50,657 nt of DNA, taken from positions 1-50,657 of the forward strand of contig JAAELY010000318.1 in the NCBI GenBank assembly GCA_024226335.1. Direction: 5' to 3'. How positions within the stretch are numbered: position 1 is the stretch's first letter; each line of letters opens with the position of its first letter. Below, in pieces: positions 1 through 50,657 of this stretch. A program made the translations under genes and the position numbers. The notes below the pieces were generated by a model. It ran no database searches, had not been told where the DNA came from, and worked only from the letters and a program-made list of their open reading frames with translations. The DNA is from a bacterium. Lineage in GTDB: Bacteria > Myxococcota_A > UBA9160 > SZUA-336.

Positions 1-2
1 CC

Positions 3-1220
3 AAGGACGCGCGTTCGATGACTCTGCGCACGCATTCGCAGACGTCGGGGGCGAGCCTCACGGAACAGGACCCCTACAACAACGTAGTGCGCACGACGAT
101 CGAGGCGATGGCCGCCGTGCTGGGTGGGACCCAGTCACTGCACACCAACGGTTTCGATGAAGCCGTCACCTTGCCCACGCCATTCTCTGCGCGCATCGCG
201 CGCAACACGCAGTTGATTCTGGCGGAGGAGACCGGCATTACGAAGGTGATCGATCCTCTGGCCGGTTCCTACTACGTCGAGAGTCTGACGCATGCGATCG
301 CCGCCGAGGCGCAGGAACTGATCGACGAGATCGAGGAATTGGGCGGCATGACCAGGGCGATCGAAGCGGGCATGCCCAAGATGCGCATCGAGGAAGCGGC
401 GACACGCCGCCAGGCTCGCGTCGACCGCGGTGAAGACACGGTGGTTGGGGTCAACAAGTACCAGATCGACCAGCAAACCGAGGTCGAACTCCTGGACATC
501 GACAATCGCGAAGTGCGAGAGCGCCAGATCGAGCGTCTCGAGCGGATTCGCGCGACACGAGACGAAGCGCGTTACAGCGAAACCATGCGCGCGCTGGAGA
601 AGGGAGCGGCCGGCGAGGACCAGAACGTACTGGCGCTCGCGGTCGAAGCCGCGCGCGCTCGCGCGACGCTGGGTGAGATTTCCGAGGCTCTGGAACGGGT
701 GTACGGGCGCTTCCGCGCTCAGATCCGTAGTGTTTCAGGTGTGTACGCATCGGCTTATCGAGGGGACGCGGATTTCGACAAACTCCAGAAGGAGATTGGC
801 GAGTTTGCAGATGCAGAGGGCCGTAGGCCCCGCATCCTGGTGGCGAAACTCGGCCAGGACGGACACGATCGGGGCGCGAAGGTCATCGCGACGGCCTTCG
901 CCGACCTGGGCTTCGACGTCGATGTGGGGCCGTTGTTCCAGACACCAGAAGAAGTCGCTCGCCAGGCGATCGAGAATGACGTGCACGTGGTCGGTGTTTC
1001 GACCCAGGCCGCCGGTCACAAAACCCTGGTCCCCGAGTTGATCCGCGAACTGAAGGCGCAAGACGGCGGCGATATCGTCGTGGTGTGCGGTGGTGTGATC
1101 CCGAAGCAGGACTACGAATTCCTCCGGGAAGCGGGCGTCGCAGAAGTGTTCGGTCCGGGCACGGCGATTCCCGGCGCGGCGCGGGACGTACTGCAGGCCG
1201 TCCGAGACCGGCACTCATGA
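3..1220 (+). CDS. Methylmalonyl-CoA mutase, C-terminal part (5' end outside window)
   Basis: This is the 3' portion of a B12-dependent acyl-CoA mutase, which interconverts methylmalonyl-CoA and succinyl-CoA. The reading frame is open at the window edge, so the first ATG at 18 is internal; 405 residues are visible. The first half is the end of the substrate-binding barrel ([25 protein letters not shown]). The last 130 residues are the cobalamin-binding domain, with D286-x-H288-x-x-G291 (visible numbering) supplying the lower axial histidine. Similarity to human MUT continues to the C-terminus, so this is a single-chain type. One oddity: the tryptophan after HSQTSG in human MUT is alanine here, which could mean altered substrate range. 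The stop overlaps the meaB start by 4 nt (ATGA), so the two are translationally coupled. The family is certain; exact substrate is less so. Confidence 0.93.
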
Positions 1221-2218
1221 GCCGGGGCCTGCTGGGCCCACGTGAATATGTAGAGGGCGTGCGCGCCGGGGACCGGCGCACGGTCGCGCGTTGCATCACA
1301 TTGCTCGAGAGCAAGCGCGCAGATCACCGCGAGTTGGGGCAGGACGTACTGGACGCGCTCGTGCCGCATACCGGTCAAGCGCTGCGCCTGGGCATCACGG
1401 GAGCGCCCGGCGTCGGAAAGAGTTCCCTGATCGAGACTCTGGGACTCGAACTGGTGAGTCGCGGACTCACGCTCGCCGTTCTGGCCATTGATCCCTCGAG
1501 CCCCGTAAGCGGCGGTAGCATCCTGGGAGACAAGACGCGCATGGAGCGCCTCTCGCGGGAGCCCGCAGCTTTCATCCGACCCACGCCATCGGGAGGTACA
1601 CTGGGAGGCGTCGCCCACCGTACACGCGAGGCCATGTTGGTCTGCGAAGCTGCCGGTTTTGATGTGGTGATCGTCGAGACCGTCGGTGTGGGGCAGTCCG
1701 AGGTCGAAGTGCGCTCCATGGTCGATCTGTTTGCCGTTCTGCTCCAGCCGGGAGCCGGTGACGAGCTTCAGGGCATCAAGAAGGGCGTGCTGGAACTCGC
1801 CGATGTTCTCGTCGTGAACAAGGCCGACGGCGAGCAGAAACTCGCCGCCGAGCGCACCCGGGCGGATCACGAGCAAGCCGTCTCGCTCTTGCACTCGCTA
1901 TCGGAAAACTGGGTCACGCGAGTGCTCCTGGTGAGCGCTTTGACGGGTGATGGCATCAATGAGTTCTGGAAGATCGTCGAGGAGCACCGGGCGGTCCTGT
2001 CGCAATCTGGCGAACTCGAGCAAAGGCGTCGCACACAGGCCCGATCCTGGCTCTGGCGTCTGCTCGAGGAGGGATTGCATGCCGAGTTCCGCGGCAACCC
2101 GCAGGTGGCAAGTCGTCTGCCCGAGATCGAGCGTCAGGTTGAAACGCGCGAACTCACGCCTCCGCGGGCAGCTCGATTGCTGCTCGACGGATTCGTGTCG
2201 GGTACAGCGTCTAGCTGA
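1217..2218 (+). CDS. meaB: Methylmalonyl-CoA mutase-associated GTPase MeaB
   Basis: This is a G3E-family P-loop GTPase that guards and reloads the B12-dependent mutase encoded just upstream. The 333-residue product starts at ATG 1217, inside the mutase stop. An upstream in-frame start at 1085 would add residues unlike the family and lie wholly within the mutase gene. Visible motifs are the Walker [21 protein letters not shown] with the metal-binding region, [13 protein letters not shown] (switch region of the ArgK/MeaB group) and NKAD for guanine recognition. The length is normal for MeaB. Its adjacency to the mutase is the usual arrangement and supports methylmalonyl-CoA mutase, rather than another acyl-CoA mutase, as the partner. 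Confidence 0.95.
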
Positions 2219-2346
2219 ATTCGCAGCGAGTTTCCGAACAAGTATCGGAATGCTTTTCGAAATGCCTCTTGAAACGCGCTCGGCCTGCTCAATCCGCTGC
2301 CTGGGTCCGCCGATACGATCGATGGTTTATCCCTGGTACGGGTGAG

Positions 2347-3024
2347 ATGTCTCAGCTTAACCTCGACACGCGCGAGATCACACTCAAGATTGTGTACTAC
2401 GGCCCCGCGCTGTCGGGGAAGACCACAAATTTGCGCATGATTCACAAGAAGCTCATGGAGCATGCGCGCGGCGAGATGGTCACGCTGGACACACAGGACG
2501 ATCGCACGCTCTACTTCGACTTCCTGCCCGTAGAGCTGGGTGGCGATGGTGACTACAAGATCAAGCTGAAGATGTTCACGGTCCCCGGGCAGGTGTTGCA
2601 TCGCTCGACCCGCCGCGTGGTTCTGGCGGGTGTGGACGCAGTTGCCTTCATCGCCGATTCGCAGCGTTCTTCGGCTGCGGCCAATGCCTATTCGTACCGG
2701 GACCTGGAGTCGAACCTGCGCGCCAATGGTCTGGACGTGAACACGATCCCACTCGTCGTACAGTTCAACAAGCGCGATCTGGACGACATCAAGACTCTCG
2801 AAGAAGTCCGCCAGGCCTGGGATGGCACGGGCATTCCGACTGTCCCGGCCGTTGCCGCAAAGGGGGAGGGCGTGATCGAGACCTGCGAAGCGCTGCTCGT
2901 GCGTCTGTACCGCCACCTCGACAAGATCCACTCGTTCGGCAAGAAGTTCGGCATCAGCGAAGCCGAATTCCTCCACGGAGTGCTAAAGCACTTCGAAGAG
3001 CCCAAGCAAGAGACGAATTCCTAG
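2347..3024 (+). CDS. MglA-like small Ras-family GTPase
   Basis: This is a small GTPase of the MglA family; in Myxococcus MglA sets cell polarity and drives gliding and type IV pilus motility. The start at ATG 2347 gives 225 residues, preceded by the purine-rich gggtgag. An earlier in-frame start at 2269 lacks family similarity. Visible motifs: P-loop GPALSGKTT (residues 19-27), the G3 variant TVPGQ in place of DxxGQ, which is typical of MglA, and NKRD for guanine binding. The C-terminus ends in an acidic, Lys-rich tail. No mglB (roadblock GAP) gene lies next to it, so its GAP must be elsewhere. It follows meaB by 128 bases, which contain no feature I can name. Confidence 0.9.
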   Translation: MSQLNLDTREITLKIVYYGPALSGKTTNLRMIHKKLMEHARGEMVTLDTQDDRTLYFDFLPVELGGDGDYKIKLKMFTVPGQVLHRSTRRVVLAGVDAVAFIADSQRSSAAANAYSYRDLESNLRANGLDVNTIPLVVQFNKRDLDDIKTLEEVRQAWDGTGIPTVPAVAAKGEGVIETCEALLVRLYRHLDKIHSFGKKFGISEAEFLHGVLKHFEEPKQETNS

Positions 3025-3057
3025 CGGGCTCGCTCTGCGCCGAGACCCGGCCTTGGA

Positions 3058-3459
3058 TCAGAGAAAAGTTCCGGAACAGGCCACCAGGAGCTGATGGGCC
3101 AATCCAGCCGTTCGGTGAACGCCAAACTCGGCGACTTCCGGCGCGGTCGCGATCTTCACGAAGGCTTCCTTCGACGGGTACTGCATGACCGCGACGCTAT
3201 CCCACTCGAGATCCCCATCTCCGATCATCAAGTGTCGTGCAGCGCCGCCGTACAGAAACTTCCCACCGTGCGAGGCGACGAACGGCATCATCTTCTCGCC
3301 GTACAATGCGTAGGCTTCCTGGCCGGTCAGATTGGTTTCCCGACCGTCTTCGTACTCCGCCCGCTCCTTGAAGATGAGCAGATTGAGCATGTCGACCGGT
3401 CCCTCGAAGTCCGATTTGAGCAACGCCTGGATCTGTTCGGGTCGCGGATAAATGGGCAT
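3058..3459 (-). CDS. DUF1330-like small protein
   Basis: The 133-residue product resembles the DUF1330 family of dimeric ferredoxin-like alpha/beta-barrel proteins, whose function is unknown. Family-like features are the N-terminal MLNLLIFK strand, the central YGEKMMPFVASHGGK helix and strand, and WDSVAVMQYPSKEAF near the C-terminus. It lies 15 nt downstream of the SDR gene on the same strand and is probably co-transcribed with it. Such small proteins often accompany dehydrogenases and acyl-CoA enzymes in environmental Proteobacteria. The pairing suggests a role around the SDR substrate, but nothing in the sequence specifies it. It converges on the mglA-like gene with 33 bases between the two stops. 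Confidence 0.75.
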   Translation of the reverse strand: MPIYPRPEQIQALLKSDFEGPVDMLNLLIFKERAEYEDGRETNLTGQEAYALYGEKMMPFVASHGGKFLYGGAARHLMIGDGDLEWDSVAVMQYPSKEAFVKIATAPEVAEFGVHRTAGLAHQLLVACSGTFL

Positions 3460-3474
3460 GGGCTCGCTTTCTGA

Positions 3475-4302
3475 CTACTTGCGGGTGAGCAGGTTTGCGG
3501 GGTGCAGGTCCTTGGGAAACATACTGCCCTGCCAGCGCTGCATGCCGCCGATCCAGCGATCCACGTCGGCGCCCTTGCGCTTCACGTATTCGCGGACTTC
3601 GGGATGAGGCAGTACGTGGAAACGCTCTTCTCGCAACGCGTCAACGACGACCTGGGCGACGTCCACGGGTTGTAGTACGCCATCCCCAGCGGCGACTCCG
3701 CCGCCTGCGCCCTTCATCTTGTCGGCGTCTGGACTGTTGGAGCCGATGTTCGTCTCTACCGCTTGCGGGCAGAGCACCGACACCTTGATGCCCTGATGTC
3801 CGTGTGTGATTGCGATCCATTCAGCCAGCGCGACTGCGGCGTGTTTGGTGACCGCGTAGTGCAGGGACCCGAACTGGGAGAGCAGGCCCGCTGCGGAAGC
3901 CGTGTTGAGCAGGTAGCCGCCACCGCGCTCTACCATTCCAGGGATGACGGCTCGCGCCGCGTACAGATGCGCCAGCACGTGGACTGCCCACATGCGTTGC
4001 AGGTCTTCCACCGGAGCTTCGAGCCCACCGATCGTGACGAAGCCGGCGTTGGAGACGAACAGGTCGATGGGACCCTGGTTGCTCTCGGTCTGCTCGACCA
4101 GCTCGCGGATCGCGCGCTCATCGGATACGTCGATGCCGAACGCCGTTCCGCCGACTTCCTTGGCGACGGCCTGTGCTCCGGCTTCGTCCCGGTCGGCGAC
4201 CACGATGTGTCGGGCTCCGTCGGCGTGAAAACGCTCCGCGAGGCCGCGTCCGATTCCGCTGGCTCCTCCGGTGATGACTGCAATGCGGTCCCTGATTTCC
4301 AT
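3475..4302 (-). CDS. Short-chain dehydrogenase/reductase (SDR)
   Basis: This is a classical NAD(P)-dependent SDR oxidoreductase of 275 residues. It has the Rossmann motif TGGASGIG near residue 11, SNAG in the middle, and the catalytic Ser with YAVTK (Tyr-x-x-x-Lys). An acidic residue follows the second beta strand (VVADRD), which usually favours NAD(H). The start at 4302 has a good ribosome site (AGGAG about 8 nt upstream). Longer in-frame versions run into the divergent carboxylase gene and through its promoter, so they are rejected. The substrate cannot be read from sequence; the fatty-acyl neighbourhood suggests an alcohol or hydroxyacyl compound. The C-terminal WIGGMQRWQ segment recurs in SDRs of this kind. 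Confidence 0.9.
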   Translation of the reverse strand: MEIRDRIAVITGGASGIGRGLAERFHADGARHIVVADRDEAGAQAVAKEVGGTAFGIDVSDERAIRELVEQTESNQGPIDLFVSNAGFVTIGGLEAPVEDLQRMWAVHVLAHLYAARAVIPGMVERGGGYLLNTASAAGLLSQFGSLHYAVTKHAAVALAEWIAITHGHQGIKVSVLCPQAVETNIGSNSPDADKMKGAGGGVAAGDGVLQPVDVAQVVVDALREERFHVLPHPEVREYVKRKGADVDRWIGGMQRWQGSMFPKDLHPANLLTRK

Positions 4303-4333
4303 CTTCGCTCTCCTGATCTGGCGTTCCCCCCTT

Positions 4334-4361
4334 TTTATATTCATGTCACTTACGATGTCAA
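4334..4361 (-). promoter_or_regulatory. Sigma-70-type promoter for the SDR gene, with TGACAT direct repeats
   Basis: On the minus strand a perfect -35 TTGACA (4361-4356) and a -10 TATAAA (4339-4334) are separated by 16 nt. The transcript would start near 4327, about 25 nt before the SDR ATG. The -35 lies within two direct copies of TGACAT spaced by 6 nt, which could be a regulator site. The region is shared with the divergent carboxylase gene. Confidence 0.7.
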
Positions 4362-4406
4362 AACCGGAAGCCGTCGGGCCTCTGGAAATCGAGGAGATGC
4401 GAAGGG

Positions 4407-7400
4407 ATGGATCTGAAGAAGTTGCTGGTCGCGAATCGCGGCGAGGTGGCGATTCGCGTGGCTCGGGCGGCGGCGGAGCTGGGGATCGAGAGTGTGGCGA
4501 TCCACAGCGAAGACGACGCCGACTCCCTGCACACGCGGATTGCGGATCGCGCCGTCGCACTCCAGGGGCGCGGTGCGCGCGCCTATCTGAGTGTGGAGGG
4601 AGTGGTTGCGGCGGCGCTCGAAAACGACTGCGACGCGCTGCATCCGGGCTACGGTTTTCTGAGCGAGAACGCCGAACTCGCCCGCGCCTGTGAGGCCGCG
4701 GGAATCGCCTTCGTGGGGCCCACGGCCGGGCAACTGGAACTCTTCGGAGACAAGCTGGCCGCCCGGGCGCTCGCCCAGGAGCTCGATGTGCCGTTGATCG
4801 CGGCCACCGGGCATGCCACCAGCCTGGACGAGGCGCGAGCTTTCCTGGATGAGCACGGTGCGGTGATGATCAAGGCCGTTGCGGGGGGGGGCGGTCGAGG
4901 CATGCGCCCGGTGCGCGCGGGGGATGACCTGAATGCGGCCTACGAACGCTGCCAGGGAGAGGCGCGTGCGGCCTTCGGAAATTCCGACGTCTATGTCGAA
5001 CGCCTGATCGAACGAGCCCGACACATCGAGATCCAGATCATTGGCGACGGTTCGCAGGTCAGTCAACTGGGCGAGCGCGAGTGCACGCTCCAGCGCCAGA
5101 ACCAGAAACTGGTCGAGATCGCACCGAGCCCGACGCTCGCGGACGAAATCCGCGAGCGGCTGGCGAGCGCGGCGTTGCGCATGGCCCGGCACGCCAACTA
5201 TCTCAGCCTGGGCACGTTCGAATTCCTGGTCGATGCCGATGATTCGGCGGTCACCGCGTTCATCGAGACGAATGCCCGCCTGCAGGTGGAGCACACCGTC
5301 ACCGAGGAAGTCATGGGGCTGGACCTGGTGCAGAGTCAACTGCGCATTGCCTGCGGAGCCGGACTCGCCGAACTCGGGCTGGCGCAGGATCAGCTTTCCC
5401 CGCCCCGCGGTTACGCAATTCAGTGCCGCATCAATACGGAGACCATGAGCCCGGAAGGTCGGGCGCGTCCGAGTTCGGGAACTCTGCTCGCGTTCGAAGC
5501 GCCGAGCGGGCCGGGCGTCCGGAGCGATTCCTGCGGTTTCGTCGGCTACACCACGAATCCCAGCTTCGATTCCCTGCTCGCCAAGCTGATCGCTCACTCG
5601 CCTTCGGGCAGCTATGCCGATGTGATTCGACGCATGCGCCGCGCCCTGGCCGAGTTCCGCATCGATGGTGTGCCGACGAACCTCGGCTATCTGAAAGCGC
5701 TGCTCGAACGCTCGGAGATTGAGACGAATCAGGTCACGACGCGCTACATCGAGGAACACGCTTCCGAACTCGCGAAAACCGTCACCGAACACGAGCAGAG
5801 GCTTTCCGCTGGCACTGCGCAGACCGCCCCGGCGCCCGGCTTCGCGGGCGTCAAGGTCGGCAGCGACCCGCTGGCCGTGCTGCGCTACGGCTCGGTCGAC
5901 GGCGAAACGGCGCCGGAATCTTCGGCGCCACAGGTTACCGCCGCGCCGACTCCGGTAGTTTCGCCGATCGCGGGCCCTGAAGGCAGTCTTGCGGTCTCGG
6001 CTCCGCTTCAGGGAACGATTGTCTCGGTCGACGTCGCCGAAGGCGATGCGATTGCGGCCGGCCAAGCCCTGCTGGTGATGGAAGCCATGAAGATGGAGCA
6101 CGTCGTGAGCGCGAACTGCGACGGCCTCGTGCGTCGGATCGACGTGCGGGAGGGCGATGCGGTCTTCGAAGGCCATCCCCTGATCTTTGTCGAGGAAGCC
6201 GAAGTCGACGTCGATCGTGCGCAAGCCGTGGGGCGGGTCGACATCGACGCGATTCGCGAGGACCTTCAGGAGGTCATCGATCGCCACGCCGTCGGCTACG
6301 ACGAGAACAAACCCGAAGCCGTGGCCAAGCGTCACGGTCGCGGGAATCGCACCGCGCGCGAGAACCTGGCGCAACTGGTCGATGAAGGCAGCTTCGTCGA
6401 GTACGGCCCCCTGATGGTTGCGGCGCAACGCAAGCGTCGCTCCCTCGAAGACCTGATCGCCAATACACAGGGCGATGGCATGGTCGCGGGAATCGGCAGT
6501 GTCAACGGCTCGCTGTTTGGCGACGAGGCCAGTCAGGCGGTCGTCATGTCTTATGACTACATGGTCCTGGCCGGAACCCAGGGCGCGCAGAACCACCGCA
6601 AGAAGGACCGCTTGTTCGAGGTCGCAGAGAACAATCGCCTGCCCCTGGTCCTGTTTGCCGAGGGCGGCGGAGGACGCCCCGGCGACACCGATGGAATCGG
6701 CGGTTCGGGCCTGGACTGCTGGGCCTTCTACTACATCGCCCGGCTGAGTGGGCTCGTGCCCCTGGTCGGCATCACAAACGGTCGCTGTTTTGCCGGAAAT
6801 GCCGTCTTGCTGGGATGTTGTGACGTCATCATCGCGACCCGAGGATCGAACATCGGCGTTGGCGGGCCGGCAATGATCGAAGGCGGTGGCCTCGGGGTCT
6901 TCCGGCCCGAAGACGTCGGTCCGGTCGACGTCCAGTACCCCAACGGCGTGATCGACATCCTGGTCGAGGACGAAGAGGAAGCCGTCGAAGTCGCCAAGAA
7001 GTATCTGTCCTACTTCCAGGGTCCGCTCGACGACTGGCAGGCGCACGATCCGCGCGAACTGCGTCATTTGATTCCCGAGAACCGGCTGCGCATCTACGAT
7101 GTGCGCCAGGTGATCGAGAAGTTATGCGACGTCGACTCGGTGCTGGAGATCCGCGCCGGCTGGGGCGATGGACTGGTGACCGCTCTTGCGCGCATTGAAG
7201 GTCGGCCGATCGGCGTGATTGCGAATAATCCGCATCACCTCGCGGGGGCCATCGACGCGGACGCCGGGGACAAGGGCGCTCGCTTCATGCAGTTATGCGA
7301 TGCGCACGATATTCCGCTGCTTTTCCTGTGCGACACGCCCGGGATCATGGTCGGACCCCAGGCCGAAATCGATGCGACGGTTCGCCATGCCTCGCGCATG

Positions 7401-7808
7401 TTCGTGACTGCGGCGAGCATGGATATTCCCCATATGACGATCGTCCTGCGCAAAGGCTACGGCCTGGGCGCTCAGGCCATGGCGGGCGGCGGTTTCCGGG
7501 TGCCCTTGTTCACGGTCGCCTGGCCGACCGGCGAGTTTGGTGGCATGGGTCTCGAGGGCTTCGTGAAGCTGGGCTTCCGCAAGGAACTCGAAGCCATCGA
7601 AGATCCGCAGGAACGCATCGCCCTGTACGAGAAGATGGTGGCCCGACTCTACGAGAACGGAAAGGCGGTCAGTACCGCGACCTTCTTCGAGATCGACGAC
7701 GTGATCGATCCCGCCGCGAGCAGGGAGTGGATCACGATGGCGCTGCTCGCGGCCCCAAAACCGCCGCCGCGAACTGGCAAGAAGCGACCGATGATCGACA
7801 CCTGGTAG
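4407..7808 (+). CDS. Single-chain biotin-dependent acyl-CoA carboxylase (BC-BCCP-CT fusion)
   Basis: One 1133-residue polypeptide carries all the parts of a biotin-dependent carboxylase. Residues 1-450 are biotin carboxylase (LVANRGE, ATP-grasp glycine loop near 160, ETNARLQVEHTVTE). Residues about 535-600 are the biotin carrier domain with the acceptor lysine K562 in EAMKMEH. Residues about 620-1133 are both lobes of the carboxyltransferase (AEGGGGRPGDTDG, FAGNAVLLGC, CDTPGIMVGP). It carboxylates an acyl-CoA using bicarbonate and ATP. The layout and length match the single-chain long-chain acyl-CoA carboxylase type described from mycobacteria; the usual propionyl-CoA carboxylase has separate alpha and beta chains. 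The nearby mutase makes propionyl-CoA a likely substrate, but acetyl- or longer acyl-CoA cannot be excluded. ATG 4407 is preceded by GAGGAG. Confidence 0.93.
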   Translation: MDLKKLLVANRGEVAIRVARAAAELGIESVAIHSEDDADSLHTRIADRAVALQGRGARAYLSVEGVVAAALENDCDALHPGYGFLSENAELARACEAAGIAFVGPTAGQLELFGDKLAARALAQELDVPLIAATGHATSLDEARAFLDEHGAVMIKAVAGGGGRGMRPVRAGDDLNAAYERCQGEARAAFGNSDVYVERLIERARHIEIQIIGDGSQVSQLGERECTLQRQNQKLVEIAPSPTLADEIRERLASAALRMARHANYLSLGTFEFLVDADDSAVTAFIETNARLQVEHTVTEEVMGLDLVQSQLRIACGAGLAELGLAQDQLSPPRGYAIQCRINTETMSPEGRARPSSGTLLAFEAPSGPGVRSDSCGFVGYTTNPSFDSLLAKLIAHSPSGSYADVIRRMRRALAEFRIDGVPTNLGYLKALLERSEIETNQVTTRYIEEHASELAKTVTEHEQRLSAGTAQTAPAPGFAGVKVGSDPLAVLRYGSVDGETAPESSAPQVTAAPTPVVSPIAGPEGSLAVSAPLQGTIVSVDVAEGDAIAAGQALLVMEAMKMEHVVSANCDGLVRRIDVREGDAVFEGHPLIFVEEAEVDVDRAQAVGRVDIDAIREDLQEVIDRHAVGYDENKPEAVAKRHGRGNRTARENLAQLVDEGSFVEYGPLMVAAQRKRRSLEDLIANTQGDGMVAGIGSVNGSLFGDEASQAVVMSYDYMVLAGTQGAQNHRKKDRLFEVAENNRLPLVLFAEGGGGRPGDTDGIGGSGLDCWAFYYIARLSGLVPLVGITNGRCFAGNAVLLGCCDVIIATRGSNIGVGGPAMIEGGGLGVFRPEDVGPVDVQYPNGVIDILVEDEEEAVEVAKKYLSYFQGPLDDWQAHDPRELRHLIPENRLRIYDVRQVIEKLCDVDSVLEIRAGWGDGLVTALARIEGRPIGVIANNPHHLAGAIDADAGDKGARFMQLCDAHDIPLLFLCDTPGIMVGPQAEIDATVRHASRMFVTAASMDIPHMTIVLRKGYGLGAQAMAGGGFRVPLFTVAWPTGEFGGMGLEGFVKLGFRKELEAIEDPQERIALYEKMVARLYENGKAVSTATFFEIDDVIDPAASREWITMALLAAPKPPPRTGKKRPMIDTW

Positions 7809-7857
7809 GGGCCGGTAGGGACCCGGGCTCACGCTCCCGCTTGACTCGCGGTACCCT

Positions 7858-10800
7858 GTGCGCGTGAATTGCTCTGCTTGCCAGTTCGAAAATCCGCCCG
7901 GGATGCGCTTCTGTGGCGGTTGTGGTGTTTCGCTCGCGTCGGCGTGTCCCGGCTGCGGAGGAGAGAATCCAGCCGGCTTTGCGTTCTGCGGGCAGTGCGG
8001 CGCGGCGTTGGGCGACTCCGCAGTGGCGACGGGTGCTTCCGCAGCGCCTGCGCAGGCACCTGAACGCTCTCCTCGGGAGTACACGCCTCGCCATCTGGCC
8101 GAGCGAATTCTGCGGCAGCGCAGCGCGCTCGAAGGGGAGCGCAAGCAGGTGACGGTTCTGTTCGCCGATGTGAAGGGTTCGATGGATCTCGCGGAGGGCG
8201 TCGGCCCGGAGGAGTGGCATCGCATCCTGGACGGCTTCTTCCGGATCCTTTCCGAGGGGATCCACCGCTTCGAAGGCACGGTCAACCAGTACACGGGGGA
8301 CGGGGTGATGGCGCTGTTTGGCGCGCCGTTCGCGCACGAGGACCACGCCCAGCGCGCCTGTTATGCGGCGCTGCGCATCCGCGCGGCGGTCGACGAGTAC
8401 GCGGACGAACTGCGCCGACAGGGTCATAGCTTTGCCGTACGCATCGGCTTGAATTCCGGCGAGGTCGTGGTGGGCACGATCGGCGACGACCTGCGCATGG
8501 ACTACACCGCGCAGGGGCATGTCGTGGGCCTGGCGGCGCGCATCCAGACGCTCGCCGCGCCGGGCCGCGCGTGTCTGAGCGGCGAAACGGCGCGACTGGT
8601 GGAGGGCTACTTCCAGTTGCGCGACCTGGGAACCACACAGGTAAAGGGCGTGAAGGATCCCGTCGCTCTGTTCGAACTCGAAGAGGTCGGCGCCCTGCGC
8701 ACTCGGCTCGAGCGTTCCCGGGCGCGTGGCTTTACCGCCTTCGTGGGCCGTGTCGACGAGTTGCAGATGCTCGAGAGCACCCTCGATCGCGCCGATGCGG
8801 GCCAACGCCAGATCGTGGGCGTGGTGGGCGAAGCGGGCATCGGCAAGAGTCGCCTGTGTGCCGAGTTCGTGGAAAGCGCCACCGCTCGGGGTATTCCGAT
8901 CTACACCGCCCACTGCCCGCCCCACGGAATGAGTCTTTCTGGCGTGGGCCGGCGCGAGTTGAGCCAGAGCTTTCTCGGAGTTTCGGAGCACGACACCCCG
9001 GCCGAGGCGCGACGCAAGATCGCCGGAACCCTGGTTCTGCTGAACCCGAGTTTCCAGGAGATGTTGCCGCTGGTCTTCGAGGACTGCGGGGTTCCCGATC
9101 CGGAGCGGCCCGCTCCCAGGCTCGAGCCGGAGGTTCGACAACAGCAGACGGCGGCCTTCCTGCGCGAAATCACCCGCGCCCGCAGCGAGCGAGAGTGCGC
9201 GCTCTTCCTGCTCGACGACCTGCACTGGGCGGATCCGGAGACCGATCTGTTCATCTCCCAACTGGCAGAGGCGGCGGCGGGTACGCGAACCGTCCTGCTG
9301 TGCAACTTCAGGCCCGAGTACGAAGCGGACTGGATGGATTCCTCGGACTACCTGCGTATTCCCCTGCGCGCACTCACGGCCGCCGACTCGGCCCTGCTCG
9401 TCGATCGGCTGCTCGGCACAGACTCGAGCCTGGCCGCACTGCGCGCGCGCATTCTCGAACGCGCAGGCGGCAACCCGTTCTTCGCCGAGGAACTCGTGCA
9501 GGGGTTGTTGGAGGCGGAGGTCCTGCAGGGCGATCGCGGGGCCTATAGCTTGCGATCGGATGCGGGTGAGGTCGCGATTCCCGAGACGGTTCACAGCGTG
9601 CTGGCGGCGCGCATCGACCGACTCGGCGAGCGCGAGAAGGAAGTGTTGCAGGCGGCCGCGGTCGTGGGTCGGGAGTTTGGCGGACTCGTTCTCGCGAAGG
9701 TGCTCGATTGTGAGGAGAGCGAACTCGGCGAGGCCCTGGCGGTGCTTCGCTCTTCGGAGTTCATCACCGAGGAAGCCGTCTATCCGGAGACCGAGTACGC
9801 GTTCAAACACCCGCTCACCCACGAAGTCGCCTATCGAACACAGCTTCGAACGAAGCGAGCCTCGCTCCATCGCGCGACCGCGGCCGCACTTGCCGAGCGC
9901 AATGCCGATGTAGCCCTGATCGCCCAGCACCTCGAAGAGGCTGGAGAAACTCTGGCCGCCGCGCAGCGCTTTGCGGAATCCGCCGGTGATTTCGCCCATC
10001 TCGATCCCGAACCCGCCAGTCGCACCTGGCGGAAGGTCAGGGCGCTGTGCCGGCAGCTCGACGGGCCCGAAGCCCGTGCGCTTCACGAACACTCGATCTC
10101 CCGGATCCTGCTCGCCGGATGGGGCTCGGAGATCGAGATTGAGGAAGCCGCCGAGATCCAGCGCGAGGGGATGGAACTCGCCCGCGCCAGCGGAAATGTG
10201 CGCGCCCAGGTGATCCTGCTGGGCAGCTACTCTTTTCTGCTTCTGCGTCTGGAAAGCGCCGAGGCGCAACTCGAGACCCTCGAGCAGGCGCTGCCCCTGG
10301 TCGCCGACACGGAGGACCTGGAACTGTTCGCGATGGTCCACCAGCGGCTCGGCTGGGCGTACCTGACGGCCGGCAATCTTGACCGCTGTCTGGAAGTGAG
10401 CGAAGCCGGGCTCGCCCGCTGCGGGCCCGATCGCGCAAAAGCAGGACGCCTCAACGGTTACGGCAGTCAGCTCTTCCTTTCGGCGCAGAGCGCGTACGCA
10501 CGAGGTCTGCAGGGACATTTCGCCGAGGCCGAAAAAGGCTTGCTCGAAACCAGCAGGCTGGCGCTCGAGGATGGGGACAGTCTCGTATCGTGTTCGCTCT
10601 CGTCCTATCAGGCGAACCTGGCGTACCTGTGCGGAGATCTGGGCAAGGCCGAGGCGGCCGCGCGTCGCGGTGTCGAGTACGCGGAGACTCTCGGCCCTAC
10701 CTACGGGCAGTTGCCCCTGGTCACCCTCGGGCTCGTGCTGCGCTCTCAAAAGCGCGGCGAAGAGTTGCTCCAGGTCGCCGATGCGTTCGCCGCATTCCAG

Positions 10801-11220
10801 CGAATCGTGAGCTTCGCCGAGGGCGTCGCCGTTCACTCCCGTGCCAGCGGCCTGTTCCATTGTGGGCGTGTCGAGGAGGCCCTCGTCTACCTCGAGCGAA
10901 ATTCGGGTGAGGAAGGGTTTTTCGAAGAAAGCGGGGCTGCCGAAGACCTCTTCGAGTCGATCTCGTGGCTCGAGACCCGATCTCTGATCCTCGGAGCACG
11001 GGCCGTACCCCACTGTGAGAAAATGGCAGAGCGAATCCAGCCGCTGATCGACACCTCGGATATGAAGATCTTCCAGCCCGAACTCGACCTCGCGCGCGCC
11101 GAACTCGCCCGACTCGCCGGTGACGACGACACGCGCAGGTCGCTGCTCGAAGCTGCGCGGCGGGCTTTCGTGGCCGATGGGCGCAGTCTGCGGGTGGCCC
11201 AGGTCGATCGACTCGTTTGA
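7858..11220 (+). CDS. Class III nucleotide cyclase domain fused to AAA ATPase and TPR-like repeats
   Basis: This is a 1120-residue cytoplasmic signalling protein. Two zinc ribbons open it (Cys 5, 8, 19, 22 and 30, 33, 44, 47), followed by a class III cyclase domain (about 95-275) with both metal aspartates, D104 (FADVKGS) and D148 (YTGDG). Next come a STAND/AAA-type ATPase (Walker A G324-S331 GEAGIGKS, Walker B LFLLDDLHWAD with D453 D454) and helical TPR-like repeats to the C-terminus. In the cyclase, the usual adenine-selecting Lys and Asp positions are Gln (VNQYTGDG) and His (AQGHVVG), and the transition-state Asn is Gly. Catalysis or base choice may therefore differ from standard adenylyl cyclases. 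Start GTG 7858 or GTG 7864; neither has a clear ribosome site. Confidence 0.88.
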   Translation: MRVNCSACQFENPPGMRFCGGCGVSLASACPGCGGENPAGFAFCGQCGAALGDSAVATGASAAPAQAPERSPREYTPRHLAERILRQRSALEGERKQVTVLFADVKGSMDLAEGVGPEEWHRILDGFFRILSEGIHRFEGTVNQYTGDGVMALFGAPFAHEDHAQRACYAALRIRAAVDEYADELRRQGHSFAVRIGLNSGEVVVGTIGDDLRMDYTAQGHVVGLAARIQTLAAPGRACLSGETARLVEGYFQLRDLGTTQVKGVKDPVALFELEEVGALRTRLERSRARGFTAFVGRVDELQMLESTLDRADAGQRQIVGVVGEAGIGKSRLCAEFVESATARGIPIYTAHCPPHGMSLSGVGRRELSQSFLGVSEHDTPAEARRKIAGTLVLLNPSFQEMLPLVFEDCGVPDPERPAPRLEPEVRQQQTAAFLREITRARSERECALFLLDDLHWADPETDLFISQLAEAAAGTRTVLLCNFRPEYEADWMDSSDYLRIPLRALTAADSALLVDRLLGTDSSLAALRARILERAGGNPFFAEELVQGLLEAEVLQGDRGAYSLRSDAGEVAIPETVHSVLAARIDRLGEREKEVLQAAAVVGREFGGLVLAKVLDCEESELGEALAVLRSSEFITEEAVYPETEYAFKHPLTHEVAYRTQLRTKRASLHRATAAALAERNADVALIAQHLEEAGETLAAAQRFAESAGDFAHLDPEPASRTWRKVRALCRQLDGPEARALHEHSISRILLAGWGSEIEIEEAAEIQREGMELARASGNVRAQVILLGSYSFLLLRLESAEAQLETLEQALPLVADTEDLELFAMVHQRLGWAYLTAGNLDRCLEVSEAGLARCGPDRAKAGRLNGYGSQLFLSAQSAYARGLQGHFAEAEKGLLETSRLALEDGDSLVSCSLSSYQANLAYLCGDLGKAEAAARRGVEYAETLGPTYGQLPLVTLGLVLRSQKRGEELLQVADAFAAFQRIVSFAEGVAVHSRASGLFHCGRVEEALVYLERNSGEEGFFEESGAAEDLFESISWLETRSLILGARAVPHCEKMAERIQPLIDTSDMKIFQPELDLARAELARLAGDDDTRRSLLEAARRAFVADGRSLRVAQVDRLV

Positions 11221-11255
11221 CACGGGAATCGGCCGCCGGGTAATCTCGCCTCAGC

Positions 11256-11282
11256 GGGGTACCTACTGTCTAGGTATACCCC
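11256..11282 (+). promoter_or_regulatory. Hairpin in the ribBA leader
   Basis: The left arm GGGGTACCTA (11256-11265) pairs with TAGGTATACCCC (11271-11282) over a 5-nt loop, perfectly apart from one bulged TA. It ends 15 nt before the ribBA start. It has no U-tract, so it is not an obvious terminator, and it is far too short for an FMN riboswitch. Confidence 0.5.
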
Positions 11283-11297
11283 TGCGCCGGGAGGACG

Positions 11298-12584
11298 ATG
11301 GCGAACCTAGGCGGCCCGAAAGGGCACTCGGCGGGGCAGGCAGAAGCCGCTCCAGCCCAGAATCAGGACGAAGTCCGCGAGCGGGTCGAATTGGCATTGG
11401 CCGATCTGCGCGCCGGGAAGATGATCATTCTGGCCGACGACGAGGATCGCGAGAACGAGGGCGATCTGATGGTGGCGGCCGAGAAGTGTACGGCGGAAGA
11501 TGTCAACTTCATGGCCAAGTACGGGCGGGGCCTGATCTGTCTCACCCTTACGCCGGAACGGGCCCTGGCGCTCGATCTGCCCATGATGGTGCCGGATTCC
11601 AAGAACGACACGCCGTTTGGCACCGCGTTCACGGTCTCGATCGAGGCTCGCGAGGGCGTCACGACGGGCATCTCGGCAGCGGACCGGGCGCGCACCATCC
11701 AGGTAGCGATGGACCCCGAATCCGGCCCGAGGGGGCTGACCCGGCCGGGCCATGTGTTTCCGCTGATCGCGAAGCCTGGGGGCGTCCTGCGGCGCACGGG
11801 CCAGACCGAGGGCTCGGTGGATCTGGCGCGCCTCGCCGGACTCCAGCCCGCCGGCGTGATCTGCGAGATCATGAATGACGACGGAACCATGGCGCGTATG
11901 CCAGACCTCAAGCGCTTCTCGAAGGAACACGACCTGAAGATCCTGACGGTCGCCGATCTGATCAAGTACCGACTGCGCACCGAGACTCATGTAGAACTCG
12001 CAGCTGAAGCGACTCTTCCGTCGAGTTTTGGCGATTTTCGCGCGCTGGTGTTCAAGAACGAGATCGACCACGTGGACCACGTCGCACTCGTGTGCGGCAC
12101 GATCCATCGCGAACATTCCACCCTCGTGCGCGTTCACAGTGAGTGCCTGACCGGTGACGCATTCGGCTCGCTGCGCTGCGACTGCGGCGAGCAATTGCAG
12201 ACCGCGCTCAAGCGCATCCAGGAGGAAGGCTCGGGAGTCCTTCTGTACATGCGGCAAGAGGGTCGAGGCATCGGACTGGCCAACAAGATTCGCGCCTACG
12301 GACTCCAGGAAAACGAAGGTCTCGACACGGTCGAAGCCAATGTGCGCCTGGGCTTTCCCGTGGACGCGCGAGACTTCGGTGTGGGTGCGCAGATCCTGGT
12401 CAACCTGGGCGTGTCGAAAATGCGACTGCTGACGAACAACCCGGCGAAGCGGGCGGGCCTGGAAGGCTACGGGCTGGAGATCGTCGAGACGGTGCCGATC
12501 GAAGCGCAGCCCAATTCCAAGAACATGGACTACCTGCGCGCGAAACAGGAAAAGCTCGGGCATCTCTTGAGCTTGATGGGCTGA
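11298..12584 (+). CDS. ribBA: Bifunctional 3,4-dihydroxy-2-butanone-4-phosphate synthase / GTP cyclohydrolase II
   Basis: The 428-residue enzyme supplies both precursors of riboflavin. The N-terminal half is RibB, converting ribulose 5-phosphate to dihydroxybutanone phosphate, with DDEDRENEGDL binding metal and substrate. The C-terminal half is RibA, opening GTP, with the zinc site C-x10-C-x-C (ECLTGDAFGSLRCDCG) and the catalytic region RQEGRGIGL. A clear ribosome site (GGGAGGA) precedes ATG 11298. An unconserved, Glu/Gln-rich stretch of about 25 residues leads into the RibB domain. No other riboflavin genes are nearby, so it is unlinked from ribD, ribE and ribH here. It is followed after 1 nt by the PadR-type gene, which makes co-transcription likely. 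Confidence 0.97.
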   Translation: MANLGGPKGHSAGQAEAAPAQNQDEVRERVELALADLRAGKMIILADDEDRENEGDLMVAAEKCTAEDVNFMAKYGRGLICLTLTPERALALDLPMMVPDSKNDTPFGTAFTVSIEAREGVTTGISAADRARTIQVAMDPESGPRGLTRPGHVFPLIAKPGGVLRRTGQTEGSVDLARLAGLQPAGVICEIMNDDGTMARMPDLKRFSKEHDLKILTVADLIKYRLRTETHVELAAEATLPSSFGDFRALVFKNEIDHVDHVALVCGTIHREHSTLVRVHSECLTGDAFGSLRCDCGEQLQTALKRIQEEGSGVLLYMRQEGRGIGLANKIRAYGLQENEGLDTVEANVRLGFPVDARDFGVGAQILVNLGVSKMRLLTNNPAKRAGLEGYGLEIVETVPIEAQPNSKNMDYLRAKQEKLGHLLSLMG

Positions 12585-12585
12585 A

Positions 12586-13179
12586 ATGTCGTTCGCGTAC
12601 ACGATTCTCGGCGTCCTGCTGGATACCCCCAGCCACGGATACTCGATCAAGAAGTCCCTGGAGGAGCAGTTCTGCGAGGAACTCGACGTCAACGACGGGC
12701 GGCTCTATCCGACGCTCGGCCGTCTGGCGGGTCTGGGCTGGATCGAAAAAGAGGTCGTGAAGCAGGAGCGCAGCCCGAACAAGCACCTGTACCGCGTCAC
12801 CGATTCGGGGCGAACGGCTTTCTTCGCCTGGCTTGGAGGCGAGGAGCGTTGCGAAGCGCCCGAGAAACTCGACTTCTTCTGGAAGCAGGACTTCCTGCAG
12901 AAGTGCAATTTCTTCCGCCATCTGGAATCGAGCCGCGTCGCGGCCCGGGTGCGCGGAAAGATCGACGAAGTCTCGCGTTGCGAGGAACAACTCAAGAAAG
13001 TTCTCGAGGATCTAGAACTCCGGGAGCCCGATGTCTACCGGTGCATGATCGTCGACTACGGAATTCGCTACCAAAGAATGCGGCGGGAGTGGCTCGAGGA
13101 ACTTCTGGCTCGCGCGGTGGATGCCGTGCAGTCGGAGAACACCGAAGCGGAGCTGCCGCGAGCGCAAGCTGGAGGATGA
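12586..13179 (+). CDS. PadR-family transcriptional regulator
   Basis: The 197-residue protein has an N-terminal winged helix of the PadR type (ILGVLLDTPSHGYSIKK, then DGRLYPTLGRLAGLGWIE and the wing strand HLYRVTDSGR). A C-terminal alpha-helical domain follows, likely for dimerisation. PadR proteins are usually repressors responding to small molecules. ATG 12586 lies 1 nt after the ribBA stop and the gene ends 3 nt before the MoxR gene, so it sits in the middle of a tight operon. It may control that operon or couple it to a ligand. The C-terminal domain, with several charged coiled segments (RGKIDEVSRCEEQLKKV), is typical of the vinculin-like domain of the longer PadR subfamily. Confidence 0.88.
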   Translation: MSFAYTILGVLLDTPSHGYSIKKSLEEQFCEELDVNDGRLYPTLGRLAGLGWIEKEVVKQERSPNKHLYRVTDSGRTAFFAWLGGEERCEAPEKLDFFWKQDFLQKCNFFRHLESSRVAARVRGKIDEVSRCEEQLKKVLEDLELREPDVYRCMIVDYGIRYQRMRREWLEELLARAVDAVQSENTEAELPRAQAGG

Positions 13180-13182
13180 AAG

Positions 13183-14169
13183 ATGTTTGACACAGTCGAA
13201 GACGTACAGAAGCGCCTTCTGGAACAGGGTTATATCGCCGGAAAGAACATCGGGATGGTGGTCTACCTGGCGAGCAAGCTACAGAAGCCCGTTCTGGTCG
13301 AGGGGCCCGCAGGCGTGGGCAAGACCGAACTCGCCAAGGTCGTGGGCGCAGCCCTCGGACGCGAACTGATCCGCCTGCAGTGCTACGAAGGTCTGGACGA
13401 GAGCAAGGCGCTGTACGAGTGGGAGTACTCCAAGCAGTTGCTCTATACCCAGATGTTGCGCGACAAAGTCAGCGAGGTGATCGAAGGCGCCACGAGCCTC
13501 GAGGAGGCGGCCGAGCGCATCGGCGGCCAGGACGATGTGTTCTTCAGCGAACGCTTCATCGTTCCGCGCCCGCTGATGAAGGCCATCACGAGCGAGGAGC
13601 CTGTGATGCTCCTGATCGACGAGGTCGACAAGTCCGATCCGGAGTTCGAAGCCTTCCTGCTCGAGATCCTGTCCGATTTCACGGTCAGCGTGCCCGAGAT
13701 CGGCACGATCAAGGCGGTGAACATGCCGCTGGTCTTCCTGACCTCGAATGACGCGCGCGAGATGACCGATGCTCTCAAGCGCCGCTGCCTGCACCTGCAC
13801 ATCGACTTTCCGTCCGAGGAAGAGGAGATCCGCATCCTCGAACTCAAGGTGCCCGGCATTGGCAAGCGTCTGGTCGAGGACATCGTCGAGTTGATCCAGC
13901 GGGTGCGCAAACTCGACCTGAAGAAGACTCCCTCGATTGCAGAGACCCTGGACTGGGCGCGCGCACTGATGGTGCTCAACGCCGAATCTCTGGATTCCGA
14001 CATGGTCAACGACACGCTCGCGGTCATTCTCAAGCACCAGGGCGATATCGCCAAGGCGCAGAGCGAACTCGGTGCCTTGCTGCAGAAGAAGGCGGCCGAG
14101 GCGCAGGCCGAGAAGCCACAGGTCGTTTCGGACGACTCGTCCGGCACCAAAAAAAGCATCCTTCACTAG
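13183..14169 (+). CDS. MoxR-family AAA+ ATPase
   Basis: This is a 328-residue AAA+ chaperone-like ATPase. Walker A is GPAGVGKT (residues 41-48), Walker B is VMLLIDEVDKSD, sensor 1 is LTSNDAREM, and the arginine finger lies in KRRC. MoxR ATPases remodel or insert cofactors into partner proteins, usually together with a VWA-domain protein. The next gene encodes such a partner, so this looks like a MoxR/CoxE-type pair as found near molybdenum CO dehydrogenase genes. No Mo-hydroxylase is in the window, so the client is unknown. ATG 13183 lies 3 nt after the PadR stop, with GGAGGA overlapping the end of padR. Confidence 0.92.
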   Translation: MFDTVEDVQKRLLEQGYIAGKNIGMVVYLASKLQKPVLVEGPAGVGKTELAKVVGAALGRELIRLQCYEGLDESKALYEWEYSKQLLYTQMLRDKVSEVIEGATSLEEAAERIGGQDDVFFSERFIVPRPLMKAITSEEPVMLLIDEVDKSDPEFEAFLLEILSDFTVSVPEIGTIKAVNMPLVFLTSNDAREMTDALKRRCLHLHIDFPSEEEEIRILELKVPGIGKRLVEDIVELIQRVRKLDLKKTPSIAETLDWARALMVLNAESLDSDMVNDTLAVILKHQGDIAKAQSELGALLQKKAAEAQAEKPQVVSDDSSGTKKSILH

Positions 14170-14171
14170 TC

Positions 14172-14192
14172 GACGGCCAATTCCAGGCCGTC
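14172..14192 (+). promoter_or_regulatory. Intercistronic hairpin between the moxR-type and VWA genes
   Basis: A perfect 7-bp stem, GACGGCC (14172-14178) with GGCCGTC (14186-14192), closes over a 7-nt loop. It starts two bases after the moxR-type stop. No U-tract follows, so it may be a partial terminator, an RNA processing site or a 3'-end stabiliser. Confidence 0.45.
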
Positions 14193-14219
14193 TGCCGTTC
14201 CCTTCGAGGGCCGCCAGCC

Positions 14220-15632
14220 ATGATGCAGAACAAGATTGTCGAGTTCACGAACCTGTTGCGAAAGGCGGGCGTCCGCGTTTCGGTGGCGGAATCGCTCGAT
14301 GCCTTCACGGCGCTCGACGAGATGCCGCTGGAGGATCGCGAGCTGTTCAAGGACGCGTTGCGCACCACCATGGTCAAGCGCTCCGACGATATCGACACCT
14401 ACGACCGTCTCTTCGATCTGTACTGGTCGGGGTTTCACGACCAGCTCCGGGATCAGCTCTCCGATGCCATGGCCGGAATGTCCGGGGACTTCGACCCCGA
14501 AGAGCTGCTGGAGCAGCTGCGCGAGATGCTCGAGAACATGGACGTCGATCTCTCGGAACTGGCCCAGGCGCTGCTTTCGATCGATCCCAGCGCGCTCGAG
14601 CAGATGATCGGTGAGGCCGGTGAGGGCGCCGATATCCAGAACATCCGCAACATGCTGCAGATCGGCTTCTTCAGCCGGCGCATGATGGAGCAGATGAACA
14701 TGGAGTCCGCCGGGGGCGAGCTGCGCGATCTGATCGAGCAGTTGCGGGAAGAGGGCTTCCCCGAGGAGCGCCTGCAGCAGCTCGAGGAGCTTCTAGCCGC
14801 GGTCCAGGACGCCATGCGCAAGGCCGTGCGCCAGTACGCCGAGCGCGAACTCGACAAGCAGAATCACGACTATCTGGAGCGCTTCCGCAGGGAGAGCCTG
14901 GAGGAGAAGAGCTTCTACAACCTGACCGAGGAAGATCTGCGCAGGCTGCGCGAGGTGGTCAACCGCCTGGCGCAGAAGATGAAGAGCATCATCACCATGC
15001 GGCGCAAGCGTCAGAAGCGCGGCAAGTTCGACCTCAAGACGACGATGCGCAAGAACATGGCCCACGGAGGGGTGCCCTTCGAGCTGGTCTTCCGCCAGCG
15101 CAAGAAAGAGAAGCCCAAGCTGGTGGTTCTGTGTGACGTGTCGAGTTCGGTCGCGAACGTGTCCCGATTCTTCTTGCAGTTCATCTGGGGCCTACAGGAC
15201 GCCTTCACCAAGATCCGCAGCTTCGTGTTCGTGGCAGAACTCGGCGAAGTCACCCCGCTGTTCAAGGATCACGACATCTATGAAGCGATCGACATGGCGC
15301 TCGACGGCGGAGACGTGATCAATCCGTACACGCGCTCGAACTTCGGCATGGCGTTCCACGTATTCTGGAGAGACTTCCTCGCATCGGTGGACTCGCGCAC
15401 GACCGTGGTCGTGATCGGTGATGCCCGCAACAACTACAACGATCCGCGGGCCTGGTGCCTGCGCGATGTGCACAACAAGGCGAAGAACGTTCTGTGGATC
15501 AATCCCGAATCACCGGGTGCCTGGGGATTCGGGGACAGTGTCATGGACAAGTACCTGCCTTACACCGATGTTGCGGAGGAGTGTCGAAACCTCAAGCAAC
15601 TCTCGAGATTGGTGGACAAGCTCATCCTGTGA
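14220..15632 (+). CDS. VWA-domain protein, CoxE-like partner of MoxR
   Basis: The 470-residue cytoplasmic protein has an N-terminal helical region (FTNLLRKAGVRVSVAESLDAF), a Glu/Gln/Met-rich central coiled segment of about 200 residues, and a C-terminal von Willebrand A domain. The metal-ion-dependent adhesion site is intact: D306-x-S308-x-S310 in CDVSSSV, and later VVVIGDARNN. CoxE-like proteins work with MoxR ATPases; the VWA domain recruits the client and the ATPase remodels it. Adjacent ATGs at 14220 and 14223 are both possible starts. No signal peptide or membrane segment is visible. It is the last gene of the ribBA-padR-moxR-VWA group; a hairpin about 95 bases downstream could end transcription. 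Confidence 0.9.
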   Translation: MMQNKIVEFTNLLRKAGVRVSVAESLDAFTALDEMPLEDRELFKDALRTTMVKRSDDIDTYDRLFDLYWSGFHDQLRDQLSDAMAGMSGDFDPEELLEQLREMLENMDVDLSELAQALLSIDPSALEQMIGEAGEGADIQNIRNMLQIGFFSRRMMEQMNMESAGGELRDLIEQLREEGFPEERLQQLEELLAAVQDAMRKAVRQYAERELDKQNHDYLERFRRESLEEKSFYNLTEEDLRRLREVVNRLAQKMKSIITMRRKRQKRGKFDLKTTMRKNMAHGGVPFELVFRQRKKEKPKLVVLCDVSSSVANVSRFFLQFIWGLQDAFTKIRSFVFVAELGEVTPLFKDHDIYEAIDMALDGGDVINPYTRSNFGMAFHVFWRDFLASVDSRTTVVVIGDARNNYNDPRAWCLRDVHNKAKNVLWINPESPGAWGFGDSVMDKYLPYTDVAEECRNLKQLSRLVDKLIL

Positions 15633-15723
15633 TTTCGGGACCGAAGGTGACGCTTGAAGCTCGCATACCGAGGCTTCGCGTTGCACGCGAGAACACCCGA
15701 GCAAAGCGCCGGAACGACCAACG

Positions 15724-15758
15724 AAAAACGGCCCCCGACTTTTCAGTCGAGGGCCGTT
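15724..15758 (-). terminator. Intrinsic terminator (minus strand)
   Basis: A 14-bp stem with one mismatch (15727-15740 with 15745-15758) and a 4-nt loop is followed, when read on the minus strand, by a run of five U. On the plus strand the same hairpin has no U-run, so it fits termination of a minus-strand transcript. It could still act weakly as the end of the VWA gene mRNA. Confidence 0.75.
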
Positions 15759-15897
15759 GATGGGTCGGAGAGGCGGTGGTGACTTGTGGGGGGTGAGAGG
15801 TTGGACATTTCAAAGCAGAAATGTCGTCTCCACCGCCTTCTCCGTAAGAATCGTTTCCTCCGGTCGGGCCTGCTCAAAGCTGCCTCACCCGACGCTG
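15724..15897 (-). ncRNA. Candidate small structured RNA, about 174 nt
   Basis: No protein gene fits here, yet the minus strand holds a complete transcription unit: a promoter at 15931-15904, a predicted start near 15897, two hairpins and an intrinsic terminator. Hairpin 1 pairs GTCGGG with CCCGAC (15888-15893 with 15863-15868). Hairpin 2 has an outer stem of 13-14 bp (15830-15843 with 15767-15779, one bulge) and a perfect inner stem of 8 bp with a 6-nt loop (15804-15811 with 15818-15825). Between the inner and outer stems lies a C-rich unpaired stretch (read CUCUCACCCCCCAC) that could pair with ribosome-binding sites. I do not recognise it as 6S, SRP, RNase P, tmRNA or a tRNA. Transcription and function are inference. 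Confidence 0.55.
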
Positions 15898-15903
15898 AAT
15901 GAC

Positions 15904-15931
15904 ATTATGCACTGGCTTTCAGGGATGTCAA
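15904..15931 (-). promoter_or_regulatory. Sigma-70-type promoter for the candidate small RNA
   Basis: Minus-strand -35 TTGACA (15931-15926, perfect) and -10 CATAAT (15909-15904, five of six) are separated by 16 nt. It is the best promoter-like sequence in this intergenic region and points away from miaB. Confidence 0.65.
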
Positions 15932-16213
15932 TCGCTTTTCGGGGTCCAGTTTCAATCGAAGGGTGGGCTCGGGAGCCCGCGATTCTATTGAGTTTCTGGC
16001 CGAAGTGGGTTGGATTCCAAACGGAAATTGGGGGGGGGCGGCCCTGGGAGTCACACGGGTCCTGGAACTGGAATTCGTGAAAAAGATAAAGAAATCGGGT
16101 TCTCAGCCGTCCGGTCGGACCCCTTGTTGCCGGTGGGGTCGAGCAGACGAGTGGCCAGGAGTTCTGCCCGCGGAGGGCGTTTTGAGGGAGCGCTGAGCTA
16201 AGCTGCGCACGAA
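15932..16213 (+). other. Intergenic sequence upstream of miaB
   Basis: I see no gene here. It contains a run of nine G at 16030-16038 and a short palindrome GTCCGGTCGGAC near 16109. The promoter for miaB must lie here, but no convincing -35/-10 pair is visible on the plus strand, and the ribosome site before miaB is weak. Confidence 0.5.
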
Positions 16214-17593
16214 ATGCCGGGAAGATTTCACATACGGACCTTCGGTTGTCAGATGAATCAGCACGACGCTGAGAAGATGGCGAATCTGCTGCACCACGAG
16301 GGTTATGCAGCGGTCTCCTCTGTTGATGGCGCAGATGTCGTCTTGATCCACACCTGCTCCGTGCGCGACAAAGCCGAGCAGAAGCTCTATTCGGAGCTTG
16401 GATCCCTGCTGGCCCAGAAGGACGAGCGTCCTGACCTGATCGTCGGCGTGGGCGGTTGTGTGGCGCAACAGGAGGGCGGGGCGCTGCTCAAGCGCTTCCC
16501 GAAACTGGATTTCGTGTTTGGGCCCCAAAACCTGGTGCACCTCCCGTCCATGGTCGAGAGCGCCATCGCCCGCGAGCGCAGCCTGCGAGTCGACTACGAC
16601 GACGATCGCCAGGCCCGCTTCGAATTGCCGGAGCGACACCCGGAGTTTCAGGCCGGCAATTCCGGGCGGGCTTTCGTAACAGTGATGGAGGGTTGCGACC
16701 TTTTCTGCACCTATTGCATCGTACCTGCCACGCGCGGGCGCGAGGTCAGTCGCTCGAGCGAAGAGATCCTGGCCGAGGCGTCGGCGCTGGCCAATCGGGG
16801 TGTCATCGAACTCACGCTGCTCGGGCAGACCGTCAACGCCTACGGTCGCGCGCGCCCGGGTCGGGTCGATGGCGAGTTGCGCTTCGCGACGTTGATCCGG
16901 AGAGTGGCCGAAATCGCCGGTATCGAGCGCGTCCGCTTCACGAGTCCGCATCCGATCTTCATGACCGAGGATCTGATCGGCGCCTACGGCGAGGTTCCCG
17001 AACTCTGCCCGCATATCCATCTGCCCGTGCAGAGCGGATCGACGCGAGTGCTGGAGGCGATGAGTCGACGCTACTCGCGCGAAGACTATCTGCGCACGGC
17101 CGAGGCTCTGCGCACGGCCCGACCGGATCTCGCGATCAGCACCGATCTGATCGTCGGGTTTCCGGGCGAGTCCCGAAGCGAGTTCGAGGAAACGCTGAGC
17201 CTTGTGTCAGAAGTCCGTTTCGTGGATAGCTATTCCTTCAAGTACTCAGAACGTCCAGGGACACCGGCCCAGCGCCGCGGCCTCCAGTCTGTCGAGCCCG
17301 ACGAAGCTCAGGACCGGCTCGAGCGGCTTCAGGCTCTGCAAAAGCGTCTGACCCTGGAGGCTCACCAGGCGCGAGTTGGCTCACGCACCACCGTACTGGT
17401 CGACGGCGCCAGTCGGCGAGGCGGGGAACGACGACAGGGGCGCGATCCGTACAATCGCGTCGTCAACTTCACCGCCACGAGCCCAATGGTTCGCGGGGTT
17501 CTATGCGACATCGACGTCACCGCAGCCACGCCGCACTCGCTGCTCGGAGTGGCGGAAGGGGATTGCGCCAGCGGTTCACTTCCGTTGCGTTAG
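16214..17593 (+). CDS. miaB: tRNA-2-methylthio-N6-dimethylallyladenosine synthase MiaB
   Basis: This radical-SAM methylthiotransferase modifies A37 of tRNAs reading UNN codons. The 459-residue protein has the three MiaB domains. The N-terminal domain holds the auxiliary cluster cysteines (FGCQMN near C12, HTCSVRDKA, and GGCVAQ). The radical SAM core has C-x3-C-x2-C in GCDLFCTYC and LGQTVNAYG. The C-terminal TRAM domain has the RGxDPYNRVVNF-type segment. The HTCSVRDKAEQK signature separates MiaB from MtaB and RimO. It precedes the signalling cluster, whose first gene starts 113 bases beyond the miaB stop, so co-transcription is possible. Length is normal. Confidence 0.95.
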   Translation: MPGRFHIRTFGCQMNQHDAEKMANLLHHEGYAAVSSVDGADVVLIHTCSVRDKAEQKLYSELGSLLAQKDERPDLIVGVGGCVAQQEGGALLKRFPKLDFVFGPQNLVHLPSMVESAIARERSLRVDYDDDRQARFELPERHPEFQAGNSGRAFVTVMEGCDLFCTYCIVPATRGREVSRSSEEILAEASALANRGVIELTLLGQTVNAYGRARPGRVDGELRFATLIRRVAEIAGIERVRFTSPHPIFMTEDLIGAYGEVPELCPHIHLPVQSGSTRVLEAMSRRYSREDYLRTAEALRTARPDLAISTDLIVGFPGESRSEFEETLSLVSEVRFVDSYSFKYSERPGTPAQRRGLQSVEPDEAQDRLERLQALQKRLTLEAHQARVGSRTTVLVDGASRRGGERRQGRDPYNRVVNFTATSPMVRGVLCDIDVTAATPHSLLGVAEGDCASGSLPLR

Positions 17594-17706
17594 AACGCCG
17601 GTGCAACTCGGGTAGGAAAGCCGCACCGAGCGCGAAAGAATTCCCCGCGCGGTCCGAAAAGACAGGGGCAGGGCCGTGTCCTCTCTCCGCGGCCCGGGGA
17701 GAATCT

Positions 17707-19518
17707 TTGGCTGCCAAGGCGCGAATCCTCGCGATCGACGATCAGCTCTATTTTCGGAACTTCCTCGAAGGCCTTCTCGGTGAGGAGGGTTACGAGGTCT
17801 GTTCCGCGGACGGACAGGCGACCGCTCGGGCTCTGCTCGAGCGGCAGGGCCCTTTCGATCTGGTGATCCTGGACCTGGTCATGCCCGAGGGCGAACCGAA
17901 CGCGTTCATCCGGGAGATGCGCGAGCGCTTCCCCGATCTGGTCGTGTTCGCCGTGACCGGCGCGGGCGACGCCAATCGAGTGCCCGAGGCCATGAAGGCC
18001 GGCGCTGCGCACTATCTTCAAAAGCCGATCGGTCGCGAGTCGCTGCTTCAGGCCGTCGGCAATGCGCTGGAGCAGCGCAAGACACACACCGACATGGACC
18101 GGCTGCTGACCGAGAATCTGGAGTTCATGGGCCGCGTTTCGCTGATCGAGCGCGCTCTCGGTCTTCTGGCGCTGCGTACTTCAGAGGAGACGGCACAGGC
18201 CCTGCTCGAGCAGTTGTGTCTGGAAAGCGCCGCGCAAGACGGAGTTCTTTGGGTCAAGCGCGGCGCCGAAGGTGCGTTTGTGCGGGCCTGCACGCGGGGA
18301 CAGCTCAACGGCGAGTACGAGCCCGAGCACTGGCCAGGGCAGCCTCAGAGCGTCGACCAGGAGCTGCGCTCCGGTCGCGGCGTTCTCGATCCACCGCCGG
18401 GCGAAGGAGCGGAGACGCGCTGTGCCGAGCGCCTCTACGTGCCGTGCTATCGCGCGGGCCGCCTGACGGGTATTGCGCGGCTGTCCCGCCGCGCGGCCGG
18501 AGGCTTCGGGGTTCGGGAACTCGATGCCTGCACCAAACTCGGTGAGGTCGGGGCTCTCGCGCTCGAGAAGGCCTCGGAATTCGAGCGCCTGCGCGTGGCC
18601 AGTTTCAGGGAAGCCGCCACGGGTCTGCCGGGTCGGACCTTTTTCGATGAGGTAGCCCAGATCGAAGTCTACAAGGCGCACCGCTTTGGTCGGCGTCTGT
18701 CTATTCTGTCGGTGGCTCTGGAGGGCTTTGACCCGGTGACGGGCCAGGAGGTACTGCCTGCTCTGGTCTCCGCGGTGAAGCGGACACTGCGCAGTACCGA
18801 CGTCCTGACCAGTGAGAACTCCCGGCGCTTCTGGATCCTGGTGACCGACACCGATCCCCTGGGGGGAGTGGTGCTCAAGCGCCGCATTGCCCAGCGCCTG
18901 GCCGACGTCTTTGCTGAGTCTGGCGTGGACGCCAAGCCCACGGTCGGAGTGGCCAGCTATCCAGTCGATGGCGAAACTTTCGAAAACCTGCTCGCCGCAG
19001 CCGGGGCGGGCGCGACCGCTGAACGCGAGAGCATCGTGCACACGCTGGGCATTCGCGCGAATACGCCCCTGGCCGAGATCGGTGAACGAGTGCTCGCGCA
19101 GGCTCCCTGGATGCCGCCGGAGTTCATTCCCGAAACCGCGGAACTGCTGATTGGCGAGTTGACCTGTCGCCCCCGCGATCGCGGCCTGCTCTTCCTGGCC
19201 CCCGGGCGCGAGCGCAGCGCATTCATGGCGCCTCTGACCTTCCTCGGCGACACCGAGACCGCCACCGACGTATTCATCGCCACCGATGGCGACACGATTC
19301 CGAACGGCCCGTCCGTGACCGGCCTGCCGCTTCCGCCCGACGTTTCGGTCGAGACGACCTGGGTGGTGCGGTACGGAGAGGGGCCGCCCTATGCCCTGGT
19401 GGCAGGGGCGCGTCGCAGCGACGGCGCTCGCCCGGTCTTCCACTCCTCCGATCCCGTGCTCGTGGAGCACATGACCTTCCGACTCCGGACGGAAGTCGGT
19501 TTCGGGGTGAGGGTCTAG
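17707..19518 (+). CDS. Response regulator with degenerate GGDEF domain
   Basis: The 603-residue protein begins with a canonical receiver domain (acidic pair D11 D12, phosphoacceptor D56 in LDLVMP, K106 in LQKP). A GAF-like region (about 150-300), a degenerate GGDEF-like domain (about 305-440) and a further unassigned C-terminal domain of about 150 residues follow. The GGDEF-like part retains ATGLPGRTFFDE but has NSRRF where an active diguanylate cyclase has GGDEF, so c-di-GMP synthesis is unlikely; it may bind a nucleotide or protein instead. The start is taken as TTG 17707, which has GGGGAGAA just upstream; the frame stays open further 5' into miaB but without family similarity. No DNA-binding output domain is seen. 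The gene runs straight into the PATAN gene, 1 nt apart. Confidence 0.8.
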   Translation: MAAKARILAIDDQLYFRNFLEGLLGEEGYEVCSADGQATARALLERQGPFDLVILDLVMPEGEPNAFIREMRERFPDLVVFAVTGAGDANRVPEAMKAGAAHYLQKPIGRESLLQAVGNALEQRKTHTDMDRLLTENLEFMGRVSLIERALGLLALRTSEETAQALLEQLCLESAAQDGVLWVKRGAEGAFVRACTRGQLNGEYEPEHWPGQPQSVDQELRSGRGVLDPPPGEGAETRCAERLYVPCYRAGRLTGIARLSRRAAGGFGVRELDACTKLGEVGALALEKASEFERLRVASFREAATGLPGRTFFDEVAQIEVYKAHRFGRRLSILSVALEGFDPVTGQEVLPALVSAVKRTLRSTDVLTSENSRRFWILVTDTDPLGGVVLKRRIAQRLADVFAESGVDAKPTVGVASYPVDGETFENLLAAAGAGATAERESIVHTLGIRANTPLAEIGERVLAQAPWMPPEFIPETAELLIGELTCRPRDRGLLFLAPGRERSAFMAPLTFLGDTETATDVFIATDGDTIPNGPSVTGLPLPPDVSVETTWVVRYGEGPPYALVAGARRSDGARPVFHSSDPVLVEHMTFRLRTEVGFGVRV

Positions 19519-19519
19519 C

Positions 19520-21061
19520 GTGCGTGCACTGATAGCCGATCACGATCCGATTCGTTTCAAGGGCATCGCCGATGCGTGTATCGCCCGCGGACACCTGGTC
19601 GAACGGGCCACTCACGGGGCGGCGGCGCTCGAGATCGCGCTCGAGAGGATTCCCGATATCGTCATCTGCCCGATCGACCTGTCCGTGATCGACGGTTACC
19701 GGCTGTCGCAGATTCTGCGCGGCAATCCGCGCACACGCGCGACCAGCTTTATCTTCCTGGTCAACGACGAACTCGACGCGCCCATGACGATGGATTCGCG
19801 CGACGCCACGGTCGTCAGCCCCTGGCATCCCGAAGACGTGCTCGATCACATTTCCGCCGTGCTCGAGCGCACTCAGCGCTTCGGCGAGATGCGCACCCAC
19901 ACCGAGATCGAGGGCAAGCTCTCGCAGATCGGCGTCGTCGATCTGCTGCAGATCTTCCAGATGAACTCGAACAGTGGAACCCTGCGAATCGTACGTCCGA
20001 ACATGCCGGTCGCCGCCCACATCGTCGTGCACAAGGGGCAGGTCGCCGATGCCGTGATCCCGCTGGCCGATGGCAGCGGCGTCGTGGGTGAGAAGGCCCT
20101 GTACCGCTTGTTGGCCTGGACCGAAGGTCGCTTCGAATTCCTGCCCGGTGACGTCTCTGACTCCGATCGAATCGACAAGCCGACGCGCGTCCTGCTGATG
20201 GAGGGCATGCGGCAAAAAGACGAGTGGGACAAGCTGCAGCGCGACATGCCCGGGCCCGATACGCGCCTTCGTCTGGCCGTACTGCGGACGGAGATCCCCT
20301 CGGTGAGTCACCCCCTGACGCGCGAAGTGATCGACGCGGTTGAGGCGTACCATCGCGTGGATCAGGTCGTCGACCACTGCGGATTTCCCGACTACCAGGT
20401 CATGCGAGTGCTGGCCGACCTGCTGGCTCAGGGCCGGCTCGCCGTCGACACGGGGAGTTCGCTCGACGGAACCTACGATCCGAGCCTGCCCTCGCTCTTC
20501 ACCGATGCCCAGATCCGGCGCATGAAGGAATGGGCCGCGGCCCAACGACCCCGCGGCGGCTCGATCCTGAAGGTGCCTGTGGCCAGTGGAGATCGGGCGC
20601 TGGTGCTCAGCTTTATCGAAGCCCTCGAGCAACACTCGAACTTTCAGGTCGAGGCGCGTCTGAAGCGGGACCCGGAGCGCTTTGGCCGCCTGGGTCCGCT
20701 GGGACACATGCTGCTCGAAGACGGGCTGAGTCTGCGCTTCATCTCGATTCCCGCCGAGCCGGTCTACGCACCGCTCTGGGACGTCGCCGCCTACTCGATG
20801 CTCGGGGCGATCGTGCTACCGGCCGGTGCCTTCGGCGCCGCCCTCGAAGAAACCGAGGCGGTGTTCTCCGCTCTGACCCGGCGTCAGCCGGGTGCGGTCG
20901 TACATCTCCTGATTTCGGATCCGCCCGGGGCCGCACTCTCCGAGACCGCGCGCCAGCAACTCGAGCATCTCGACGGCGGCAGCTTCTTTGTATTTCCCAC
21001 GACCTCGCCCAGAGAGCGGCGCAGCGCCCTGCGCAATGCGTTTGCCCGGTTGGTGCCGTGA
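19520..21061 (+). CDS. Pseudo-receiver and PATAN (DUF4388) domain protein
   Basis: The 513-residue protein has a receiver-like domain (1-115), a PATAN/DUF4388 domain (about 125-240, GKLSQIGVVDLLQIFQMN then SGTLRI) and a C-terminal alpha/beta region. The receiver lacks key residues: the position of the phosphoacceptor Asp is P51 (IVICPIDLS) and the conserved Lys is S100 (VVSPWHP). It should therefore not be phosphorylated in the normal way. The C-terminal region (about 350-513, starting LKVPVASGDRALVLSFIEAL) has the layout of a small GTPase start with the P-loop glycine and lysine lost; calling it a pseudo-GTPase is inference. GTG 19520 lies 1 nt after the previous stop, and the stop overlaps the next start, so the three genes form one unit. 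Confidence 0.82.
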   Translation: MRALIADHDPIRFKGIADACIARGHLVERATHGAAALEIALERIPDIVICPIDLSVIDGYRLSQILRGNPRTRATSFIFLVNDELDAPMTMDSRDATVVSPWHPEDVLDHISAVLERTQRFGEMRTHTEIEGKLSQIGVVDLLQIFQMNSNSGTLRIVRPNMPVAAHIVVHKGQVADAVIPLADGSGVVGEKALYRLLAWTEGRFEFLPGDVSDSDRIDKPTRVLLMEGMRQKDEWDKLQRDMPGPDTRLRLAVLRTEIPSVSHPLTREVIDAVEAYHRVDQVVDHCGFPDYQVMRVLADLLAQGRLAVDTGSSLDGTYDPSLPSLFTDAQIRRMKEWAAAQRPRGGSILKVPVASGDRALVLSFIEALEQHSNFQVEARLKRDPERFGRLGPLGHMLLEDGLSLRFISIPAEPVYAPLWDVAAYSMLGAIVLPAGAFGAALEETEAVFSALTRRQPGAVVHLLISDPPGAALSETARQQLEHLDGGSFFVFPTTSPRERRSALRNAFARLVP

Positions 21062-21495
21062 AAAAAGCCCTCGATGTCTTCGATCTGCTCCGCGAGTTGA
21101 GCGCCGACGACCGGGAGGAACTCGCGGAATTCGTCGAAGAGCGCGAACTGGACGAGGGTTCGTTGCTGTTCCAGTCGGGCCAGGCGGCCGACGAGATGTT
21201 CTTCCTGATCGACGGAGTCTTGCGCATCGAGTCGGAAAGGCGGGTCCTGGGCCATCTCGTGGCGGGTGAGGTACTGGGGGCCGTGAGTCTGGTACAGATC
21301 AGTCGCCGCGAATGTGATGCCGTCGCGCAGCAGCCGTGTCGGATCGGCTCTCTCAGCAGAGAGAGCTACCTGCGCCTGCGAGCTGATTTTCCGAGCGCGG
21401 CTCTCGCCCTTCTTGAAGGCGTCCTGCGCTCGCTCTCGGGCCATGTTCGAACCGTACTGGCCGATCGGAGAGACAAGGCGGCCACGTCCGACTGA
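21058..21495 (+). CDS. Cyclic-nucleotide-binding (Crp-like) domain protein without HTH
   Basis: The 145-residue protein is essentially one cNMP-binding beta-barrel domain: FDLLRELSADDREELAEFVE, then GSLLFQSGQAADEMFFLIDG and VLGHLVAGEVLGAVSLV. It has no helix-turn-helix, so it is a ligand- or protein-binding module, not a transcription factor. The phosphate-binding cassette (GEVLGAVSLV) lacks the usual Arg that contacts the cyclic phosphate, so true cAMP/cGMP binding is uncertain. The start is GTG 21058, overlapping the previous stop by 4 nt (GTGA), which implies translational coupling with the PATAN protein. It closes the signalling cluster; the guaB promoter follows. Confidence 0.82.
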   Translation: MKKALDVFDLLRELSADDREELAEFVEERELDEGSLLFQSGQAADEMFFLIDGVLRIESERRVLGHLVAGEVLGAVSLVQISRRECDAVAQQPCRIGSLSRESYLRLRADFPSAALALLEGVLRSLSGHVRTVLADRRDKAATSD

Positions 21496-21557
21496 GGACT
21501 CCAGCCGAGCCAGCCCTGGCGCCGGCTTCAGCGTCGAGGAATCCATCGCACGCCACC

Positions 21558-21586
21558 TTGACGAGTAGGTGCTTCACGCCTATCTT
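21558..21586 (+). promoter_or_regulatory. Promoter of guaBA
   Basis: A -35 TTGACG (21558-21563) and a -10 TATCTT (21581-21586) are separated by 17 nt. The predicted start near 21593 gives a leader of about 20 nt with GGGAGGGG before the GTG start of guaB. Confidence 0.65.
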
Positions 21587-21614
21587 GCGCTGCCACTTCT
21601 GAACCGGGAGGGGC

Positions 21615-23084
21615 GTGTTGGAGCAAGCCCGAATCAAAGACGGGCTCACATTCGATGACGTCCTTCTTGTGCCTGGTGCATCTTCGGTCCATCCCAACGA
21701 TGTGGATCTGACTTCGAGGATCACCCCGAGCATTCGACTGACCATGCCGCTGGTTTCGTCGCCCATGGACACCGTCACCGAGCACCGCACGGCGATCTGC
21801 ATGGCGCAGGAAGGTGGCATCGGGTTCATCCACAAGAACCTGTCGATCGAGCAGCAGGCGTCCGAGGTCGAAAAGGTCAAGCGTTCCGAATCCGGCTTGA
21901 TCGTCGATCCGATCACGCTCGAGCCCGAGCAGACGATTCAGGACGCACTCGACGTCATGCAGCACCACCGCATTTCCGGGTTGCCGGTCGTGCGGGATGG
22001 AAAGCTCGCCGGCATCGTGACCAATCGCGACCTGCGTTTCGTCAAGAACCTCGACCGTCCGGTGTCGACGATCATGACCAGTGAAGGCCTGATCACCGTC
22101 AAGGTCGGCGTGACGCGCGAACGCGCCATGGATCTTCTGCACGAGAACCGCATCGAGAAGCTCCTGGTTGTCGACGATCACAATAATTTGCGCGGCCTGA
22201 TCACGATCAAGGACATCGAGAAGGCCCAACAGTATCCCAACGCCAGCAAGGACGGTCTGGGGCGCCTGCTGGTCGGCTCGGCGGTCGGCGTCGCCGCGGA
22301 TCGCCTGGAGCGCGCCGAGTCGCTGATCGCAGCAGGCTCCGACGTCTTGCTGGTCGATAGCTCGCATGGACACGCCGAAGCGGTATTGCGCGCGATCGAA
22401 GAACTGCACGTCGAGTTCCCCGATATCGAGATCATCGGAGGCAATGTCGCGACCGCAGAGGGCGCGGAGGCGCTGGTCAAATCGCATGTTTCCGCGGTTC
22501 GCTGCGGTGTGGGGCCCGGCTCGATCTGCACCACGCGGATCGTCGCCGGTGTGGGAGTACCGCAGCTCAGCGCAGTGCTGGAAGCAGCGGAAGTCTGCCA
22601 GCGTCACGGCATTCCCCTGATTTCCGACGGTGGAATCAAGTATTCCGGAGACATCACCAAAGCACTGGCAGCGGGCGCCGATACGGTCATGATCGGCTCG
22701 CTGTTTGCCGGGACGGATGAGAGTCCGGGCGATGTGGTTCTGCACCAGGGCCGTTCCTACAAGGTCTACCGCGCGATGGGATCGCTCTCTGCGATGCGCC
22801 AGGGCAGTCGCGATCGCTACTTCCAGGAAGACGTGGACAATGCAGCGAAGCTGGTGCCAGAAGGAGTCGAGGCGCGCGTGCCGCACCGGGGTCTGCTAGG
22901 CAACTCGTTGTATCAGCTACTCGGTGGCGTGCGCTCGGGCATGGGCCTGGTGGGTGCGGCCAATCTCGAAGAACTGCGAACCAAGAGCCACTTCGTGAAG
23001 ATCACCGCTGCGGGCCTGCGCGAGTCGCACCCGCACGATGTGATCATCACCGAGGAGCCTCCCAACTACTGGCTCGAGAAGTAG
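21615..23084 (+). CDS. guaB: IMP dehydrogenase
   Basis: This 489-residue enzyme oxidises IMP to XMP with NAD+, the committed step of GMP synthesis. The N-terminal part is the TIM barrel start ([11 protein letters not shown]). Two CBS domains are inserted at about 95-205 ([17 protein letters not shown] and [15 protein letters not shown]). The catalytic loop is [13 protein letters not shown], with the nucleophilic cysteine, and the IMP phosphate site is [10 protein letters not shown]. The start is GTG 21615 with a strong ribosome site. guaA follows with no gap, so the two GMP-forming enzymes share one mRNA. Length and motifs are normal for the bacterial enzyme. Confidence 0.97.
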
Positions 23085-24641
23085 TTGACGGCACCCAGGC
23101 CGGAGTCGGACCGAGTCGTCATCGTCGACTACGGTGGACAGTACACGCAGCTGATCGCGCGCCGCATTCGCGAACACCACGTCTACTGCGAGATCGTGCC
23201 TCCCTGGGTCGAGACCGAGCGCATCGTGCAGGCGAAACCGCAGGCGCTCGTGCTGTCGGGTGGACCGGCCAGCGTGCACCATCCCGACGCCCCGACCGTC
23301 AACGAGGACATCCTGGATCTGGGCATTCCGGTGCTCGGCATCTGCTACGGCATGCATCTGCTCGTGCAACACGCCGGCGGCCTCGTGCAGCCAGCGGACG
23401 AAGCCGAGTACGGTCGCGCCCAGCTCGATCTACAGATCGATGACGATCCGCTGATGGCCGGAGTTCCCCGTTCGAACTCGGTCTGGATGAGTCACGGCGA
23501 CCGCGTCATGCGCATTCCGGATAGCTTCGAAGTCCTGGGTACTTCGGAGAACAGCCCGTTTGCCGCGGTGCGCGACCTCGGCCGACGCTGGTACGGCGTA
23601 CAGTTCCACCCCGAGGTGATGCATACCGAGCACGGTACGCGGATGCTCGGGAACTTCCTCGAGCAGGTCGTCGGACTTTCGGGCAACTGGACGATGGACG
23701 AGTTCATCGAGACCGAGACCCAGGCGTTGCGCGAGCGCATCGGGGACGGTCACGTGATCTGCGGGGCTTCGGGCGGGGTCGACTCGACGGTGGTGGCCGC
23801 GCTGCTCAAGCGAGCGATCGGCGACCGTCTGCACTGCTTCTTTGTCGACAACGGGCTATTGCGGGCGGGCGAAGTCGAAGAGGTCGTCCGCATGTTCCGC
23901 GACGATCTGCAGATTCCGCTAGAAGTCTGTCACGAGTCCAAGCTCTTCCTCGATCGCCTGCGCGGTGTCGAGGATCCCGAACGCAAGCGCATCTCGATTG
24001 GCCACACATTCATCGAAGTCTTCGAGCGGGCGGCCAAACAGGTGAGCGACGCTCGCTTCCTGGCGCAGGGGACCCTGTACCCCGACGTGATCGAGTCGAT
24101 TTCGGTCTGGGGACCTTCGGCCACGATCAAGTCCCATCACAACGTGGGCGGGCTGCCCGAGCGAATGCACCTGGAAGTGGTCGAACCCCTGCGCGAGTTG
24201 TTCAAGGACGAGGCGCGCGAAGTGGCCAAAAAGCTCGGCATCTCCGCCGAGATGACGCGGCGTCATCCATTTCCGGGTCCGGGACTCGCGATCCGCATCG
24301 TCGGAGAGGTCACGCCCGAACGCCTCGAAATGTTGCGCGGAGCCGACACGATCGTCGTGGAAGAGATTCGCGCGGCGGGCCTGTACGACCAGCTCTGGCA
24401 GGCCTTTGCGGTCTTCTTGCCGGTGCGCTCCGTCGGCGTGATGGGAGACGGTCGAACCTACGAGTACGTGATTGCCGTGCGCTGCGTCGGCTCGAATGAC
24501 GCAATGACGGCGGACTGGGCGGAGATTCCCCACGAGGTCCTGTCCAAGATCTCGACTCGCATCATCAACGAGGTCTCGGGGATCAATCGCGTCGTCTACG
24601 ACATTTCTTCGAAACCCCCGGCGACGATCGAGTGGGAGTAG
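23085..24641 (+). CDS. guaA: GMP synthase (glutamine-hydrolysing)
   Basis: The 518-residue enzyme aminates XMP to GMP using glutamine and ATP. The N-terminal class I amidotransferase domain has the nucleophile Cys in GICYGMHLL and the His-Glu pair in FHPEVMHTEHG. The central ATP-pyrophosphatase domain has SGGVDST, and the C-terminal dimerisation domain ends with PPATIEWE, the normal terminus. The start is TTG 23085, the codon directly after the guaB stop. No other in-frame start precedes the conserved VVIVDYGGQ strand, so this unusual start is well supported. Tight abutment suggests translation by re-initiation after guaB. Confidence 0.97.
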   Translation: MTAPRPESDRVVIVDYGGQYTQLIARRIREHHVYCEIVPPWVETERIVQAKPQALVLSGGPASVHHPDAPTVNEDILDLGIPVLGICYGMHLLVQHAGGLVQPADEAEYGRAQLDLQIDDDPLMAGVPRSNSVWMSHGDRVMRIPDSFEVLGTSENSPFAAVRDLGRRWYGVQFHPEVMHTEHGTRMLGNFLEQVVGLSGNWTMDEFIETETQALRERIGDGHVICGASGGVDSTVVAALLKRAIGDRLHCFFVDNGLLRAGEVEEVVRMFRDDLQIPLEVCHESKLFLDRLRGVEDPERKRISIGHTFIEVFERAAKQVSDARFLAQGTLYPDVIESISVWGPSATIKSHHNVGGLPERMHLEVVEPLRELFKDEAREVAKKLGISAEMTRRHPFPGPGLAIRIVGEVTPERLEMLRGADTIVVEEIRAAGLYDQLWQAFAVFLPVRSVGVMGDGRTYEYVIAVRCVGSNDAMTADWAEIPHEVLSKISTRIINEVSGINRVVYDISSKPPATIEWE

Positions 24642-24948
24642 GGCGGGATCTGAGAGCTTCGAACTCCCCGGGGCCGGCGTGACAATCCCTTCGTTCGCTT
24701 CGCTGGTCTGGCGATGGATGAGTCACTGTGGGGTAGGTTGCTTCGCTCTTGACGCTCACTCCGGGAAACGTCACGCCGGACCGGGGGTCGCGTGGCTTGG
24801 GTCTCTCTCTTTTTGCGGGGTCTTCGGCCTTCCGGGGTGAGGATCGGGGCTTCTGAGTGCGCGATCCGGGCGTTCGAGGCTCTCCGGGACCATCCCCCCG
24901 CGCAGGCGCGGGATCCTCACGCTAGACTTGGGGTGACGGGGGTGAGAA
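24642..24948 (+). repeat. Intergenic region with nested inverted repeats before dnaE
   Basis: No gene is visible in these 307 bases. A perfect 10-bp inverted repeat, CCGGCGTGAC (24674-24683) and GTCACGCCGG (24770-24779), encloses 86 bases. Nearer dnaE, GTGAGGATC (24837-24845) can pair with GATCCTCAC (24912-24920). Its inner part can instead pair locally, GGATCG (24841-24846) with CGATCC (24862-24867), so two mutually exclusive folds exist. I see no U-tract terminator for guaA and no convincing dnaE promoter. Confidence 0.5.
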
Positions 24949-27900
24949 TTGGGCAACGCTTCGCGCTTTGCGCACCTGCATCTGCATACGCAGTACTCGA
25001 TTCTGGACGGTGCGATCGGGATCGAGAAGCTGGTCGAGCGCTGTTCTGCGCTCGGAATGCCCGCCGTGGCCATGACCGACCACGGAAATATGTTCGGCGC
25101 CGTGGAGTTTCACGAGACCTGCGTGAAGCACGGCATCAAGCCGATCATCGGCTGCGAAGTCTACGTGGCTCAGGGTTCGCGCTTCGAGAAGGACGCCTCG
25201 ACGGGCGGTTTCAACGGGATCAACCACATGATCCTGCTGGCGATGAACGCCACCGGTTACGGAAATCTGATCCGACTGGTTTCGAAGGGATTCCTCGAAG
25301 GGTTCTATTACAAGCCAAGGATCGACATGGAGCTTCTGCAGAAGCACTCCGAGGGTCTGATTGCCACTTCGGGCTGCCTCTCGGGAGCGATCCCGTCGGC
25401 GATCAACAACGGGAACATGGATCGGGCCTGGGAACTGGTCGAGACCTACTCGCGCCTGTTCAAGGACCGTTTCTATCTCGAGTTCCAGCGCCACGGAATT
25501 CCGTTACAGGAAAAGGTCAACGCCGAACTGCTCGCCATGCACCGCGATCTGAAACTGCCTCTTCTGGCCACCAATGATTGTCATTACCTGGCCTGCAACG
25601 ATGCGCACTCGCACGAAGCGCTGCTCTGTGTTCAGACCGGCAAGCTGCTCGACGATCCCGATCGCTTCCGTTTCGACGGCCAGGGCTTCTACGTCAAGGA
25701 TGCTGACGAGATGCTCGAGGTCTTCCACGACGTGCCCGAGGCGGTGACCAATTCCATCGAGATCGCCGAGCGCTGCAATTTCGAACTCGAGACGGGGCAG
25801 AACTATCTGCCCGACTTCGACGTACCGGCGGGGCAGACCACCGAGAGCCATCTGCGCCAGATGGTGGAGCGGGGCATGAAGTCCCGGCTGAACCTCGAAC
25901 CCGATCAACCCTTGAGCGGCGAGCACGAAGAGTATCGAACCCGCATCGACTACGAACTCGATGTGATCAATCAGAAGGGGTACCCGGGCTACTTCCTGAT
26001 CGTCTGGGACATGATCCGTTTCGCGCGCGAACGCGGGATTCCGGTCGGTCCCGGCCGCGGTTCGGCGGCGGGTTCTCTGGTCGCGTATGCGCTGAGTATC
26101 GTGGACATCGACCCGGTCGGGTATCGGATCCCGTTCGAGCGCTTTCTGAACCCCGAGCGCATGTCGATGCCCGACATCGACATCGACTTCTGCATGAACC
26201 GGCGCGCCGAGGTGATCCGCTACGTCGAAGACCGGTACAACGGCGAAGGCGAAGACGGTCGGAAGGTCGCGGGCATCGTCACCTTCGGAACGATGCAGGC
26301 CAAGGCGGCGATTCGCGACTGCGGACGGGTGCTGGGCATGCCGTTCGCCGACGTCGATCCCGTGGCCAAGCTGATTCCCGACACACTCGGAATCGGACTC
26401 GACGAAGCTCTGGAAGAGTCGAAAGAACTGCGCAAGAAGATCGAGTCCAGTCCGCAATTGACCGAGATGTTCAATCTCGCCCGCTCCTTGGAGGGGCAGA
26501 TTCGCAATCCGGGGCGCCACGCGGCGGGGATCGTGATCTCTTCGAAGCCGTTACTCGATACCGCGCCGTTGTATCGCGATCCCAAGTCGAAAGAAGTCGT
26601 CGTCCAGTTCGACTACCGCAACGCCGAGAAGGTGGGGCTCATCAAGTTCGACCTTCTGGGGCTGCGCACGCTCACGATCATCCAGGACACCGTCGATCGC
26701 ATACGCACACACCACGACCCGGACTTCTGCATCGAGACCACCGATCTCGCCGATACCCTGACCTACGATCTGCTCTGCGCCGCCGATACCGATGGCGTGT
26801 TTCAGGTGGGGCAATCGACCGGAATGACCGACGTGGTGGCGCGCGCCCAGCCGCGCCATTTCAGGGATGTGATCCCCCTGGTCGCGCTGTACCGCCCGGG
26901 TCCCTTGAAGTCGGGCATGGTCGACGACTTCATCGAACGTCGCCACGGCCGCAAGCCGGTCAGCTATCTGATTCCGGCTCTCGAAGAGGTCTTGTCCGAA
27001 ACCTATGGCGTGATTCTGTATCAGGATCAGGTTCTGCAGATCGCCAACAAGGTCGCCGGCTATTCGCTCGGCGAGGGTGATCTGCTGCGCCGCGCCATGG
27101 GCAAGAAGATCGAATCCGAGATGGAGGCGCAGCGCGTGCGCTTCGTCGAAGGATCCGTCGCCAACGGCCATCCGCAAAGGCAGGCGGCACAGTTGTTCGA
27201 TCTGATCTTCCAGTTCGCGGGTTACGGCTTCGGCAAGGCTCACTCTGCGGCCTACGCGTTGATCACTCATCAGACTGCGTACCTGAAGGCGCACTATCCC
27301 GCCGAGTTCTATGCGGCCTGCATGACCTGTGAGTGGAAGGACGGAGACAAGCTCGATCGTTACATGAAAGACGCCGCGCGCCGGGACATCGAGATGAAGG
27401 CGCCGTGTGTCAACGAGAGTCGTGCCGAGTTCAGTGTGACCGACGAGGGTCGCGCGGTCCGTTTCGGCCTGGCGGGCATCAAGAACGTCGGCGATGGGGC
27501 GGTCGAGGCGATCGTCTCGGCTCGCAGTGCAGAGGGTCCGTTTCAAACCCTGTTCGATTTCTGCGAGCGCATCGACACCAAGAGTACGAACAAGCGCGTG
27601 ATCGAGAGCCTGATTCGCTGCGGAGCTTTCGACTTCACCAAGGCGACGCGAGCATCGCTCTGGGAGGCGCTCTCGGGTGCGATCGAGCGAGGCCAGCGCA
27701 CCCAGCGCGATCGCCTGCTCGGCCAGGGCAACCTTTTTGGCGATGCAGAGGCGGGCGCGGTTCCCAAGCTGCCCGAAGTCACCGAGTGGCCCGCAGCGCA
27801 GCGCCTGGACGGTGAAAAGGAAATGCTCGGCTTCTATATCACCGGACATCCACTCGCGGACCACGGCCGGGTTCTCGACCTCTTTTCGCGCTTCCCGCTC

Positions 27901-28431
27901 GACGGTTCGCCTACCGATCCCGGCGCGCGCAAGGATGCCTGGCTCGGTGGAATTCTGGTCGGATTCAAGACACAGAAGACTCGTAAAGGCGACCTCATGG
28001 CCCGCGCGCAACTCGAGAACATGAGCGGTACTCTCGGCGCCGTGTTCTTTCCGAAGACCTACGAGAAATTCGCACCGCTTCTGAGGGCCGAGGCGCGCCT
28101 GTTTCTCAAGGGCAACCTCGCCAGCGAATCGGAACGACCGGAGCTTCACGTGGACGAGGTGATTCCGCTGGAGGAAGCCTGGAGCCGCTGCACCACGCGC
28201 CTCGAGTTGCGAATTCCGGGTGAGGGCGCGACTCCCGAGCGGCTCGCGAAACTGCGCAGCCTGCTCGATCTCGTGCCCGGACCCGTACCCGTTGGCGTGG
28301 AGCTCAAACTTCCCAATGGCGCGGAGGCCATTCTGGACCTGAAGCGGCACCGGGTATCGGTCAGCGATGAACTCGTGACCCGCGTGGAGAGTCTGTTTGG
28401 GGAGGGGGTGGTGGCATGTCTCGTTTCCTGA
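24949..28431 (+). CDS. dnaE: DNA polymerase III alpha subunit
   Basis: This is the replicative DNA polymerase catalytic subunit, 1160 residues, DnaE1 type by length and motifs. The PHP domain comes first (HLHLHTQYS, TDHGNMFG). The polymerase palm has GRGSAAGS and the catalytic aspartates in PDIDIDF. Thumb and fingers follow (NPGRHAAGIVI, LYRPGPLKSGM, GYGFGKAHSAAYA). The C-terminal OB fold and tau-binding region start near residue 985. The start is TTG 24949 behind GGGGGTGAG; the conserved PHP strand begins only seven residues later, so the start is well constrained. The stop lies inside the next gene (16-nt overlap). Confidence 0.96.
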   Translation: MGNASRFAHLHLHTQYSILDGAIGIEKLVERCSALGMPAVAMTDHGNMFGAVEFHETCVKHGIKPIIGCEVYVAQGSRFEKDASTGGFNGINHMILLAMNATGYGNLIRLVSKGFLEGFYYKPRIDMELLQKHSEGLIATSGCLSGAIPSAINNGNMDRAWELVETYSRLFKDRFYLEFQRHGIPLQEKVNAELLAMHRDLKLPLLATNDCHYLACNDAHSHEALLCVQTGKLLDDPDRFRFDGQGFYVKDADEMLEVFHDVPEAVTNSIEIAERCNFELETGQNYLPDFDVPAGQTTESHLRQMVERGMKSRLNLEPDQPLSGEHEEYRTRIDYELDVINQKGYPGYFLIVWDMIRFARERGIPVGPGRGSAAGSLVAYALSIVDIDPVGYRIPFERFLNPERMSMPDIDIDFCMNRRAEVIRYVEDRYNGEGEDGRKVAGIVTFGTMQAKAAIRDCGRVLGMPFADVDPVAKLIPDTLGIGLDEALEESKELRKKIESSPQLTEMFNLARSLEGQIRNPGRHAAGIVISSKPLLDTAPLYRDPKSKEVVVQFDYRNAEKVGLIKFDLLGLRTLTIIQDTVDRIRTHHDPDFCIETTDLADTLTYDLLCAADTDGVFQVGQSTGMTDVVARAQPRHFRDVIPLVALYRPGPLKSGMVDDFIERRHGRKPVSYLIPALEEVLSETYGVILYQDQVLQIANKVAGYSLGEGDLLRRAMGKKIESEMEAQRVRFVEGSVANGHPQRQAAQLFDLIFQFAGYGFGKAHSAAYALITHQTAYLKAHYPAEFYAACMTCEWKDGDKLDRYMKDAARRDIEMKAPCVNESRAEFSVTDEGRAVRFGLAGIKNVGDGAVEAIVSARSAEGPFQTLFDFCERIDTKSTNKRVIESLIRCGAFDFTKATRASLWEALSGAIERGQRTQRDRLLGQGNLFGDAEAGAVPKLPEVTEWPAAQRLDGEKEMLGFYITGHPLADHGRVLDLFSRFPLDGSPTDPGARKDAWLGGILVGFKTQKTRKGDLMARAQLENMSGTLGAVFFPKTYEKFAPLLRAEARLFLKGNLASESERPELHVDEVIPLEEAWSRCTTRLELRIPGEGATPERLAKLRSLLDLVPGPVPVGVELKLPNGAEAILDLKRHRVSVSDELVTRVESLFGEGVVACLVS

Positions 28432-29603
28432 CGCGCCTCGGGCGGATCTGTTTCCTGGTCGGACTTGCTTGGGTTGCGAGCCCCGTCGCACACGCCCTTG
28501 AGCCAGTGACGATCGAAGTCGATGGAATCGTGCCCGCAGAGGTCGAACGCGGTGGCTCGCCGCGCGACCGCGCCTTCGCCGAAGCCATGGTCGAAGCGGT
28601 TTTCCTGGTGGGCCTGCGCTTTCTACCCCCCGAAGCGGGAGAGCATGGGGGCGACTTGCGCGAGCTCCTGCGCCCGCGCGCTCCGGAATTCGTGTTGAGC
28701 TATCGCGTCGCCGGTGCACTCCGGCAGGAGATGTCGCTCGAAGATGATTCCGAGCAGGTTGTCTTACCGGTGCGCGCGACGGTCGACGCGGGTCAGCTGC
28801 GCGCGTACCTGGAGACTCTGGGACTGTTGGAATCCCCGCGCGAGAAACCCTCGGTGGTCTTGTTCCTCCGCCTGGACCGGGGCATTTCCGGCGACCCGCG
28901 CCCCGCGCCGCTGGTCTCGCTCGAACGCTTCCTGCAGGACCGCCTGTCGCAACAGGGGCTGGTCGTGGTCGAGCCGGCTCTTCGGGCCAATCGCGAGATC
29001 CAGCCCGAGAGCGCACTCGCGCTGGGCCGCGATCTGGGAGCAGATGTCGCGCTCGACGTCGCCCTCAGCTGGCGGCCGAAAGACACGGGCAGCCGGGTCA
29101 AGGGCGGAGTGGCCGAGGTTCGGGTCAGGGCCGTCCGGGTCGGGGATGGCACCGAGCTGGCATTGGCCCGCTTCGAGGGCGCCGGCTACCACGATCACAG
29201 CGAGGAAGCCTTTGCCCGGGGCGTCGGAGCGGTGCGCGAGCAGCTGGTCGACAACGTGATCTTGCAGCTCGATCGCAACTGGCAGGCCCTTGCGGAAGAG
29301 AGCGGGGCGGTCGAGGTGCGTCTGTTCGGAGTTTCGAATCTCCTGCAGGTGACGGCCGTCCGAGGGGCCCTGAAGCGCGATTTGGGCGCCGATCGAGCCG
29401 CTCTGATGGAAATGAGCCCCGGAACCGCGTTTCTGCGGGTCGAGGGAGCGCTGTCTCCTGGGGCCCTCCAGGACCGCCTGGCGGCCCTGGAATTCTCGGG
29501 ATTCCGGCTCGAGCCGGTGCTGGTGGAGGCCGGCCGGGTCGAGCTTCGAGTAGAGCCTGTGAGCGCGCCAGCGATGCCCCAGGATCCCTCTGGAGTTCAA
29601 TAG
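28416..29603 (+). CDS. Exported protein of unknown function
   Basis: I do not recognise this 395-residue protein. The first 27 residues look like a signal peptide (basic start, hydrophobic FLVGLAWVAS, cleavage after AHA). Residues about 45-60 (RDRAFAEAMVEAVFLVG) resemble the amphipathic helix seen in flagellar assembly (FlgT-like) and DUF2066 periplasmic proteins, but that link is weak. A later region (SLERFLQDRLSQQGLVVVEP, then GADVALDVALSWRP) looks like the alpha/beta fold of periplasmic lipoprotein-assembly proteins. No lipobox and no later membrane segment are seen. ATG 28416 overlaps the end of dnaE by 16 nt, giving translational coupling to a replication gene. It is probably periplasmic; the function is unknown. 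Confidence 0.7.
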   Translation: MSRFLTRLGRICFLVGLAWVASPVAHALEPVTIEVDGIVPAEVERGGSPRDRAFAEAMVEAVFLVGLRFLPPEAGEHGGDLRELLRPRAPEFVLSYRVAGALRQEMSLEDDSEQVVLPVRATVDAGQLRAYLETLGLLESPREKPSVVLFLRLDRGISGDPRPAPLVSLERFLQDRLSQQGLVVVEPALRANREIQPESALALGRDLGADVALDVALSWRPKDTGSRVKGGVAEVRVRAVRVGDGTELALARFEGAGYHDHSEEAFARGVGAVREQLVDNVILQLDRNWQALAEESGAVEVRLFGVSNLLQVTAVRGALKRDLGADRAALMEMSPGTAFLRVEGALSPGALQDRLAALEFSGFRLEPVLVEAGRVELRVEPVSAPAMPQDPSGVQ

Positions 29604-29669
29604 TGGCGGGTCCGGTCGGGGCGCTGCGCGCCGCGCAGCCCCAGAGTCATCTTGCTCGGCCCGATCAAA

Positions 29670-29698
29670 TTGACACCGAAACCCGAAATTGGTATTGA
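29670..29698 (+). promoter_or_regulatory. Possible promoter of the thrS-infC-pheST-ihfA operon
   Basis: A perfect -35 TTGACA (29670-29675) and a weak -10 TATTGA (29693-29698) are separated by exactly 17 nt. This would leave a leader of about 170 nt before thrS, room for regulation. The leader is AT-richer than its surroundings; no T-box motif is seen. Confidence 0.45.
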
Positions 29699-29876
29699 AT
29701 TCGCCGGTTTAGGGGAACGCTTCGAGGTTGATCTGATCTCCTTTCACACCTTTACATCCAGGTCTGTATTTAGTCCGGACGACTCCCTTGTTTGAAGGGC
29801 GAAGCCGCCGGTCCGTGCGAGCGTTGCTGTGGGGGCGAGACTGCCGAACTGGCTCGGTCTCGTTCTGCGTGAGCAG

Positions 29877-31811
29877 ATGAGTGCGCAAGAAATTGATTTG
29901 ACGCTTCCCGACGGCACCGTCGTAACGGTTCCGAACGGCACCAGCTCGCTCGAGGTTGCGCAGAAGATCGGTCCCGGTCTTGGTAAGGCCGCGCTTGCAT
30001 CACAACTCGAAGGTGAATACTGCGATCTGCGCGCGCCGCTTCGGCGCGGTGGTGCATTCCGCGTGATCACCGCGCGCGACCCCGATGGTGGCGAAGTGAT
30101 TCGACACTCGGCCGAGCACGTGATGGCGGATGCGGTCAAGCGACTCTGGCCGGAAACTCAGATCGATGTAGGTCGCAGCGACCACAGCGAGAAGTTCCAG
30201 TACGACTTCGATATTCCCACACGCATCGGTCCCGATGACCTCCCGCGCATCGAAGCGGAGATGAACCGCATCATCGAAGAAGACCTGCCGTTCGAGCGCG
30301 ACGAGATCGAGCGCGAGCAGGCCAAGCAGTTATTCGAATCGATGGGCGAGCATCTCAAGGTCTCGCGTATCGACGATATTCCCGACGATCAGACGATCAC
30401 GGTATTCCGAAACGGCTCCTTCGCCGATCTGTGTCGCGGACCCCACGTCCAGCGCACGGGCCAGATCGGCGCATTCAAGTTGACCGAGCTCGCGGGGGCC
30501 TACTGGCGTGGCGATGAATCCAAGCAGATGCTCCAGCGCGTCTACGGCATCGCCTTCAAGGACAAGAAGGAACTGAAGGCGCACGAGCGTCTGCAGGAAG
30601 AGGCGCGCAAACGTGATCACCGGCGCCTCGGACAGGAACTCGACCTCTTCCTGATCCACGAATGGGCACCGGGTTCACCCTTCTTCCTGCCCAAGGGCCT
30701 CCGGCTCTACAACAACCTGGTCGAATACGTGCGCGGGCTCTATCGGAAGTACGGATTCGACGAGGTGATGGCGCCGCAGCTGTTTTCCGCAGAACTCTTC
30801 AAGGTTTCCGGTCACTACGAGAACTTTGGCGAGGACATGTTCCTGATGCCGGGAGCCGACGAAGGTGAGGAAGTCGGTCTCAAGCCGATGAACTGTCCGG
30901 GACATTGCCTGATCTTCCGCGCACGACCGCGTTCCTATCGCGAGCTTCCACTGCGCCTCGCCGAGTTTTCCCGGCTGCACCGCAACGAGCGCTCTGGGAC
31001 TCTCCACGGTCTGACGCGAGTGCGCACGTTTGCCCAGGACGATGGACACATCTACTGCGCCCCCGATCAATTGCGCGACGAGATCGATCGGCATATGGAG
31101 ATGACCGCGGAGATCTACCGCGATCTTGGTTTGAGTGGAGTCGAGATCGCCGTGGCGACCCGGCCCGAGAAGTTCATCGGGGATCCCGACGAATGGGAAA
31201 GCGTCCAGAAGATGCTCGTCGATGCGGTCGAGCGCGCCGGCTACGAGTGCGGCATCAATCCCGGCGAGGGAGCGTTCTACGCTCCGAAGATCGAGTTCAA
31301 TTTCCGCGATGCGCTCAAGCGCTCCTGGCAGTTGGCCACGGTGCAGATCGACATGGCGATGCCTTCGCGCTTCGAGCTCAAGTACGTGGGCGCCGATGGC
31401 AAGGAGCACGAGCCAAAGATGGTGCATCGCGCCATCCTGGGTTCGTTGGAACGCTTCATCGCGGTCTATCTGGAGCACACCGGTGGCGATCTGCCACTCT
31501 GGCTTGCGCCTGTGCAGGTTACGGTCCTGCCGGTATCGGACAAGCACACAGACTATGCACAGAAGGTGACTCGCACGCTCCAGGATGCAGGCGTGCAAGC
31601 GCAGCTCGATGCGCGCAATGAGACGTTGAATTATCGCGTACGCGGCTCGGAGACACAGAAGATTCCGTATATCCTTGTCGTCGGAGATCGCGAGTCAGAT
31701 GACGGAAGTGTGACGGTTCGCCGTCGACACAAGAAAGGCCAGGAAAGTTTTCCGGTCGATGAGTTCAGAAGCAAGATAGAGGAGGAGATTCGAACGCGTG
31801 GGATTTCGTAG
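29877..31811 (+). CDS. thrS: Threonyl-tRNA synthetase
   Basis: This class II synthetase charges tRNA-Thr. The 644-residue length from ATG 29877 matches the family. The longer in-frame start at 29829 adds 16 residues before the conserved TGS domain (IDLTLPDGTVVTVPNG). The editing domain follows, with HSAEHVMADAV (the zinc/editing HxxxH) and the later cysteine in FADLCRGPH. The catalytic core has motif 2 (FSRLHRNERSGTLHGLTRVR) with zinc ligands including the Cys in MNCPGH, and motif 3 (LGSLERF). The C-terminal anticodon domain follows. The stop lies inside infC (14-nt overlap). Confidence 0.97.
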   Translation: MSAQEIDLTLPDGTVVTVPNGTSSLEVAQKIGPGLGKAALASQLEGEYCDLRAPLRRGGAFRVITARDPDGGEVIRHSAEHVMADAVKRLWPETQIDVGRSDHSEKFQYDFDIPTRIGPDDLPRIEAEMNRIIEEDLPFERDEIEREQAKQLFESMGEHLKVSRIDDIPDDQTITVFRNGSFADLCRGPHVQRTGQIGAFKLTELAGAYWRGDESKQMLQRVYGIAFKDKKELKAHERLQEEARKRDHRRLGQELDLFLIHEWAPGSPFFLPKGLRLYNNLVEYVRGLYRKYGFDEVMAPQLFSAELFKVSGHYENFGEDMFLMPGADEGEEVGLKPMNCPGHCLIFRARPRSYRELPLRLAEFSRLHRNERSGTLHGLTRVRTFAQDDGHIYCAPDQLRDEIDRHMEMTAEIYRDLGLSGVEIAVATRPEKFIGDPDEWESVQKMLVDAVERAGYECGINPGEGAFYAPKIEFNFRDALKRSWQLATVQIDMAMPSRFELKYVGADGKEHEPKMVHRAILGSLERFIAVYLEHTGGDLPLWLAPVQVTVLPVSDKHTDYAQKVTRTLQDAGVQAQLDARNETLNYRVRGSETQKIPYILVVGDRESDDGSVTVRRRHKKGQESFPVDEFRSKIEEEIRTRGIS

Positions 31812-32523
31812 ACGCCGTTGGCGAGAAGTAGCACCCGAAAAGGACAAGATTCGAGTCAATCGTGCGATCCGCGTTCCAGAAGTGCGGGTCGTGAACGAAG
31901 ATGGGCAGCAGCTCGGTGTGATGCCCACAGATGCCGCCCGCGATATCGCAGGGCGGATCGGCTTGGACCTTGTCGAGATTTCCCCGAATGGACAACCGCC
32001 GGTCTGCAAGATCATGGACTACGGGCGGTACAAGTACGAGCTCCAGAAGAAGGCTTCGTCACAGAAGAAGACCCAACACCAGAGCCAGTTGAAGGAAGTG
32101 AAGTTCCGACCGCGGATCGATGAGCATGATCTCGACTTCAAGCTCAAGAACGCGACGCGTTTCCTGATGGATGGCGACAAGGTGAAAGCCACAGTGATGT
32201 TCCGCGGCCGAGAGATCGTTCACCAGAACATCGGGCGGGAGCTTCTGGTTCGCGTGACGGAGAGATTGGCGGAGATCGCAAAACCGGAGAGCCGGGCTCA
32301 GATGGAAGGGCGCATGCTCAGCATGATCTTCGCGCCAGACCGAGCCGCGATCGACAAGCTCAAACAGCAACAAGAAGCCGAGCGAGGGGCCGAAGGCGGC
32401 GAAGAAGCCGCCGAGGACAAATCCGACAAGAAAGCACGACGATCCGATCGGGCGCCAGCAGAACACGCTGAAGCTCCGCTCGAGGTCGAAGAGACGAAGA
32501 GCGAGGAGGCCGAAGGTGCCTAA
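31798..32523 (+). CDS. infC: Translation initiation factor IF-3 with long charged C-terminal tail
   Basis: IF-3 binds the 30S subunit and checks start-codon pairing. The N-terminal domain ([31 protein letters not shown]) and C-terminal domain ([25 protein letters not shown]) are standard. The protein is 241 residues; after the usual end near residue 180 it continues with about 60 mostly Glu, Ala, Lys and Arg residues, a disordered tail. The start is GTG 31798 inside the thrS end; GAGGAGGAG lies about 10 nt upstream. E. coli infC uses the rare AUU start for autoregulation; here the start is GTG, also non-AUG. The GTG start of rpmI lies inside its 3' end. Confidence 0.96.
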
Positions 32524-32713
32524 GATCAAGACGCGACGCGCGGTGGCGAAACGGTTCCGGAAGACCGGTACCGGAAAGCTGCGCCGCTCGCAGGCGTTCA
32601 AACGCCACATCCTGACCAAGATGAGCAGCAAGCGGAAGCGGCAGTTACGCGGGACGACGATCGTCGCTGCTGTCGATGCGCCGCGTTTGAAGCGACAGCT
32701 TCCTTACCTGTAG
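32516..32713 (+). CDS. rpmI: 50S ribosomal protein L35
   Basis: The 65-residue basic protein starts with the family signature [20 protein letters not shown] and continues with [24 protein letters not shown]. It starts at GTG 32516, overlapping the infC stop by 8 nt, so translation is coupled to infC. It sits in its conserved place between infC and rplT. Confidence 0.97.
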
Positions 32714-32725
32714 AGGGACATTGAA

Positions 32726-33079
32726 ATGAGAATCAAACGAGGTGTCACGAAGCACCGACGCCACAAGAAGATCCTCAAGCTGGCTTCGGGTTTTCGCGGC
32801 TCGCGCAGCAAGCTGATCCGACCTGCGAGGCTCGCTGTAGAGAAGAGCCTGATCTATGCCTATCGCGATCGACGCCAGAGAAAGCGACAGTTCCACCGCC
32901 TGTGGATTGCCCGCATCAATGCCGCAGCTCGCTCGAACGGGCTTACCTACAGCCGTTTCATGCACGGGTTGAAGCTGGCGGGTGTGGAAGTCGATCGGAA
33001 GATTCTCGCGGATCTGGCCGTCGCGGAGCCGCAGGCGTTCACCGAGCTGGTCGAAGTCGCGAAGTCGAAGGCCGCCTGA
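32726..33079 (+). CDS. rplT: 50S ribosomal protein L20
   Basis: The 117-residue protein has the full family sequence: [19 protein letters not shown] at the N-terminus, [19 protein letters not shown], and the C-terminal [24 protein letters not shown]20 organises early 50S assembly and in E. coli represses the infC-rpmI-rplT mRNA. It starts at ATG 32726, 12 nt after rpmI, preceded by GAGGGAC. Confidence 0.97.
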
Positions 33080-33092
33080 GGCGGATTCTGGA

Positions 33093-34085
33093 ATGTCGAC
33101 CGAACTCGAGAATCTGGCCGAACTCGAGAAGCAGGCGCGCGCAGCGATCGCCGGGGCACCCAACGCCCAGGCGTTGCGCGAGGTGCGCGCTGGCTTCCTG
33201 GGTCGCAAGGGTTCGGTCTCCGAGATGCTCCGCCGCATCGGATCGATCGAACCGGCGGAACGAGGCGCTTTCGGCCAGGCGGTCAATGCCAGCAAAGAGC
33301 GCATCGAGGAGTGGGCTCAAGCGCGTCAACAGGAACTGGAGAGCGAAAACCAGAACCGCGTGCTTGCCGAGCATCGTCTCGACGTAACGCTTCCGGGCTC
33401 GGCACCGTCTCGGGGTCACTATCACCCGCTCACCGTCATCGAACGCGAGATGGCGGATTTCTTTGCCGGCCTGGGCTTCTCGATCGAAGACGGTCCAGAA
33501 GTCGAGACGCAGTACAACAACTTCGAAGCCCTCAATATCCCCGAAGATCATCCCTCGCGCGATCTACAGGACACCTTCTTCGTCGAGGGGGGTCCAGTGC
33601 TGCGCACGCATACTTCACCCGTGCAGATCCGCGCGATGGCCGGGCGTGAGCCGCCTTTCCGTTTCATCGCACCGGGACGCGTGTACCGCTACGACAACGA
33701 CGCCACGCACTCCCCCATGTTCCACCAGATCGAAGGCTTTCTCGTCGACGAGAACGTCACGTTCGGCGACCTGAAGGGAGTGCTGTTCGCCTTCGCGCGT
33801 CACATGATGGGTGCGGACGTGAAGCTGCGCTTCCGGGCACACTTTTTCCCGTTCACCGAGCCGTCCGCCGAGATCGATTTTTCATGGCAGGATGGTTGGC
33901 TCGAATGGGGTGGCTGCGGAATGATTCATCCGCGGGTGCTGGGCAACTGCGGGATTGATTCGGAGCGCTGGCAGGGTTTCGCGTTTGGCATGGGTGTGGA
34001 TCGCACGGCCATGCAACGCTTTGGGATTCCCAACATCCATCGTTTGTTCGACGGTGATGTACGCGTGCTGGAGCAGATCGCATGA
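33093..34085 (+). CDS. pheS: Phenylalanyl-tRNA synthetase alpha subunit
   Basis: This is the catalytic chain of the alpha2-beta2 PheRS. The 330-residue product from ATG 33093 has an N-terminal coiled-coil arm for tRNA binding and the class II core with HPLTVIEREM, motif 2 (FRFIAPGRVYRYDNDATHSPMF split over a loop) and motif 3 near the end (GFAFGMGVDRTAM). An in-frame open stretch extends back to 32982 into rplT but has no family similarity. The stop overlaps the pheT start by 4 nt (ATGA), ensuring balanced subunit synthesis. Length is normal. Confidence 0.97.
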   Translation: MSTELENLAELEKQARAAIAGAPNAQALREVRAGFLGRKGSVSEMLRRIGSIEPAERGAFGQAVNASKERIEEWAQARQQELESENQNRVLAEHRLDVTLPGSAPSRGHYHPLTVIEREMADFFAGLGFSIEDGPEVETQYNNFEALNIPEDHPSRDLQDTFFVEGGPVLRTHTSPVQIRAMAGREPPFRFIAPGRVYRYDNDATHSPMFHQIEGFLVDENVTFGDLKGVLFAFARHMMGADVKLRFRAHFFPFTEPSAEIDFSWQDGWLEWGGCGMIHPRVLGNCGIDSERWQGFAFGMGVDRTAMQRFGIPNIHRLFDGDVRVLEQIA

Positions 34086-36490
34086 AGTTTGCTCTCGGCT
34101 GGCTCGCGGAGTACATCGACCTTCCCGTTGGGGCGGAAGAGCTCGCCGAGCGTTTGACGGTCGGTGGCCTGGAAATCGAAGGCATCGAGCGCACGGGTCC
34201 GGATCTGAGCGGTGTGCGGGTCGGTCACGTCCTGGAACGCGCCAAGCATCCCGATGCCGACAGTCTTTCTGTATGCAAGGTCGATCTGGGAGATGGAGAA
34301 CCCGTCGATATCGTGTGTGGTGCACCCAATGTAGCCAGCGGCCAGAAGGTCGCGGTCGCATCTCCTGGATCCCGGTTGCCCGACGGCACCAAGCTCAAGA
34401 AGACCAAGATCCGCGGTGTGGTGTCGCGCGGCATGATCTGTTCGGATCGCGAGCTGGGTCTGGGCGATTCCCACGAAGGCATCAAGGTTCTGCCCGACGA
34501 GGCGTCCCTTGGGGCGCCTCTCACGGAAGTCGTCCCCGCAGGCGATATCGTACTCGATGTGGAGATCACCCCGAATCGCGGCGACTGGGTGTCGATGCTG
34601 GGAATGGCCCGCGAGGTGCGCGCGCACTACGGGGGTGAACTGCGCATTCCGGACTTCGCCGTTGCCGAGGTCGGCCGCGCTACCTCGGAAGACATCTCGA
34701 TCGAGATCGAAGACTCCGATGGCTGCTTCTGCTACGTCGGCCGCGTGGTGCGCGGTATTACAGTCGGCCCGTCCCCCGAATGGCTCGTGGCGAAACTCGA
34801 GGCGGCCGGATTGCGCTCGATCAATATCGTGGTCGACGTCACGAATCTGGTCCTATTGGAGTTCGGGCAACCGCTGCACGCTTTCGATCTTTCGACTCTG
34901 CGCGACTCGAAAATCTGTGTGCGTGCTGCGAAGCAGGGTGAGAAGATCCTCACGCTCGATGATCAGACGCGCGAACTTTCGGTGAGTGACCTGGTGATCG
35001 CCGACGCCGAACGCGCGATTGCCATCGCGGGTGTGATGGGCGGATCCGAGACGGAGGTTCGCGACTCGACGAGCGATGTACTGATTGAATCGGCGCATTT
35101 CCAGCCCGCGCGTGTACGCCGCACGGCGCGCCGACTGGGGTTGCAGACCGACGCGTCGTATCGCTTCGAGCGCGGAGTGGATGGCCAGGGTATTGCCCGT
35201 GCCGCGGATCGCTGCGCGACCCTGCTGGCGGAACTCGCGGGAGGCAGTGTTTCGAAGGGGCGCGTGGAGGCCAGGGGAGGGGATTTCCAGCATTGCGATG
35301 AAGTAGAGCTGGACCCGAAGCGGGTAAACCGTCTCCTGGGAACGAAACTCTCCACGGAAGAGATCACAGCACTGCTTGCGCGCCTCGAAATTCGAGCCTC
35401 TCTCTCCGGTGAAGGTCGATTGTGTTGCTCGATCCCTAGCCATCGCAACGACCTGGCGATTCCGGCAGACATCGTCGAGGAAGTGGCGCGCATCTACGGC
35501 TACGACCAGATCGAAACGACCCTGCCGATGGCCCAAATCGAGCCCGTGTCCCGCCCACGCGAAGCGGTGATCTCCGCTCGTGTTCGCGACAGCCTCGTGG
35601 GAAGCGGCATGCTCGAGATGCGTTCCTTCCCGGGCATGCAGCCGGGGGATCTCGACGCGCTCCTGCTGGCCGAAGACGATCCTCGACGGCGCGTGGTGCG
35701 GCTGGTCAACCCGATCAGCGAAGAAGAAGGCGTCTTGCGCTCGACTTTCCTGCCCTCAATTCTGCGCGCCACTTTGCGCAATCTGTCTCATCAGGTGGAT
35801 CGAGTGCGGTTGTTCGAGGTCGGTCGCCTGTTCCTCGACGAAGATGGCCGGGAACTCCCGAATGAACGCAACACGGTCGCGGGCGTGCTGACCCGGGGCC
35901 AGCGTTCGAGCCTCTGGGAACCGGCACAGGTTCCGTCCGTGTTCTTCGAAGCGAAGGGGATCGTCGAGCGCCTGCTGGCTGAACTGGGCTTTCGCGCGCG
36001 CTTCCACTCGGGCACGAGTGCGACCTACCTGCATCCGGGCGCGAGCGGTGAATTCTCCGTAGGCAAATCGCCAAACGCGCGGGTGGGAGAACTCCATCCA
36101 AAGGTCGCAGCGCACTACGACATCCACGTGCCTGCTGCGATCTTCGAAGTCGATCTCAAAGAGCTGGAGGGACTCGGAGTCCGTCCAGTTCGCTTCCGCG
36201 ACGTTTCTTCCCATCCCGCGGTACAACGCGACATTGCGGTCGTCGTGGGAACGGATCAGCCAGCGGGCGAAATCCTGGACGAAATCCGCAAAACGGGTGG
36301 GAACCACCTGGTAGAGGTCAGTTTGTTCGACCGATACGAGGGCAAGGGTATTCCAGAAGGCAAGGTGAGCCTGGCCTTCCGAATGGTGTTTCAGAGAGCG
36401 GACAGAACCCTGACCGACGCCGAGGTTTCCAAAAGTACCGAGAGGGTCGTTCAGATGCTGTCAAACCGTTATGGCGGCGAACAACGCTAG
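34082..36490 (+). CDS. pheT: Phenylalanyl-tRNA synthetase beta subunit
   Basis: The 802-residue beta chain has an N-terminal tRNA-binding OB domain (VGHVLERAKHPDADSL, VCGAPNV), the B3/B4 editing domain that hydrolyses mischarged Tyr-tRNA-Phe (ALEVGQPLHAFD-like segment EFGQPLHAFDLSTL), the B5 domain, and the catalytic-like core (HRNDLAIPADIVEEVARIYGYD). The C-terminal B8 ferredoxin-like anticodon-binding domain (DVSSHPAVQRDIAVVV) closes it. It is translationally coupled to pheS and 24 nt upstream of ihfA. Length and order are normal for the bacterial long form. Confidence 0.97.
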   Translation: MKFALGWLAEYIDLPVGAEELAERLTVGGLEIEGIERTGPDLSGVRVGHVLERAKHPDADSLSVCKVDLGDGEPVDIVCGAPNVASGQKVAVASPGSRLPDGTKLKKTKIRGVVSRGMICSDRELGLGDSHEGIKVLPDEASLGAPLTEVVPAGDIVLDVEITPNRGDWVSMLGMAREVRAHYGGELRIPDFAVAEVGRATSEDISIEIEDSDGCFCYVGRVVRGITVGPSPEWLVAKLEAAGLRSINIVVDVTNLVLLEFGQPLHAFDLSTLRDSKICVRAAKQGEKILTLDDQTRELSVSDLVIADAERAIAIAGVMGGSETEVRDSTSDVLIESAHFQPARVRRTARRLGLQTDASYRFERGVDGQGIARAADRCATLLAELAGGSVSKGRVEARGGDFQHCDEVELDPKRVNRLLGTKLSTEEITALLARLEIRASLSGEGRLCCSIPSHRNDLAIPADIVEEVARIYGYDQIETTLPMAQIEPVSRPREAVISARVRDSLVGSGMLEMRSFPGMQPGDLDALLLAEDDPRRRVVRLVNPISEEEGVLRSTFLPSILRATLRNLSHQVDRVRLFEVGRLFLDEDGRELPNERNTVAGVLTRGQRSSLWEPAQVPSVFFEAKGIVERLLAELGFRARFHSGTSATYLHPGASGEFSVGKSPNARVGELHPKVAAHYDIHVPAAIFEVDLKELEGLGVRPVRFRDVSSHPAVQRDIAVVVGTDQPAGEILDEIRKTGGNHLVEVSLFDRYEGKGIPEGKVSLAFRMVFQRADRTLTDAEVSKSTERVVQMLSNRYGGEQR

Positions 36491-36514
36491 ACCGCCGGGT
36501 GAGAGGAGAGAGCC

Positions 36515-36817
36515 ATGACCAAAGCCGATATCGTCGAGACGATCTATGAGCGAGTCGGTTTCTCGAAGAAGGAATCGGCGGAACTCGTCGAGACAGTCTT
36601 CGACGTGATCAAGGAAGCGCTCGTCAATGGTGAGAAGGCGAAGTTCTCGGGCTTCGGCAACTTCGTCGTCCGTGAGAAGAACGCTCGGAAGGGGCGCAAT
36701 CCACAGACGGGCGAAGAGATTCAGCTCGAGGCCAGACGAGTGTTGACCTTCAAGCCGAGCCTCGTGCTCAAGACGGCCCTCAACGAAAACCCGGTCTCGC
36801 CGGAGGAGTTGTCCTGA
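36515..36817 (+). CDS. ihfA: Integration host factor alpha subunit (HU/IHF family)
   Basis: This 100-residue DNA-bending protein has the N-terminal helices TKADIVETIYERVGFSKKES, FSGFGNFVVREKNARKGRNP with the beta arms, and the Pro in RNPQTGE that intercalates into DNA. Its place after pheT, as in E. coli, identifies it as IhfA more than HU. The partner IhfB is not in the window. GAGAGGAGAGAG gives a strong ribosome site for ATG 36515. Its stop shares one base with the MerR start. Confidence 0.94.
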   Translation: MTKADIVETIYERVGFSKKESAELVETVFDVIKEALVNGEKAKFSGFGNFVVREKNARKGRNPQTGEEIQLEARRVLTFKPSLVLKTALNENPVSPEELS

Positions 36818-37194
36818 TGATTGATGAGATTCGACGACAGCTCGAGAAGATTCCGCAGAAGACTTACTACCGGATCGGTGAAGTCGCGACGATAACGGCC
36901 ATTAAACCCTATGTGCTGCGCTTCTGGGAGACGGAATTCACGGCCATGGCTCCGCCGAAGTCTCGTTCCAAGCAACGCATGTATCGGCGCAAGGACATAG
37001 AGACCATCCTCACGATCAAGCATCTGCTCTACGACGAGCGCTTCACGATCGAGGGCGCGCGCAAGCGTCTGGTCGAACTCGCACGAGAGCAGCGCGCGCA
37101 AACGGATCCTCAGCAGATCCGTCTGCGCACGAGTGCTCTGTCGCAGATTCGCGCAGAGTTGGTTTCCCTACGCGAGCTGATCGCTCCTAACTAG
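36817..37194 (+). CDS. MerR-family transcriptional regulator
   Basis: The 125-residue protein has a MerR winged-helix head (YRIGEVATITAIKPYVLRFWE, then YRRKDIETILTIKHLLYDERFTIEGARKRL) and a short C-terminal coiled coil for dimerisation. It has no cysteine metal site, so the signal is not a metal of the usual MerR type. A MerR gene directly after ihfA is common in deltaproteobacterial genomes, but its target is not known to me. It starts at ATG 36817, overlapping the ihfA stop by one base. Its stop overlaps the convergent histone-like gene within the four bases CTAG. Confidence 0.9.
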   Translation: MIDEIRRQLEKIPQKTYYRIGEVATITAIKPYVLRFWETEFTAMAPPKSRSKQRMYRRKDIETILTIKHLLYDERFTIEGARKRLVELAREQRAQTDPQQIRLRTSALSQIRAELVSLRELIAPN

Positions 37195-37553
37195 TTCCCA
37201 GAACCGAGGAGCGTCTGGCGTCGCCGTGCCAGCGCGGCCGCGATCGGATTCGTCTGAACGCCGCTCGTTGGAACGGCCCGCCTGCGCACACCTGCAGCCT
37301 TCTTGGGAGGAGCCGTCTTCTTTCGCGCGCTGGTCTTCTTGGGAGGAGCCGTCTTCTTTCGCGCGGTGGTCTTCTTGCGAGGAGCCGTCTTCTTTCGCGC
37401 GCTGGTCTTCTTGCGAGAAGCCGTCTTCTTTCGCGCGCTGGTCTTCTTGCGAGAAGCCGTCTTCTTTCGCGCAGTGTTCTTCTTGCGAGAGGCCGTCTTC
37501 TTTCGCGCGCTGGTCTTCTTCTTGACTGTCTTCTTCCGTCTTTTCGCTGCCAT
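37191..37553 (-). CDS. Lysine-rich histone-H1-like repeat protein
   Basis: The 120-residue protein is nearly all Lys, Arg, Ala, Thr and Ser. It is built from a 12-residue unit of the kind KKTSARKKTASR repeated about six times, and ends in a less repetitive tail (PTSGVQTNPIAAALARRR). This composition matches bacterial H1-like nucleoid proteins (AlgP or Hc1-like C-termini). It is expected to be disordered, strongly basic and to bind DNA or RNA non-specifically. The start at 37553 (MAAKRRKKTVKK) is the only sensible one. It is coded opposite, and overlapping by 3 nt, the MerR gene. Cross-strand frames of this repeat are also open, which is a by-product of the repeat. Confidence 0.85.
   Translation of the reverse strand: MAAKRRKKTVKKKTSARKKTASRKKNTARKKTASRKKTSARKKTASRKKTSARKKTAPRKKTTARKKTAPPKKTSARKKTAPPKKAAGVRRRAVPTSGVQTNPIAAALARRRQTLLGSGN
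37312..37527 (-). repeat. 36-bp tandem repeat, about six copies, inside the histone-like gene
   Basis: Units begin at 37312, 37348, 37384, 37420, 37456 and 37492 and differ by a few bases, mostly in the middle (for example ggagga versus gagaa). The 36-bp period encodes 12 residues, so copy number can change without breaking the reading frame. Confidence 0.85.
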
Positions 37554-37634
37554 TTTCCCCCCTGTTCTCGTACCCCGGCGGATTCCGGTTCAAAATCGGC
37601 TGGGAATATACCTCCGACGACGCGCTGCGCGATG

Positions 37635-37656
37635 TTTGCGGGCGTTTTGCCGCAAA
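37635..37656. promoter_or_regulatory. Inverted repeat upstream of the winged-helix regulator
   Basis: TTTGCGG (37635-37641) and CCGCAAA (37650-37656) form a perfect inverted repeat with an 8-nt centre, followed by four T. It ends 43 nt before the start at 37700. A second palindrome, GGTTCGAACC (37674-37683), lies 16 nt before the start. They may be operators in the divergent region between the histone-like gene and the regulator. Confidence 0.45.
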
Positions 37657-37699
37657 TTTTCCGTCACCTGAACGGTTCGAACCACTACAAACATATGGG

Positions 37700-40600
37700 A
37701 TGTCTGTTCTCTACGAGTTTCTCGACTGCGAGTTGGACGAGAGCCGCTACCAGCTTCGCCGGCAAGGCCAGCCGGTCGAGCTGGAACCCAAGGTTTTCGA
37801 GGTTCTGGCCTATCTGATCCGAGCTCGGGATCGGGTGGTCTCGAAACGCGAACTCCTCGACCGGCTTTGGCCCGATCGGATCGTCGGGGAATGGTCCCTC
37901 ACGCGCTGCATCTCCCTCGCGCGAAAGGCCGTGCACGACAACCCCTCCCGCCAGTCGATCATCCAGACCGTGTACGGGCGAGGCTATCGCTTCGTAGCCG
38001 AAGTGACCGATCGCACGAGCGCTGGAACGGTTGCCGGGAGCGCTTCGATCTCCGAGGTCTCCATAGCCCCTGTGGCCCCCGATGATCCGTTCGTAGGCCG
38101 AAGTGCCGAACTGGCGGAAGTCGGGCTAGCACTCGATTCAGCGCTCGCCGGGCGGGGGCGGTTGGTGTTCTTGCTGGGCGAAAACGGCATCGGCAAGAGT
38201 CGCCTCGCCCAAGAGGTCGCGTCCATTGCCTCTGAAGCGGGTGCGGTCGCCCGCCTCGGGCAATGCTGGGAGGTCGAGGGAACTCCGGCCTTCTACCCCT
38301 GGATGCAAATCGTATGCGATGAGGCGCGCTCTCGCGGTGGGCGAGCCACGCGACTGCTCATGGGGCGCCGCGCCGCCGAGATCACGCGCGTCGTTCCCGA
38401 CCTTCACGAGATTCTCGATGATCTCGCCGAAGCGCCTGCCCTCGAGCCTCTCCAGGAGCGCTTTCGCGTATTCGAGGCAATCACCTACTTCCTGAAGCGC
38501 TCCGCAAAGGAACGACCTCTGGTTCTGCTTCTCGACGATCTGCAGCGCGCCGATATTGGCTCGTTGCGCCTGCTCGAGTTCTTATCTCGCGAGATTTTCG
38601 ACTCCCGGATCCTGATGATCTGCAGTTACCGTGAAGCGGAGCTGAACACCTCAGCAGAGCGGGCGCGCATGGTGGCTGAGTTGAGTCGCAGCGGGTCCGC
38701 ACAGCAGTTCCGACTCGGTGGGTTGACTGTCGCGGACGTCCGGGCGTTTGCCGCGCAACTGCCGGGACCGCCGGCGAGCGAAGACCTGGTTGCCGTGCTG
38801 CACCGGCATACGGGCGGCAATCCGTTCTTCTTGAAGCAGATGCTTCCGCTCGTGGCCGGAGATGCCGAGAACTCGTGGCTCGATCCCGATCACGAGGTGC
38901 GATTGCCCGAGGGGATGCGTCAGGCAACCCTGCGCCAACTCGACGGCCTTTCTGAAGACTGTCGCACGGCTCTCATCGAGGCTTCGGTCATGGGCTGCCG
39001 TTTCGACTCCGCCACCCTCGCCCGGGCATCGATGATGGATGAGGCGAAGCTGCGCGAGTATTTCGACGAGGCCGAGCGGGCCGGAATCGTTATTGTCGAT
39101 CGCGAGGATCCCGGGCGCTTCGAATTCGCCCATGGGATCGTGCGCGATACGCTATACGCGGATCTGGCTGCGAGCGAACGCTCAGCTTCCCATTGCCGCC
39201 TGGGCGAAGCGATCGAAGGCATGGTTTCTCCCGGAGAAGGTGGGCGAGTCGCCGAACTCGCCCGCCACTTCGCAGAGGCGGCCGCATCGGGTGGGGAGAA
39301 GAAGGCCTTCGACTACGCGATTGCTGCCGGTCGCTGGTCGACGGACGGTGGCGCCTTCGAAGAAGCCTGTCGCTTCCTCTCCAGTGCGCTCCACCTTGCG
39401 GAGCGGATCGAATCGGTCGATGAGGGCCAGCAATGCGATCTACTGCTGGACCTCGGCGATGCCCAGATGCACTCGCGCGATGTATCGTCGGCGCGCGATA
39501 CGCTTCAACGCGCGTCGGTTCTGGCGCGCCGCCTCGAAGACCCGGAGCGCCTGGCGCGGGTCGCGCTCGGGGTGTCGAATTCGTATATGCCGCTGGCGCG
39601 AGCGATCGTCGACGAGCGCATCGTCTCCTTGCTCGAGGAAGCCCTCGAGGCGCTCGACGAGGGCGATAGTTCCTTACGCGCACTGACACTCTCGAGCCTG
39701 GCCGGATCTCTGTACTGGTCTGGCGTTCCCCAGCGCGTCGCGCAACTCGTCGAAGAGGCGCTCGAGATGGCCCGACGCCTCGATGATCCACCGACGCTTC
39801 TGTTCACTCTGAGCGTCGCGCTCATCACCAATCTGGGACCGGACCTCATCGAGCACAGCATCGATCTGGCAGAAGAAGCCGTCCGCCTGGGCGAGCAGGT
39901 CGGCGTCAAGCGCGAGTACCTGGACGCGCGAGTGCAACGCATGATCGCGTTGTTCTCCACGGGAGAGTTCGAGACCTTCGATCTGGAACTCCGCAAACTG
40001 GTGAGCTTGACCTCCGACATGTGCGCGCCCGAGGCTCATGAGTTCATTCCCTTCTTCGAAGCGACGCGGGCCATCATGTCGGGCCGATTCGAGGCCGCAG
40101 AGGGCTTTGTCGATGAGTTGCTTGCCCGATCTCGGCGGATGCAGGACGAGGTTGGAAACACCGGCTTCGGAATGCAGGTGCTCTCACTGCGAGGACTTCA
40201 GGGGGCCTCGGAGGAATACGTCGAAGTTGCGCGCAATCTCGCCGAGCACCACACATCCGTTCCCTTGTTCCGCTGCGCGCTGGCTCGCGGTTACTGCGAC
40301 CTGGATCAGCCGGGACTGGCTCGTGGCGAGGTCGACCGGCTGGCAGCACGGGACTTCACGGGTATCTACAAGAACATCAGCTGGTTGTGCGAGATGGCGC
40401 TTCTGGCGGAAACCTGTGCTTTGCTGGGCGACGAACCCCGCTGCCTGGCTCTGTACGAGATTCTTTCACCCTACGCACATCGCTACGTAACGAGCGGGGC
40501 CGTTCTGTACATGGGTTCGGTTCAGCGTTACCTGGGCGTGCTGGCGACGGTTCTGCGTCGCTTCAATATCGCAAGCGGGCATTTCCTGGCGGCTGAGGAA

Positions 40601-40786
40601 ATGGAATCCCTCGCGGGGGCCCGTCCGTGGATGGCGTGGGCGCAGAATGAGCGTGCGCGAATGCTGATGATCCGGAATCGCGATGGGGACCGACTGGAAG
40701 CAGAGGCGCTCGCGGCTCGAGCGCTCGGGACGGCCCGGGATCTGGGAATGCGAAGTCTCGAGCGTCGCGTTCTCTCGATCTCCTGA
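37700..40786 (+). CDS. Winged-helix DNA-binding, AAA ATPase and TPR-like regulator
   Basis: The 1028-residue protein starts with an OmpR/CadC-type winged helix (residues about 5-95; RYQLRRQGQPVELEPKVF, then RDRVVSKRELLDRLWP and the wing IIQTVYGRGYRFVAEV). A STAND-type ATPase follows, with Walker A G160-S167 (GENGIGKS) and Walker B LVLLLDDLQRAD (D279 D280). From about residue 500 to the end are TPR-like helical repeats. It has no receiver or membrane segment, so the signal is likely sensed by the repeats and relayed by the ATPase. The ATPase/TPR half parallels the cyclase protein at 7.9 kb, with DNA binding instead of a cyclase as output. ATG 37700 is chosen because the winged helix begins at once. 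Confidence 0.88.
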   Translation: MSVLYEFLDCELDESRYQLRRQGQPVELEPKVFEVLAYLIRARDRVVSKRELLDRLWPDRIVGEWSLTRCISLARKAVHDNPSRQSIIQTVYGRGYRFVAEVTDRTSAGTVAGSASISEVSIAPVAPDDPFVGRSAELAEVGLALDSALAGRGRLVFLLGENGIGKSRLAQEVASIASEAGAVARLGQCWEVEGTPAFYPWMQIVCDEARSRGGRATRLLMGRRAAEITRVVPDLHEILDDLAEAPALEPLQERFRVFEAITYFLKRSAKERPLVLLLDDLQRADIGSLRLLEFLSREIFDSRILMICSYREAELNTSAERARMVAELSRSGSAQQFRLGGLTVADVRAFAAQLPGPPASEDLVAVLHRHTGGNPFFLKQMLPLVAGDAENSWLDPDHEVRLPEGMRQATLRQLDGLSEDCRTALIEASVMGCRFDSATLARASMMDEAKLREYFDEAERAGIVIVDREDPGRFEFAHGIVRDTLYADLAASERSASHCRLGEAIEGMVSPGEGGRVAELARHFAEAAASGGEKKAFDYAIAAGRWSTDGGAFEEACRFLSSALHLAERIESVDEGQQCDLLLDLGDAQMHSRDVSSARDTLQRASVLARRLEDPERLARVALGVSNSYMPLARAIVDERIVSLLEEALEALDEGDSSLRALTLSSLAGSLYWSGVPQRVAQLVEEALEMARRLDDPPTLLFTLSVALITNLGPDLIEHSIDLAEEAVRLGEQVGVKREYLDARVQRMIALFSTGEFETFDLELRKLVSLTSDMCAPEAHEFIPFFEATRAIMSGRFEAAEGFVDELLARSRRMQDEVGNTGFGMQVLSLRGLQGASEEYVEVARNLAEHHTSVPLFRCALARGYCDLDQPGLARGEVDRLAARDFTGIYKNISWLCEMALLAETCALLGDEPRCLALYEILSPYAHRYVTSGAVLYMGSVQRYLGVLATVLRRFNIASGHFLAAEEMESLAGARPWMAWAQNERARMLMIRNRDGDRLEAEALAARALGTARDLGMRSLERRVLSIS

Positions 40787-40994
40787 GCCGTTTTTCGAGC
40801 GTCATCCGTCGGGCATCAGATTCTGATCGTTCGGGTCGCCCGCGGAGCATCCACTTGTCAGGATTCGAATGGTTCCCTAATGATTCCGGCTATTTGGATC
40901 ACCGAGCTGCGCGCAGGCCCACTCACCGATAGAGGGAGGCCAGGTGTTATTTCAGCATCCAGCACGGCGAGGTATTCGAGGATCGAAGGCGACG

Positions 40995-42180
40995 CTATTC
41001 CGTGTATGGGAACGCCGGAATGCTGGTGATATCAAACGAACTGGCGGTCAGCTGATAGCGACCCGCACCGGCCGCGCGCGAAACCAGGATGTGCCAGTTG
41101 CCGCCCGTGGGTTTGTCGAAGAGGCAGGCGTCGAACTGACGCGAGTTGGTGATCCCGCAATCGAAAATACTCGTTGTAGGAGGCGATCCGGCCTTCACGT
41201 AGAGATCGAAGTCAGCCGTACCGTCGTCGATTGCATTGATGGTTATGCGCAATTCTTCGCTACCCGGATGCAAGACGATGGAGTGGGTCTCTTGCGGGTT
41301 TCCCGCACTGAGATCTCCAGAGAACGAGCTGACGGCGACCTCCGAATCACCGACCTGAGGCAGAACCCCGCAACTCGTCTGTCCGATCGTTCCAGTGTTG
41401 TTCTGGATCCAGGATGCGTAATTGAAGACGTTCATGTCGAAGGACTGGTCGTTCGCCTGGCAGTCCGCCGCGAGGCCCCCCGAGGTCGCTCCGGCCAGGA
41501 CCGCACCGCCGCCGAAGTCTACGAACAGCGGCCCGCCAGAGTCGCCGGTGCATGTATTGGAGTCGCTCCCGGGCGGCCCGATGGGAGCTTCGAAGTTCCA
41601 GCAGACGGATTTTGTGCTCGACACGCCCGGCGTACACGAAGCAGTCGTCACGCTGCCGGCTCTCTTGATTCCTTCGTCCAATACCTCCCCCCGTGCGGCC
41701 AAAACCCGCGATCGTGCCACTGGCGCCCAACGGGGGCGTCTGAATGGTGTTGATGGGTGTCGGGCGGATGCCTGTAACCGCTGTGGAGAGCTTGAGGACC
41801 GCTACGTCGTCGTCCGGGAAATACAGATCTGGATGCACTGTGACGCTATCGACCGCGAACAGACCGGCGTGCTGCAGGAACACCGTGTAGTTCGAAGGAT
41901 CGGGCGCACTCGCGCCCTGACAGGTCGAGCCCAGGCCGTCGCATACGCAGTGCGCTGCCGTCAGGACCTCGTCACAACCGATCAAAGTCGCGCTGCAGAC
42001 CGTCTGCGCACTGAACGGATCGCTGCCTTCGAGCAGCGCTGCGGTCGTCTCGAAGGTCTGCGTCTCCGTGCCGTTGACGATCTGTGGTTGGGGCGAGCGC
42101 GGGCGGGCGGTTCCCGCCGAAACCAGCAGCGCACCGGCGAAGGCCGCGCAGAGGATCGCCTTATGTGTTCGGACTCGCAT
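40995..42180 (-). pseudogene. Trypsin-like serine protease with PPC domain, interrupted by a frameshift
   Basis: Two overlapping minus-strand frames together encode one secreted S1-family protease. The 5' frame, from ATG 42180, has a signal peptide (KAILCAAFAGALLVSAGTA), IVNGTETQTF after activation, the catalytic His in LTAAHC and the Asp in DDDVAVLKL. The 3' frame has the Ser in TGDSGGPL and a C-terminal pre-peptidase (PPC) domain (FDLYVKAGSPPTT). The frames meet at a run of six C (41687-41692, G on the coding strand). Removing one base would join GRTG to EVLDEGIKR and restore a normal protease. It may be a true mutation, a phase-variable tract or a base-calling error. As read, the 5' frame product lacks the nucleophile and would be inactive. 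Confidence 0.82.
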
Positions 42181-42511
42181 CGCACACCCCGTAATGGCCA
42201 AACGAAGTGGCCGGAAGTGGCCGGAAGTGGAACTGGACGCGCACCAGGCGTCCGGTCGAAGTGCGGTCCGCAGAACATCTCTTTCCGCATTCCGCATCGT
42301 CGAATCTGCAGAGCAGAGCAACATGTCGCCGGTCCGGGTGTCAAGCATTTCCAGAGGGGTGCCCGGGCGATGAGCGGGTCCGGTCTCGGTTCATTCTTCC
42401 TCCTTCTGTGAACCGGGGCCGGACGGATACGCAGCTGGGCTCGTCTCCGCCTGTTCCCGCGCGAGAAAGCGCGTTACTCCTTCTTGCTCGGATTTCGCAG
42501 GAGGGAATCGA
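42181..42511. other. Divergent intergenic region between the protease and a small anchored protein
   Basis: No gene is seen in these 331 bases. On the protease strand, TTGACA (42344-42339) could be a -35 but no good -10 follows at the right distance. A 10-base unit aagtggccgg is repeated nearly three times at about 42205-42230. A strong ribosome site, AGGAGGGA, lies at the right edge before GTG 42512. Confidence 0.4.
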
Positions 42512-43057
42512 GTGAGCGGGCAGAGTCCTGAAAATCAGAGCGGCTCGTTGCGCAAGTTTGCGGGCGTGGTCGGCCCGGCCGTCGTCCTTCTGGTTCTTTG
42601 GTTCGGCTGGCAGATGCTCTCTCCCGGTGAGGACGAGCCCGTCGCACAGGTGCGGGAAACTCCAGAACTCGGCACCTCAACGACCGGAGAGGTGGCGAGC
42701 AAGGTGCAGGGAGCGCGCACCAAGAGCGCTGATTCCGGGGAGGCTGTAGACCAGTTGACGCTCGCACCGCACGGCCGAGTGACACTGGAGGCCGCGCGGA
42801 TTCCAGTGGACCAAGCGTTCGCAGTCGTTCTGGAACTCAACGAAGCCTCTCCGGACACCGAACCTCTGGAAACTCTGATCCTGGCCGAGGACGGGCGCAA
42901 GATCGAGACGACCTCAAAGGTGAACGAAACCGATCGCAAGACCGTACGCCTCGACGTCGCCCCCGATTTCCTCGTGCCCGGTCGCTACATGGTGCAGATC
43001 CGCACGAAAGAGGCCGACCCCTTTCCCCTGATTCGCTATGTGATCATCGTTCGTTGA
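42512..43057 (+). CDS. Small membrane-anchored protein of unknown function
   Basis: This 181-residue protein is not recognised. One hydrophobic segment near residues 17-33 (FAGVVGPAVVLLVLWFGW) is probably an uncleaved N-terminal anchor with the rest outside the membrane. A low-complexity linker (about 40-80) and a compact beta-rich domain (LTLAPHGRVTLEA to the C-terminus, PGRYMVQIRTKEADPFPLIRYVIIV) follow. The beta domain has the look of an immunoglobulin-like or carboxypeptidase-regulatory fold, but that is inference. GTG 42512 has AGGAGGGA about 7 nt upstream. It converges on the large beta-propeller gene, 4 nt apart. Confidence 0.7.
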   Translation: MSGQSPENQSGSLRKFAGVVGPAVVLLVLWFGWQMLSPGEDEPVAQVRETPELGTSTTGEVASKVQGARTKSADSGEAVDQLTLAPHGRVTLEAARIPVDQAFAVVLELNEASPDTEPLETLILAEDGRKIETTSKVNETDRKTVRLDVAPDFLVPGRYMVQIRTKEADPFPLIRYVIIVR

Positions 43058-43061
43058 GCGA

Positions 43062-46000
43062 TCAGTCCAGCCGGAACGCCTTTCGCCGCCGCTTCAGTCC
43101 GAGCAAACCCAGCAACAAGCCGAGGAACACGATCGCGATGCTGCCGGGCAGTACGGGAATGCTGGTGATACTGGGCATCGAGAGCGGATCGGTCGGGTCG
43201 GAGCCCGCCGCTACTTCGACGCCGTCGTCGAAGCCGTCGTCGTCGGTGTCCATGTCGAGCGGATTGGTTCCCGTGTTGTTCGGGTCCACGTAGATCAGCG
43301 TAAACGTCTCGACCTCGTCGAGCAGGTTGTCGTTGTCGTCGTCTGGATCGCAGGCGTCACCCATCGTGTCGCCGTCAAAGTTGTCCTGGGTGGGATTCGA
43401 AATAGACGGACAGTTGTCGACTCCGTCGAAGTCCAGGTCCTCGTCGCGATCGATACCCATGCGTTGTCCGGAACCCGGAGGCGTGCAGGTGTAGGTCAGA
43501 GGGCCCTCGGAACTGGCGAGCAAGCGCATATTTGGGTCGTCGATCGTGTTGCCCAGGTCGTTGCGGAACAACCCGCCCGACTCGCGCACCCAGCCGCGTT
43601 CGACGCCGCCCACACTGCCTTTCGCGATCAGATCGCACTCCGTGACGGTTCCACCCAGGATCAGCGAATCGAAGGAAGTCGCCGCGCGAGCGATCAGAAG
43701 GTCGATGCGGGGATCGACGACTCCGGAGTTGGTCGAAGTCAGCGTTACCTGCTGCCCGACGATCGGCGCCAGGTCGGAATCGAAGGCCAGTGCGAAGTCG
43801 GACACTTGCCCGACCTCATTGGGATCCAGTGTGAAAACGGCGCTGGAGACAAAGCTCTCGACTGTGTCGATTGCGCCATCGTGCAGATAGCCGAAGCCGC
43901 GCACCTGGTCTCCCTGGTGTGAACCTCCGGTCGAGAGTCCGAACATGCCGATCTTCTGATACAGGTTGCGCATATGGGCGACCTTGAAGGTCTGGGTCTC
44001 ACCCTCGAAGGTCTGCTCACCGCCGGATCCGAAGAATCCACTGGCTGGGTCCAGGCTGTGGCAACCGTCGCAGTCTTCTACCGTGTCCGTGGCATCGGGG
44101 TCGAGGGGGCCGCACTCGGTCGCGCCGGGGCCGCAACTGAAGAACACGTCGAAGCCGGCCTGTTCCGAAGAGTTCAGCGAGTTGTCCAGTGCGCGCACAG
44201 GGTTGGGAGGCAGCACGATCTGCAGTGCGAAATCGGAAAACAACTGCATGTCGTTGGGATCGATCACGCCGTCGTGTCCGACCAGACCTTCGAATGCGAC
44301 GATGAAGTTGCGGAATGCCGGATCTTCAGCGCACGGCGCGCCCGTTGCCTCGGTGCAGGGATCCAGACCGAAGAAGCCGTCGACCCGATCGCCGCGCCAG
44401 TGCATGGCGCCGTGGGTCGCCAGGCCGCGCAGGGTCTGGGTGGTCATGGGACCCTTCATCGGGTGGAAGGACGTCCCTTTCAATCCGTCGAGGAAGATCG
44501 TGGCCGAGGGTTGGCTGTTGGTCGAAACTCCGCCGTCCGGATCGCCCAGATTCCAGGCGATGCTGTCGAGATCCCCGAAGATGTGACAACTCGAGCACGA
44601 GGCCTCGCCGTTTCCCGAAGTGATGCGTGCGTCGTATAGGAATGGACGGCCATCGAGTACCGACGATGGCTCCGGGTTGTGCAGCGCGTGCGTCTCGAGC
44701 GTCGCCTTCGTGCTCGGGTTGATGACCTGCACGGAGTTGTCGAAACGCGTCATCACGTAGAGGCGGTTGTTCGTCTCGTCCAGGATCAGGCCGGTGGGGC
44801 CACCACTCGTGGAGATGTAATTCGCGCTCTCCGTGGTCGGGTCGAAGTTTGCGGTGAAGTTCGGATCGTCGATGCTGCTGACCGGAAATACACCGATCGT
44901 TCCGGATCCGAAGGCCGCCACGTACATCGTCGCGCCGTCGCTCGAAATGATCGGTTGCAGCGGCGTGGCCAGGCTGTGGTCGATCTGATTGGGGTCGATC
45001 AAGCTGTTCGGGTCGGTGTGCAGGTACGAGTAGTTGATGTGTTTGTTCAGATGCCTGGGCGAGATCACTCCGCTATTCGGATCGATCACCGTGATGCGCG
45101 ACTCGGACAGATGCCCCTGAACGGTCGTGCCGCCGTGGTTGCCCGGGCCTTCGAAGCGCACGTCATTGGGCAGTTCCGTATTCGTGACGAAGAGCTTGCC
45201 GGTCGTCGGGTGGACCGCGATGTTGAACAGGATCGTGCCAACTGAATCGAACTCCTGGATCGAACCCGGAGCCAGGGTATTCGCGTTGACCGAGAACACG
45301 TCGTGGTCGGGCAGGTTCAGGTTGACGTTGCTGTCCCAGATGGTGCCGCTCACGTCGCGCCAGTTCACACCGTCGTATTTGACGATCACGCCTGTTTCGG
45401 GAGCGGTGACCAGGGCCGCATTATTACTGGGCCCGGGAACGCCGCCCGCACCGAAACCGTCGGGAACCACGGTTTCAGCGATCACCGTAGTCTGGTTGCC
45501 CGAGTGGAAGGCAGCTGCGTAGACGGTATTGCCGTCCGGACTCACCGCCAGCGCGCGGGGTGTGTCCGAGAAGAAGGTCACGATGCCGACGGGCGTGCCG
45601 CCGATCGTGCTGCCGAGACTTGTTCCGTCGAAGACCCACACATCGGCGCGATCGACACCGGCCGTCTTGAGTTGCGGGTCGCCATCGTCCGAGCCGAGCC
45701 CCGTTACGGGGTCGAGTGAGGCATCCGTCCGGTGCTGTCCGCGATGCGCGGTGGTGATGAAGGCGCGGTTGCCGCTGGTGCCGGCAAATACGATGTCGCG
45801 CGGTTCGTCACCGACCAATAGTGTGCGCACGACCTGGGGTGGGGTCTGCGTCATGTCGATGATGCTGACGCTATCGGACAAGTGATTGACTACCCAGATC
45901 TCGTCGTTGGTGCGCGCGGCCACAGCCACAGGTTCCATACCCACCGGGATCGACTGAACGTGCGTCAGGGAACCCGAGGCGACGTCGAAGACCTCGAGAC

Positions 46001-46160
46001 GATTATCCGGCGTGTTGACCGCGAAGACCTGGCTACCGTCCGGAGACAGGGCCAGAGGTCGGACGTGGCCGCTCTCGAACGTCAGAAATGAAGTCTGGGC
46101 GGCGGCAGAGCCGCTAAACGCAAGCAAGCCCGCGATCAGCCAGCAGACGAGTCTGGTCAT
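43062..46160 (-). CDS. Exported beta-propeller and di-haem peroxidase-like protein with type-3 repeats and sorting tail
   Basis: This is a 1032-residue exported multidomain protein with a signal peptide (residues 1-21, ending SAAAQ). A YVTN/Lactonase-like seven-bladed propeller occupies about 25-490 (RPLALSPDGSQVFAVNTPDN and similar blades). A region of cytochrome-c-peroxidase/MauG type (about 500-890) follows, with two haem sites, C522-S-S-C525-H526 and C697-D-G-C700-H701. Thrombospondin-type calcium repeats come next (DRDEDLDFDGVDNCP, DPDDDNDNLLDEVE). The last 30 residues are SIPVLPGS, a hydrophobic stretch and a basic end (KRRRK), which looks like a CTERM surface-sorting signal. It probably oxidises or binds a periplasmic or surface substrate. 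The substrate is unknown; the propeller-peroxidase fusion recalls proteins tied to methanobactin and copper handling. Confidence 0.85.
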   Translation of the reverse strand: MTRLVCWLIAGLLAFSGSAAAQTSFLTFESGHVRPLALSPDGSQVFAVNTPDNRLEVFDVASGSLTHVQSIPVGMEPVAVAARTNDEIWVVNHLSDSVSIIDMTQTPPQVVRTLLVGDEPRDIVFAGTSGNRAFITTAHRGQHRTDASLDPVTGLGSDDGDPQLKTAGVDRADVWVFDGTSLGSTIGGTPVGIVTFFSDTPRALAVSPDGNTVYAAAFHSGNQTTVIAETVVPDGFGAGGVPGPSNNAALVTAPETGVIVKYDGVNWRDVSGTIWDSNVNLNLPDHDVFSVNANTLAPGSIQEFDSVGTILFNIAVHPTTGKLFVTNTELPNDVRFEGPGNHGGTTVQGHLSESRITVIDPNSGVISPRHLNKHINYSYLHTDPNSLIDPNQIDHSLATPLQPIISSDGATMYVAAFGSGTIGVFPVSSIDDPNFTANFDPTTESANYISTSGGPTGLILDETNNRLYVMTRFDNSVQVINPSTKATLETHALHNPEPSSVLDGRPFLYDARITSGNGEASCSSCHIFGDLDSIAWNLGDPDGGVSTNSQPSATIFLDGLKGTSFHPMKGPMTTQTLRGLATHGAMHWRGDRVDGFFGLDPCTEATGAPCAEDPAFRNFIVAFEGLVGHDGVIDPNDMQLFSDFALQIVLPPNPVRALDNSLNSSEQAGFDVFFSCGPGATECGPLDPDATDTVEDCDGCHSLDPASGFFGSGGEQTFEGETQTFKVAHMRNLYQKIGMFGLSTGGSHQGDQVRGFGYLHDGAIDTVESFVSSAVFTLDPNEVGQVSDFALAFDSDLAPIVGQQVTLTSTNSGVVDPRIDLLIARAATSFDSLILGGTVTECDLIAKGSVGGVERGWVRESGGLFRNDLGNTIDDPNMRLLASSEGPLTYTCTPPGSGQRMGIDRDEDLDFDGVDNCPSISNPTQDNFDGDTMGDACDPDDDNDNLLDEVETFTLIYVDPNNTGTNPLDMDTDDDGFDDGVEVAAGSDPTDPLSMPSITSIPVLPGSIAIVFLGLLLGLLGLKRRRKAFRLD

Positions 46161-46313
46161 CGATTTCCCCTTCCAAGTGGTGCCATCGTCCCACTCGGTG
46201 CCCTGAGGGTCAAGGAAAGAGCGAATTGGCCAGCGAGAAGCAGAAAACCGTCCGCACGCGCCATTTTCGGGGACTCAATGCCTGAGAAGCTCGCCGCGGA
46301 ACGCGAGTCTTGA

Positions 46314-47180
46314 TCAAGACTCGATCTTGCGAAACGCCCACCACTTCAGATCGTCCCCGGGGTAGGGGAGGCTCAGTCCTTCCGGGATCACATCGGCGAG
46401 ACGGGCGAGGCTCGATCCACCGGGCAGTTCTCCCAGCTTGAGACGCAGAAGCGATTTGGCATGGCCCGCTTCGATCCACTTGGGCATTCGGCCCCAGCGC
46501 ACCAGGGTCAGGTCGTGATCGGCCATCAGCTTCACCAGTCCGTCGTGATGGTAGTAGTGGAGAACGCTCGGGGGGCTGTACTCGTGCCAGCCCGAGCCGA
46601 ACATCCGCGCGGACAGGCTCTTGCGATCCCAGGACTCGATCAGGCAGTAGCCTTTCGCGCGCGTCAGGCGAGACAGGTGGCCCGCCGCTGTGTGCGGGTC
46701 GACGAAGTGTCCGAGAACCTGGATTGCGCAGACGAGGTCGTAGCGCTCGTTTGTTTCGAAGGATTCCAGACTCGCGGCTTGCACGTCGAGTCCGAGTTCG
46801 CTCACAGCAAACTGCGCCATCCTGCGATTAGGCTCGATTCCCTTCGCCGTCCATCCGTTGGCGCGAAAGCCGTCGAGGATGAAGCCCGCGGCGGCGCCGA
46901 CGTCGAGGACACTCCCCGGTGGCCCCAGTGATTTCATCAATCGCGCATAGCGTTTGCCCCGACGGGTCAGGGAGCGTCGTTCGCTCAGATAGTCGGGATA
47001 ACCCACGCCACCACCCGTGAAGTAGTCATCGTCGTACACGGACGAGACGTGGCTCGATGGGGCAGCGAAATCCGCAAAGCGATGCTCACAACGACCGCAC
47101 TCGAGAATCGAAAATTCTCCCTTGCGAAAAATGGGCAGGGCGTGGTTCGTGCAGAGTGGGCAGGTGTGAGACTCGGGCAT
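46314..47180 (-). CDS. Class I SAM-dependent methyltransferase with N-terminal zinc-ribbon-like motif
   Basis: The 288-residue protein has two Cys-x2-Cys pairs at the start (CPLCTNH and CGRCEHR), as in methyltransferases of the type that act on sugars or lipid-linked glycans. A Rossmann methyltransferase fold follows (VLDVGAAAGFILDGF, motif I; KGIEPNRRMAQFA, motif II). A C-terminal domain of about 100 residues may bind substrate. Such proteins often sit in polysaccharide or natural-product clusters; none is evident here. It lies upstream of the propeller gene on the same strand, separated by 153 bases, and may or may not share its transcript. Substrate is unknown. Confidence 0.82.
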   Translation of the reverse strand: MPESHTCPLCTNHALPIFRKGEFSILECGRCEHRFADFAAPSSHVSSVYDDDYFTGGGVGYPDYLSERRSLTRRGKRYARLMKSLGPPGSVLDVGAAAGFILDGFRANGWTAKGIEPNRRMAQFAVSELGLDVQAASLESFETNERYDLVCAIQVLGHFVDPHTAAGHLSRLTRAKGYCLIESWDRKSLSARMFGSGWHEYSPPSVLHYYHHDGLVKLMADHDLTLVRWGRMPKWIEAGHAKSLLRLKLGELPGGSSLARLADVIPEGLSLPYPGDDLKWWAFRKIES

Positions 47181-47284
47181 GGCTCTATCGCTGGCGGGTC
47201 GTGAAGTTCCCGCCGCCAGAAAGCGAGGGATCGCTGTGGGAGCACACTAGCGTCTCCGGAAGGCAGATACTCGGTCCGGTGGCT

Positions 47285-47330
47285 GGATATTACAGCAATT
47301 GACAAAAGCGGTCCTGGTATGTAATATTCC
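47285..47330 (+). promoter_or_regulatory. Promoter of the PaaX-like gene, framed by an inverted repeat
   Basis: A perfect -35 TTGACA (47299-47304), a 17-nt spacer and a -10 TAATAT (47322-47327) form the best plus-strand promoter in this part. GGATATTAC (47285-47293) and GTAATATTCC (47321-47330) are inverted copies flanking it, so a dimeric repressor would cover the promoter. Transcription would start near 47334, only about 5 nt before the ATG. Confidence 0.7.
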
Positions 47331-47338
47331 GGACAACC

Positions 47339-48208
47339 ATGGTCCAGCGATCGAAGCAAGCCTCACGCGCGGTGATCTCCGCGAAAAGCCTCGCGATCGA
47401 TCTCCTCTCGACCATGCCCGCCCGCTATCCCGTGCCCGTGGGTTCCTTGATTCACGCCGCCGGAATTCTCGGGATCGCCGAGAACAGCATGCGCGTTGCT
47501 CTGGTCCGATTGCGAGAGCGCGGACTCGTGGAGTCCGATGAACGCGGGCTCTACAGGCTTGGAGCAAGCGCAGGCCCTGTCAATCGGCACGTTCTTTCGT
47601 GGCGTTCGATCGAAGAGCAGATTGGCCCCTGGGACGGCTCGTGGGTTGCGCTCGAAGCGGCGTCGAGTTCTGCGGATCGGGGCGCCACACGCCGACGCCA
47701 GAGGGCGCTGCATCTGATCGGCTTTCGCCCGCTCACGCGAACGCTTCACGTTCGCCCGAACAACCTCAATGGTGGCGTCGATGCGATGCGCCAGCGTCTC
47801 GATACGCTCGGTGCTGGGCACGGTCCGGTGTTTCAGCTTTCGGAGTTCGATGCCGAGACCGAGACGCTCGCACGCGAACTCTGGAACGCTCGAGCGTTGG
47901 AGGTCGGTTACCGGAAGACCTGTGCGTCGCTCGAGGCGAGCGCAAAGCGAATGCCCGGCCTGTCGAATGAGGAGGCCATGTCGGAGTCCTTCCGCCTGGG
48001 CGGTGAAGCGGTTCGTCAGATCGTTCTCGACCCGCTACTGCCGACTCCGATTATCGATACGAAGGCACGGCGTGCTCTGGTCAAAGCGATGCAGCGCTAC
48101 GACCGCCTCGGGCGCCGCTACTGGAGTGCCTGGGCCGGGGAATCGGTTGAACTTGAACGGAGCCCGGCGGCGGTCGGGCAGATGGCGTCGGGCCTTTCGC
48201 CCGTATAG
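47339..48208 (+). CDS. PaaX-family transcriptional regulator
   Basis: The 289-residue protein matches the PaaX family of GntR-like repressors, known for phenylacetyl-CoA-responsive control of phenylacetate genes. The N-terminal winged helix is SLAIDLLSTMPARYPVPVGSLIH with ENSMRVALVRLRERGLVES. The central region (GSWVALEA) and the C-terminal domain (LILDPLLPTP-like VLDPLLPTP, then RRYWSAWA) are also characteristic. No phenylacetate genes are nearby; the next gene is a fatty-acid desaturase, 18 nt downstream. The likely ligand is therefore an acyl-CoA, and the regulator may control the desaturase and itself through the inverted repeat at its promoter. ATG 47339 leaves almost no leader. Confidence 0.85.
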   Translation: MVQRSKQASRAVISAKSLAIDLLSTMPARYPVPVGSLIHAAGILGIAENSMRVALVRLRERGLVESDERGLYRLGASAGPVNRHVLSWRSIEEQIGPWDGSWVALEAASSSADRGATRRRQRALHLIGFRPLTRTLHVRPNNLNGGVDAMRQRLDTLGAGHGPVFQLSEFDAETETLARELWNARALEVGYRKTCASLEASAKRMPGLSNEEAMSESFRLGGEAVRQIVLDPLLPTPIIDTKARRALVKAMQRYDRLGRRYWSAWAGESVELERSPAAVGQMASGLSPV

Positions 48209-48226
48209 GTATAGGAGAAGAACAAG

Positions 48227-49129
48227 ATGAAGATCAGCGACGTAGCTACCCCCGAGGATCTGGAGCGATTCACCGCGCGGAGCAGCTGGAAGGCGGCCGG
48301 TGCAATTGCCTTCAACTGGCTTTTCATCGCGGCGATCTTCACCGGCGTTGCGCTCTGGCCCTCTGCACTCACGGTTCTGATCGGCATCGCCCTGCTCGGC
48401 GGGCGCCAGCTCGCATTTGCCGCGTTGATGCACGACTGTGGGCATTCGATCTTGTTCTCGGGCCCCCGGGCCAATGCGATCATCGGCCAGTGGCTCTGTG
48501 CCTATCCGATCCTTTCGGATCTACCGCGTTACGCCCAGGGGCACCAGCGACATCACGCGTTTGCGGGTACAGACAAGGATCCGGATCTGCCCAACTATCA
48601 AAGTTATCCGATCTCGCGAACAAGCTTCCTGCGCAAGGTCGCGAGAGACCTGACCGGCCAGACGGGTTGGAAGGCGCTGCGTGCAACCTGGCGTCGCGGC
48701 CGAGGAGGGATCCTGCGTGCGCCATGGAATGGCAACGCGCTATTGGGTCATGTGCTGGTCCACTCGGCGATGTTTGGCGTGCTCTACGCTCTGGGCCACG
48801 GATTGCTCTATCTGATGTGGCCGGTCGCGTATCTGACCTCCTATATGTTGATCGCCCGCTTGCGCCAGGTCGCCGAGCACGGCGGGGTCCCGGATCTATT
48901 CGATCTGGACCCGCGCCAGAACACTCGCACGACCTACGTGCGCGCCTGGGAGCGCTTGTTCGTCGCTCCCTTTCATTTGAACTACCACCTGGAGCATCAC
49001 TTTCACGCGGGTGTTCCGTGTTATCACCTGGAGGAGTTTCATCAGTTCTTGAAGGCCAAGGGGGCCTACGACGCGATGGAGTTTCCTCGCGGTTACGACG
49101 CGCTCCTGTCAAAGGTGGTGGTTGCGTAG
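48227..49129 (+). CDS. Membrane fatty-acid desaturase family protein
   Basis: The 300-residue integral membrane protein has the three histidine boxes of the di-iron desaturase/hydroxylase family: HDCGH (69-73), HQRHH (106-110) and HLEHH (254-258), the last two flanked by the usual spacing. At least four hydrophobic segments are visible (about 25-55, 175-205 and others). It is soluble-cofactor dependent, presumably via ferredoxin or a cytochrome. It would introduce a double bond, or possibly a hydroxyl or carotenoid-type change, into a lipid substrate. It sits 18 nt after the PaaX-like gene with AGGAG upstream of ATG 48227, suggesting one operon controlled by that regulator. The next gene is convergent. 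Confidence 0.9.
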   Translation: MKISDVATPEDLERFTARSSWKAAGAIAFNWLFIAAIFTGVALWPSALTVLIGIALLGGRQLAFAALMHDCGHSILFSGPRANAIIGQWLCAYPILSDLPRYAQGHQRHHAFAGTDKDPDLPNYQSYPISRTSFLRKVARDLTGQTGWKALRATWRRGRGGILRAPWNGNALLGHVLVHSAMFGVLYALGHGLLYLMWPVAYLTSYMLIARLRQVAEHGGVPDLFDLDPRQNTRTTYVRAWERLFVAPFHLNYHLEHHFHAGVPCYHLEEFHQFLKAKGAYDAMEFPRGYDALLSKVVVA

Positions 49130-49141
49130 GGGAAGCCGGAG

Positions 49142-50170
49142 TCAGAGTCCCTTTCCAAACGAATACTGCCATCCGAGCGTGAACATCCACTTGGTCTCCA
49201 ATTGGGGACCGTCGAGGGATTGATAGATCGGACGTCCGACCTCGATTGCCAGACGATGGTTTTCGAGTGCGCCCTGAAGAGCGATGTTCGTGCCGATCAG
49301 CAGATCGAGCCGGGAGCCTCCGCGATGTCGCGGATCTGCGGTTGGAACCATCGTGGAAGTCAGTGCGCTATCGCGGCCGTGGATGTCGTCCCATTCGCGC
49401 CAGGCCAGGCGCACGGAGCCACTCGCCGTGTGGATCAATCGGCGCGAGAGCCAGGCTGTGACCTCGTAGGCGTTGCCCAGACGGTAGTCCTTGTTGTTGG
49501 TTCCGAGTCGACCCGTGAGTTGAGCCTGTCCGCCCCATGAGAGTTCGTCGCGCTTTCCGCGATAGGTGATTCCCGGAAGCAGATCGACGGTTCCGGAACC
49601 GATCTGCATCGGATAGGGAAGCCGAACCCGGCCCGACGGAGTGCGATCCTTGTGAGTGATCGAGCCGGTCGGGAGGCTCAGTCCGAGATGCAGGTGAGCG
49701 CTGTGGTCATCATCCACCCAGAGTTGGTAGAGCGCACTCACCTTGATGTCTCCCAGACCGTCGGATGACGTCTTGAATCCGGCACCCATCCTGCGCACGT
49801 GGTCCATTTCAAGCCGGACCATGGGCAACATCGCCATCAGCGATACTTGCGGTGTCAGGCCGTACATGGCCCCTAGCATGTGCATCTCCATCGTCATGCT
49901 TCTCGGTGCGATCATGTAGTCGCCAAGTACCTGACTCGTGCTCTCGCGATCGGTTCCGTCGAGGTTTCCGGACATTCTCATGCGCATGTAGCGATAAGAG
50001 ACCATCAGCTCACCGGTGTGGTGCAGGTGATCGCCCATCACTCCGATCGGTCCGTGGTCATTGGAGTGATGGGCGTGAACGGCCGCGTGGGCCAGGGTCG
50101 GTGTCAGGGAAAGGCTCAGAAGGACCGTCAGCAAGGCTGTCCGGTACGAGAGGAATCTGTAGATCTTCAT
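49142..50170 (-). CDS. Outer-membrane beta-barrel protein with His/Met-rich N-terminus
   Basis: The 342-residue protein, from ATG 50170, has a signal peptide (LLTVLLSLSLTPTLAHA) and then a His-rich stretch (HAHHSNDHGPIGVMGDHLHH) and Met-rich strands (RYMRMRMSGNLDG, MTMEMHMLGAMYG). The rest alternates polar and hydrophobic residues as in a beta-barrel and ends in WQYSFGKGL. It resembles a family annotated as transporters of the phenol-degradation/MetA type, seen near copper-handling genes. The His and Met clusters would suit copper or another soft metal, which is inference. A longer in-frame start at 50350 is rejected because GAAGGAAGC precedes 50170 and the extension is not a signal peptide. 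Converges on the desaturase. Confidence 0.78.
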   Translation of the reverse strand: MKIYRFLSYRTALLTVLLSLSLTPTLAHAAVHAHHSNDHGPIGVMGDHLHHTGELMVSYRYMRMRMSGNLDGTDRESTSQVLGDYMIAPRSMTMEMHMLGAMYGLTPQVSLMAMLPMVRLEMDHVRRMGAGFKTSSDGLGDIKVSALYQLWVDDDHSAHLHLGLSLPTGSITHKDRTPSGRVRLPYPMQIGSGTVDLLPGITYRGKRDELSWGGQAQLTGRLGTNNKDYRLGNAYEVTAWLSRRLIHTASGSVRLAWREWDDIHGRDSALTSTMVPTADPRHRGGSRLDLLIGTNIALQGALENHRLAIEVGRPIYQSLDGPQLETKWMFTLGWQYSFGKGL

Positions 50171-50657
50171 GCTTCCTTCTTCCGCGAGATGCAGAGATCT
50201 CGCGCCATGGGAACCCACGGGCGTATCCTCGGATACGGCCATGGACCCGTTCTGATCGAGCACGTCTGCCGGTTTCCGATTCAGTAGGTGGAAACTCGAC
50301 AGCGGTGAATTCGCCAGCGGTTGGCCAGAGGCCAGACCGCGAGCCCGCACTTTTCACCACGGGGCTACGGCGGTGGCCTCCCGTCACACTCTTGCAAGGG
50401 GAATCACCGCCCGGTCCTCGACCTGGCGTTAGCTACGCCAGCCGCTCCGAACGACGGTTTCTCCTGCGAAAGTGCGAATCTGCAGCGACCCGCACGCAAC
50501 CATGGCAAGAACTGCGAGCTAGGGAACCTCTGCACAGGGAGGCTGCGGCTGCGAAGCGCGATGCATCCGCCTGCGCTGCGTCGCGCGACCCTCTGCAGAT
50601 CTACGGATCTGCGATCGGATCACGCTTCTTGCTCAGGCGGCGACTCCCGCTTCTCGC
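50171..50657. other. Right-edge region; possible insertion-sequence end
   Basis: No complete gene is visible in these 487 bases. From about 50516 the sequence CTAGGGAACCTCTGCACAGG looks like the outer end of an IS5-type element inserted at a CTAG target. A short minus-strand frame, open at the window edge and stopping at 50620-50622, could be a transposase C-terminus. The element would continue beyond the window. Between 50171 and 50515 I see only GC-rich sequence with a short palindrome TGGCGTTAGCTACGCCA (around 50422-50438). Confidence 0.35.

Follow-up and report, generated by a model that had tools for sequence, protein, structure and literature searches.

In the minus strand of the window, by which we mean the whole 50,657-nucleotide stretch of DNA that was analysed, an earlier sequence-only reading placed an unannotated RNA gene in a gap between two protein genes. 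This raises the question of whether the locus encodes a genuine RNA and, if so, what that RNA does. We consider it nearly certain that the locus is a genuine, previously uncatalogued small RNA gene, and comparison across related genomes suggests that its product probably limits cell division by blocking the translation of ftsA and ftsZ.

A small RNA gene beside miaB

The RNA gene lies in the gap that separates a VWA-domain gene (14220-15632, plus strand) from miaB (16214-17593, plus strand; TIGR01574, 463.8 bits), the latter being its divergent neighbour and lying outside the RNA. Its sigma-70-type promoter occupies positions 15904 to 15931 of the minus strand and consists of a perfect TTGACA (15931-15926), a 16-nt spacer, and CATAAT (15909-15904), just as the sequence-only reading had described, with 11 of 12 positions matching consensus. 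Such promoters arise by chance at a mean of 0.2 per 801 bases of shuffled sequence. The promoter is conserved in relatives: 77% of 65 distinct loci score at least 10 of 12, compared with 1.6% in shuffled sequence, and the commonest pair among these loci is TTGACA/CATAAT. The 14-bp terminator with five U that had been proposed was found as well. This intrinsic terminator (15724-15758, minus strand) has a 14-pair stem spanning 15758-15727 with a 4-nt loop, followed by TTTTT, and its sequence varies among aligned relatives. With the start placed from the -10 box and the end from the terminator, the predicted transcript covers 15897 to 15724 of the minus strand, which agrees with the length of about 174 nt put forward previously. 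An independent intergenic gene, equipped with promoter and terminator, is what would be looked for in a trans-acting antisense small RNA, and the locus has this form.

No Rfam 15 family scores above its gathering threshold in the RNA region, in keeping with the earlier remark that the RNA resembles no known family; a permissive search returned two matches there with E values of at least 4.6, which is chance level. 6S RNA (RF00013) was considered and rejected, there being no covariance match to it in the region. A weak 6S RNA candidate of 31.1 bits, below the cut-off, lies elsewhere in the window's genome (G000:C240:45321-45527, L115).

Conserved structure and distribution

The region folds with a minimum free energy of -83.2 kcal/mol (180 nt folded), compared with a mean of -55.9 kcal/mol for shuffled sequence (z = -6.9). 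The aligned core reads GGAG.GGCGGUGGAU..GNCAUUUC....GAAAUGUCCAACCUCUCACCCCCCA....UCCACCGCC.CUCC and is followed by the terminator. In the window, all on the minus strand, a closing stem is formed by a 5' strand at 15827-15843 (GGAGA.GGCGGTGGAG; alignment and covariation) and a 3' strand at 15767-15783 (CCACCGCC.TCTCC; folding and covariation), and it encloses an apical hairpin, GACATTTC-TGCTTT-GAAATGTC, at 15804-15825 (folding, alignment, and covariation) together with a near-invariant segment, CCAACCTCTCACCCCCCA, at 15787-15804, which alignment and pair probabilities indicate to be single-stranded but for its first base. This structure supports the proposal of a large hairpin with two nested stems around a C-rich single-stranded bulge, of the type found in small RNAs that bind ribosome sites. 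The large hairpin had been counted as one of two stable hairpins; it shows covariation, while the first hairpin (approximately 15861-15894) is not conserved. The latter belongs to a 5' leader (15850-15897, minus strand) whose length and sequence vary between relatives, and it therefore falls outside the conserved element. A competing fold between GGUGGAGA and UCUCACC, also suggested at that stage, does not hold: in the window its pair probability peaks at 0.001, and the AGA is missing from most relatives.

The 18-nt segment, CCAACCUCUCACCCCCCA, is nearly invariant among relatives. Apart from its first base, it has an unpaired probability close to 1 in the window, and across 64 relatives the median is near 1 at most positions, so that the RNA displays the conserved, accessible seed that a trans-acting antisense RNA would use. 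Compensating changes in the stems, a check that had been set beforehand, were also found: across 72 distinct sequences, 10 of 21 pairs show two-sided changes and 97.0% of cells pair, in an alignment that was model-fitted and leans towards structure, although an earlier MAFFT alignment yielded the same helices. None of 500 shuffles matched either stem value, and sliding the partner strand out of register lowers pairing to 46-57%.

UBA9160, the window's class, is listed among the classes of Myxococcota (PMC11937823). Homologs were found by blastn with a 401-base query in 34 of 40 relatives, and a covariance model detected the RNA in 76 of 91 genomes of the class, always as a single copy, and in none of 288 genomes from the rest of the phylum. 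These genomes are mostly metagenome assemblies, and related ones are not independent; the numbers given refer to genomes, and distribution across families is a safer measure. A laxer search of the 15 genomes without a hit gave weak matches and no credible full copy. One of these genomes, G039, holds a truncated copy at a contig end, adjoining miaB; weak matches in G011 and G042 were rejected as copies, as they lie in apparent coding sequence without miaB nearby. Matches to the 18-mer occur in records titled as Deltaproteobacteria or Myxococcota metagenome-assembled genomes. Three further matches, in records titled as alphaproteobacteria (L044, L064, L067), fall in the apparent end helix of SRP RNA, one in sense and two in antisense orientation, and were taken as coincidence, as was one Granulicella match that appears to be coding.

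Predicted pairing with ftsA and ftsZ

The complement of the whole 18-mer, with up to three mismatches, is about as common as its reversed control once the gene itself is set aside. Given this lack of enrichment, a shorter, start-codon-linked pattern was searched; several of the three-mismatch matches had ended in ATG. The pattern GGGGGTGAGAN{0,6}ATG gave approximately 113 matches in 91 genomes, compared with approximately 12 for the reversed pattern. In seven genomes the sites come in pairs about 1.4 kb apart, which mark the start of ftsA and then that of ftsZ. When the genes below the matches were translated and clustered, with none chosen in advance, the largest clusters were FtsZ (23 records, approximately 20 genomes) and FtsA (15), and no other family exceeded 3 in the automatic clusters, the remainder being ClpX (3), lysine-rich histone-H1-like proteins (3), and singletons. 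The pattern occurs in nearly all families of the class that have the RNA. The RNA is therefore predicted to be complementary to ribosome-binding sites of mRNAs encoded elsewhere, as is typical of a trans-acting antisense RNA, through the putative seed CTCTCACCCCCCA (15787-15799, minus strand), which pattern searches and pair probabilities delimit. Conservation extends to the segment's AACC end, which these targets do not need.

Several side observations came from the same searches. In three genomes of one genus (L251, L252, L255), clpX has CACCGGGGGGTGAGA before its start. Genes for small lysine-rich histone-H1-like proteins (L189, L191, L179, L192, L193, L204), some of them grouped by eye, have GGGGGTGAGA before their starts in the window's family and one other, and are possible targets. 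The FtsZ proteins of the class (e.g. L215, L198, L426:9940) carry about 35-97 extra N-terminal residues ahead of the conserved core in most families; the window's family, like other classes, has about 13. In G012, GGGGGTGAGAGATG is repeated 65-80 bases from several contig ends and probably belongs to a multicopy mobile element.

For comparison with control genes, gene starts were picked in the same way for targets and controls, under a simple rule that gives preference to good Shine-Dalgarno matches. Within the class, 53 of 60 ftsA genes and 79 of 84 ftsZ genes (132 of 144 together) have GGGGG in the ribosome-binding site. The motif occurs in 1 of 12 ftsA and 0 of 22 ftsZ genes from the phylum's other classes and, among the other genes examined in the class (MiaB, VWA, MoxR, RibBA, and IMPDH), in 9 of 295. 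For GGAGG the preference is reversed (4 of 144 versus 56 of 295), and this avoidance at ftsA and ftsZ does not fit selection for ribosome binding alone. Median duplex energies with the RNA are -21.1 and -21.6 kcal/mol for class ftsA and ftsZ, -10.9 and -8.2 kcal/mol for those of other classes, and -8.6 to -12.2 kcal/mol for the five other class genes. A control pattern for GGAGGTGAGA (GGAGGTGAGAN{0,6}ATG) gave 63 matches, with ftsA or ftsZ in none of the 31 examined. Among 290 genes from simple gene calls on 360 kb of one genome (G016), ftsA (-30.3 kcal/mol) and ftsZ (-29.5 kcal/mol) rank first and second, the median being -10.5 kcal/mol.

The clearest sites in ftsA and ftsZ read UGGGGGGUGAGAG-AUG, and about 40% of the class sites keep the G-run and lack the UGA. 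Part of the enrichment of targets arises because GGGGGUGA partly resembles an extended Shine-Dalgarno sequence. Since the seed is near-invariant, it offers no variation in which covariation between RNA and mRNA could appear. The RNA was not found in two genomes that have sites, namely G042 (family f11, 89% complete), in which the ftsA and ftsZ sites are present, and G011 (family f2, 99% complete), in which they are partial.

In the window's own genome, ftsA (start G000:C488:43614) is preceded by AGGGGGGACUGAGCUAUG / AGGGGGGACUGAGCU and ftsZ (start C488:44939) by UUGGGGGGGAUUCCAUG / UUGGGGGGGAUUCC, and the predicted duplexes are -20.0 and -16.9 kcal/mol, respectively. Both sites carry GGGGGG, and the predicted pairing of about 7-10 bp is shorter than in other families. 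Here ftsZ is no outlier: among the 19 genes predicted in a 20-kb stretch it comes fourth, with murC and two doubtful open reading frames ranked above it. In murC (L426:5578), eight consecutive G precede the start, and the pairing score is as high. Given the shorter pairing and the murC score, the mechanism is best supported for the class and less so for this particular genome.

Taken at the level of the class, we think it likely that the RNA is an Hfq-independent, trans-acting antisense RNA that represses translation of ftsA and ftsZ. Computation supports the gene, its structure, its class-wide conservation, its fixed locus, the absence of Hfq, and the match to the sites. On this model, the strong sigma-70-type promoter would drive an RNA ended by its own terminator, in which the long conserved stem and small apical hairpin would hold out the 18-nt C-rich segment. 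At ftsA and ftsZ, this segment would pair with the G-rich ribosome-binding site and cover the Shine-Dalgarno sequence, so that synthesis of FtsA and FtsZ would drop together. We infer expression of the RNA, pairing in the cell, repression as its outcome, and any growth or stress signal. An Hfq homolog was not detected in any of the 91 class genomes, in a search whose controls behaved as expected, and its absence fits a stable, structured, GC-rich seed. On balance we also favour the broader proposal that the RNA is a class-wide, dedicated translational brake on both genes that works without Hfq, a core division regulator and not an accessory stress RNA, whose target sites would have been held as near-perfect complements of an invariant loop.

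Alternative explanations and known systems

A divergent form of 6S RNA, SRP RNA, or another known housekeeping RNA would account for a single copy per genome, a strong promoter, and a length of about 130-175 nt. This is very improbable given that no Rfam family reaches its gathering score and the two permissive matches have E values of 4.6 and above, that the 31.1-bit 6S candidate sits elsewhere in the same genome, and that the RNA folds into a single short hairpin bearing an asymmetric 3' loop. The constant position beside miaB could instead mark a cis-acting leader of a neighbouring gene. However, the RNA is divergent from miaB in every informative locus among the class genomes, with 230-590 bases between the loop and the miaB match, so that transcription runs away from miaB and stops at the RNA's own terminator. 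On the other flank, usually VWA-MoxR-ribBA, the downstream VWA gene is opposite in direction, and 1-6 kb of other DNA often intervenes, which makes a leader scarcely credible.

Two further explanations concern what the RNA recognizes. It might be an antisense RNA with broad G-rich ribosome-binding-site targets, of which ftsA and ftsZ are the most visible, and with a wider role such as slowing growth. In its favour, the same site precedes clpX in one genus (three genomes) and histone-H1-like genes in several genomes belonging to the window's family and one other, and murC in the window's genome has a G-run. In the unbiased search, however, ftsA and ftsZ are the only gene families to recur in different families of the class, and we judge this account unlikely. 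There is also a slim chance that the invariant segment of a structured RNA binds a protein or another conserved RNA, the match to ftsA and ftsZ being an unusual Shine-Dalgarno preference. All 18 nt are near-invariant, beyond the 13 nt used for ftsA and ftsZ, and the overlap of GGGGGUGA with an extended Shine-Dalgarno sequence points the same way. Such a preference is at odds with the avoidance at these genes of the stronger GGAGG, which is common elsewhere in the class, with the failure of the GGAGG control pattern to turn up any ftsA or ftsZ, and with the absence of the G-run from the phylum's other classes, where the RNA is missing.

The preferred reading, translational repression of ftsA and ftsZ, has partial likenesses among known RNAs. 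StfZ of Escherichia coli is an antisense RNA acting on ftsZ mRNA, but it is cis-antisense from the ftsA-ftsZ region itself (PMC9628754), whereas the present RNA is encoded elsewhere. Pxr of Myxococcus xanthus is a small RNA regulator in Myxococcota that controls development (PMC10217877); the present RNA went undetected in the 288 genomes of the phylum outside its class. DicF, from the E. coli prophage Qin, is a 53-nt, Hfq-binding RNA processed from a longer transcript. It pairs with the ftsZ ribosome-binding site, represses translation, and inhibits division (PMC5069750), as is predicted for the present RNA. DicF is prophage-encoded and pairs via its 3' region, whereas the present RNA is core chromosomal, presents a C-rich bulge on a long stem, has its own promoter and terminator in a class without Hfq, and has predicted sites in both ftsA and ftsZ. 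DinR of Klebsiella pneumoniae likewise occupies the ftsZ ribosome-binding site and represses translation, as predicted for the present RNA, but is processed from the dinI 3' end, LexA-controlled, and Hfq-dependent (PMC10907235); its pairing stretch is Klebsiella-specific, and its locus is unrelated to that of the present RNA. In the Rfam search, the comparison that bears on homology to DicF or DinR, the RNA had no match above chance level, and the Hfq partner of the DicF/DinR type is absent from 91 of 91 class genomes. EcpR1 of Sinorhizobium meliloti is trans-encoded and Hfq-independent and represses cell-cycle mRNAs through a conserved GC-rich loop, but its targets are dnaA and gcrA, and its class, loop, and locus are different (PMC4414408).

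EcpR1 is a precedent for an Hfq-independent, loop-based small RNA of the cell cycle; repression at the ftsZ site has its precedents in DicF and DinR. The RNA described here defines a new family for annotation. It also makes RNA-based control of division, and the long-term conservation of a seed together with its mRNA sites, open to direct test. In the literature searched, the small RNAs that target ftsZ come from enterobacteria, and the two that act in trans either depend on Hfq or bind it. The present RNA is core chromosomal and restricted to one uncultured, Hfq-less class, and its invariant loop apparently ties it to two division-ring genes across many genera.
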